A DNA stretch of 39,976 nt from an uncultured Thiotrichaceae bacterium (GTDB taxonomy: Bacteria; Pseudomonadota; Gammaproteobacteria; Thiotrichales; Thiotrichaceae): the NCBI GenBank assembly GCA_902727985.1, contig CACVAY010000036.1, forward strand, positions 1-39,976, given 5' to 3'. The position numbers and the translations under genes are program-made. Positions 1 through 39,976 of the stretch are shown piece after piece (positions within the stretch are counted from its first letter, which is position 1; each line of letters begins with the position of its first letter). The notes below the pieces were generated by a model, which was given only the letters and a program-made list of their open reading frames with translations, was not told the DNA's origin and searched no databases.

Positions 1-636
1 TACAGTGGTAGTTGATTTTTCATCTTCAGCGACCACTGGTGTTTCTGTTACTTTTACCTCTGTCTCAGCCGATGCCTCGACCTTTGAAGTAGGTTCTGCC
101 TCAGGCGCTTCAACTGACTCTACAGGGGTAGTTGATTTTTCATCTTCAGCAACCACTGGTGTTTCTGTTGCTTTTACCTCTGTCTCAGCTGATGCCTCGA
201 CCTTTGAAGTAGGTTCTGCCTCAGGCGCTTCAACTGACTCTACAGTGGTAGTTGATTTTTCATCTTCAGCAGCCACTGGTGTTTCTGTTGCTTTTACCTC
301 TGTCTCAGCTGATGCTTCGACACTAGCTGCTGACTCTGCCGCAGGCGCTTCAACTGACTCTACAGGGGCAGTTGGTTTTTCATCTTCAGCGACCACTGGT
401 GTTTCTGTTGCTTTTACCTCCGTCTCAGCTGATGCTTCGACCTTTGAAATAGCTTCTGCCTTAGGCTCTGCAACTGACTCGTCAGAAGCAGTCGGTTTTT
501 CATCTTCAACGACCGCAGACGTTTCTGTTTCTGTTGCTTTCACCCCAGTCTCAGCCGGTGCTTCGACCTTTGAAGTAGATTCTGCCGCAGGCGCTGCAAC
601 TGACTCTACAGGGGCAGTTGGTTTTTCATCTTCACC
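1..636 (-). repeat. 120-bp tandem coding repeats (five units plus a partial)
   Basis: Units start at 1, 121, 241, 361 and 481, with a partial unit from 607. The first four are exactly 120 bp. The fifth is 126 bp because a short TTTCTG-containing segment is duplicated. Adjacent units at the left edge are almost identical and units nearer the gene's 5' end are more diverged, which suggests recent expansion at the left side. Each unit is in frame and encodes 40 residues. The array may continue beyond the window. Confidence 0.9.
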
Positions 637-1236
637 CAATACTTCTTGAGCAAGTGCAACAGGCACCTCTACTGTAGCAGTTGGTTTTTCTGGCGCAGTT
701 AACATTAATTCTGGTTTTGCAATATCAACTTCTGGAGCTGCTGGAGATTCAGGAGCACTCATCAATGCTTGAGGCATTGGAGGCGGAGACAGGTCAACAT
801 TTTCACTTACAGGCGCTGTTGGAGCAGCTGGCATCTCAGGAGATGATTCCATGGCATTCTTATGAAACGGCCCAGGAGGAGCAGGAGCATCACCAGTAGA
901 TAAAGCCTTACTGCTCTCTTTCTGAGTCGAGTCTACGCTTTTCTCAGCTGCTACCATTTTAGATGCAGAACCTTCCTCCGTCACACTTGATGCGTCTACC
1001 TTCGCTTCTGCTTGTGCCTTTTCCTGCATTACCTCACCATTTGCCACTACAATATTAGCTGACCCTAGGTCTGCTGCAGTGTTTACCTGAGAGTTTTTCG
1101 CCTCTACTTTGGCATCAGCTTCAACCACATCCTTTTGATCTACATTCTGCGAGGACTTCCCGAGAAATGAAATTGCAAGTACAGTGATTAATGTTGCTCC
1201 AGCAATGATTGCCAGACCTTTTTGTATTGGTTTCAT
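1..1236 (-). CDS. Membrane-anchored repeat protein, C-terminus beyond window
   Basis: The minus-strand reading frame is open from the ATG at 1236 to the left edge (412 codons, no stop). It starts MKPIQKGLAIIAG, with one hydrophobic segment at about residues 7-26, so it is probably an inner-membrane anchor or uncleaved signal. Residues about 30-135 are rich in Ala, Glu, Lys and Ser. A Pro-rich stretch follows (APAPPGPFHKN, then LSPPPMPQ). From about residue 200 onward it consists of 40-residue tandem repeats rich in Glu, Ala, Thr, Pro and Val, with a recurring AEDEK(S/P)T turn. This looks like an extended periplasmic linker or stalk; any folded C-terminal domain lies outside the window. It follows the RND permease gene on the same strand, about 300 bases downstream, so co-transcription is possible but not shown. 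The family is not recognised. The Ser/Thr/Val-rich plus-strand frame over the same DNA is a shadow. Confidence 0.75.
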   Translation of the reverse strand, partial: MKPIQKGLAIIAGATLITVLAISFLGKSSQNVDQKDVVEADAKVEAKNSQVNTAADLGSANIVVANGEVMQEKAQAEAKVDASSVTEEGSASKMVAAEKSVDSTQKESSKALSTGDAPAPPGPFHKNAMESSPEMPAAPTAPVSENVDLSPPPMPQALMSAPESPAAPEVDIAKPELMLTAPEKPTATVEVPVALAQEVLGEDEKPTAPVESVAAPAAESTSKVEAPAETGVKATETETSAVVEDEKPTASDESVAEPKAEAISKVEASAETEVKATETPVVAEDEKPTAPVESVEAPAAESAASVEASAETEVKATETPVAAEDEKSTTTVESVEAPEAEPTSKVEASAETEVKATETPVVAEDEKSTTPVESVEAPEAEPTSKVEASAETEVKVTETPVVAEDEKSTTTV

Positions 1237-1543
1237 GGTATTAATCTTAATTTAAAGTTATTAACGTTCACAGAGTCGGAGTCGATGAAAACAAAGTAAT
1301 CATACTTATTCTAAACTCAATGCATTACAAAAAACGAGTAATCTTAGCGACTTCTATTGATAAATTCTTTTCAGAGAAAACCTCTTCAATCGTCTACATA
1401 ATTACGAACTTTATCATAATGACAAAAAATGTAATCTATAAATATCTCTTGGTTCAATAATTATTATAGAAGCTTGCCTTTGCTTCATATATATATTTAA
1501 TGATAGATATAAAAAAATATATCACCCAAAAACATCCCTACGC

Positions 1544-4500
1544 CTACAAATCTTTTTTGAGCCTAATGCCTCTACGCGCTTTATTTGCCTTAGCAGTTTT
1601 TTCAGCAACCTCACTCTTCTCCTTCTGCTCAACAATCTCTTTTTTAGCCTCGACGTCGTCGGCCTCAGGCTTGTCTTTTTGCTCTGCTTCAGCTTTTGGC
1701 TCCGCTTTAACCTCCGACTTTGGTTGCAACTCTTTATTTTTTCTAAAAAGCTTACTGATAATAAAGCCAAAAATACCTTTAATAGTAGTTAAGATCAAAG
1801 TACCAACCATTACGACGATACCAACGACCGTAGAGCCGATATCCATCACCTTTTCCATGAATGATTCTTCATACACATTCACTGGCTTAGGCTCATCTGG
1901 TTTGACCGCATCATCAATACCACCACAAGGTATAACATTACCATCTGCATCAACCATATCGGCACAAAGAGACTTTCCAGCACTGATACAACCAAGAGGA
2001 ATAACTAACAAGGTCAACAACGTCGAAACCAATCCACCAAAAATCAGCGATACAGCCATACCTTGGAAAATTGGATCATCAAGGATAACCATCGACCCAC
2101 CTATCAAGGCAAACGCGGTAATTGCAATAGGTCTTGTTCTCGCCTCACATGCATGGATAACGGCTTCGACTACAGTCATTCCCTTATTCATAACCGCCTC
2201 TCTTGAGAAATCCACTAGCAAGATAGAGTTCCGAACAATTATCCCCGCCAAGGCAATAAAACCAATCATGGATGTGGCTGAGAATTCTGCACCCAACAAC
2301 CAATGCCCTGGAACAATTCCAATCAAAGTCAATGGAATCGGAGCCATAACCACAGCAGGTAAAACGAAATTACCGAACTGCGCCACGATGAGCATATAAA
2401 TCAAAACAAGAGCTGCCATAAAGGCAATGCCCATATCACGGAAAGTTTCAAAGGTTACCGTCCATTCCCCTCCCCATTCAAAGAGTGATTGATTCGCACT
2501 ATGATCTGGGGCACTTAACCAGTAACCACCATTGATTACAACACCATCTGGTGCCTTATAGCCCTCACCATTATTTGCTGCGGCCATCAAATCCTGAACT
2601 TCAAACTGCCCATAAACAGGTGCCGCAAACTCACCCGTTGTCTCAGCAGTAACGAACTCTACTGGACGCAAGTCTTTATGGTAGATAGGTTTGTCTTGCT
2701 TTTCAGTATAAAAATTAACAAGCGCCGACAATGGAACACTATTGCCTCTAGGCCCCATCACAGGGAGCTGTGCTAATCTATCAATCTGAGAGCGCGCGCT
2801 TAATGGTACTTGCAACACAATAGGCAAGGGTTCAATAACGGCACCCTTCTTGATATCACCAAGAATGAAGCCGCCCATTGCCATTTCGATGGTACGATTA
2901 ATATCTTCCACCGAAATACCATTACGCTGTGCTTTATCAGCATCAACCTCAAAGCGTAAAACGTTATGATCAGCCTCAAGGAAATTATCCACATCTGTTA
3001 GGTTTTCAGCCTGTTCAAAGAAACCCGTCATGTCCTCAGCAAATTGACGCCTACTCGCAGGCGTAGGACCGTATATCTCAGCTACTACAGACTGCAACAC
3101 AGGAGGACCAGGCGGCATTTCAACCACCTGAATTTTCGCATTCACCGCCTCAGCAATGGGAGTGAGTACATGACGTACCGCCTCAGCAATTTCATGACTA
3201 CTTCTTTCACGATCATTTTTATGTGTCAGCTGTACCTGAATATCTCCCATCCAAGGCTTATCTCTCACATAGTAATGCCTGACGAGTCCATTAAAGTTGA
3301 ATGGTGAAGCAGTACCCGCATACGTCTGCAGAGCAATGACCTCTTCCACTTTTTGCAATTCAGTCGCAAGTGAATGGATCAAATTTGCAGTAACGGGCAA
3401 TGCTGTACCTTCAGGCAAATTTACCACCACGTTAAATTCAGGCTTATTATCCAACGGCAACATTTTTACCTTCACATATTTTGCGGGATAAAAAAGAAGA
3501 ATAGATAGGAAAAAGACAACAATAATCCCATATAGCAAGATTTTGCCTTTTCTCGGGTTACGAATTAATGGAATAATTAAACCGCGAAAGAACTTCTCAA
3601 TAAAGGCAGCCTGTTTATGCTCTTTTTCGGCAGACTCTTGTAGTGAACTCATGCTCGGTTTGAATTTATTCGTTAACCAAGGAGTAAATGCAAATGCTGC
3701 GAATAACGAGAACAACATTGCAACCGAACCCAAGATTGGGATTGGTGACATGTATGGCCCCATCATCCCACTCACAAAGCCCATTGGAAGCAATGCGGCA
3801 ATAACCGTAAACGTTGCTAATATTGTTGGATTACCAACCTCACGAACAGCGTCGACTGCGGTATCAATTTCGAGATCGTTCGCCAAGAGCCAACGACGGT
3901 ATATATTCTCAACAACAACAATCGCATCATCCACCAAGATGCCGATGGAAAAGATCAAAGCAAACAAACTTACACGATCAATGGTTAAGCCTAAGGCCCA
4001 TGCAGAAAATACAGTAACGGTGATAACAATAGGAATAACGATAAGCACAACACTAGATGCTCGCCAACCCAAGAATAAGAACACTAGTGCGGTAACAATG
4101 AGTGTGGCAATAACCAGCTTCTTGAGCAGACCGTTCACCTTCTCTTTTGCTGAGTTACCGTAATCACGAGTAATGGCAACATTCACATTATCAGGAACGA
4201 TCTGACCTTTTAGAGTTTCTACGCGCTTTAGAATACCTTCTGCAACTTCAACACCGTTAGAACCATGCTTCTTTGCAATCGCTAAAGTAACTGCGGCAGC
4301 ACCACTTGCAATCTCCTCGACCTCTGCATGATTACCCGTATAGTAACCGACGATTTTTGATGCATCGCTAGGCTGTAAGGTAACCTTTGCAACATCACGC
4401 ACATAAACTGGACGACCCTCGACAATTGCAACCATCAGTTGTTTAATATCGTCAGGCCCCTCCAAGAAAGAACCAGTAACAACATCAATAACATTACTTC

Positions 4501-5212
4501 CGGGTTCAAATGAACCCGCTTTTCTTTCCGAGTTAGCGAGGCGAATACTGTTTGCAACCTGACCTAAGGACACACCATAGGTTGCCAAACGCTCTGGAAG
4601 AATCTCTACACGAACCTGATCTTTACGACCATCAACAATGAAGCTTTGACTAGTATTTGCCTCTTCACGTAATTTTTGAAGAAGATCAAGAGCCAACAAG
4701 CGCAACTGCGCATCATCGACCTCATTTGACCAGAGTGTTAAGGTAACGACAGGCACATCATCAACCCCAACAGGTTTAGCCAAAACATTGGCTACCCCGG
4801 CAGGCATAGTGCTTTTATTGGCCTCCAGTTTATCCCGCAGTTTTACAATAGAGGACTCAAAATCCTCACCCACTTTGAACTGCACGGTAACCAAAGCCTG
4901 GCCACGAGATGACGCAGAGTACACATGCTTCACACCCGTGATCTCTTGCATTAAACCCTCTAGAGGGCGCGCAACCTGATCCTCTACTTCTTCTGAAGAT
5001 GCACCGGGGTATTGCACATAGATATCAACCATCGGCACAGAAATCTGTGGATCTTCCTGCCTTGGCGTGATTTGTAAGCCTAAAATACCTATACTAATGA
5101 AGGCTACGAGTAACAATAATGATAATGGGGAAACAATAAACGCCTTTGCTGTTTTACCCGCAAGACCTAGGTTTTTTGATAACTCCTGTGGAGCCTGATT
5201 CTCCTCACTCAT
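1544..5212 (-). CDS. RND-family efflux permease with C-terminal extension
   Basis: This is an inner-membrane proton-driven efflux pump subunit of the AcrB/HAE1-like RND superfamily. The first helix (about residues 27-47) is followed by a large periplasmic loop containing PGASSEEVEDQVARPLE. The proton-relay aspartates of helix 4 are visible as D428-D429 in GILVDDAIVVVEN. A second half with its own loop and helices ends in LIFGGLVSTLLTLLVIPLG. Usual family length is about 1020-1050 residues; this protein has 1222. The extra 148 residues (from about 1075) hold three cysteines, one more hydrophobic segment (about 1125-1155) and a highly charged Lys/Glu tail. The start ATG at 5212 has an AAGGAG ribosome site 5-6 bases upstream, overlapping the 12-base gap after the adaptor gene, so the two form an operon. 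Substrate is unknown. An outer-membrane TolC partner is not in the window. Confidence 0.9.
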   Translation of the reverse strand: MSEENQAPQELSKNLGLAGKTAKAFIVSPLSLLLLVAFISIGILGLQITPRQEDPQISVPMVDIYVQYPGASSEEVEDQVARPLEGLMQEITGVKHVYSASSRGQALVTVQFKVGEDFESSIVKLRDKLEANKSTMPAGVANVLAKPVGVDDVPVVTLTLWSNEVDDAQLRLLALDLLQKLREEANTSQSFIVDGRKDQVRVEILPERLATYGVSLGQVANSIRLANSERKAGSFEPGSNVIDVVTGSFLEGPDDIKQLMVAIVEGRPVYVRDVAKVTLQPSDASKIVGYYTGNHAEVEEIASGAAAVTLAIAKKHGSNGVEVAEGILKRVETLKGQIVPDNVNVAITRDYGNSAKEKVNGLLKKLVIATLIVTALVFLFLGWRASSVVLIVIPIVITVTVFSAWALGLTIDRVSLFALIFSIGILVDDAIVVVENIYRRWLLANDLEIDTAVDAVREVGNPTILATFTVIAALLPMGFVSGMMGPYMSPIPILGSVAMLFSLFAAFAFTPWLTNKFKPSMSSLQESAEKEHKQAAFIEKFFRGLIIPLIRNPRKGKILLYGIIVVFFLSILLFYPAKYVKVKMLPLDNKPEFNVVVNLPEGTALPVTANLIHSLATELQKVEEVIALQTYAGTASPFNFNGLVRHYYVRDKPWMGDIQVQLTHKNDRERSSHEIAEAVRHVLTPIAEAVNAKIQVVEMPPGPPVLQSVVAEIYGPTPASRRQFAEDMTGFFEQAENLTDVDNFLEADHNVLRFEVDADKAQRNGISVEDINRTIEMAMGGFILGDIKKGAVIEPLPIVLQVPLSARSQIDRLAQLPVMGPRGNSVPLSALVNFYTEKQDKPIYHKDLRPVEFVTAETTGEFAAPVYGQFEVQDLMAAANNGEGYKAPDGVVINGGYWLSAPDHSANQSLFEWGGEWTVTFETFRDMGIAFMAALVLIYMLIVAQFGNFVLPAVVMAPIPLTLIGIVPGHWLLGAEFSATSMIGFIALAGIIVRNSILLVDFSREAVMNKGMTVVEAVIHACEARTRPIAITAFALIGGSMVILDDPIFQGMAVSLIFGGLVSTLLTLLVIPLGCISAGKSLCADMVDADGNVIPCGGIDDAVKPDEPKPVNVYEESFMEKVMDIGSTVVGIVVMVGTLILTTIKGIFGFIISKLFRKNKELQPKSEVKAEPKAEAEQKDKPEADDVEAKKEIVEQKEKSEVAEKTAKANKARRGIRLKKDL

Positions 5213-5224
5213 AATCAGCTCCTT

Positions 5225-6373
5225 TTATTTGTTTTGACCAGGCATATACCCAGATGATTTGCCTGCAGGAGGATTATCAATAATCTTATCGCCCGCTTTC
5301 AACCCAGTCATAACAGCAACCATATTTTTCGTTCCTCCCAAGTTGCTACCTAGACGAACAAGACGCAACTCCGATACCCCTTGGTCATTAACAACCAAAA
5401 CACTGGGTAGACTTTTACCTTCAAGCAAAGCTGATCGTGGGATTGCAACCACATTACCAGAACCACTAACATCCGGAATTTGAATCTCCGCATACATCCC
5501 AGGAGAAGCTTTTACATTCGTATAAAGATCGAATTTAACGGTTACCGTATGACGTTGCGCATCAGCTATCGGATAGATTTGTGAAACCTTCGCATCCGTT
5601 CGCAAATTACCGTTAATCGTAACAGGCACCACCATTCCTACTTTCAGTTGATTACGAAGAATGGAAGGAACATCAGCTTGTAAACGCAGATATTTTACAA
5701 AGCCGTATTTAAAAAGCGGCTGACCGGGCTGAACAGTATCTCCAACCTCAACCATCTTCTTCAAAATCATGCCTTCGAATGGAGCCACAGAAACGCTGTC
5801 TTTGAGTCTTGCATCAATCTCGCCTAGTTGGGACATCGCTTGCATAACTTGGCTTTTAGCTTGAGATACACCGGTCTGACTGTTTAGCAAATCAGAATAA
5901 CGATTATAATCTGTATTGTAATCACCGAACTGATTATAGAAAGGACGCGTCATAAAGACATCCATCATTGCTGGCATCCCCATACCTGGCATACCACTGA
6001 TATCCTTGCTGCGTGGTGAAACAAGTTCACGCTGATACTGCGCTTGTGAATTCTTTAAATTTGCATTTGCAGAATCCATCATCGCTAATATTGAACGACG
6101 CTTGGCTTGCAAATCATCATCATCAATTTTCGTTAGCAAATCACCTTGCTTAAACTTAGCCCCAACATCACCACTGAGGAATTCAACGCGCCCAGGCATC
6201 TGAGCCGCCAAGGTGACCTCTTTATAGGGTATTACGGTACTACCAAGAACGGTACTTGAGCCTGACCCTACACTTTCAACCTCAATGATTTCTGCACTAA
6301 AGCCCGTACTAAACGAAACGAAAAAAGTCGAAATCCCAAAAAGCAGATTATTGAAAGTGTTTTTTTTATGCAT
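5225..6373 (-). CDS. RND efflux periplasmic adaptor subunit (HlyD/MFP family)
   Basis: This membrane-fusion protein would bridge the RND permease encoded 12 bases downstream to an outer-membrane channel. The N-terminal signal sequence (about residues 1-26, ending STGFSA) suits export to the periplasm. Next come the first half of a lipoyl-like domain (MPGRVEFLSGDVGAKFKQGD), a helical hairpin, the second lipoyl half (APFEGMILKKMVEVGDTVQPGQPLF) and beta-barrel and membrane-proximal domains. The hairpin contains a Met-rich insertion at residues 128-141, with six Met in 14 residues, followed by aromatic/Asn/Tyr-rich sequence. Met clusters in CusB-type adaptors can bind Cu(I) or Ag(I), but the rest of this pump does not clearly belong to the heavy-metal RND subgroup, so substrate is open. 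Confidence 0.88.
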   Translation of the reverse strand: MHKKNTFNNLLFGISTFFVSFSTGFSAEIIEVESVGSGSSTVLGSTVIPYKEVTLAAQMPGRVEFLSGDVGAKFKQGDLLTKIDDDDLQAKRRSILAMMDSANANLKNSQAQYQRELVSPRSKDISGMPGMGMPAMMDVFMTRPFYNQFGDYNTDYNRYSDLLNSQTGVSQAKSQVMQAMSQLGEIDARLKDSVSVAPFEGMILKKMVEVGDTVQPGQPLFKYGFVKYLRLQADVPSILRNQLKVGMVVPVTINGNLRTDAKVSQIYPIADAQRHTVTVKFDLYTNVKASPGMYAEIQIPDVSGSGNVVAIPRSALLEGKSLPSVLVVNDQGVSELRLVRLGSNLGGTKNMVAVMTGLKAGDKIIDNPPAGKSSGYMPGQNK

Positions 6374-6819
6374 AAATCATGACCACGTCAATTAATATCA
6401 AAACAACCTAGAGCCCCATTCCAGAACTACTAGACAGCATTATTTTTAGGAAAAACTGAAATACAAAGAGATTCAGATTGGAACCACAAATCACCGTGCT
6501 TAGATTATAGACATCACAGGGCAAAAACAATGCGACACCCTGACAAATGTCAAAGAATTAAATCACACCATTATCTGTTTCATTATTAATTCTGTACTTA
6601 ATGCGTTTATTCAGTTTCCCAATTAAACCCATCATCTCCTAGCTGAATCATAAACTTACATATGACTTTAGCATTCCACATGTATAGGTATCCTTAAAAT
6701 TCCAGAACAATATAGCTTTTCAACAAGCTGATTTCCAGCCCCAAAGCACTCACAGGATTGCGAGTATACAGACCTGAACAAACGTTATCTTAACATAAAT
6801 CAATTCATGCCCGCGCAAA
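6374..6819. other. Gene-free interval, 446 bp
   Basis: This lies between the start of the adaptor gene and the end of gspJ. No credible reading frame is seen. The last type II minor pseudopilin gene, gspK, which often follows gspJ, is not here. A TTGACA hexamer on the minus strand (6548-6553) lies about 175 bases upstream of the adaptor start, but no convincing -10 box accompanies it. Confidence 0.6.
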
Positions 6820-7461
6820 CTAGTACCCAGAGACGGGAATAAGTCGCCTGATTTCTGAAAACCGAGCATGTTTAAGCGTTATCTCAATCGCCTTGGGGAT
6901 TTCCGAATTTCTGGATTCTTCTGTTTTCCACGAAGTTCCCCAGCGACTGTTATTCCCCAAAAACCGCCATTCAACAGACTCTACACCCGTCAAAAGCACC
7001 AAGGACTGAGGCTCCACAGAAGTTGTGTAGTCAACATGCTGCCAAGAGCTTCTTAATAAACTGCCCTCATCATCCAAACTATATCGAATACGCTGCAAAG
7101 AGCTTCTCAAGACTCCCGCAGGGTTCGGATAACCTCCGCGTGTAAATTCAATTAACACACTGGTATCTTGTCCCACTTCAAAAGCCTGTTTTCGTTGCCC
7201 AAGATCCGTATTGACCGCCCTTGGAACAATTTGCCGAAGATCCGCTTCAATCATTGTCATTGCACGCTGCAACTCTTCTAATTGAACGATTTGTTTCTCC
7301 ACCCCCGCACTTGTCGCGATAATGGTACGCAAACCACTGTAAGCCATAACCGCCAGTACTGCAAAAATCGCCATTGCGATGAGCAACTCAATCAGCGTAA
7401 AGCCTTTCACTCCAGACAATTTTGGGAGCAGAGCCTTGGAAAAATGAGGAGAAATAATCAT
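6820..7461 (-). CDS. gspJ: Type II secretion minor pseudopilin GspJ
   Basis: Minor pseudopilin of the type II secretion system, part of the tip complex (GspH-I-J-K) of the periplasmic pseudopilus. The prepilin peptidase site is G/FTLIELLIAMAIFAVLAVM, with cleavage after Gly20 and the conserved Glu at mature position 5. The body carries the GspJ signature of a long first helix followed by EELQRAMTMIEADLRQIVPR. Length 213 residues fits the family. It is the last gene of the gspG-H-I-J run, with a 67-base gap after gspI. GspK is missing downstream and the other gsp genes must be elsewhere. Confidence 0.88.
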   Translation of the reverse strand: MIISPHFSKALLPKLSGVKGFTLIELLIAMAIFAVLAVMAYSGLRTIIATSAGVEKQIVQLEELQRAMTMIEADLRQIVPRAVNTDLGQRKQAFEVGQDTSVLIEFTRGGYPNPAGVLRSSLQRIRYSLDDEGSLLRSSWQHVDYTTSVEPQSLVLLTGVESVEWRFLGNNSRWGTSWKTEESRNSEIPKAIEITLKHARFSEIRRLIPVSGY

Positions 7462-7528
7462 ATTAAACGACTGACTTGTGACGCCTGTATAAGCAAAAAA
7501 ATGGCCAAGCCTATGTAGCTATGCATAC

Positions 7529-7909
7529 TCATTTTGCTAAAAATCCCGTTAATGTAACACTTGGATTCTCTTGATCAGAGACTGTCGACCACACTGAAAC
7601 CTCAATTTTACGAACATTCTCATCAGCAGTATTCAGCGCTTTTTGCTCCCACTTCCACACAATACCAGCTAAAGTCTCATCACCATTACTTGTTCCTATA
7701 CTTGGCCAAGTACGCTCAATTTGTGCCTTTGCTATTTGATTCATAGCAACCCAACGGGCAAACGTCTTTTCACCGATCACCGTTTCATTTCTTGCAACAT
7801 TACCTACGGTATACGTCACTCCACCCAAGGAGATGGCAACTATAAGTAACGCTACCATGACTTCAATCAAGCTAAAACCCGCTGATCTCTTTAATTTATA
7901 AAGCATCAT
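7529..7909 (-). CDS. gspI: Type II secretion minor pseudopilin GspI
   Basis: Minor pseudopilin that with GspJ and GspK starts pseudopilus assembly. Cleavage site is SAG/FSLIEVMVALLIVAISLGG, with the conserved Glu at mature position 5. The following region (ARWVAMNQIAKAQIERTWPSIG) fits the GspI pattern of AxWVAxNQ. Length is 126 residues. The gene overlaps the end of gspH by 14 bases, indicating translational coupling. Confidence 0.88.
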   Translation of the reverse strand: MMLYKLKRSAGFSLIEVMVALLIVAISLGGVTYTVGNVARNETVIGEKTFARWVAMNQIAKAQIERTWPSIGTSNGDETLAGIVWKWEQKALNTADENVRKIEVSVWSTVSDQENPSVTLTGFLAK

Positions 7910-8447
7910 CTTTTTTTACATTACCGAAACCATCAAAACGCATTTCGATCTCATGCAAGGCAGTATCACTGATCGTGACATTAAAAGGCGTAATCTCGCC
8001 CGTGGAGAGTACAAACACATGCGGAACAAGACGTTCTTCACTGTCGGCATCCTCAAAACTAACCATTTGCCCTTGCACATCGACACGAAAAGAAAAACCT
8101 TCTGGCAAAACACGAGGGCGTAGTTGTTTGTCCGATAATGCCACCCATTGCCCCTGCTCTTCTCCGGAAAGCATAAACTGATAGCCTGACTCTTCAAATA
8201 AAACACCCACGCTTCGAGACTGAAAAACCGCCTCATCCCTCGCTAACTTTAATAAAGCTTGGAAACGCTGAGCCTCCTTCTCTATCTGACTTGTCTTATT
8301 ATGCGGAATCGAAAGAGTTGCTGCTCCAACAATGACACCAATGATAACCATCACTATCAACAATTCGAGCAGCGTAAATCCTCTCCTTTTTTTAGGCACA
8401 AAACCCAATGTCAATTTATTGGAGATTCCAGTTACCCACATCATCAT
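7896..8447 (-). CDS. gspH: Type II secretion minor pseudopilin GspH
   Basis: Minor pseudopilin. Cleavage site is RRG/FTLLELLIVMVIIGVIVGAA. The C-terminal part is beta-rich (VGVLFEESGYQFMLSGEEQGQW), typical of GspH. It lies between gspG and gspI and overlaps both. The start is uncertain: the frame opens at a GTG (8459) and offers ATGs at 8447, 8444 and 8441, all overlapping the end of gspG. I chose the first ATG. A short leader before the cleavage Gly would also be satisfied by a TTG at 8414. Confidence 0.83.
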   Translation of the reverse strand: MMMWVTGISNKLTLGFVPKKRRGFTLLELLIVMVIIGVIVGAATLSIPHNKTSQIEKEAQRFQALLKLARDEAVFQSRSVGVLFEESGYQFMLSGEEQGQWVALSDKQLRPRVLPEGFSFRVDVQGQMVSFEDADSEERLVPHVFVLSTGEITPFNVTISDTALHEIEMRFDGFGNVKKDDAL

Positions 8448-8847
8448 CACTCGGCACACGGTCTGGGCCTAAAGAATAAATATCGACTTCACCTTTAGTG
8501 CCAGGGTTCGCAAACTTATAAGGATTACCCCAAGGATCAACAGGCTCTCTCTTTAAATATTGACTCCAATTCTTTGACGCATTGCCTGGTTTAGTAATTA
8601 GCGCCTGAATCCCCTCAGCGGTAGATGGGTACGCAAAATTATCCATGCGATATAAGTCCATAGACGTTTCGATAGACTGAATATCAGACTTCGCTCGCGC
8701 AACACGTGCTTCTTCAGGCTTAGAGAGTAATTTAGGCGCAACAACAGCCGCGAGAATAGCGAGAATCAAAACAACCACCATCACTTCTATCAAAGTGAAA
8801 CCCTGTGTTTGCTTTTTATTAATTAAATTTGTCTTACGATTATCCAA
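8416..8847 (-). CDS. gspG: Type II secretion major pseudopilin GspG
   Basis: Major pseudopilin that forms the pseudopilus shaft of the type II secretion system. Cleavage site is TQG/FTLIEVMVVVLILAILAAVVAPKLL. The C-terminal signature YPSTAEGIQAL...DPWGNPY...DIYSLGPD is characteristic, including Asp residues of the calcium-binding loop. I chose the TTG at 8847: an AAAGGGG ribosome site lies 6-8 bases upstream and gives a 15-residue leader, as expected. The longer frame up to 8907 would add an unlikely 20 residues. First gene of the gspG-H-I-J run, divergent from the rhombosortase-like gene. Confidence 0.9.
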   Translation of the reverse strand: MDNRKTNLINKKQTQGFTLIEVMVVVLILAILAAVVAPKLLSKPEEARVARAKSDIQSIETSMDLYRMDNFAYPSTAEGIQALITKPGNASKNWSQYLKREPVDPWGNPYKFANPGTKGEVDIYSLGPDRVPSDDDVGNWNLQ

Positions 8848-8925
8848 AATAAAACCCCTTTTGATGAAATTTGCTATGCTGAATATCATGCCATATCTCC
8901 ACAACATTATCCTGAAATAATCATC

Positions 8926-9507
8926 ATGGAATTGCGATCAATCCTCAGCCTGCCATGGCTGTTCACTATACTTCTTACCGCTTTGACGTTAACTGCCCTG
9001 CAATGGTTCCAAGAAGACTTATTATTTGAGCGCTCCCTGATCAATGAGGGAGAGTGGTGGCGTATCATAACAGGGAACTTTGTTCATAATAACTCTCCTC
9101 ATCTATACATGAACCTATTAGGCCTCGCCCTACTGGGTTTATTATTTAATGCGTATTTTCCCATCCGATGCTTCATTATCTCCACCATTATACTTTCGCT
9201 CCTGGTTGGCTTAGGGCTCTACTTCTATGCACCCAGGCTAGAGATGTACGTTGGTTTTTCTGGCGCTCTTTACGGCCTTTATCTCTTAGGAGCAGTCACT
9301 GCGCTCAAACATAAGGACATGATTACGGGCATTGGTATTTTCATCATCATCATCGGCAAATTGGTGTGGGATATCTTTGACCCTTCTCTTAATCAAAACA
9401 GCGCGGATCTGATTGAAATATCGATAGCCACTGAATCACATTGGCTGGGAGCAATTGGAGGTCTCATCATTGGCTTGTTCTACTTTTTTACCATGAAAAA
9501 TGATTAA
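8926..9507 (+). CDS. Rhomboid-family protease, rhombosortase-like
   Basis: Small polytopic intramembrane serine protease (193 residues, about six helices). The nucleophile motif GFSGALYG carries the catalytic Ser at about residue 113. A second-site His is in SHWLGAIGG near residue 173, and an HNNSPHLYMNLLG segment corresponds to the conserved HxxxN helix. Size and motif fit the rhombosortase subgroup, which trims the GlyGly-CTERM anchor of proteins exported by type II secretion. Its position directly divergent from gspG supports that role. No GlyGly-CTERM substrate was seen in this window. Its stop overlaps the comF start by 8 bases, so these two genes form an operon. Confidence 0.8.
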   Translation: MELRSILSLPWLFTILLTALTLTALQWFQEDLLFERSLINEGEWWRIITGNFVHNNSPHLYMNLLGLALLGLLFNAYFPIRCFIISTIILSLLVGLGLYFYAPRLEMYVGFSGALYGLYLLGAVTALKHKDMITGIGIFIIIIGKLVWDIFDPSLNQNSADLIEISIATESHWLGAIGGLIIGLFYFFTMKND

Positions 9508-10177
9508 GCTTCAAACACTACTTGAAGCAGAATGCGTTCTTTGCAAGAAAACAGCACACAGCAACCATCCTGCTCTTTGTACACACTGCAAAAACCTTCT
9601 TAACGCTTACCATTGCTGCCAACAATGCGGCAATACTCTTAAAGATGAAAATCTCAACATCTGTGGTAACTGCCAAACCACACCTCCCGCAGTTGATCAA
9701 ACTTTTTGCCTAAGCACTTATTCACCGACTGCCAGAGAACTCATCAAACAACTTAAATTCAACCAACAGCTACTCATCGCAGACAGTCTTGGAAAACTAT
9801 TGGCACAAGCTATTTACCACCAAAAAATACCATTACCTGATATCATTATCCCCGTTCCTATGCATAAAAAGCGCTTGCGTCAACGTGGTTTCAATCAAGC
9901 TCTACAAATTGCTAAGCCTGTTTCAAAACAACTATCCATTCACTTATCTAATTCGATTGCCTATCGCAGCATCTATACGCTCCCACAAACGCAGCTCAAT
10001 GCCAGCACTCGTCGCACTAATCCACAAGCCAGTTTTCATTGCAAAAAGATTTCTGGAGAACATATCGCCATTATCGACGATGTCATTACCACTGGCTCAA
10101 CTGTGAATACATTAGCAAAAATATTAAAAAAACAAGGGGCTTCGAGAGTTTCGGCTTGGGCAATTGCGCACGCGTAA
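9500..10177 (+). CDS. comF: ComF-family phosphoribosyltransferase-like protein
   Basis: ComF-type protein of 225 residues. The N-terminus carries cysteine pairs (CVLCKK, CTHCK, CCQQCG, CGNCQ) arranged as a zinc-ribbon-like module. The C-terminal half is a type I phosphoribosyltransferase fold with the PRPP-binding loop IAIIDDVITTGST near residues 190-202. Family members are implicated in natural transformation, taking incoming single-stranded DNA past the inner membrane, though the phosphoribosyl activity is not well defined. The start overlaps the previous gene by 8 bases. Confidence 0.88.
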   Translation: MIKLQTLLEAECVLCKKTAHSNHPALCTHCKNLLNAYHCCQQCGNTLKDENLNICGNCQTTPPAVDQTFCLSTYSPTARELIKQLKFNQQLLIADSLGKLLAQAIYHQKIPLPDIIIPVPMHKKRLRQRGFNQALQIAKPVSKQLSIHLSNSIAYRSIYTLPQTQLNASTRRTNPQASFHCKKISGEHIAIIDDVITTGSTVNTLAKILKKQGASRVSAWAIAHA

Positions 10178-10256
10178 CTGCATTCAAGACTCAAAAAAAG
10201 AAAAATATAGACTATATAATCTGAATATTGTCTACTTCCTGTGACGACATACCCGT

Positions 10257-10285
10257 TTGACGTCACTTTTAAAAATGAGTGTATA
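10257..10285 (+). promoter_or_regulatory. Possible promoter before yicC
   Basis: TTGACG (10257-10262), a 17-base spacer and TGTATA (10280-10285). The predicted transcription start falls at or next to the preferred yicC ATG, which would leave almost no leader, so this may be chance or imply an internal start. Confidence 0.3.
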
Positions 10286-10290
10286 TAAGC

Positions 10291-11157
10291 ATGGTAAATA
10301 GCATGACGGCGTTCTCTCTCAAAGAGGGTGCATTCGAAGGTCACACACTAGCGTGGGAAATTCGGACAGTTAATCATCGTTTTCTCGATATCAACATCAC
10401 ACTGCCAGACGCTTTTAAAGACCAAGAAAACACCTTCAGAACCGCCATCCAAAAAACCCTGAAGAGGGGCAAAATCGCTGCTCGTTTACGCCATACATCG
10501 CTCACCACACAAACACCCCAGATAGAGATCAACGAACATCTGGCTCGTGCCTTAATTGTTGCTTGCAGACAAATTGAATCCATTGCAGATAACACTGAAC
10601 CCGTTAAAGCCGTCGACATCCTGCAATGGCCAGGCGTCACATTAGAACCCAAACCGGATACTGATGTTTTAGTCGCAAAGGGAATGATGCTGCTAGAAAT
10701 CACACTGAAAGACCTCAATGAAAATCGCCAGCGTGAAGGGGCAAAATTAGCAGGGTTGATTGACCAACGCTGTGATCAAATTGCAGAACTTATTATGAAA
10801 GTGCGCAGACGCCGCCCTGAAGTGATCGCGGCACAACGAGCAAAAATTGAAGATAATCTATCGGCATTGAAAATTGAGGCCGATCAAAATCGACTTGAAC
10901 AAGAGTTTATTATCTACGCACAACGCCTTGATGTCGATGAAGAGCTTGATCGCATTATGGCGCATCTTGATGAAATCAATCTGGTACTTGAACGAAATGA
11001 ACCGATTGGTAGACGCCTTGATTTTCTTATGCAAGAACTCAACCGCGAAGCCAATACACTCTCAGCCAAATCTAATGACACAATAACCTCTCAGATTTCT
11101 GTCGATTTAAAGGTATTCATTGAGCAAATGCGTGAGCAAGTGCAAAACATCGAATAA
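10291..11157 (+). CDS. yicC: YicC-family endoribonuclease
   Basis: YicC/YloC-family protein of 289 residues, close to the E. coli length of 287. The N-terminal hallmark SMTAFS follows the start, then EIRTVNHRFLDINITLPD. The C-terminal domain (DUF1732) ends in NREANTLSAKSND...VDLKVFIEQMREQVQNIE, the conserved tail. Characterised family members act as endoribonucleases in RNA turnover. The frame can be extended to a GTG at 10279, but the ATG at 10291 gives the usual short N-terminus (MVNSMTAF). In many relatives it neighbours gmk; here it stands alone between comF and a cbpA-like gene. Confidence 0.9.
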   Translation: MVNSMTAFSLKEGAFEGHTLAWEIRTVNHRFLDINITLPDAFKDQENTFRTAIQKTLKRGKIAARLRHTSLTTQTPQIEINEHLARALIVACRQIESIADNTEPVKAVDILQWPGVTLEPKPDTDVLVAKGMMLLEITLKDLNENRQREGAKLAGLIDQRCDQIAELIMKVRRRRPEVIAAQRAKIEDNLSALKIEADQNRLEQEFIIYAQRLDVDEELDRIMAHLDEINLVLERNEPIGRRLDFLMQELNREANTLSAKSNDTITSQISVDLKVFIEQMREQVQNIE

Positions 11158-11379
11158 CCAGTGAATGATAACGATTATCGCCCAGTTACTTAGCGTCCCC
11201 GATATTTTCTGTTAACATAATCACCATATAATTAAAGAATGGGCATTATTCATGAATTTTACAGCCTCAACACTCCTGTTATGATGTTATGACATAGTGA
11301 TAGCCACTGTAGGTTTTATGCATATAACCCCCTACCTAAAAACAGAAAACATATACCAACGTTATTTTTACGAGTGATT

Positions 11380-12300
11380 ATGCAACAAAAAGATTACTAC
11401 AAAACGCTTGACCTCAAAAAAAGCGCCAGCGCCGATGACATCAAAAAGGCTTACCGACGCTTAGCCAGAAAATATCACCCTGATGTAAGCAAAGAGGCAA
11501 ACGCCGAAGAACGCTTTAAAGAAGTCTATGAAGCTTACGACGTCTTAAACGACAAAAAGAAAAGAGGCGAGTATGACGATATGCGCTCAGGTCGTGGCTC
11601 TAAAAATGGCGCGGGCTTTCAACCGCCACCAGGCTGGCAATCAGGAAACTTCGATGCTAACTTCTTCGAAGATATTATGCGTCATGATAACTCGCCACAT
11701 TCAGGCTCAAATCATGGACATGGTGCTGGCAACACCGACTTCTTTGATAACATTTTTGGCGGACAAACCCGTAATAGAGCTTCTCAAGCTGGACAGGCCA
11801 CCCCACAGGTTGCCACAGTTCCTTTAACACTAGGAGATATTTACCACGGCTCTCAACGGAAGATTCGTCTCCCCGACGGCCGTAACATCCAAGTAAAAAT
11901 ACCGAAGGGCATTGAAGAAGGACAAAAGATACGAATTTCCAATGGCCCTGGCAGAGCCGAAATCCATCTAAAAGTTAAATTACAACCTCATAAGCACTTC
12001 AAAGTTGATGGTAAAAATATACTTCTTGAGCTCCCCATCGCCCCTTGGGAAGCTGCTCTTGGTTCCATGATAACCGTCCCCACATTAGAAGGTAATGTGA
12101 ACTTAAGAATCCCGGAAGCTGTCCAAACCGGCAAGAAAATGCGACTACAGGGTCGTGGCCTGCCGGGTGATAAGCCTGGCGATCAAATTGTTACGCTAGT
12201 TATTATGACGCCTCCGGCAAAGCAAAGCGATGAGCGTGATTTTTATCGCGAAATGGAAAAAACGTTTAATTGGGATCCACGCAAAGGGATGCTTAACTAA
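11380..12300 (+). CDS. cbpA: CbpA-like DnaJ-family co-chaperone
   Basis: Type B J-domain protein of 306 residues, the same length as E. coli CbpA. The J domain (about residues 3-68) contains the HPD motif in [16 protein letters not shown], needed to stimulate DnaK ATPase. A Gly/Asn/His/Phe-rich linker follows (about 75-145), then two C-terminal substrate-binding beta-domains ([22 protein letters not shown], and [28 protein letters not shown]). There is no zinc-finger domain, so it is not DnaJ itself. I chose the ATG at 11380 over an in-frame GTG two codons upstream. No CbpM partner gene is adjacent. Confidence 0.85.
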
Positions 12301-12375
12301 GTAGTGAATTTGTTTTAGCCTGCATATCCAATAAAACGTATTATCCAATTCATAACAGTTTTGGAGAACTACTGC

Positions 12376-13500
12376 ATGAAAAAACTAACCTTTCTTTTAC
12401 CCATTGCACTTGTTACTGCATTCTTTATTGGCGGGCTCACATCAACCCATGCTGGACTACCCAACCAAGTGAGCGGAAACCCCCTTCCCTCTCTTGCCGA
12501 CATGTTAGAAAATATCACCCCTGCAGTTGTCAATATTCATGCGGAAGGAAGTCAGGTAATTTATGACCCAGCAACAACTGATCCTTTTCTGAGAGAACTC
12601 TTCGGCTCACGCCAACGCGAAAAAAAGACCAAAGGCACGGGCTCTGGCATTATTGTTGATGCCCGCCAAGGCTACATCATTACTAATTCACATGTTGTTG
12701 AAGATGCCGACAATATATATGTGACTCTCAACGATAACAGGGAATTTCGTGCACAACTTATTGGGGCTGACCCACATGCTGATATCGCTGTTTTGCAGAT
12801 TTCAGGAAAAAAACTGACAGCTTTACAACTCGCCAACTCTGACAAAGTTCGGGTGGGTGACTTTGTGGTCGCTATCGGCAATCCGTACGGCATAGGTCAA
12901 TCTGTCTCCTCTGGTATTGTCAGTGCATTAGGGAGAAATAACTTAGGCATAGAGACCTATGAAAACTTTATTCAAACTGACGCCCCTATTAACCCAGGGA
13001 ATTCTGGCGGTGCATTGGTAAACCTTCATGGTGAACTCATCGGCATCAATACAGCAATTTTAGGCGGCAAAGGCGGCGGGAATGTCGGCATCGGTTTTGC
13101 TATTCCTGTCAATATGGCTGTCAACATTATGGATCAACTCGTTAACTATGGACAAGTACAGCGCGGACAGTTAGGAGTTTATGTTGAAGACTTAACCCCT
13201 CAATTCGCAAGGGAACTCAATACCACACTAACTACTGGCGCAGTCATAACGGGCATCCTAAAAGACTCCACCGCAGAGAAAGCGGGATTGATAGCAGGTG
13301 ATGTCATTACTAAAATTAATAACCGACCCATCAAGAATAGTGGTGACGTTAGAAATATTGTTGGAAACCTGCGTATCTCTACACGGATTAAGCTAACCGT
13401 CTATCGGGATGAGAAGAAGCATGCCATTACAGCAGTGATAGGTAATCAGACGAGAAGCCGAAACACCCAAAAAGAAGAATTACCCACATGGTACCGATAA
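12376..13500 (+). CDS. HtrA/Deg-family periplasmic serine protease, single PDZ
   Basis: Trypsin-fold serine protease of 374 residues acting in the cell envelope. The hydrophobic N-terminus (about residues 3-26) is a signal peptide or anchor. The catalytic triad is visible as His106 (TNSHVV), Asp136 (ADIAVL) and Ser210 (NPGNSGGAL). One PDZ domain follows (about 255-350). A single PDZ resembles DegS rather than the two-PDZ DegP/DegQ. Without RseA context I do not assign a symbol. A TGGAG ribosome site precedes the ATG at 12376. Confidence 0.88.
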   Translation: MKKLTFLLPIALVTAFFIGGLTSTHAGLPNQVSGNPLPSLADMLENITPAVVNIHAEGSQVIYDPATTDPFLRELFGSRQREKKTKGTGSGIIVDARQGYIITNSHVVEDADNIYVTLNDNREFRAQLIGADPHADIAVLQISGKKLTALQLANSDKVRVGDFVVAIGNPYGIGQSVSSGIVSALGRNNLGIETYENFIQTDAPINPGNSGGALVNLHGELIGINTAILGGKGGGNVGIGFAIPVNMAVNIMDQLVNYGQVQRGQLGVYVEDLTPQFARELNTTLTTGAVITGILKDSTAEKAGLIAGDVITKINNRPIKNSGDVRNIVGNLRISTRIKLTVYRDEKKHAITAVIGNQTRSRNTQKEELPTWYR

Positions 13501-13581
13501 AAAATATATATACCAACAGTCATTATAAAAACACCTTCAGTCGCCTATAAGAAATACTTGAAGAGAAATGTGAAGAAAGAC

Positions 13582-13609
13582 TTGCATCCATATTTAAAGT
13601 TACTATAAT
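13582..13609 (+). promoter_or_regulatory. Sigma-70 promoter of the candidate sRNA
   Basis: TTGCAT (13582-13587), a 16-base spacer and a perfect TATAAT (13604-13609). No coding region follows on this strand. The predicted start is near 13616. Confidence 0.7.
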
Positions 13610-13615
13610 TCACCC

Positions 13616-13784
13616 ATACGCAGCTTGTTAAGGCTGTGTTAATGTTCCGCACAAGGGAGAGGCCTTGTACTAGAGCTATAAGCCCGGCTCTATGCTTCTT
13701 CTGCGGATACAGATTTGGTGTCCCCAATCCAAGTCTGTTTTTTGGTCCCGGCTTTTAGACCCCCTGTTTGGCCGGGACCTTTTT
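13616..13784 (+). ncRNA. Candidate structured sRNA between the Deg protease gene and engB
   Basis: An orphan transcription unit of about 169 nt with a consensus promoter and strong terminators but no reading frame. Local hairpins are visible. ACAAGG/CCTTGT and TAGAGC/GCTCTA are both enclosed by CCGCA/TGCGG. A 10-bp stem ACAGATTTGG/CCAAGTCTGT (13709-13738, one G-U pair) follows, with a C-rich loop and a six-T run. The last hairpin, GGTCCCGGC/GCCGGGACC (13744-13779), has an ACCCCC loop and five T. It is convergent with engB, the genomic position of Spot 42 in enterobacteria and ErsA in Pseudomonas. The sequence does not look like Spot 42. C-rich loops suit pairing to ribosome-binding sites. Position is seen; homology and function are inferred. 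Confidence 0.7.
13744..13784 (+). terminator. Rho-independent terminator of the sRNA
   Basis: Perfect 9-bp GC-rich stem (13744-13752 with 13771-13779), an 18-nt loop, then TTTTT. It is preceded by another stem and T-run at 13709-13743 that could act as an earlier terminator. Confidence 0.85.
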
Positions 13785-13855
13785 AACTTCCTTCCCCCCC
13801 CTATTCAAAAGAATCTACAAATTAGCATTTAATAAACCGACATTTGCCCCCCTAC

Positions 13856-14503
13856 TTATCCATCTTGTAATATTTCTCCCTCAACAATGGGATATAACCA
13901 AGAATCCAAAACATCCAATAATTCAGGCAAGCCCTCCTTCGTATGAGCAGAAAAAAGCTGAACAGAAGTTTGCGCACCGAAATTCTTTAAATCCTTCTTC
14001 ACGGCAAACAAACTTTGATTCATCGCATTACGTTTGAGCTTATCTGCTTTGTTTAGCAAAATATGTACATGAATATTTTTGTTCTCAGCCCATTTCAACA
14101 TCATCTGGTCATACTCTTTCAAAGGATGACGGACATCCATCACCAAAATAATCCCTGTTAAAGTCCAGCGATTATTTAGGTAAGACTCAATAAAGCCTTG
14201 CCATTCCAACTTCACCTTCTCAGGCACCTTTGCATACCCATAACCCGGAAGGTCTACAAGGTATCTTCCCTCGGAAATACTGAAAAAGTTTATTAACTGT
14301 GTCCGACCTGGGGTTTTTGAGGTTCTTGCCAGTGATTTTTGCTGACATACCACGTTCATCGAACTCGACTTCCCTGCATTGGAACGTCCAGCAAAGGCAA
14401 CTTCAAAACCCAACTCAGGGGGAAGGGTTTTCTCAGTAGTCGCACTGATTGCGAACTTGGCATGTCGATAATTATTCTTCACAGTCTTCCCTTTAAATAT
14501 CAT
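13856..14503 (-). CDS. engB: Ribosome biogenesis GTPase YihA/EngB
   Basis: Essential-type GTPase of the TrmE-Era-EngA superfamily that helps mature the 50S subunit. Motifs visible: G1 GRSNAGKSS, switch/G2 TSKTPGRTQ, G3 DLPGYG, G4 NKAD and G5-like SAHTKEG. Its 215 residues fit the family. The ATG at 14503 has no clear ribosome site; a GTG seven codons in (14482), preceded by AGGGAAG, is a plausible alternative. The gene is convergent with the candidate sRNA and divergent from cytochrome c4. Confidence 0.93.
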   Translation of the reverse strand: MIFKGKTVKNNYRHAKFAISATTEKTLPPELGFEVAFAGRSNAGKSSSMNVVCQQKSLARTSKTPGRTQLINFFSISEGRYLVDLPGYGYAKVPEKVKLEWQGFIESYLNNRWTLTGIILVMDVRHPLKEYDQMMLKWAENKNIHVHILLNKADKLKRNAMNQSLFAVKKDLKNFGAQTSVQLFSAHTKEGLPELLDVLDSWLYPIVEGEILQDG

Positions 14504-14589
14504 TGTTTGCTAATACATTCATTAATATGATATATAGTTTCCCCATTTTTAACGAGTATTGCTTCTGCATTTTCTACATTTATGACATA

Positions 14590-14603
14590 TTAATGTAAAT
14601 CAA
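14590..14603 (+). promoter_or_regulatory. Candidate Fnr/Anr box upstream of cytochrome c4
   Basis: TTAATGTAAATCAA matches TTGAT-N4-ATCAA at 9 of 10 defined positions, 57-70 bases before the cytochrome start. The window encodes an Fnr-like regulator whose recognition helix suits this motif. No clear -10 box is seen at the ideal distance, so oxygen control is inferred only. Confidence 0.4.
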
Positions 14604-14659
14604 GATGTCAGCGGGCACTATCTCCAACACAATTTCTTAAGTTTATTCAGGACTACCTA

Positions 14660-15286
14660 ATGAAAAACAAACTTCTATTAATACTTGCCGGGCTAGCCAT
14701 AAGCGTTTCGACGGGAGCATTCGCTAGCACAGAAGCTTCGAAAGGTGGCGATGCAGCAAAAGGCAAGGAAAAATCCGCACCTTGTGCCGCTTGTCATGGA
14801 GCAGATGGCAACAGCGTCAACCCTGAATGGCCAAAAATCGCTGGTCAATCTGTAGCTTACATCACAAAACAACTTGAAGAGTTTAGGTCTGGCAAACGCG
14901 CCAACCCACTGATGACTCCACAAGCTGCAAACCTCAGCGATGAAGATATAGCTGATTTAGCAGCTTACTTCTCAAGCAATAAGGCTAAGCCGGGTGCTGC
15001 TAACGCAGAGATGGTTGATTTAGGACGCAAAATCTATAAAGGCGGCATTCTCTCTAAAAGCGTTGCCGCCTGTTCTGCATGTCACGGCCCCACAGGCATG
15101 GGCAACCCAGCAGCTAACTATCCACGTATCAGCGGACAGCATGCTAAATATGTTGGTTTACAACTTACTGCATTCAAAAAAGGGCACCGCGCAAACGACA
15201 ACTCATCCATGATGCGTAACGTTGCAGCAAACCTTTCTGAGAAAGAAATTGAAGCAGTATCTGAGTACATTGCAGGACTTCGTTAA
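14660..15286 (+). CDS. Diheme cytochrome c4
   Basis: Periplasmic diheme electron carrier of 208 residues. The signal peptide (about residues 1-22, ending GAFA) is followed by two cytochrome c domains with heme sites C42-A-A-C-H46 and C138-S-A-C-H142. Axial Met candidates are in NPLMTPQAANLSDED and SSMMRNVAANLSEKE, the typical c4 pattern. Such proteins pass electrons to terminal cytochrome oxidases. An AGGA ribosome site precedes the ATG. The engB / c4 / dsbA order matches that of Pseudomonas. Confidence 0.93.
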   Translation: MKNKLLLILAGLAISVSTGAFASTEASKGGDAAKGKEKSAPCAACHGADGNSVNPEWPKIAGQSVAYITKQLEEFRSGKRANPLMTPQAANLSDEDIADLAAYFSSNKAKPGAANAEMVDLGRKIYKGGILSKSVAACSACHGPTGMGNPAANYPRISGQHAKYVGLQLTAFKKGHRANDNSSMMRNVAANLSEKEIEAVSEYIAGLR

Positions 15287-15303
15287 TCGACACTTGTTGT
15301 AGA

Positions 15304-15333
15304 AAGGGTGGCTATATAGCCACCCTTTTTTTT
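15304..15333 (+). terminator. Terminator after cytochrome c4
   Basis: GGGTGGC and GCCACCC arms around a short TATATA centre, followed by eight T. A strong rho-independent terminator. Confidence 0.9.
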
Positions 15334-15453
15334 GAGAAAATTTTGCACCTAGCCAATTAATCGCTAGAATCAACCCAATCTATAAATTTGATGAGAACTT
15401 TGTGTTGTGAATAACGTCACATAGTAAACCTTGATCTGTTGAGACAATAAAAA

Positions 15454-16155
15454 ATGAGAACAACCATGACAAAATTTATCCTTCCCCTAAGCCTTATGCT
15501 GTTTGGAATAACAGGCTGCTTTTCCAGTGAAACCCAAGCTGAAGCAAATAAAGCATCAACAACAGCACCAGTTGAGAAAAAGGCATATGTTGAAGGAAAA
15601 GACTACTTTGAAATCTTTCCTGAAGTAAATACCAACAGCGCAGAGGGTAAAGTTGAAGTTGTTGAGCTTTTCTGGCTTGGTTGCCCACATTGTTATCACC
15701 TAGAACCTGCGATGGAGAGATATAAGGCATCAATGCCTGATTATGTTGAATTCAAGCAAGTCCCCGCTGTACTTAATCCTAACTGGGCTTTCCATGCAAA
15801 AGCGTTCTACACCGCTAAGTTCCTTGACCCTAACAATGAGAAAAAACTAATAACAAAAATGTTTCAAGAACTACATGAAAAGAAGAATCCTCTAGATACA
15901 CACGATAAACTGAAGAAGTTTTTTGCTGACAATGGCATCAGCGAGATGCAATTTAACAATACGTATAACTCAATGGCTGTAAGCACATCAATGAGCCAAG
16001 CAGCTTCTATCAGCAAAGCTTCTCAAGCCAACTCTGTTCCAAGCATCATTATTAACGGCAAATTCCGCACCAGCCCCTCAGTTGCTAAAGGAGAAGAAAA
16101 CCTTTTAGAAATAATGACCAGCCTTGCTGAACAAGAAAAACCAGGAGCCGAGTAA
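15454..16155 (+). CDS. dsbA: Thiol:disulfide interchange protein DsbA, possible lipoprotein
   Basis: Thioredoxin-fold oxidase introducing disulfides into exported proteins. The active site C77-P-H-C80 (FWLGCPHC) is the DsbA type, and the cis-Pro loop is SVPSIIINGKF. The N-terminus is hydrophobic and ends ITGC (Cys22), which fits a lipobox, so the protein may be membrane-anchored rather than soluble like E. coli DsbA. It has 233 residues, with an alternative ATG at 15466. It is followed with no gap by coq7 (stop TAA directly before GTG). Confidence 0.9.
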   Translation: MRTTMTKFILPLSLMLFGITGCFSSETQAEANKASTTAPVEKKAYVEGKDYFEIFPEVNTNSAEGKVEVVELFWLGCPHCYHLEPAMERYKASMPDYVEFKQVPAVLNPNWAFHAKAFYTAKFLDPNNEKKLITKMFQELHEKKNPLDTHDKLKKFFADNGISEMQFNNTYNSMAVSTSMSQAASISKASQANSVPSIIINGKFRTSPSVAKGEENLLEIMTSLAEQEKPGAE

Positions 16156-16797
16156 GTGCGGGTTTTTAACGCTTTTGACAGACTCATCAATGAAGTCGAT
16201 GCTTCTTTACGAACCCTTTTCGTAAAACCTGCAACAATGAGACCATCTCCTGCAGAACAACACAAAAATGCTATCGACTTAACGAATGCCGAGCGAATAA
16301 ATGCAGGTAGATTAATGCGCGTCAACCATTCAGGTGAAGTTGCAGCACAAGGTCTTTATCGCGCTCAAGCATTAACGGCAAGAACACCTGAGATTCGCGC
16401 TCAGATGCAACACTCTTCTGATGAAGAAAATGAACACCTTAATTGGTGTGAAACGCGTATTGATGCCTTAGGCACACACAAAAGCTACCTAAACCCATTA
16501 TGGTACTGGGGCTCATTTGCCATAGGAAGCATTGCAGGAAAAGCTGGTGACCGCTGGAGCTTAGGCTTTGTAAAAGAGACTGAAGATCAAGTGGTCAGAC
16601 ATCTCAATCAACACCTTACACAACTCCCAGCAAACGATATTGAAGACCTAGCTGTCGTGAAAAAGATGAAAGCAGACGAGCAACATCACGCGAATGTTGC
16701 AGCATCTTCCGGTGCCAGTCGTTTGCCACTAATCGTTCGCAAAGTGTTCATGCCCGTAACCGCAAAAGTAATGACGACGCTTAGCTATCGATTGTAG
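16156..16797 (+). CDS. coq7: Demethoxyubiquinone (3-demethoxyubiquinol) hydroxylase Coq7
   Basis: Diiron carboxylate monooxygenase catalysing the last hydroxylation of the ubiquinone ring, an alternative to UbiF. Iron ligands are visible: Glu in HSGEVAAQGLY, ExxH in SDEENEHLNW, Glu in VKETEDQVVRH and ExxH in KADEQHHAN. Length is 213 residues. It begins with GTG at 16156 immediately after the dsbA stop, so translation is likely coupled. The nearby ubiK gene also serves ubiquinone synthesis. Confidence 0.93.
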   Translation: MRVFNAFDRLINEVDASLRTLFVKPATMRPSPAEQHKNAIDLTNAERINAGRLMRVNHSGEVAAQGLYRAQALTARTPEIRAQMQHSSDEENEHLNWCETRIDALGTHKSYLNPLWYWGSFAIGSIAGKAGDRWSLGFVKETEDQVVRHLNQHLTQLPANDIEDLAVVKKMKADEQHHANVAASSGASRLPLIVRKVFMPVTAKVMTTLSYRL

Positions 16798-16827
16798 AAG
16801 CTAGGTATTTAGAAGACTTACAAACGC

Positions 16828-16851
16828 GAAGCCCTTTTTATTAAGGGCTTC
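16828..16851. terminator. Hairpin between convergent coq7 and ubiK
   Basis: Perfect 9-bp stem GAAGCCCTT/AAGGGCTTC with a 6-nt loop. It sits between converging genes, but T-runs on either side are poor, so termination strength is uncertain. Confidence 0.5.
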
Positions 16852-16859
16852 TTAGTATC

Positions 16860-17114
16860 TTAGGCTTCTCCTTTGATGCTTTCTTCCAGCTCTTGTACCC
16901 GTTTTTCAAGCGCCTCTACTTTTTCCCGCGTTCTTAACAAAACAGCATTTTGAATATCAAACTCTTCACGCGTCACTACATTCAACTGTTTTAGCCCACC
17001 TTCGAGACCCAAGCGAATATTCTGCTCAACATCATTTTTTAATTGATTAGCTGATTCTGGGAACAATGCAGATAGTCGATTGACCAAACCATCAAGCGGA
17101 TCTTTTCCATTCAT
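16860..17114 (-). CDS. ubiK: Ubiquinone biosynthesis accessory factor UbiK (YqiC/BMFP family)
   Basis: Small coiled-coil protein of 84 residues. The N-terminus (DGLVNRLSALFPESANQLKNDVEQNIRLGLEGGLKQLNVVTREEFD) matches the BMFP/YqiC family. The C-terminus is a heptad-rich coiled coil (VLLRTREKVEALEKRVQELEESIK) that supports trimerisation. UbiK works with UbiJ in the soluble ubiquinone-synthesis complex under aerobic conditions. It faces coq7, another ubiquinone gene. Confidence 0.9.
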   Translation of the reverse strand: MNGKDPLDGLVNRLSALFPESANQLKNDVEQNIRLGLEGGLKQLNVVTREEFDIQNAVLLRTREKVEALEKRVQELEESIKGEA

Positions 17115-17192
17115 AATTTTCTAGTCTAGGTTAGTCCAATAATGCCATGTAGTTTAGCATCAACATCCACCATGATATATTTTCTGACGTGA

Positions 17193-18194
<1,002 letters not shown>

Positions 18195-18227
18195 TCCGAA
18201 AAGGTAAATAAGCTCAATAAAACAGCA

Positions 18228-18259
18228 ACAGGGATCAATCTAACACCCAAAATCCCTGT
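18228..18259. terminator. Hairpin between hemF and the S8 peptidase gene
   Basis: ACAGGGAT/ATCCCTGT arms with a 16-nt loop between two converging genes. There is no T-run on either side, so a terminator role is weakly supported. Confidence 0.35.
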
Positions 18260-18271
18260 GGCGATTCTTCA

Positions 18272-19510
18272 CTAGCGTTTTACAACTCTCTCAAGCGCAC
18301 TGTATATATTCAGTAAACCATCACCATAGTCAATATCATGCCCAGGCTTCCCTAAGTCTTTTGCTGTTTCCGTAATCAACAGACGATCAAGTCTTTTGTT
18401 TTTTGACATAAATAAAGCAATGCTACCAGAAACATGCGCAGCAGCAATCGATGTTCCTGTCGCAAAATCATATCGATCTCCAGGAGCAATCGTCATGATG
18501 CCAACACCAGGAGCAGCTAGGTCGATATGTTTTCCTCTATTCGCCATTTTGTAGCGCTCTGAGAAATGATCAACCGCCGTCACCGTAATGACTCTCGGGT
18601 ACGCTGCAGGGTATTTAGGCTCATCCGTATTATTGTTACCACTTGACGCAACGATAACAATACCTTGATCTGCAGCTTTCTTAATCATGCGCTTAACTAA
18701 AGTATCCTTACCGCCTGAAAAGCTAAGATTTAATATATCGACTTTCTTACTGATAGCATAATCAATAGCCTGAGCTACTTGTGCAGAGCTACTTCTTGCC
18801 TTATTTTCATCGGTATACTCAAAAGCGCTCACTGATAACAATCTAGCATTGGGAGCAATTCCAATACGATCATTACTGCTGACTAGTACCCCTGCAATAG
18901 TTGTTCCATGATGCATTTCTGCAACACTTTCTGGATTGAAATCAACCAAAGAGTGCTGGATCACTTTACCTTTTAAATCTTTATGCTTGATATCAACTGG
19001 CCCATCCACCATACCGATTAATATATTTTCCCCATTTGATAGCGTCAATGCTCGACTCGCACCCGTCAAAGACTTTGGATATACACCTATGCTTGTTTTT
19101 TTAACGCCCGACGCATTGGTGAAATACTCATTATTGGTGGTAGCCTCTATTTCCTCATAGACACGATTAATTTTCTTTTCAATCTCTAAAGGATCTTGGC
19201 CATTAGTGGATGCAACTTGTAGCTTTAGGTTCATGCTATCTAACGCATTGACACTCAAAGACTCAAGCCCATGATCTTTCATGACCTGCTTAACCAAACC
19301 CTGAGGAAAATCTTTCTTAAATAACAACAAGATCTCATTCTTATTGTAATTATCACGTTTCTCGGGAAGATCAAAACACAAGGTGTCCTGAAAGTAACAC
19401 TCAGCCACATCAGCAGGAATCCAATCAGCGTGGACATTTGCAGCCATAAGAAAAAGGAGGAAGAAGGAAAAACGTAAGAGTGTTCTTTTTATAATTAGTA
19501 AGCGAATCAT
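18272..19510 (-). CDS. Exported S8 (subtilisin-like) serine peptidase
   Basis: Subtilase of 412 residues with a signal peptide (about 1-28, ending NVHA). Residues 55-125 form a probable propeptide or inhibitor-like domain (EILLLFKKDFPQGLVKQV...MNLKLQV). The catalytic residues are Asp169 (GMVDG), His201 (HHGTTIAG), oxyanion Asn292 (SSGNNN) and Ser354 (GTSIAAAHVSG). It is compact, with no C-terminal sorting or GlyGly-CTERM tail. It follows an anti-sigma and a sigma factor gene on the same strand, 179 bases downstream, and is likely in their regulon or a proteolytic partner. Confidence 0.9.
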   Translation of the reverse strand: MIRLLIIKRTLLRFSFFLLFLMAANVHADWIPADVAECYFQDTLCFDLPEKRDNYNKNEILLLFKKDFPQGLVKQVMKDHGLESLSVNALDSMNLKLQVASTNGQDPLEIEKKINRVYEEIEATTNNEYFTNASGVKKTSIGVYPKSLTGASRALTLSNGENILIGMVDGPVDIKHKDLKGKVIQHSLVDFNPESVAEMHHGTTIAGVLVSSNDRIGIAPNARLLSVSAFEYTDENKARSSSAQVAQAIDYAISKKVDILNLSFSGGKDTLVKRMIKKAADQGIVIVASSGNNNTDEPKYPAAYPRVITVTAVDHFSERYKMANRGKHIDLAAPGVGIMTIAPGDRYDFATGTSIAAAHVSGSIALFMSKNKRLDRLLITETAKDLGKPGHDIDYGDGLLNIYSALERVVKR

Positions 19511-19689
19511 GAGATATGTGCCATCAGTTTGACTCTACAGATGTTAATTCATTTAGACAAATCCCATCAATCTAGAGCTTCGTCCTACCAAGCAAGCGGC
19601 CGAATAGTAACAAACCCCATAAAATTGCACAAAAAAGAAAGCGCAAGTCCAACATACTGTCTTGTTATTTTAAATAAGCCCAGTAAAAA

Positions 19690-20394
19690 CTAAAAACCAC
19701 GTTCTGCAAATAACACCAAATGCTTATGATCCTGCAAATTATTCAAAATCTGGCTGACATGATCTTCATCCCTAACATCATTCAATACAACCTGATAGCT
19801 GGAACTACCTTCAGGATGGTACAGAATATCAGCATTTACTTTAACCAACAAAGCCTCGATTTCAGACTGCTCAGCCTGAGGAGTAAATTCAATAACAACC
19901 TCTACCTTCAAAGATGGCTTTGCAGCTTCCTCACCTGCCAATTGAAAGAAATTGGGTGAGCTATATGTACCCAAAGCATCTGGTTTTACAACATACACCA
20001 ACACTCCCAATTGCACTAAAAGCAAAAAGGCGAATGCCGGATATACCCATTGCCGCGAGAAATCCGGCATGAAACCAGCTAATTTTTTTCGCAGGCGATG
20101 AAAATAAGAGGGGTCGGCGCTATTGCTTTTTTCTGGTAACGATTCATAACGAATACGCTCCATCACCTTAGTCAGGCGCTGTTCTTGCGTGGAAATAACA
20201 CTGATATCCAAAATATCTCTATCTTGCTTTATTCGGTTGGCCATAATGCACTGTGCCTCATACTCCTTTCTCAGTGCCGGAGATTTTGCTAATTCACTTT
20301 CTACCAGTTTTTCGTCATCGTAAGAAATATTACCATTAACGAGCCAAGGAAGAAGCATTTGGGCTTTTTCAGCTGAAGTCATATTCGTCACCAC
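19690..20394 (-). CDS. Membrane anti-sigma factor with periplasmic alpha/beta domain
   Basis: 234 residues. The N-terminal cytoplasmic part (LLPWLVNGNISYDDEKLVESELAKSPALRKEYE) resembles the anti-sigma domain of zf-HC2-type proteins but lacks the zinc-binding His/Cys set. One transmembrane helix spans about residues 116-136. The periplasmic C-terminus (163-234) shows a beta-alpha-beta-beta-alpha-beta pattern (VEVVIEFTP, EIEALLVKVNADIL, SYQVVLNDV, HVSQILNNLQ, HLVLFAERGF) like peptidase propeptide or inhibitor domains. It overlaps the sigma factor gene by 26 bases, the classic coupling of a sigma/anti-sigma pair. Confidence 0.75.
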   Translation of the reverse strand: MVTNMTSAEKAQMLLPWLVNGNISYDDEKLVESELAKSPALRKEYEAQCIMANRIKQDRDILDISVISTQEQRLTKVMERIRYESLPEKSNSADPSYFHRLRKKLAGFMPDFSRQWVYPAFAFLLLVQLGVLVYVVKPDALGTYSSPNFFQLAGEEAAKPSLKVEVVIEFTPQAEQSEIEALLVKVNADILYHPEGSSSYQVVLNDVRDEDHVSQILNNLQDHKHLVLFAERGF

Positions 20395-20986
20395 TTATCC
20401 CTGCTTTTGACAAAATGCTTTGTAAACGCTTTCGCGCATAAAACATTCGGGTCTTAACAGTATTTTCTGAAATTATTAACGCACTGGCTATTTCCTTAAT
20501 TGATAATTCTTGAAAATACGCCATTGTAATAATCTCTTTATGTTCATCACTTAATTTATCCATGAACCTAACAACATCTTCAAAAAATGTTTGATTACCA
20601 TGAATCTCTTCGCTAGATTTTTGATAGCCCTCCAATGAAATCTGAAGTTTCTCAACATCTAGTTTGCCACTTGAGTTTTTACGCAAGTAATCAACTAGCT
20701 TGTTACGAGCTATTGAATGAATCCAAGTTAGTGGCTTGGACTTCGATTGAAAGTTCTTAGCAGACTTCCAAACTTCAAAAAAAGCTTCATCGGCGATATC
20801 AGCAGCTAATGGAACATCTCCATTAAGCATACGACTACAGAAAGTAATCACTGTCGCCGAATGCCGCCTATACAGAATTTCGAATGCCGGTTCACTACCA
20901 GAGGCAACAAGTTCAACTAGAACAACATCACTAGCATCCTCTGAAACCGTTAACGATTTCTGTTTTTTTTCACTTCTTTGGAACAT
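20369..20986 (-). CDS. RNA polymerase sigma factor, sigma-70 family, ECF-like
   Basis: 205 residues with region 2 (EPAFEILYRRHSATVITFCSRML...ADEAFFEVWKSAKNFQSKSKPLTWIHSIARNKLVDYLRK) and region 4 (MDKLSDEHKEIITMAYFQELSIKEIASALIISENTVKTRMFYARKRLQSIL; helix-turn-helix near SENTVKTRM). The layout is that of ECF sigma factors. It is followed with overlap by its probable anti-sigma factor and then an exported peptidase. The inducing signal is unknown. Confidence 0.88.
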   Translation of the reverse strand: MFQRSEKKQKSLTVSEDASDVVLVELVASGSEPAFEILYRRHSATVITFCSRMLNGDVPLAADIADEAFFEVWKSAKNFQSKSKPLTWIHSIARNKLVDYLRKNSSGKLDVEKLQISLEGYQKSSEEIHGNQTFFEDVVRFMDKLSDEHKEIITMAYFQELSIKEIASALIISENTVKTRMFYARKRLQSILSKAGISGDEYDFS

Positions 20987-21256
20987 AAATATAGTCGAGT
21001 GATTAGAAAAAAAGGTTCAACATAATTTGTAACTATAACAGGTTATTAAAAGAGGCTGAACGCTAGAACTACCAAACACAGGCAACCACCGATAAAACGT
21101 AAGACAAAATAATTGCTTTTTTAAGTATGAATCTTGGTGGCATATATGAGAATACGATTCATTATTATTTATGAGTTTCAGTCATCCAAACCTCAAAGGC
21201 CAAACTTTTACCTTCTCTCTGAAAAAATACACTTTTTTAATTTTTATAATGAACCT

Positions 21257-21352
21257 ATCTGAACAAGGCTACGACTCAGGGGTAATTCATAAGCATTATG
21301 AATAACATCTCCCTCGCAACTTTGGGCGGACTTCGGTCCGCTCCCTTTTTTT
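21257..21352 (+). ncRNA. Possible sRNA between the sigma factor gene and bioF
   Basis: The 395-bp gap holds no reading frame but contains on the plus strand a TATAAT box (21245-21250; -35 region weak) and downstream hairpins. ATTCAT/ATGAAT (21285-21303) is followed by a strong terminator, GCGGAC-TTCG-GTCCGC with flanking GG/CC pairs (21324-21345) and seven T. Both neighbouring genes are on the minus strand, so this terminator serves no visible gene. A short RNA of about 95 nt is the simplest reading. Confidence 0.45.
21324..21352 (+). terminator. Orphan terminator with C(UUCG)G tetraloop
   Basis: Six-bp stem closed by the very stable UUCG loop, extended by GG/CC, and followed by seven T at 21346-21352. 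Confidence 0.8.
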
Positions 21353-21381
21353 CTTCAATATATTGATTCACAATATAAAAC

Positions 21382-22548
21382 TTATTTAACGACACTTCTT
21401 TCCAAGCACTCTAGCAACTGTTCAATGTGACTTTCTTCATGTAACGCTGATAGGGCGACACGTAGGCGCGCCGTTCCCTCTGGCACTGTTGGTGGCCTAA
21501 TCGGACTCACATAAACTCCTTTTTCCCAAAGTTCAGCACTCACCTCAATCGCTGCCTGATTCGATCCAACTGACACTGGCTGTATCGGTGTATTTGATAC
21601 CATCAGCGATATTCCACGTTCGGCTGCTCCCGTTCTGAAAGACTCAATCAACCATTGCAACTTCTCACGCCGCCAATGCTCTTTTTTTACAATATCAAGC
21701 GACACCCTGGTTGCTGCCACCAAAGCAGCTGGCATTGCCGTGGTATAAATTGATGAGCGAGCATACTGCTGAATATATTCAATCAGCGCTGTTTTCCCTG
21801 CTACAAACGCACCAAAAGTACCAAATGCTTTGCCGAATGTTCCCATTAAAATCGGTACATCCTCCTGACTTAAGGATACCTGCTCAAGTGTCCCCCCCCC
21901 TGTTTCCCCTAACACTCCCAAACCATGTGCATCATCTATCATCAACCATGCTTCATAGTTTTTCGCAAACGCTACCAACTGTGACACATTCGCCACATCG
22001 CCATCCATACTAAAAACGCCATCACTGACAACAAAAGACGCTCCCTTGTCATATTGTTCCAATTTCTGCTGTAGATTCTGCATGTCCGAATGATAATAAC
22101 GATGCACTTTCGCTCTTGCTAAAACCCCCGCATCAACCAAAGAAGCATGATTTAAACGATCAGCAAACACATCCCCCTTACGCCCAACCATGGCTTGAAT
22201 AATGCCAAGATTCGCCATATACCCGGTCGAAAACAGCAACACCCTATCCCGCTCAAGAAAATCTGCAAGCTCCTCTTCCAAAGCAGTATGTTCATCGGTA
22301 TGCCCTCCCAGAAGGTGTGATGCGCCACTCCCTACACCATATTTCAACGCCGCTTTTGTCATAGCCTCTCTAAGACGAACATCCCCCGCCAAACCAAGAT
22401 AATCATTGCTATTAAATGAAAGCACCTCTTTGCCATTAACCACCCGCTCAGGTTTCTGAGATGAAACAGCTTCTTTGTTTTCACGAAATAAAGCTTCATC
22501 CTTACGTTTCATTAAATTCTGCTGGATTGCTTCCCATTTCCTTTGCAT
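21382..22548 (-). CDS. bioF: 8-amino-7-oxononanoate synthase
   Basis: PLP-dependent alpha-oxoamine synthase of biotin synthesis, joining pimeloyl-ACP (or CoA) with alanine. Visible motifs: SFNSNDYLGLAG, GSGASHLLGGHT, the Asp/His of DDAHGLGVLG and the PLP lysine in MGTFGKAFGTFGAFV. Its 388 residues fit the family. A GGGGGATG ribosome-binding region precedes the ATG. No other bio gene is adjacent. The assignment over KBL (glycine C-acetyltransferase) rests on the substrate-loop pattern and is reasonably firm. Confidence 0.88.
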   Translation of the reverse strand: MQRKWEAIQQNLMKRKDEALFRENKEAVSSQKPERVVNGKEVLSFNSNDYLGLAGDVRLREAMTKAALKYGVGSGASHLLGGHTDEHTALEEELADFLERDRVLLFSTGYMANLGIIQAMVGRKGDVFADRLNHASLVDAGVLARAKVHRYYHSDMQNLQQKLEQYDKGASFVVSDGVFSMDGDVANVSQLVAFAKNYEAWLMIDDAHGLGVLGETGGGTLEQVSLSQEDVPILMGTFGKAFGTFGAFVAGKTALIEYIQQYARSSIYTTAMPAALVAATRVSLDIVKKEHWRREKLQWLIESFRTGAAERGISLMVSNTPIQPVSVGSNQAAIEVSAELWEKGVYVSPIRPPTVPEGTARLRVALSALHEESHIEQLLECLERSVVK

Positions 22549-22608
22549 TACACATCCCCCTTTTTCAAAAAGATCACCATCATGATAAAAACCTCCATCC
22601 CAAAACGC

Positions 22609-22635
22609 AAAAAAGGCGCCAATGGCGCCTTTTTT
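22609..22635 (-). terminator. Symmetrical terminator downstream of tusA
   Basis: GGCGCC-AAT-GGCGCC flanked by six A on one side and six T on the other, so it can act on both strands. In this context it ends the tusA transcript (minus strand). Confidence 0.85.
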
Positions 22636-22687
22636 ATGAATCCTGTCAGCCGGAGCTTAAGACAGATTTCAATGAACTAAAGTCATA

Positions 22688-22915
22688 TTAGTTCTTTTTG
22701 ATGAAGAAAGTAAATTCACTTCCCTCTTCAGCAGTATCAAGTAACTCGTTACCTGTTTGCTTACAGTATGCTTCGAAGTCTTTTACAGAACCTGGGTCTG
22801 TAGCAACAATTTTAAGTACGCCACCAGCGTCCATACCATTCATTGCTTTCTTACAACGTAAAATAGGAAGAGGGCAATTTAGACCGCGTGCATCGAGTTC
22901 TTCATTGAAATCCAT
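22688..22915 (-). CDS. TusA-family sulfurtransferase
   Basis: 75-residue sulfur carrier. The signature ELDARGLNCPLPILRCKKAM carries the active-site Cys in the CPLP motif, and the rest (VLKIVATDPGSVKDFEAYCKQTGNELL) matches the SirA/TusA fold. Family roles include tRNA 2-thiouridylation, molybdenum cofactor supply and, in sulfur oxidisers, cytoplasmic sulfur transfer. No dsr or hdr genes are visible, so the role stays open. I chose the ATG at 22915, preceded by GGAG nine bases upstream, over the frame opening at 22930. Confidence 0.88.
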   Translation of the reverse strand: MDFNEELDARGLNCPLPILRCKKAMNGMDAGGVLKIVATDPGSVKDFEAYCKQTGNELLDTAEEGSEFTFFIKKN

Positions 22916-23057
22916 GATTCTCATCTCCAAATCAAATTAAGGTAAATTCATAAAATAAAGTGCGGGCTACCTTATCACCAAAACGACATCACTAACAAGA
23001 TTAAATACATTTTGGACGGTTTAACACAAGCCAGAATAACCCCATTATTCATATACC

Positions 23058-23741
23058 TTAAGGGCTATTTTTTTTGAAGCGATGATAGTCCGCCATTACC
23101 TTTTTTACATAGCCCCGTGTTTCTCTGTACGGTGGAATGCCCTTATAGCGCCTCACCTTTCCTGGCCCCGCATTATACGCCGCCAGCGCATGTTTTTTAT
23201 TGCCTTTAAATTGGGATAACATTTGGGAAATATACTTCACCCCTCCCTGAATATTTTGCTCAGGATCCCAAGGGTTACTAATTTTCATATCTTTGGCAGT
23301 TCCTGGCATCAATTGCATCAAACCGATGGCGCCAACAGGTGATTTTGCCTTCTTTTGATAGCAAGACTCATTCTTTATAATCGCATGTACAAGCGCCTCC
23401 TCAACACCATAAACTCTTGAATAAACCTGAATTGTGCGACGATGTTTATTAACACGAGCAGACATACCGCGACAACTGAGTGAGCGCTTCTTAGAAGACT
23501 TTTTAGAACTCTTTTTCTTACTTTTTGCTTTTGGCGTAACACGCGTCTTGTATTTTTTAATCAGGCTATATCCCTTTTTCTTGATGCGCTTACTCGTCAT
23601 CAAATGACCACCTCCTACTTTCTCATAAACGTAAACCGTTTTATAAGACACAGCCGCGTATATCTGCGCACTCCCAAACAGAAAAAACCCTACAATAAAT
23701 AAAAAGGAAACCAAGTAGCATTGGCGAACTGTTTTTCTCAT
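23058..23741 (-). CDS. Exported lytic transglycosylase (SLT domain)
   Basis: 227 residues. A hydrophobic signal sequence (about 9-29) is followed by a very basic linker (residues about 60-95, Lys/Ser repeats). The C-terminal SLT domain is of the Slt70/MltC type: IIKNESCY with the catalytic Glu, SPVGAIGLMQLMPGTA, DPEQNIQGGVKYI and ALAAYNAGPGKV. It cleaves peptidoglycan glycan strands with 1,6-anhydro product formation. The basic linker could bind anionic wall or membrane polymers (inference). Confidence 0.9.
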   Translation of the reverse strand: MRKTVRQCYLVSFLFIVGFFLFGSAQIYAAVSYKTVYVYEKVGGGHLMTSKRIKKKGYSLIKKYKTRVTPKAKSKKKSSKKSSKKRSLSCRGMSARVNKHRRTIQVYSRVYGVEEALVHAIIKNESCYQKKAKSPVGAIGLMQLMPGTAKDMKISNPWDPEQNIQGGVKYISQMLSQFKGNKKHALAAYNAGPGKVRRYKGIPPYRETRGYVKKVMADYHRFKKNSP

Positions 23742-24174
23742 GAAATTATTATATTTATTATTTAGTTATAAACTTCACCTAATGCTTTAAGCAATAAGCC
23801 GATTCATCGCAAGCTACCAACTTCCCTATTATTCGTCCAGTTAAATACGACTTATGGGTAAGAAATGCAGCCTTAATCAACACAACAAACTTTATATGCT
23901 CAACTCTGACTAATAAGCACCCATTAATTGATACTTTTCATACACTAAGAGATTTTCATAATTTTCATCACGCAAATATATGTGTCTGAATGATACTTAT
24001 CAGTCAGATGATATGAGCAAACCTGCTGTATTTTTGACAACACGTTGAAAATCAGCAATCTCTACAAGGGGCCATATACTAAATCCTCCATGAACACAGT
24101 ATTCACAGCTTTCTGCTTGACAGCCCATAGCTGTTTGCGGATTATCTCCGCTTGAATCAGCATAGGCATTCCTC
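23742..24174. other. Gene-free interval upstream of guaA
   Basis: 433 bases between the divergent transglycosylase and guaA genes. A good promoter lies near the right end. A minus-strand frame of 58 codons (24000-24176, with CxxxxCxxC cysteines) overlaps the guaA start and promoter. I do not call it a gene, although its composition looks somewhat protein-like. Confidence 0.5.
24117..24145 (+). promoter_or_regulatory. Sigma-70 promoter of guaA-tadA
   Basis: Perfect TTGACA (24117-24122), a 17-base spacer and GATTAT (24140-24145). The predicted start near 24152 gives a leader of about 23 nt before the guaA ATG. Confidence 0.6.
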
Positions 24175-25752
24175 ATGACCACAAATATCCACGCAGATCG
24201 CATCCTTATTCTTGATTTTGGCTCACAATACACACAGCTCATTGCACGCCGTGTACGTGAAGTGGGCGTTTACTCTGAGATTTATCCATGGGATGTCAAT
24301 GAAGATGACATTCGCAACTTCAAACCCAAGGGCATTATCCTTTCAGGCGGCCCCGAATCTGTTATTGATAACGATCCTCCACAAGCCCCTCAGATTGTTT
24401 TCGATTTAGGCATTCCTGTACTTGGCATTTGCTACGGTATGCAAACCATGGCGTCTCAACTTGGCGGCCAAGTCATTAATGCAAGCCATCATGAATATGG
24501 TTATGCGCAAGTTCGTGCTCGCGGCCATACTGAACTACTAAAAGATATCGAGGACTCGATAACGACTGAAGGCTTTGGCATGTTAGATGTGTGGATGTCA
24601 CACGGTGACCGCGTAGAAGAAATGCCTGAAGGTTTTAAGCTAATGGCAAGCACTGATAGCGCCCCCATTGCTGGTATAGCAGATGAAACGCGTCATTATT
24701 ATGGCGTACAGTTTCACCCTGAGGTAACTCACACCAAACAAGGCGCACGCATCCTACAGCGCTTTGTGCAAAATATTTGCGGCTGCGAAGGCCTTTGGAC
24801 ATATAACAATATTATTGAAGACAGCATTACCACTGTAAAAGAACAGGTGGGTGATGAAGAGGTTGTTCTAGGATTGTCTGGCGGCGTAGATTCCTCTGTA
24901 GTGGCGGCCATTCTACATAAAGCTATCGGCAAACAATTGACCTGTGTGTTCGTTGATACAGGCCTATTACGCCACCAAGAAGGCGATCAGGTCATGGCCA
25001 TTTTTGCTGAACACATGGGGGTAAAAGTGATTCGCGTTAATGCTGAAGATCGATTCTTAGGCGCATTAGAAGGGCAAACGGATCCAGAAGTAAAACGCAA
25101 GATCATCGGCAATATGTTTGTTGAAATCTTCGATGAAGAAGCAGGCAAATTAGCGAATGCCAAGTGGCTAGCCCAAGGTACGATTTATCCTGACGTTATC
25201 GAATCTGCCGGCGCAAAAACAGGTAAGGCACATCTCATCAAATCACATCATAATGTTGGTGGTTTGCCTGAAGATATGAAACTGGGTCTTGTCGAACCGC
25301 TTCGTGAACTCTTTAAAGATGAAGTTCGTGAAATTGGTATCGAACTTGGCTTGCCACGTCAGATGGTCTATCGCCATCCATTCCCTGGCCCTGGTTTAGG
25401 TGTGCGTATTCTTGGTGAAGTGAAAAAAGAATACGCTGATATTCTACGTCTTGCCGATCATATTTTTATGGAAGAACTCTATAAAAACGACCTTTATGAC
25501 AAAACATCACAAGCCTTCGCGGTATTTTTGCCTGTTAAATCAGTAGGTGTTACAGGTGATGGGCGTCGTTATGATTATGTTGTCGCTTTACGTGCCGTTG
25601 AAACGATCGACTTCATGACAGCACGCTGGGCACACCTCCCTTATGATTTCCTTGGCCATGTATCCACACGCATTATCAATGAAATCGAAGGTATCTCCCG
25701 TGTCACTTACGATATCTCAGGCAAACCCCCTGCTACTATCGAATGGGAATAA
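24175..25752 (+). CDS. guaA: GMP synthase (glutamine-hydrolysing)
   Basis: Converts XMP to GMP in purine synthesis. The N-terminal class I glutamine amidotransferase domain has the nucleophile Cys in GICYGMQ and the His/Glu in VQFHPEVTH. The ATP pyrophosphatase domain carries the P-loop [11 protein letters not shown], and the C-terminal dimerisation domain ends PPATIEWE. Its 525 residues equal the E. coli length. It overlaps tadA by 10 bases. In many gammaproteobacteria guaA follows guaB directly; here guaB is about 2.2 kb away on the other strand. Confidence 0.97.
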
Positions 25753-26216
25753 GCAAAACCGACGAAGACTGGATGCAACACGCTTTGTCTCTAGCTGATA
25801 AAGCCGAGGCAATGGGTGAAGTACCCGTCGGTGCAGTACTGGTTAAAGATGGCCAAATGGCAGGTGAAGGCTGGAATCAGCCTATCACCTTGCATGACCC
25901 ATCAGCACATGCAGAAGTCATGGCCATCCGTAACGCAGGCAAAGCCATCGAAAACTATCGTTTACCCAATACCACCCTCTATGTCACCTTAGAACCTTGC
26001 ACCATGTGTTCAGGTCTAATGATTCATAGCCGAATTCAACGCATTGTTTTCGGTGCATACGACCCAAAAACAGGCGCTGCTGGAAGTGTATTTGATACAC
26101 TGATTGATGAACGGCATAACCATACGATTGAAGTAGTAGGCGGCATCCTTGAAACTGAGTGCAGCAACCACCTCAAAGCTTTTTTCAAGAAAAGACGAGC
26201 GCAAAAAAAAGGGTGA
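25743..26216 (+). CDS. tadA: tRNA adenosine(34) deaminase TadA
   Basis: Zinc-dependent deaminase making inosine at the wobble position of tRNA-Arg(ACG). Motifs: [11 protein letters not shown] (zinc His and catalytic Glu) and PCTMCSG (zinc Cys pair). Length 157 residues. Its ATG lies within the last codons of guaA, so translation is probably coupled. Its last codons and stop form part of a hairpin that terminates the opposing gene. Confidence 0.93.
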
Positions 26217-26232
26217 TTCGAAAATCACCCTT
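26203..26232 (-). terminator. Terminator for the opposing small gene, embedded in the tadA 3' end
   Basis: AAGGGTGATT/AATCACCCTT with a CGAA loop. On the minus strand it is followed by a run of eight T (the A-run at 26203-26210), so it ends the 26278-26535 transcript. On the plus strand the stem spans the tadA stop codon and lacks a T-run. Confidence 0.8.
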
Positions 26233-26277
26233 CAGGTCGGAGATACCTATGTCACTTTACTGCTCAACGATTACCCC

Positions 26278-26535
26278 TTAATCGTATGTACCCACCAATC
26301 CAGGTTCATCCCAAAAACTATGCTTATCAGACATTGCTGAACGCTCACCATCATGTATAGGAGCAATCGAAAAATTTACACGCTCTGATGATACATCTTT
26401 CATGGTGACTTCTCCTGCGTATTCAGTTTCACCATCTATTGCAGCAAAAACCTCGTTAGGCGTTAATGGTGCTGCATGGGCAAAACCCATCATAAGAGTC
26501 AACGCTGCTATGGCACTTAAATTACGTACTTTCAT
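26278..26535 (-). CDS. Small secreted protein, unknown function
   Basis: 85 residues. A clear signal peptide (MKVRNLSAIAALTLMMGFAHA, cut before APLTP) leaves a mature protein of about 64 residues with no cysteines, rich in acidic residues and ending HSFWDEPGLVGTYD. An AAAGGA ribosome site lies seven bases before the ATG and a good terminator follows the stop, so expression is credible. No family recognised. It is convergent with tadA and divergent from pilU. Confidence 0.7.
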   Translation of the reverse strand: MKVRNLSAIAALTLMMGFAHAAPLTPNEVFAAIDGETEYAGEVTMKDVSSERVNFSIAPIHDGERSAMSDKHSFWDEPGLVGTYD

Positions 26536-26709
26536 TATTATATCCTTTTGTAAATCAATTAAAATTCGTTTACTGCGCAGTTGAAAAGATATACGGAGTA
26601 CATTCTAAAAGGGATGCAAATTATCTGAAATTAAGTTTTGGTTCGACATACCCTCTATATGATGTGGAGGATTAAAAAACAACAATAATAAAGAAGGCAG
26701 CCCACATCC

Positions 26710-27909
26710 ATGGATATAAAACATTACCTGAAAGTGCTCGTTGACAATGATGGCTCAGACCTCTACCTGACCGTCGGCGCACCACCCGCAGCAAAATTTC
26801 AGGGCAAACTCAAACCGCTAGAAAAACGCACCCTAGATACCGACGAACTGAAAGCCATTGCGTATAACTTAATGGATGAGGAGCAACAGGCACAGTTTGA
26901 GAACAAGCCTGAGATGAACCTTGCCATTTCTGAGGAAGGTATTGGACGATTCCGTATCAATATCTTTAAACAGCGCAACAAAATCGCTATGGTTATCCGT
27001 AATATCAAAGTTGATATCCCAAATGTTGACGACCTCGGGCTTCCTGATACTCTGAAAAAGGTCATCATGGAAAAACGCGGGCTAATTCTTTTCGTAGGGG
27101 GTACGGGATCAGGTAAATCAACCTCACTGGCAGCTCTGATTGATCATCGTAATCGTAGCTCCTCAGGCCATATCATTACGATTGAAGACCCTATCGAATA
27201 TGTCCATCCACATAAAAAGTGCATTATCAGCCAGAGAGAAGTCGGCGTTGATACCGACAGCTTTGAAGATGCATTAAAGAATACCCTGCGCCAGGCACCG
27301 GACGTTATTCTTATTGGTGAAATCAGAACAGAAGAAACCATGGAACACGCCTTGGCATTCGCAGAAACAGGCCATCTTTGTTTATCTACCTTGCATGCTA
27401 ACAATGCCAATCAAGCACTGGATCGCATCATCAACTTCTTCCCGGAAGAGCGTAAACATCAGCTTTTAATGGATATTGGCCTGAATATTAAAGCCTTTAT
27501 TTCACAGCGTTTAATACCGACTGTGGATGGTAAACGTGTTGCTGCCATTGAAATCCTGCTTGGTACTCCGATTGTGCGCGAGTTGATCATGAAGGGAGAT
27601 ATTCCTGCGATTAAAGAAATCATGGAAAAATCTGAAGAGCAAGGTATGCAAACCTTTGATAATCACATCTTCAGACTCTATAAAGAAGGCCGTATTTCAC
27701 TGGAGAATGCGCTGAGAAATGCCGACTCAGCCAGTAACTTGCAAGTAAAAATCAATCTTGATCAGACATCTGCCGCAGACATGATTAAAGATGATGGCGA
27801 TGATTCAAACTCAGCATTTAATGGTCTTGAGTTGTCACCCATTGAAACGAAAGATGATGATGAAGATGAAGCCGCGAAGAAAAATGAAATTATCTTCGGC
27901 ATGGGATAA
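26710..27909 (+). CDS. pilU: Type IV pilus retraction ATPase PilU
   Basis: Hexameric AAA-type motor of 399 residues that assists PilT in pilus retraction. Motifs: Walker A GGTGSGKSTS (about residues 128-137), Asp box ITIEDPIEYVH, Walker B DVILIGEIRTEETME, and the His box LCLSTLHANNANQALDRIINFFP. The NANQALDRI form is that of PilU; PilT has a different sequence there. The C-terminus carries an acidic tail (KDDDEDEAAKKNE) ending in IIFGMG. PilT, normally adjacent, is not present. Confidence 0.9.
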   Translation: MDIKHYLKVLVDNDGSDLYLTVGAPPAAKFQGKLKPLEKRTLDTDELKAIAYNLMDEEQQAQFENKPEMNLAISEEGIGRFRINIFKQRNKIAMVIRNIKVDIPNVDDLGLPDTLKKVIMEKRGLILFVGGTGSGKSTSLAALIDHRNRSSSGHIITIEDPIEYVHPHKKCIISQREVGVDTDSFEDALKNTLRQAPDVILIGEIRTEETMEHALAFAETGHLCLSTLHANNANQALDRIINFFPEERKHQLLMDIGLNIKAFISQRLIPTVDGKRVAAIEILLGTPIVRELIMKGDIPAIKEIMEKSEEQGMQTFDNHIFRLYKEGRISLENALRNADSASNLQVKINLDQTSAADMIKDDGDDSNSAFNGLELSPIETKDDDEDEAAKKNEIIFGMG

Positions 27910-27959
27910 CGAATAATCATAGCCACAGGTACTCAACGAACCTATGGCTATGACGCTAA

Positions 27960-29417
27960 CTATACGCGGTAGTTAGGCGCTTCTTTAGTAATCGTTACAT
28001 CATGTACGTGCGACTCTTTCATACCTGCATTTGAGATACGTACAAACTTTGCATTCGTTTGCATATCGGATAGATCCTTACAACCCACATACCCCATACT
28101 CGACCGTAACCCCCCCAATATCTGATGGATAATCGGGGACAATGCTCCCTTGTAAGGCACACGCCCTTCAATACCTTCTGGTACTAGCTTATCTGCTGCA
28201 TTCTCTGATTCTTGGAAATAACGATCACTCGAACCTTTCGCCATGGCACTTAGTGATCCCATACCTCGATATGACTTATAAGACCGCCCTTGGTAAATTT
28301 CAACTTCACCTGGCGCTTCATCAGTACCTGCGAACATGCCCCCCATCATGACAGTATAGGCACCGGCTGCCAGCGCTTTCGCCACATCACCTGAGAAACG
28401 AATACCGCCATCAGCAATGAACGGTACACCTGTACCTTTTAACTCTTCAGCCACATTCATAATCGCTGAAACCTGAGGCACACCGACACCTGCCACAATT
28501 CGTGTTGTACAAATTGAACCAGGACCGATACCAACCTTAACGGCATCTGCACCCGCTGCGACGAGATCTCTCGCCGCACTGGCTGTGGCAATATTTCCAC
28601 CAATAACTTGTACATCTGGATAAGTTTGTTTAACCCATTTCACACGATCAAGAACACCTTGTGAATGACCATGAGCCGTATCCACCACGATAATATCAAC
28701 ACCTGCTTCAACCAAAGCAGCAACTCGGTCTTCAGTCCCATGTCCGGTACCAACAGCCGCCGCCACCATCAAACTACCACTGCTATCTTTGCTAGCCTTC
28801 GGGTAATCCGTAGATTTCTGAATATCTTTAACCGTAATCAAACCACAAAGGTGGAAGTTATCATCAACAACCAACACCTTCTCAATACGATGCTTATGTA
28901 ACAAAGCCTCGACTTCAGATTTAGAAGCACCTTGTTTTACCGTCACCAATTTTTCTTTTGGTGTCATAACAGAAGTAACGGGGGCATCCATTTGCGTTTC
29001 AAAACGCAAATCTCGAGACGTCACAATACCCACTAGATTGTCACCATCAACAACAGGAACACCTGAAATTCTTTTAGCATGAGTCAAATCAAGCACATCT
29101 TGAACCGTCACATCAGGGGTGACAGTAATCGGATCATTAATGATTCCGCTTTCAAATTTCTTCACATTACGCACCTTTCTAGCATGTGCTTCGATGCTCA
29201 TATTCTTGTGAATAACGCCAATGCCACCTTCTTGCGCTAAAGCAATTGCAAGGCGCGATTCGGTAACCGTATCCATCGCAGCCGAAACCAGCGGAATGTT
29301 AAGGGTAATATCACGTGTAATACGCGTCGTGAGGTCGACATCTGCTGGTAAAACCACCGAATGGTCTGGAACCAGAAGAACATCATCAAAGGTTAAAGCT
29401 TCTTCAAGAATACGCAT
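27960..29417 (-). CDS. guaB: IMP dehydrogenase
   Basis: Oxidises IMP to XMP, the step before GuaA. The TIM-barrel core holds the catalytic loop [20 protein letters not shown] with the nucleophilic Cys, and the flap around [20 protein letters not shown]. Two CBS domains (about residues 90-205) lie in between. 485 residues fit the family. It is divergent from xseA, as in E. coli, but a small SoxK-like gene sits between them here. Confidence 0.97.
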
Positions 29418-29448
29418 GAAATTTCCCTATCAAACAAATTAGGGGGTC

Positions 29449-29477
29449 ATTATAGAGATTGACCTTTTCAGGGTAAA
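29449..29477 (-). promoter_or_regulatory. Sigma-70 promoter of guaB
   Basis: On the minus strand TTTACC (29472-29477), a 17-base spacer and a perfect TATAAT (29449-29454). The start would be near 29442, giving a leader of about 25 nt with an AGGGAAA ribosome site. Confidence 0.7.
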
Positions 29478-29583
29478 CTGATAAAAAAAGTTACCTGCTA
29501 AAGAAGCCTGATTTCTAAATGCTACTCATCCCTGATTAGTCATTTAACAATTGGGTAAAAATTAATTATTAACGGAGGAGTTA

Positions 29584-29865
29584 ATGAAAATGAAAACATT
29601 ATTAGCAAGCTTATTGGTCGCTTTTTCAGTATCTGCAGCACACGCTGCTGATGATTTAGCAACCGTACTTGCAGAAGCTAAAGCTGAAAATAAGAAAGCA
29701 GCTGAAGTGGGCTTTGAGTGGAGAGACACGGGCAAATTCATTAAAAAAGCAGAAGAAGAGAAAGATGCTGAAAAAGCCATGAAACTTGCTAAGAAAGCAC
29801 TTAACCAAGCCAAAATGGCACAAGTTCAAGCAGAAGCCGCTAAAAACGCAGGCCCTACTTTCTAA
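29584..29865 (+). CDS. Small periplasmic protein, SoxXA-binding (SoxK)-like
   Basis: 93 residues with a signal peptide (cut after SAAHA). The mature part is helical and rich in Ala, Lys and Glu, with GFEWRDTGKFIKKAEEEKD and EKAMKLAKKALNQAKMAQ. From memory this arrangement (EWRDT, then paired Lys-rich helices) matches SoxXA-binding proteins of sulfur oxidisers. No soxXA genes are in the window, so the name is tentative. A very strong GGAGGAG ribosome site lies five bases before the ATG and a good terminator follows, suggesting abundant expression as a single gene. Confidence 0.7.
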   Translation: MKMKTLLASLLVAFSVSAAHAADDLATVLAEAKAENKKAAEVGFEWRDTGKFIKKAEEEKDAEKAMKLAKKALNQAKMAQVQAEAAKNAGPTF

Positions 29866-29882
29866 AGTTAAGCCTACGCATA

Positions 29883-29911
29883 AAAAGGGTCGGACTTGTC
29901 CGGCCTTTTTT
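29883..29911 (+). terminator. Terminator after the SoxK-like gene
   Basis: Long stem built around GGTCGGAC/GTCCGGCC (one G-U pair), with flanking A-run and six T. Confidence 0.85.
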
Positions 29912-29987
29912 ACGCATGATATCTACAGAAACTCCTGAGGAACTCGGATACAATCACCCATTAGATAACTAAACTCCAAATTTCCTT

Positions 29988-31340
29988 GTGATAGAGCAGA
30001 TTCCACAACGTAGTATTCTAAAAGTTTCCGAACTCAATGCAGAAGTTAGCTTGTTACTAAAGACAGGCTTTCCCTTACTATGGGTTGAAGGTGAAATTTC
30101 CAATCTTGCACAACCTTCATCTGGTCATATCTACTTCTCATTAAAGGATGCCAAAGCCCAAGTTCGCTGCGCCATGTTCCGTAATCGCCGTATGTCAATG
30201 GCAATTAGACCTAAGAATGGGCTTAAAGTCTTAGCCCGAGTCAAAGTCGGTCTTTATGAACCACGCGGTGAATACCAACTTATCGTTGAAGACATGGAAG
30301 ACGCAGGCATTGGACAACTGCAAAAAGACTTTGAAGCACTCAAGAAAAAACTTGCTGCAAAAGGCATGTTTGATGACATACATAAAAAACCTATCCCTCC
30401 CATACCACAACGCATCGGCATTATTACATCACCTAGCGGCGCAGCAGTTCGCGACATCATCAATGTACTGAAACGTCGAGCACCACATATTCCAATACTC
30501 ATCTATCCAGTTTCTGTACAAGGTGAAAACTCTGCTCCTGAGATCATCAAAGCGATACAGCGCGCGGATAGCGAGCAAAAATGTGATGTGCTATTGCTGA
30601 CTCGTGGCGGTGGCTCGATAGAAGATTTATGGTCATTTAATGAAGAGGCCGTTGCAGAAGCTATGTATCAATGTGAAACACCCATTGTTTCTGGAGTGGG
30701 CCATGAAATTGATTTCACCATTGCTGATTTTGTTAGCGACCAACGCGCACCGACGCCTTCCGCTGCTGCCGAACTGATTAGCCCTGAACGCGCACAACAG
30801 CTTCAACAATTGCGTCAGTGGAGAAATCGCCTAATCACACAATTTGAGAACGTAACCCGACAACAGAAACAACAGCTAAAGACCCTACAACAACGGCTCA
30901 GCATCCAAAGCCCAGACAACCAACTAAGAAACCAAGCTCAGCGCGTCGATGAACTAGAATTACGCATGCATCGCGCTATTCTGCAAAAAGAACAACAACA
31001 TACAGCGACACTAAAACAGCTAAAACTTCGCCTCATCAATCAATCTCCTGCACAGCGCATACAGCTTCAACAAAGCCAGCTCTCATCACTGAAAAAGCGT
31101 TTCAAGAATGCAATAGAACAACAAATGAATCGCCGCACCGATCGTATGAATAGATCCGTTGGCACGCTAAACACCATCAGCCCGTTGGCAACATTACAAC
31201 GCGGTTACTCAATCAGTCGCTACAATAACCATGTGGTTCGCTCCATCAAAGAAGTAAAAAAAGATGACAATATAAGCGTTCTAGTCGGTGATGGAGAACT
31301 TGATTGTTGCGTTTTAAAAAAACATCCACACAAAAAATAA
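29988..31340 (+). CDS. xseA: Exodeoxyribonuclease VII large subunit
   Basis: Large subunit of the single-strand-specific exonuclease VII. The N-terminal OB-fold (LWVEGEISNLAQPSSGHIYFSLKD) is followed by the catalytic region (GIITSPSGAAVRDI, LLTRGGGSIEDLWSFNEE, GVGHEIDFTIADFVSDQRAPTPSAAAEL in part) and a long Gln-rich coiled-coil, then the YSI(S)RYNN tail domain. 450 residues fit the family. The start codon is GTG at 29988, with no clear ribosome site. The small subunit gene xseB is not in the window. Confidence 0.93.
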   Translation: MIEQIPQRSILKVSELNAEVSLLLKTGFPLLWVEGEISNLAQPSSGHIYFSLKDAKAQVRCAMFRNRRMSMAIRPKNGLKVLARVKVGLYEPRGEYQLIVEDMEDAGIGQLQKDFEALKKKLAAKGMFDDIHKKPIPPIPQRIGIITSPSGAAVRDIINVLKRRAPHIPILIYPVSVQGENSAPEIIKAIQRADSEQKCDVLLLTRGGGSIEDLWSFNEEAVAEAMYQCETPIVSGVGHEIDFTIADFVSDQRAPTPSAAAELISPERAQQLQQLRQWRNRLITQFENVTRQQKQQLKTLQQRLSIQSPDNQLRNQAQRVDELELRMHRAILQKEQQHTATLKQLKLRLINQSPAQRIQLQQSQLSSLKKRFKNAIEQQMNRRTDRMNRSVGTLNTISPLATLQRGYSISRYNNHVVRSIKEVKKDDNISVLVGDGELDCCVLKKHPHKK

Positions 31341-31468
31341 GTTTCCCAATACAGCTAGTTATCGGCCATCCAAGATAGGGGAAATTATGACGCGGACAAT
31401 CGTTTAACTTATTTACCGTTAACACAAGAAGATACCAGTGATGCGGTTAGTTCAACCAGTATTCACGT

Positions 31469-31503
31469 CAAGCGTGTAGAAGTAAACGCTTGTCTATTTT
31501 TAA
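31469..31503 (+). terminator. Possible terminator after xseA
   Basis: CAAGCGT/ACGCTTG stem, a 10-nt loop, then TCTATTTTT. It lies 129 bases after the stop and is moderate in strength. Confidence 0.35.
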
Positions 31504-31545
31504 TACAGAAAAGCGGTCAGAACTTGCATAAAACATCTTCAACAA

Positions 31546-32253
31546 CTAGCAATTCCCATCGCTACAAGCAGCTTGTTTTAGACCTTCAATATCCACCAAC
31601 TGAATACTTCCCCTTTGTTCTATAATGAATTCTTGGCGTTTCCATTCTGAGAGAAAACGGCTTACTGTTTCGATAGTTAAGCCCAGTAACTCGCCAATTT
31701 CAGACCGAGAAAGGGGTAATTCAATCCACTGGTTACTGTTTTTACATTCACACCATTTCAGTAAAAATGTGGCTAAACGTTCTTTACCCTTCTTTGCACC
31801 GAGTTCTACCATCATATCTTCAGCTTCACGGAGATGCTGAATCCAGCGTTTCATCATGGTTTGTTCAATTTCAGGGTTCTGCTTTTTCAATTCCAGTAAT
31901 TCTTTGAGTGGTAAACGGCAAACTTCAACATTTGTCAGTGGAATCGCCATGTGGTTGTAGTTTTCATCCGCAAAACCATCAAAGCCGAACAGATCACCAC
32001 GACGTAACACTTTGACGATCTGATTTTTCCCATTGGGTAACACTTTGACTAATTTGATCAAACCCTGTCTCAGAGTAAAGGCATTCTTGGCTTTTTCATT
32101 CTGATGATAGATCGTTTCGTCAGGATCGTAGGTAATCACAGAAGGATGAAAACAATTGATCTCGTCAAAACGATCCTCCGGCAGACGCGCAAAAATACTC
32201 AAATTACGAATACTACACGTCTTACACTCACCTTTGGCTTTGATATGTGACAT
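31546..32253 (-). CDS. Crp/Fnr-family regulator, Fnr-like with one cluster Cys missing
   Basis: 235 residues from the ATG at 32253 (the frame runs to 32292 but the shorter start matches Fnr). The N-terminus has Cys10-x2-Cys13, as in Fnr, but the third cluster position is Ser19 where Fnr has Cys. An unaligned Cys34 follows, and a Cys in VEVCRLPLKELLEL matches the internal Fnr ligand. A cyclic-nucleotide-type beta roll precedes the dimer helix. The recognition helix GLTIETVSRFLSEW keeps the E-x-x-S-R pattern of Fnr, which reads TTGAT-N4-ATCAA. It may be an oxygen or NO sensor with an altered cluster, or no longer a cluster protein. Confidence 0.8.
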   Translation of the reverse strand: MSHIKAKGECKTCSIRNLSIFARLPEDRFDEINCFHPSVITYDPDETIYHQNEKAKNAFTLRQGLIKLVKVLPNGKNQIVKVLRRGDLFGFDGFADENYNHMAIPLTNVEVCRLPLKELLELKKQNPEIEQTMMKRWIQHLREAEDMMVELGAKKGKERLATFLLKWCECKNSNQWIELPLSRSEIGELLGLTIETVSRFLSEWKRQEFIIEQRGSIQLVDIEGLKQAACSDGNC

Positions 32254-32478
32254 ATGAAACCTGACTCTAAAAATACTGAAGTTCGCAGACACTAAACAGC
32301 GTCCCCACTCATTACTATGTTTAACACTATAGCGCCCATCAACAGACCACTGCGATACAGAGCTTTATTTCCTACTAAACAGACCCAATATAGCGCCTAT
32401 TTTGTCCCTCTATCACCGCAAAAACGGCACAGCTTTTTCTGTAGCTTTCTGCAAAGGTTAGCAAATACTATTCTCATT

Positions 32479-32492
32479 TTGATATTTTGCAA
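32479..32492 (+). promoter_or_regulatory. Candidate Fnr half-conserved box before the DUF302 gene
   Basis: TTGATATTTTGCAA matches 8 of 10 positions of the Fnr consensus. A TAGCTT -10-like hexamer at 32515-32520 would place the box centre at about -41.5, the class II activator position. The regulator gene is divergent from this gene and directly adjacent. Confidence 0.35.
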
Positions 32493-32543
32493 TTTATGTT
32501 TGGAAAAAAGAGTGTAGCTTACGGATCTTTTTAGGATACCAAC

Positions 32544-33053
32544 ATGAAGCTCACGCCCTTTTCGACACTCTTGATTAGCACTTGCATGCTTGCGATAAGC
32601 ACCTCTGTATTCGCAAAAGAAGAAACAGTTGCTGCAACCGAAAAACCACAAATGGTGATCGAAAACACGAGCACTAAAGACTTCGCAACCACTTTGGAGG
32701 CGGTAAAAGCTGAGCTCCAAGACGATAAATGGAATATCATTTCTGAGCTTAACATCGGTAAACGTCTTAAGAAAAAAGGTGTTGACGTGCCTGGTGGCAT
32801 TGTTTTGCTACAAATTACTAGTGGTAAAAATACAGTTCCCCTACTAAAGAAAGATGAAACCCGTTACATCACTGCTTTCATGCCATGCACGGTTTCAGTT
32901 TATGGCATGAGTGATGGGAGCGTCAGAATCTCCCGCATGAATGCACCGGCGTTAGCACAAATGATGGAACCTGAAGTAGCAGCCGTCATGTCTAAAGGTT
33001 TTAGCAAACTGGATGCAACGCTTGAAAAGGCAATGGCAAAACTCGAAAAATAA
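32544..33053 (+). CDS. Exported DUF302-family protein
   Basis: 169 residues with a signal peptide (about 1-24, ending SVFA). The mature protein matches the DUF302 pattern: NTSTKDFATTLEAVKAELQDDKWNIISELNIGKRLKKKG followed by a MPCTVSVYGMSDGSVRISRMN core. This conserved PC-V-VY motif marks the family. The biochemical role is unknown; DUF302 genes often lie beside sulfur or redox genes. It is divergent from the Fnr-like regulator gene. Confidence 0.82.
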   Translation: MKLTPFSTLLISTCMLAISTSVFAKEETVAATEKPQMVIENTSTKDFATTLEAVKAELQDDKWNIISELNIGKRLKKKGVDVPGGIVLLQITSGKNTVPLLKKDETRYITAFMPCTVSVYGMSDGSVRISRMNAPALAQMMEPEVAAVMSKGFSKLDATLEKAMAKLEK

Positions 33054-33352
33054 CAAGGTATGGAGGCGTATAAATCTTATCCGTCTCCATGCAAGCCCTC
33101 CTCGCCTTTGATGAAATTCTGCATTAACGCAATCCTGTATTAGCTGCCATCCTATCTGAAAGGCACACGCTCCTGCTAACAGCAAAATGGGCGGCATAAG
33201 TTCATGCACTTCTTTCAAAAAGTTAAACAAAGCTCCTCAAACTGCGATTTCTCAAAGACCTTGCCAGCATCGCTTTGTATGCTCTTCCCCATGAAAAAAA
33301 TCAGCAACTCCTTTACCACGGCCCGTTTTGAATGGGAAAGACGAGAATAAAA

Positions 33353-33754
33353 ATGAGAATAATGAAAGAATATTATTTCACGCGTCGCCAATTAATCTAC
33401 CTACTCGTTGGCACATTACTCCTCGGCATAGGCATGAGCTATGTCTGGCATCGCCTGCATACACCAATGAAAGCAATGTATGTCGATATCTATAATAAAA
33501 CCACAGAGATTATTCCTTCCGTGGTCATTCAACATGGCAATGTAAATACGCAGGAGAAGATTCAAGCCATTCGAATCAAACCAGGTGAGCATCGTATTAT
33601 TGCACTCAATCATCAACCTAAACTCGGGTTCAGTATCACGGCAAATTTTGCAGATGGGAAGAAAAGCGAAATCTGTGCAGGTAAGTTAAGTGAAGAATAT
33701 TATCTGCGCGCCAATATCTGGGATTACGGGGTTTATATCAAAGAAATTCGTTGA
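33353..33754 (+). CDS. Membrane-anchored hypothetical protein
   Basis: 133 residues from the ATG at 33353; an in-frame ATG at 33332 would add seven. The chosen start has a GAG ribosome site at suitable spacing. One transmembrane helix (LIYLLVGTLLLGIGMSYVW) near the N-terminus is followed by a beta-rich external domain of about 100 residues with a single Cys (SEICAGKL). No family recognised. It stands alone between the DUF302 gene and the peroxiredoxin. Confidence 0.65.
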   Translation: MRIMKEYYFTRRQLIYLLVGTLLLGIGMSYVWHRLHTPMKAMYVDIYNKTTEIIPSVVIQHGNVNTQEKIQAIRIKPGEHRIIALNHQPKLGFSITANFADGKKSEICAGKLSEEYYLRANIWDYGVYIKEIR

Positions 33755-33848
33755 GCTATAGCTCACCCTTGCTGACTGTATAATGTTCACGCACCAATCA
33801 TCCTCTTTTATGAATCGTTTCATTAGTAACAATCTATTTTACTAAAAC

Positions 33849-33864
33849 ATTAGAATCCCCTAAT
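33849..33864 (+). promoter_or_regulatory. Putative operator, inverted repeat ATTAG-N6-CTAAT (copy 1)
   Basis: ATTAGAATCCCCTAAT, about 87 bases before the peroxiredoxin ATG. It matches copy 2 upstream of the ten-helix membrane protein at 14 of 16 positions. Confidence 0.55.
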
Positions 33865-33950
33865 ATTCTTTTCACAGCAACGAATAGCAACAGAAGCTAA
33901 AAACTACAGCATGTTGCTAACTCAAACATAACATTGATAAGGAAATAACA

Positions 33951-34601
33951 ATGGATACAACAAACGAAACAGTAGCAACTATGCCTCGCATTAACGAGCC
34001 AGCACCGGCATTTAATGCACCAACAACTCATGGTAATAAAACCTTAGAAGATTACAAAGGAAAATGGTTAATCCTTTTTTCTCATCCTGCTGACTTCACG
34101 CCTGTATGTACTACCGAATTCATGGGCTTCGCAAATCACTATGATGAATTTCAAGCGTTGAACACGGAGCTTTTGGGATTGTCTATTGATAGCCATTACA
34201 GCCACATTGCATGGGTACGTAATATCAAAGAAAAATTTGGTATGGATATTCAATTTCCCATTATTGCTGACCTTTCTATGGAAGTTGCCAAAGCTTATGG
34301 CATGATTCACCCGGGTGCAGCAGATACGTCAGCCGTTCGTGCTACCTTTGTTATTGATCCAGAAGGTGTAATGCGCGCCATGGTTTACTATCCAATGAGC
34401 AATGGTCGCTCAATCGCTGAATTTGTTCGCTTGGTAAAAGCACTGCAAACTTCAGATGCGAATGGCGTAGCAACACCAGAAAACTGGCAACCCGGTGAAA
34501 AAGTCATCGTACCACCACCTGCAAGCACACAAGAGGCACAAGAACGCGTCGAAGCAGGTTATGAATGTACTGATTGGTACTTCTGTAAGAAAGACCTGTA
34601 A
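33951..34601 (+). CDS. Peroxiredoxin, Prx6-type with C-terminal Cys pair
   Basis: 216 residues. The peroxidatic Cys53 lies in HPADFTPVCTTEF. The C-terminal extension (PGEKVIVPPPASTQEAQERVEAGYECTDWYFCKK) carries Cys206 and Cys212, the same spacing as the resolving pair of archaeal Prx6-type thioredoxin peroxidases (such as that of Aeropyrum). It reduces peroxides with a thiol donor. A strong terminator follows. The upstream inverted repeat shared with the next gene suggests control by a common regulator. Confidence 0.92.
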   Translation: MDTTNETVATMPRINEPAPAFNAPTTHGNKTLEDYKGKWLILFSHPADFTPVCTTEFMGFANHYDEFQALNTELLGLSIDSHYSHIAWVRNIKEKFGMDIQFPIIADLSMEVAKAYGMIHPGAADTSAVRATFVIDPEGVMRAMVYYPMSNGRSIAEFVRLVKALQTSDANGVATPENWQPGEKVIVPPPASTQEAQERVEAGYECTDWYFCKKDL

Positions 34602-34638
34602 CAATTATCACTGAAACCTCAGAATAATAAGCCCCCTT

Positions 34639-34672
34639 AAGCCCAAGCCATTATGGTTGGGCTTTTTTTTGC
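34639..34672 (+). terminator. Terminator after the peroxiredoxin
   Basis: AAGCCCAAGCC pairs with GGTTGGGCTT (one bulge), loop ATTAT, then eight T. Confidence 0.88.
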
Positions 34673-34729
34673 AGCAATTATTAACTTATGTTAAATACTG
34701 CGAAATATCAAAGACACGCTCCCACACTA

Positions 34730-34751
34730 TATATTAGAATTCTCTAATATA
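34730..34751 (+). promoter_or_regulatory. Putative operator, inverted repeat (copy 2)
   Basis: TATATTAG and CTAATATA, perfect 8-bp arms around AATTCT, 49 bases before the ATG of the membrane protein. The TAATAT inside may double as a -10 element, which would make repressor binding incompatible with transcription. Confidence 0.6.
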
Positions 34752-34799
34752 CATTTTCAAACCCTGAAAATACTAACAAACCCCAAGGTGGGTATTTAT

Positions 34800-36008
34800 A
34801 TGTTTCGATTAAAAACACATATTGGAGAAAAGTATTCTCCTCTCTATTTTTTATCCGCACTAGGCGCAGGCGGCCTCGCGGTTTCATTTTTCATGTACTT
34901 GATGTTCATGACACCACACAAAGCCTACCCTATGGCGACGTGGAACTCGCTGGCGGAGATTTTCTCTGGCAATGATTTGGTTTTACAGGTTTTCTCTGTG
35001 GTAGCGATTCTGGGTATCGTGATTTTTTCCATCATGCATATTCATTTGCTAATCTGGAATATTCGCGAATATCGTGAGTATAAAAAAACCGATGCTTTCA
35101 CGAATCTCTTCAACTCGAATGCTGAAGTCCAATTGATGGCATTGCCACTGACTTTTGCCATGAGTGTCAATGTCGGCTTCATTCTGGGTGCCTTGTTCAT
35201 TCCAAATCTCTGGACGGTTGTGGAATACCTCTTCCCATTAGCACAGGTCGCATTTGGCATTATCGGCGTGTATGCCATCTTGATCTTTACCCGCTACTTC
35301 AGTCGAATTCTGATCACAGGCGGATTTGATTGCACCCGAAATAACAATCTTAGCCAAATGTTGGCGATTTTTGCTTTCTCGATGGTTGGCGTTGGCTTTT
35401 CTGCCTCAGCAGCGATGAGTCATAACACCACAACATCGGGAATTGGCTTGGTACTCTCGATTCTGTTTATCAGTACTGCGATTATTTTAGCCTTGATGAA
35501 ATTTGTGCTGGGTTTCAGAGCGATGTTTGAACACGGCATTGATCGTGAAAGTTCGGTATCTCTATGGATTATGATTCCTATCATCACCCTGATCGGCATC
35601 TCAATCTTCCGTTTATCCATGGCCATGCATCACAACTTCGGCGCGCATTTAGACCCCATTAGTAGTTTGGTTGTATTCGCATCGCTAGTCAGCGTACAGC
35701 TATTATTTGGCTTGCTCGGTTACATGGTGATGAAGCAGTTAAATTACTTTAAAGATTATGTGAAAGGGTCGGAAAGTAGCGCTGCATCATATGCGTTAAT
35801 TTGCCCAGGTGTGGCGAGCTATGTATTAGGTTTCTTCCTCATCCATCAAGGCTTTGTTGCATCTGGCTTATTGGTTCCATTCTCGCCAATATACGTACTG
35901 CTGATCATCCCGTTGATATATCTTCAGTACAAAACCATTTCAACCTTGTTTACCTTGAATGACAAGATGCTATTTGAGCGAACAACCAAAACTGATGTTA
36001 TCGCCTAA
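34800..36008 (+). CDS. Ten-helix membrane protein, SLAC1/TehA-like layout
   Basis: 402 residues from the ATG at 34800 (AAGGTGG ribosome site; a GTG at 34788 is less likely). Ten hydrophobic helices can be counted, the number found in the SLAC1/TehA anion-channel and C4-dicarboxylate family, but sequence identity to that family cannot be shown by eye. A Cys in YALICPGVASYVLGFF near the ninth helix may be functional. I have a weak recollection of similar proteins named TsoY, a (seleno)protein family, which should be checked. It shares its operator-like sequence with the peroxiredoxin gene, pointing to redox or sulfur stress. Confidence 0.7.
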   Translation: MFRLKTHIGEKYSPLYFLSALGAGGLAVSFFMYLMFMTPHKAYPMATWNSLAEIFSGNDLVLQVFSVVAILGIVIFSIMHIHLLIWNIREYREYKKTDAFTNLFNSNAEVQLMALPLTFAMSVNVGFILGALFIPNLWTVVEYLFPLAQVAFGIIGVYAILIFTRYFSRILITGGFDCTRNNNLSQMLAIFAFSMVGVGFSASAAMSHNTTTSGIGLVLSILFISTAIILALMKFVLGFRAMFEHGIDRESSVSLWIMIPIITLIGISIFRLSMAMHHNFGAHLDPISSLVVFASLVSVQLLFGLLGYMVMKQLNYFKDYVKGSESSAASYALICPGVASYVLGFFLIHQGFVASGLLVPFSPIYVLLIIPLIYLQYKTISTLFTLNDKMLFERTTKTDVIA

Positions 36009-36029
36009 TTAGCGATTATCGTCAACCCA

Positions 36030-36063
36030 AAAAGCCCGCATCATATTCGATGTGGGCTTTTTT
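36030..36063 (+). terminator. Terminator after the membrane protein
   Basis: GCCCGCATC/GATGTGGGC stem (one G-U pair), loop ATATTC, flanked by A and T runs. Confidence 0.9.
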
Positions 36064-36187
36064 ATTAGAAAATTTTCATTAACTTTACAGATATTTTAAC
36101 AGCTTAATTTAAAAATAATTTTCTACTAAGTGCAATGTTAAACTAGCTTTCGGAGTGTAAAATTCTACTGAATAAATAAAACGCAAA

Positions 36188-36433
36188 GCATTGATGTCAA
36201 CAATTCCCGCTCAATCCACTCTTAAGTTATTGATAAATAATAATTTTAGTGTAAAAATAGCACAGTATTTTTTTGTAATCACTTGATTAATAAAGAAAAA
36301 ATACAAAATTGTCTCATCGTAAAAAACTTTATTAATCAATAGCTTGCTGATACCAACTGTGCTATTTTTACTACATTGTCTTTTTTTATCAATAACTTAC
36401 CTATAAAACAAGCGGGAACTGCTGCATTGATGT
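36188..36433. mobile_element. MITE-like element: long imperfect inverted repeats, 10-bp direct flanks
   Basis: The direct repeat GCATTGATGT occurs at 36188-36197 and 36424-36433. Between them is a 226-bp segment with three sets of inverted arms. TTCCCGCT/AGCGGGAA is outermost. Next is TAAGTTATTGATAAA/TTTATCAATAACTTA with AAAAATAGCACAGT (36253-36266) and its inverse (36356-36369). Innermost is TTGATTAATAAAG/CTTTATTAATCAA. No reading frame is present. The structure fits a small non-autonomous transposable element with target duplication. It ends 10 bases past the radical SAM stop codon. A regulatory or replication hairpin is an alternative. Confidence 0.6.
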
Positions 36434-36442
36434 TATTATCAA

Positions 36443-37219
36443 TTAAATAACTGTTACTAACTTATCCATTTTACCTATGTCCTTTATTGATGTTTTAACT
36501 TCTAGTTTGGATCTAATGCCTTCTGCCCCTATAAACAATGTTCTCTCACGATCATGTGAAACATCACATCTTTTTAAAAATAACCGATGGCTACTATTTA
36601 CATGTTTAAAACCATTACATCGATATTTAAAGTATCCATTTTTGTTCCAATCAACATCATCTAAACCAATATTATTTATATTACCAAACTCCTCAATTAT
36701 TTTACAATCAAGGGACATTTTTCTAGCGCTTTCTATGAATTCAACTGTCTTTGTTTGATTAATAAGAGGGTGATTCACAATTAACTTTACAGGATATTTT
36801 TTTGCCAAATTAATGCTATTAATAATATTTTCTAGGGGGATGCCCATGCTCTTTAGTTGTTCATCATGATTAAATGAATCTAAATGTATTTTCAACTCAT
36901 CTAAGTATGGAAGTACAGGCTCTAATAAGTCGGTATGTCCAATATGAGATGCCATTGATACGTATATGCTTTTTGATTTTAAAAATTTTGCAATATCCTT
37001 TACTTGTTTGTTTAGTGTTGGCTCTCCACCACTAAGAATGACCTCATCAGGCAAGTTGTTCTTAGATTCTAGTTTTCCAAAAATTTCTTTTATATATTCT
37101 AGTGTCAGTAAGTTTGCTGATTTAGTTTGACCTTCATTATGACAGTAACTACACTTTGCAGTACATTTTCCTGTTAAAAGGAGTCGTATCTTAAAACAGC
37201 GTTCTAATTTTTCTTTCAT
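36443..37219 (-). CDS. Radical SAM protein, MoaA-like, accessory
   Basis: 258 residues. The 4Fe-4S/SAM motif is C19-x3-C23-x2-C26 (GKCTAKCSYCHNEG). The SAM-binding GGEP lies at about 64-67 (EVILSGGEPTLN), and a LKIHLDSFNHDE strand resembles MoaA-type barrels. Two C-terminal Cys (RCNGF, KRCDVS) could hold a partial auxiliary cluster, but there is no full SPASM set. The substrate is unknown. AT-rich sequence and the position directly behind an attC-like site suggest it is a second integron cassette. A prokaryotic viperin was considered: the CxxxCxxC context and missing viperin motifs argue against it. Confidence 0.8.
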   Translation of the reverse strand: MKEKLERCFKIRLLLTGKCTAKCSYCHNEGQTKSANLLTLEYIKEIFGKLESKNNLPDEVILSGGEPTLNKQVKDIAKFLKSKSIYVSMASHIGHTDLLEPVLPYLDELKIHLDSFNHDEQLKSMGIPLENIINSINLAKKYPVKLIVNHPLINQTKTVEFIESARKMSLDCKIIEEFGNINNIGLDDVDWNKNGYFKYRCNGFKHVNSSHRLFLKRCDVSHDRERTLFIGAEGIRSKLEVKTSIKDIGKMDKLVTVI

Positions 37220-37300
37220 AATTTATTATTGTTTTCTTATTATCGAATAGTCTATTCATTTGCATATGGAAAGGCGAAAGAGATAGAGGGTAATTATATT

Positions 37301-37415
37301 GCCTAACACTTTACTCAGTTGACCATAAGTCAGAAAAGCTTTTGTACGATAATAAATGTTAGCGAATACAAAAAAGACGGACTGAGTTTGTGGTAACTGA
37401 ATTTTCTTGTTAGGC
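37301..37415 (-). other. attC-like integron recombination site
   Basis: 115 bp bounded on the minus strand by GCCTAAC (37415-37409, form RYYYAAC) and GTTAGGC (37307-37301, form GTTRRRY). Inside are imperfect complementary arms (TTCAGTTACCACAAACTCAG against CTGACTTATGGTCAACTGAG) and a further inner stem TTTTGTA/TACAAAA, so the strand can fold into one long hairpin. Length is close to that of Vibrio-type attC sites. It begins 6 bases after the stop of the second GTPase gene, as expected in a cassette. Confidence 0.75.
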
Positions 37416-37421
37416 TTAGCG

Positions 37422-38117
37422 CTATGCTGGTATCGCAACTTTAAGATTTCTTTTCTTATTTGGAATATTATCAATAATAAAGTCTAGTAATTTATGTAAA
37501 TTGTAGCCATATTCTGCAGAATAGTAGATTGGTTTAATAATATTAACACCTGTAGCTTCTCTAACTCTTTTTTGTATTGATAAAGCCTTGTCATCTAGAA
37601 ACTTAAGTAATTTCTCCTCTGGCTCTTTCTTTTTAGAATTCCAGTTCCTTCCTTTCATCGCAACATCCGCTTGATTAATTGCTACAAGTATCCTACTTTT
37701 TTGAAAGTTTGGAACTATAACTTCATTTAGTAGCTTATAAGTAGTCCCCATATCTCTATTTGAACCCTCTATAATTACCAATACTATATCTATAAAGCCA
37801 TATTTTATATCTTTACTACTATAGCTCTTATAAAGAAGACTAATAATTTTCTTTGAGTGCTGTTTATCTTTTGAAATCCCATCTCCTAAACCGGGAGTAT
37901 CCCAAAATCGTAAAGAGTCATTTAAACTATAACTAGATAACTCCATAGTTTCCGGCTCTACACCTTTACCGACTGTTGCAATATCTTTTTCAAATAAAGT
38001 ATTTAGTGTTGTAGATTTTCCAGCACCAGTAACACCTGTAACCATTATATCTAATGGGCTAATTTCCATGCTATTCATTTTATTATAAACATCTAGAATT
38101 CGATATGTTTTATACAT
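37422..38117 (-). CDS. Second GTPase of the pair (TRAFAC class, YfjP/HSR1-like)
   Basis: 231 residues. Motifs: G1 GVTGAGKST, G3 DTPGLGDG and G4 NQAD. The rest aligns closely with the neighbouring GTPase (RDMGTTYKLLNEVIVPNFQ, INQADVAMKGRNW, RVREATGVNI, PIYYSAEYGYNLHKLLDFIIDNIP). It lacks the long C-terminal extension of its partner. Its ATG lies 6 bases after the partner's stop, so both are translated from one message. The attC-like site follows directly. Function unknown; duplication and divergence suggest a heteromeric pair. Confidence 0.82.
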   Translation of the reverse strand: MYKTYRILDVYNKMNSMEISPLDIMVTGVTGAGKSTTLNTLFEKDIATVGKGVEPETMELSSYSLNDSLRFWDTPGLGDGISKDKQHSKKIISLLYKSYSSKDIKYGFIDIVLVIIEGSNRDMGTTYKLLNEVIVPNFQKSRILVAINQADVAMKGRNWNSKKKEPEEKLLKFLDDKALSIQKRVREATGVNIIKPIYYSAEYGYNLHKLLDFIIDNIPNKKRNLKVAIPA

Positions 38118-38123
38118 TATATA

Positions 38124-39116
38124 TTACCACCTAAAAAGACTACTAAGAGCACCACCAATGGCACCGACAACACCACCAACAACTTTGCCAACAGTCTCTC
38201 CTGTTTTTCCAAAAATACTACCTATGTCACCTCCAATTTCGGCCCCCTTAGATGCTGTTGCTTTTACTGACTCAATAAACGATTTTTTAATTTCCTTATT
38301 GTAATCAATTATTTCATCATCATCCTTCCACATATCTTCATCTTTAGATGCTGTATCAACAAATGCTAGACGTTTTTCAACTGGTATATTTTTTACAATA
38401 AAATATAGCAACTTTGTAAGATTGTACGGCCTTTGATCTTCATCATCATCTTTGTAACCAGCTGAATAATAAATTGGTTCAATATCAACTCCAGTGGCTT
38501 CTTTTACTCTCAATTTTACTGACTTTACCTTTTCTTCAAGAAATTCAGCCAGTTTTCTTTCTGGTTTATTATTATCATAATCCCAATACCTACCTTTCAT
38601 AGCCACATCAGCTTGATTGATTGCTATAATAATTCTTTTTCCAGGATTTTCTCCTAAGTTAGGAATAATAACTTTATTTATTAGCTCATAGGAAGTTCCC
38701 AAGTCTCTACTTCCACCATCAAGTATGACTAAGACTAAGTCAATTAAGGAGTTACCTTTATTGTCAATCTCATTTAGTTTCTCAATTATTTTTTTAGAGT
38801 GTTTAATGTCTTTTTCTTTTCCATCCCCTAGACCAGGGCTATCCCAGAGTACAAGATTTTTTAAATTAAACTTGGAAATACTCATTGTTTCTGGGTCAAC
38901 ACCAACTCCTACTTTTGCAACCTCCATATCAAATAAAGCATTGATTGTTGAGCTTTTACCACACCCTGTTGCCCCTGTAATCATAAGATTAACTTCTTGA
39001 TCCTTAAGCTCTAATATATTATCAAACATTTTCTTTTTAGCTGTGTCATCAAGATTAGATGATTCGACATCATTAACCATGTTTTCATATATGGTCTGCT
39101 TACTTTTTTCTTTCAT
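38124..39116 (-). CDS. First GTPase of the pair, with Gly-rich hydrophobic C-terminus
   Basis: 330 residues. G1 GATGCGKSS (Lys54), G3 DSPGLGDG and G4 NQAD place it among YeeP/YfjP-like GTPases of the Era/HSR1 type. After the G domain (about 40-255) comes an acidic segment (DEDMWKDDDEIIDYNKE). The last 45 residues are glycine-zipper-like (GGDIGSIFGKTGETVGKVVGG, then VVGAIGGALSSLF), which suggests membrane insertion, as in GTPases that act on membranes. An AGAAG ribosome site precedes the ATG. It is the first gene of the cassette. Confidence 0.82.
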   Translation of the reverse strand: MKEKSKQTIYENMVNDVESSNLDDTAKKKMFDNILELKDQEVNLMITGATGCGKSSTINALFDMEVAKVGVGVDPETMSISKFNLKNLVLWDSPGLGDGKEKDIKHSKKIIEKLNEIDNKGNSLIDLVLVILDGGSRDLGTSYELINKVIIPNLGENPGKRIIIAINQADVAMKGRYWDYDNNKPERKLAEFLEEKVKSVKLRVKEATGVDIEPIYYSAGYKDDDEDQRPYNLTKLLYFIVKNIPVEKRLAFVDTASKDEDMWKDDDEIIDYNKEIKKSFIESVKATASKGAEIGGDIGSIFGKTGETVGKVVGGVVGAIGGALSSLFRW

Positions 39117-39149
39117 TTTTATCTTCTTATTTTTATAATTTAGGGATTA

Positions 39150-39178
39150 AGCATAAATCAGATAATTCTGCTAAACAA
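39150..39178 (-). promoter_or_regulatory. Possible cassette promoter
   Basis: On the minus strand TTGTTT (39173-39178), a 17-base spacer and TATGCT (39150-39155), 34 bases before the first GTPase ATG. Each box matches consensus at four of six positions. Confidence 0.35.
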
Positions 39179-39203
39179 TAGAAATGTGATTACTGGTTTA
39201 GTT

Positions 39204-39210
39204 GCCTAAC
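39204..39210 (-). other. Integron core site GTTAGGC at the cassette start
   Basis: The same heptamer as the downstream attC core, continued by AA in both cases, located 87 bases before the first GTPase ATG. The flanking right side (to about 39280) shows no clear inverse core, so attI or a decayed attC are both possible. Confidence 0.5.
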
Positions 39211-39361
39211 GCTAAGTTAACTAGAGCGTCTGTAATGCAACGTCTGAGGAACTGGCATGATAGATAAAAATACTGTAAAGCTAGGACTTGCACCTCTTCT
39301 TACAAAGAAAAGCTGAGTAAGTGGGTGCTCTTGACCCATAAAAATAGACTGATTCCTTCAG

Positions 39362-39625
39362 TTACAGTGCTATTTTTTCATAGCCGACAGATAAATAATA
39401 ACCCAAGCTTGAGGGTATTCTTTTTCGATTATAAAAGTGTTGAATGTAGTCAGCAATTTTATCGCGTAGTTTCCAAAGGTCAGTGAATTTACAGTCCTGA
39501 ATTAAATTACTTTTTAAAGGATGGAAAAAATACGCCATCTCAGCGTTATCAGTACATCTTCCAAGATGATTGGTGCTCGCAATAATATCGCATTTATTCG
39601 ACAGGGTTTTAATTGCATGAGCCTA
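39362..39625 (-). pseudogene. Decayed IS3-family transposase (OrfB C-terminus)
   Basis: The minus-strand frame, open from about 39625 to the stop at 39362, reads HLGRCTDNAEMAYFFHPLK, then KLRDKIADYIQHFYNRKRIPSSLGY and ends GYEKIAL. This is the end of an IS3-type DDE integrase domain (compare GxCxDNAxxExFFxxLK and YIxxYNxxRxHxxLGY). A stop lies just upstream, most of OrfB is missing and the DDE glutamate position (DNAxxE) reads Ala, so it is inactive. It lies on the flank of the cassette region. Confidence 0.75.
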
Positions 39626-39778
39626 GCATTCAGAGCTTCAGTCTAAGTGGAAGCTCAACAATTAAGGACTGAAAGCCCTTCCATTGCTCCAAGATTATAT
39701 TTCTGTTGTTTTTGTTGGCAGGGTTACGATGATGGTCCAGATACTCCTGAACCATTTTTAGTGGCAAACTTTATCATT

Positions 39779-39804
39779 GACTTTTACTTTGATAGGTAAA
39801 AGTC
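39779..39804. repeat. Perfect inverted repeat between IS remnant and the next gene
   Basis: GACTTTTAC and GTAAAAGTC, 9-bp arms with an 8-base loop. On the plus strand TTTAAT follows. It could be a weak terminator or an element end. Confidence 0.4.
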
Positions 39805-39855
39805 TTTAATCTGACGTGCATGGGATGGATGCCCACCCTTCTCGAAATTTTGTAC

Positions 39856-39976
39856 TTAATGCTCAGGCTGGCAAATCCCTTTCTTGCGAATGGCAATAGT
39901 CGTTTTAACAATCAGCACAGCAAGTACAAAAGTCAATAAGGCGAGCAATCCGCTGGCGATATACAGATAAAATGGA
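39856..39976 (-). CDS. C-terminal end of a membrane protein (partial)
   Basis: The minus-strand frame is open from the right edge to a TAA at 39856-39858. It reads FYLYIASGLLALLTFVLAVL, then IVKTTIAIRKKGICQPEH. One hydrophobic helix is followed by a short basic tail, so this is the end of an integral membrane protein whose body is outside the window. Family cannot be told. Confidence 0.55.
   Translation of the reverse strand, partial: PFYLYIASGLLALLTFVLAVLIVKTTIAIRKKGICQPEH

Follow-up and report, generated by a model that had tools for sequence, protein, structure and literature searches.

Near one end of a contig from an uncultured Thiotrichaceae bacterium, two diverged GTPase genes lie in tandem between two copies of the core sequence GTTAGGC. 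This arrangement raises two questions: whether the pair is carried as an integron cassette, and what a cassette of two GTPases would do for its host. The window analysed here is the whole contig (C36, 39,976 bp), from a 3.54-Mb genome assembled in 152 contigs.

Cassette layout and the attC-like hairpin

Reading the minus strand from 39204 downwards, the order is a GTTAGGC core, GTPase gene A, 6 nt, GTPase gene B, a further 6 nt, a hairpin, a radical SAM ORF and a MITE-like palindrome (Table 1). The ORF coordinates and gaps agree with the first-pass annotation, which had described two GTPase genes 6 nt apart and flanked by two GTTAGGC cores. The G+C content of the GTPase and radical SAM DNA is 30–32%, compared with 42.5% in the remaining window. 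Elsewhere in the window (1–1236 and 1544–5212), a protein made of long acidic near-repeats (VEAPEAEPTSKVEASAETEVKATETPVVAEDEKS) is encoded downstream of an RND-type transporter with a highly charged C-terminal tail.

Table 1. Features of the cassette region, in window coordinates.
Feature	Position	Strand	Size	Description
MITE-like palindrome	36185..36440	(.)	230 bp	At 3′ end of radical SAM ORF; fold z −6.3
Radical SAM ORF	36443..37219	(−)	258 aa	Adjoins cassette; AT-rich like the GTPase genes
attC-like site	37301..37415	(−), cassette top strand	115 nt	Starts 6 nt past B stop
GTPase B	37422..38117	(−)	231 aa	G domain only; G1 GVTGAGKS, G3 DTPG, G4 NQAD, G5 SAE
A–B intergenic gap	38118–38123		6 nt	
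GTPase A	38124..39116	(−)	330 aa	N-terminal helices, complete G domain, W..DD...Y motif, C-terminal glycine zipper; G1 GATGCGKS, G3 DSPG, G4 NQAD, G5 SAG
Upstream core GTTAGGC	39204..39210	(−)		5′ boundary of cassette; without palindromic partner
Remnant (LRDKIADYIQHFYNRKRIPSSLGY)	39362..39538	(−)		Upstream of cassette; resembles the C-terminus of what we take to be an IS3-type transposase

GTTAGGC or its complement GCCTAAC occurs at positions 37301, 37409 and 39204 of the window. The hairpin is composed of R″ (GCCTAAC), an unpaired spacer, an L box with one extrahelical base, a variable terminal structure and R′ (GTTAGGC). Its R″ and R′ core sites are exactly complementary over a site of 115 nt, and the folded bottom strand displays the spacer, L box and extrahelical base, the attC criteria applied to this fold being those stated in PMC12901181. 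As DNA, the bottom (+) strand folds with a z of −4.1 and the top strand with a z of −3.0. Among 5000 dinucleotide shuffles that left the R boxes in place, 2 equalled the hairpin in energy and pair count together (taken singly, its energy was reached in 56 and its pair count in 95), and it is the sole RYYYAAC/GTTRRRY hairpin in the 40-kb window. The complementary R boxes, spacer and extrahelical base thus bear out the attC-like hairpin that had been proposed just past the stop codon of B. At the other boundary, the 129-nt stretch at the core at 39204 folds with a z of −1.1; a core of this kind, without a palindromic partner, would be expected of a broken attC or of a 5′ junction of the attI or attG type.

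Further attC sites were sought with a descriptor rather than a covariance model, because arrays near intI in relatives yielded no attC. The scan, in which attCs from class 1 integrons and Thiodictyon served as positives, gave 26 forward matches (a count that includes the positives and duplicate loci) versus 10 in the reversed-sequence control (1.8 Mb). The window's genome yielded no further attC with a GTTAGGC core, Rfam returned 0 matches above the gathering score, and a search of plasmids for the hairpin gave no match.

Three other copies of the pair have cassette-like surroundings. At a Nitrosomonadales locus (L044), a canonical attC (341–430) ends about 40 nt 5′ of A; in this copy A carries a frameshift, B is truncated, and another short attC-like hairpin comes next. 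At a Methylococcaceae locus (L045), GTTAGGC lies 12 nt 5′ of the ATG of A, with an attC 1.1 kb upstream. These two loci are independent cassette-like placements of the pair. In a third genome, from a gammaproteobacterium (G137), the hairpin just 3′ of B can be aligned with that of the window along 63 nt, at a score of 46 compared with 26 for the best of 2000 shuffles; a search of this genome for intI found none above threshold. Direct repeats of about 190 bp bracket the pair and hairpin in G137 (L191, reverse strand, ~7380–7540 and ~9360–9530).

The G137 hairpin also bears on a different reading of the site, namely a conserved 3′ operon hairpin, such as a terminator or repeat, whose GTTAGGC cores arose by chance. 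We retain this rival because the R′ box of the homologous G137 hairpin is off consensus; the absence of an array, and a scan of 63 family genomes that found no others with GTTAGGC-core attCs, would also fit. Nevertheless, such a hairpin appears improbable in view of the exact 7-bp R boxes, spacer and extrahelical base in the window and of the GTTAGGC present 5′ of A in both L044 and L045, each with canonical attC sites beside it. Hairpin fold, R boxes and the cassette-like copies in L044, L045 and G137 together uphold the description of a two-gene cassette bearing an attC-like site.

The adjoining radical SAM ORF is possibly a second cassette without an attC of its own. It matches the prokaryotic viperin model pVip with an E-value of 2.6e-11; membership of the viperins was ruled out by score (NF038283, 38 bits against a cut-off of 180), and direct comparison with the viperin of locus L088 was not significant. 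The MITE-like palindrome that follows has CAGCARTTCCCGCT ends and a 9-bp duplicated target (ACATCAATG) on both sides, and a second copy, 94% identical and with its own TTCAAATAC repeat, lies at C146:58273-58499.

Position relative to the integron integrase

The first-pass annotation had looked to an intI gene beyond position 39,976. Instead, the right end of the window runs into a different contig: the last 127 bp of C36 exactly match the start of C88, and the next gene on C88 encodes a transporter that presumably belongs to the TehA/SLAC1-like family. No intI is present on the joined contigs. The integron integrase of the genome (436 bits) is encoded on another contig, C105, and an intI–attI platform joining C36 to C105 was ruled out by the exact C36/C88 overlap and by the first 300 bases of C105, which match nothing else in the genome.

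The C105 gene (L014, 3–1316) encodes an integron integrase with an N-terminal extension of ~120 aa, is cut by the contig start and lies beside rnr; similar long IntI proteins (about 430–520 aa) recur in many genomes of the family. A scan of fetched stretches beside long IntI genes in family genomes revealed no convincing attC.

An ordinary integron array is therefore not what the assembly contains: there is one attC, the joined contigs lack intI, and the genome's intI is on a separate contig, so that no array sits beside an intI or attI. Because C36 joins C88 and not the contig carrying intI, the pair is a lone cassette without an integron platform, an orphan with a single attC that lies in the chromosome away from any intI. 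An empty-site comparison found the flanking gene (34788–36008) absent from the five other genomes of the genus, and only one of six further genomes searched contained it.

A and B as paired paralogues

The two proteins are 51% identical and both retain the G1–G5 motifs (GxTGxGKS, ETM, DxPG, NQAD, SA), with (L/F)WDSPGLGD or WDTPGLGD at Walker B/G3 in most of 64 aligned rows. The sequence upholds both the glycine zipper ascribed to the C-terminus of A (GxxxG repeats, residues 291–325) and the description of B as a G domain only; the zipper recurs in most homologues of A and is missing from B. C-terminal fusion forms of A, about 450 aa long, also exist.

AlphaFold models reached a mean pLDDT of 79.6 for A and 90.1 for B. 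The best Foldseek matches of A were immunity-related GTPases (IRGs; E 1e-7), followed by LeoA, Toc34 and GIMAP, and those of B were Toc34, IRG, GIMAP and Era. With respect to the helical domain of the IRG family, A gives IRG fold matches and its C-terminal 39 residues, the glycine-zipper part, fall below a pLDDT of 50; insertion of A into a membrane is thus proposed from sequence. When A was re-aligned (VIA), EngB scored level with IRGs over the G domain alone, and the alignments spanned 239–262 residues for IRGs versus about 167 for EngB. The G domain by itself also gives fold matches to Era and EngB. In Pfam both proteins hit generic GTPase domains, neither reaches any NCBIfam family cut-off, and PADLOC 2.0.0 gave no full-length model match for either, with partial G-domain matches only. 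PHROG 16468 (function unknown) spans A end to end; phage records searched with A gave no match.

The search for homologues of A and B covered 84,980 species genomes plus plasmids, and 76 loci were analysed among the matches listed. A is followed directly by B at 43 of these 76 loci, mostly with gaps of −41 to +64 nt, and the carriers among the matches listed belong to Pseudomonadota, Bacillota, Bacteroidota, Spirochaetota and Synergistota. A phylogeny built from 32 proteins of each type resolves A and B as reciprocally monophyletic clades with 100/100 support, which points to one ancient duplication followed by joint inheritance. The A and B distance matrices correlate with r 0.74, a value to which shared descent of the carriers also contributes and that 0 of 5000 permutations attained. 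A and B are thus paralogues of ancient origin and travel as a pair.

Few genomes carry the pair, and its distribution is patchy. Under stringent search settings, two of 369 genomes in the class contained it (the window's own genome and G137), and a set of 57 relatives gave only weak partial matches outside the window's own genome. Copies exist on plasmids, including one small plasmid with RelE/ParE genes beside the pair. The majority of pair copies at the loci analysed, among the matches listed, show no attC. The first-pass annotation had counted against itself a spread of homologues outside integrons in housekeeping contexts; most copies do lie outside integrons, but their contexts are not housekeeping.

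Several variations on the pair were observed. A third GTPase gene (about 315 aa) lies directly 3′ of A–B at L025, L026, L033, L038, L041, L050 and L091, which are several Bacillota and similar loci, and A has an extra region of about 110–120 aa at L033, L035, L038, L050 and L091. A-type proteins are also found without B; such loci (L056–L073 and L090) are often near WYL-domain regulators or island genes and form a separate branch.

Genomic context and proposed function

Neighbouring genes were compared with PADLOC models, using 88 genes, mostly immediate neighbours of A–B, and a control of 84 arbitrarily chosen genes from the same genomes. In this small comparison, 7 of 88 neighbours and 0 of 84 controls matched pVip (viperin) at 1e-8 (one-sided Fisher p ~0.008). 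Distinct models matched numbered 255 for neighbours versus 17 for controls, a measure that is inflated because many models overlap. Viperins at L027, L031, L088 and L089 score above the NCBIfam cut-off, as does a ring nuclease Csm6 at the Aliivibrio locus L021 above its curated cut-off; L018 carries csm6, cas1 and cas2, and CARF genes are among the immediate neighbours of the pair. The pair lies among type I restriction genes in L019, which also has PDC-S26, and in L021; at L049 such genes flank a related locus with A only. The gene row at L031 is viperin, A, B and kinase/TPR, and L027 has the same row plus a second radical SAM gene.

Neighbours at L022, L035 and L052 are ordinary. That some loci lack defence neighbours, and that the G domain is near the Era and EngB folds, would suit a pair of GTPases for stress or envelope maintenance, associated with ribosomes or membranes, that spread horizontally and has no immune role. 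We regard this reading as unlikely, since the distribution is very patchy and carriage mobile, defence genes recur as neighbours, and the best whole-model matches of A are immunity GTPases.

No named family or defence-database system was found for the A–B pair, nor any paper describing it in the open literature, and no open-access text links viperin or integron cassettes to it. Several known systems resemble it in part. YfjP/YeeP-type GTPases of E. coli islands, which we take to be like the A-only relatives beside radC/AlpA island genes (L020, L055, L069), differ in that the B partner is absent there. IRGs (Irga6, Irgb10, GM4951) cover most of the A model as its top fold matches (VIA Z 15–17), yet they are eukaryotic, are 14–19% identical to A and lack an obligate G-domain-only partner gene. 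Likewise, Toc33/34 and GIMAP GTPases, the top fold matches of B, are eukaryotic membrane receptors with about 18% identity to it. Eleos (LeoA/LeoBC) is a multi-gene bacterial antiphage system with membrane-type GTPases whose G domains weakly resemble those of the pair (E 9.6e-13 for LeoBC against B and 2.9e-10 for LeoA against A); however, the Leo models of 559–601 positions are matched in their G-domain part only, and no dynamin stalk is seen in A or B. Eleos membership was ruled out, as full-length LeoA/LeoBC homology is absent and the PADLOC match is to part of the G domain. Also similar in organization are the DO-GTPase/GAP1 conflict systems, paired paralogous GTPases that are predicted to dimerize (Kaur, 2020; PMC7159879). 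What defines DO-GTPases is a glutamate in Walker B together with the partner GAP1 (PMC7159879), whereas the Walker B/G3 motif in most of the 64 aligned rows of A and B does not show the conserved glutamate; neither matches the DO-GTPase Pfam model, and GAP1 is outside the top 25 neighbour families.

The nearest rival to an immune role is a selfish or stabilising toxin–antitoxin-like module, in which A would be membrane-toxic, B would restrain it, and the pair would persist by addiction or plasmid maintenance. A two-gene operon with an obligate partner, a membrane-seeking tail on A only, and plasmid copies such as the one beside RelE/ParE genes would all be expected of it. Both partners, however, retain full catalytic motifs, unlike a typical antitoxin, and adjacency to viperin, CARF and restriction genes is repeated; on balance we think such a module unlikely, although the two readings overlap, many defence systems being toxin–antitoxin-like.

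Because the two-gene set recurs in distant bacteria beside known antiviral genes, we think it probable that it forms a bacterial immune module not recognised before. Several features suggest a heteromeric GTPase immune module: the partners are obligate, both GTP sites are intact, one subunit alone has a membrane-type tail, carriage is mobile and patchy, and antiviral genes lie nearby. Judged from its context, we consider it reasonably likely that A and B are the two subunits of a GTPase module with the behaviour of a mobile immune system, probably acting on membranes. The heteromeric GTPase defence system suggested at the outset thereby gains support from neighbours, obligate pairing and fold, from which its putative function is inferred.

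According to the proposed model, A and B would pair via their G domains, as Toc33/34, Gtr1/Gtr2, immunity-related GTPases and GIMAP proteins do, and B would control which nucleotide state A adopts. In response to a cue, either derived from the phage or a nucleotide, A would be released, and its C-terminal helices would insert into or remodel the inner membrane, thereby stopping phage production or the infected cell. The module would have moved as an integron cassette and now persist as a single-attC cassette in the chromosome. Radical SAM genes beside the pair (viperins at L027, L031 and L088, MoaA/viperin-like genes at L018 and L065, and the small radical SAM ORF beside the window cassette) suggest a more specific and distinctly doubtful version: these enzymes would modify GTP or another NTP, and the A–B heterodimer would be the sensor–effector arm of a nucleotide-analogue immune pathway, reading the modified nucleotide and releasing the membrane tail of A.

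On our best reading, in which the defence role is taken from context, the A–B pair is a previously undescribed form of GTPase-based bacterial immunity. If this is true, a widely spread two-GTPase module with folds like those of animal immunity-related GTPases and GIMAPs would join bacterial immunity, and the locus would be an example of an integron cassette moving a complete two-gene GTPase system. The repeated linkage to viperin makes a nucleotide-sensing GTPase mechanism directly testable.
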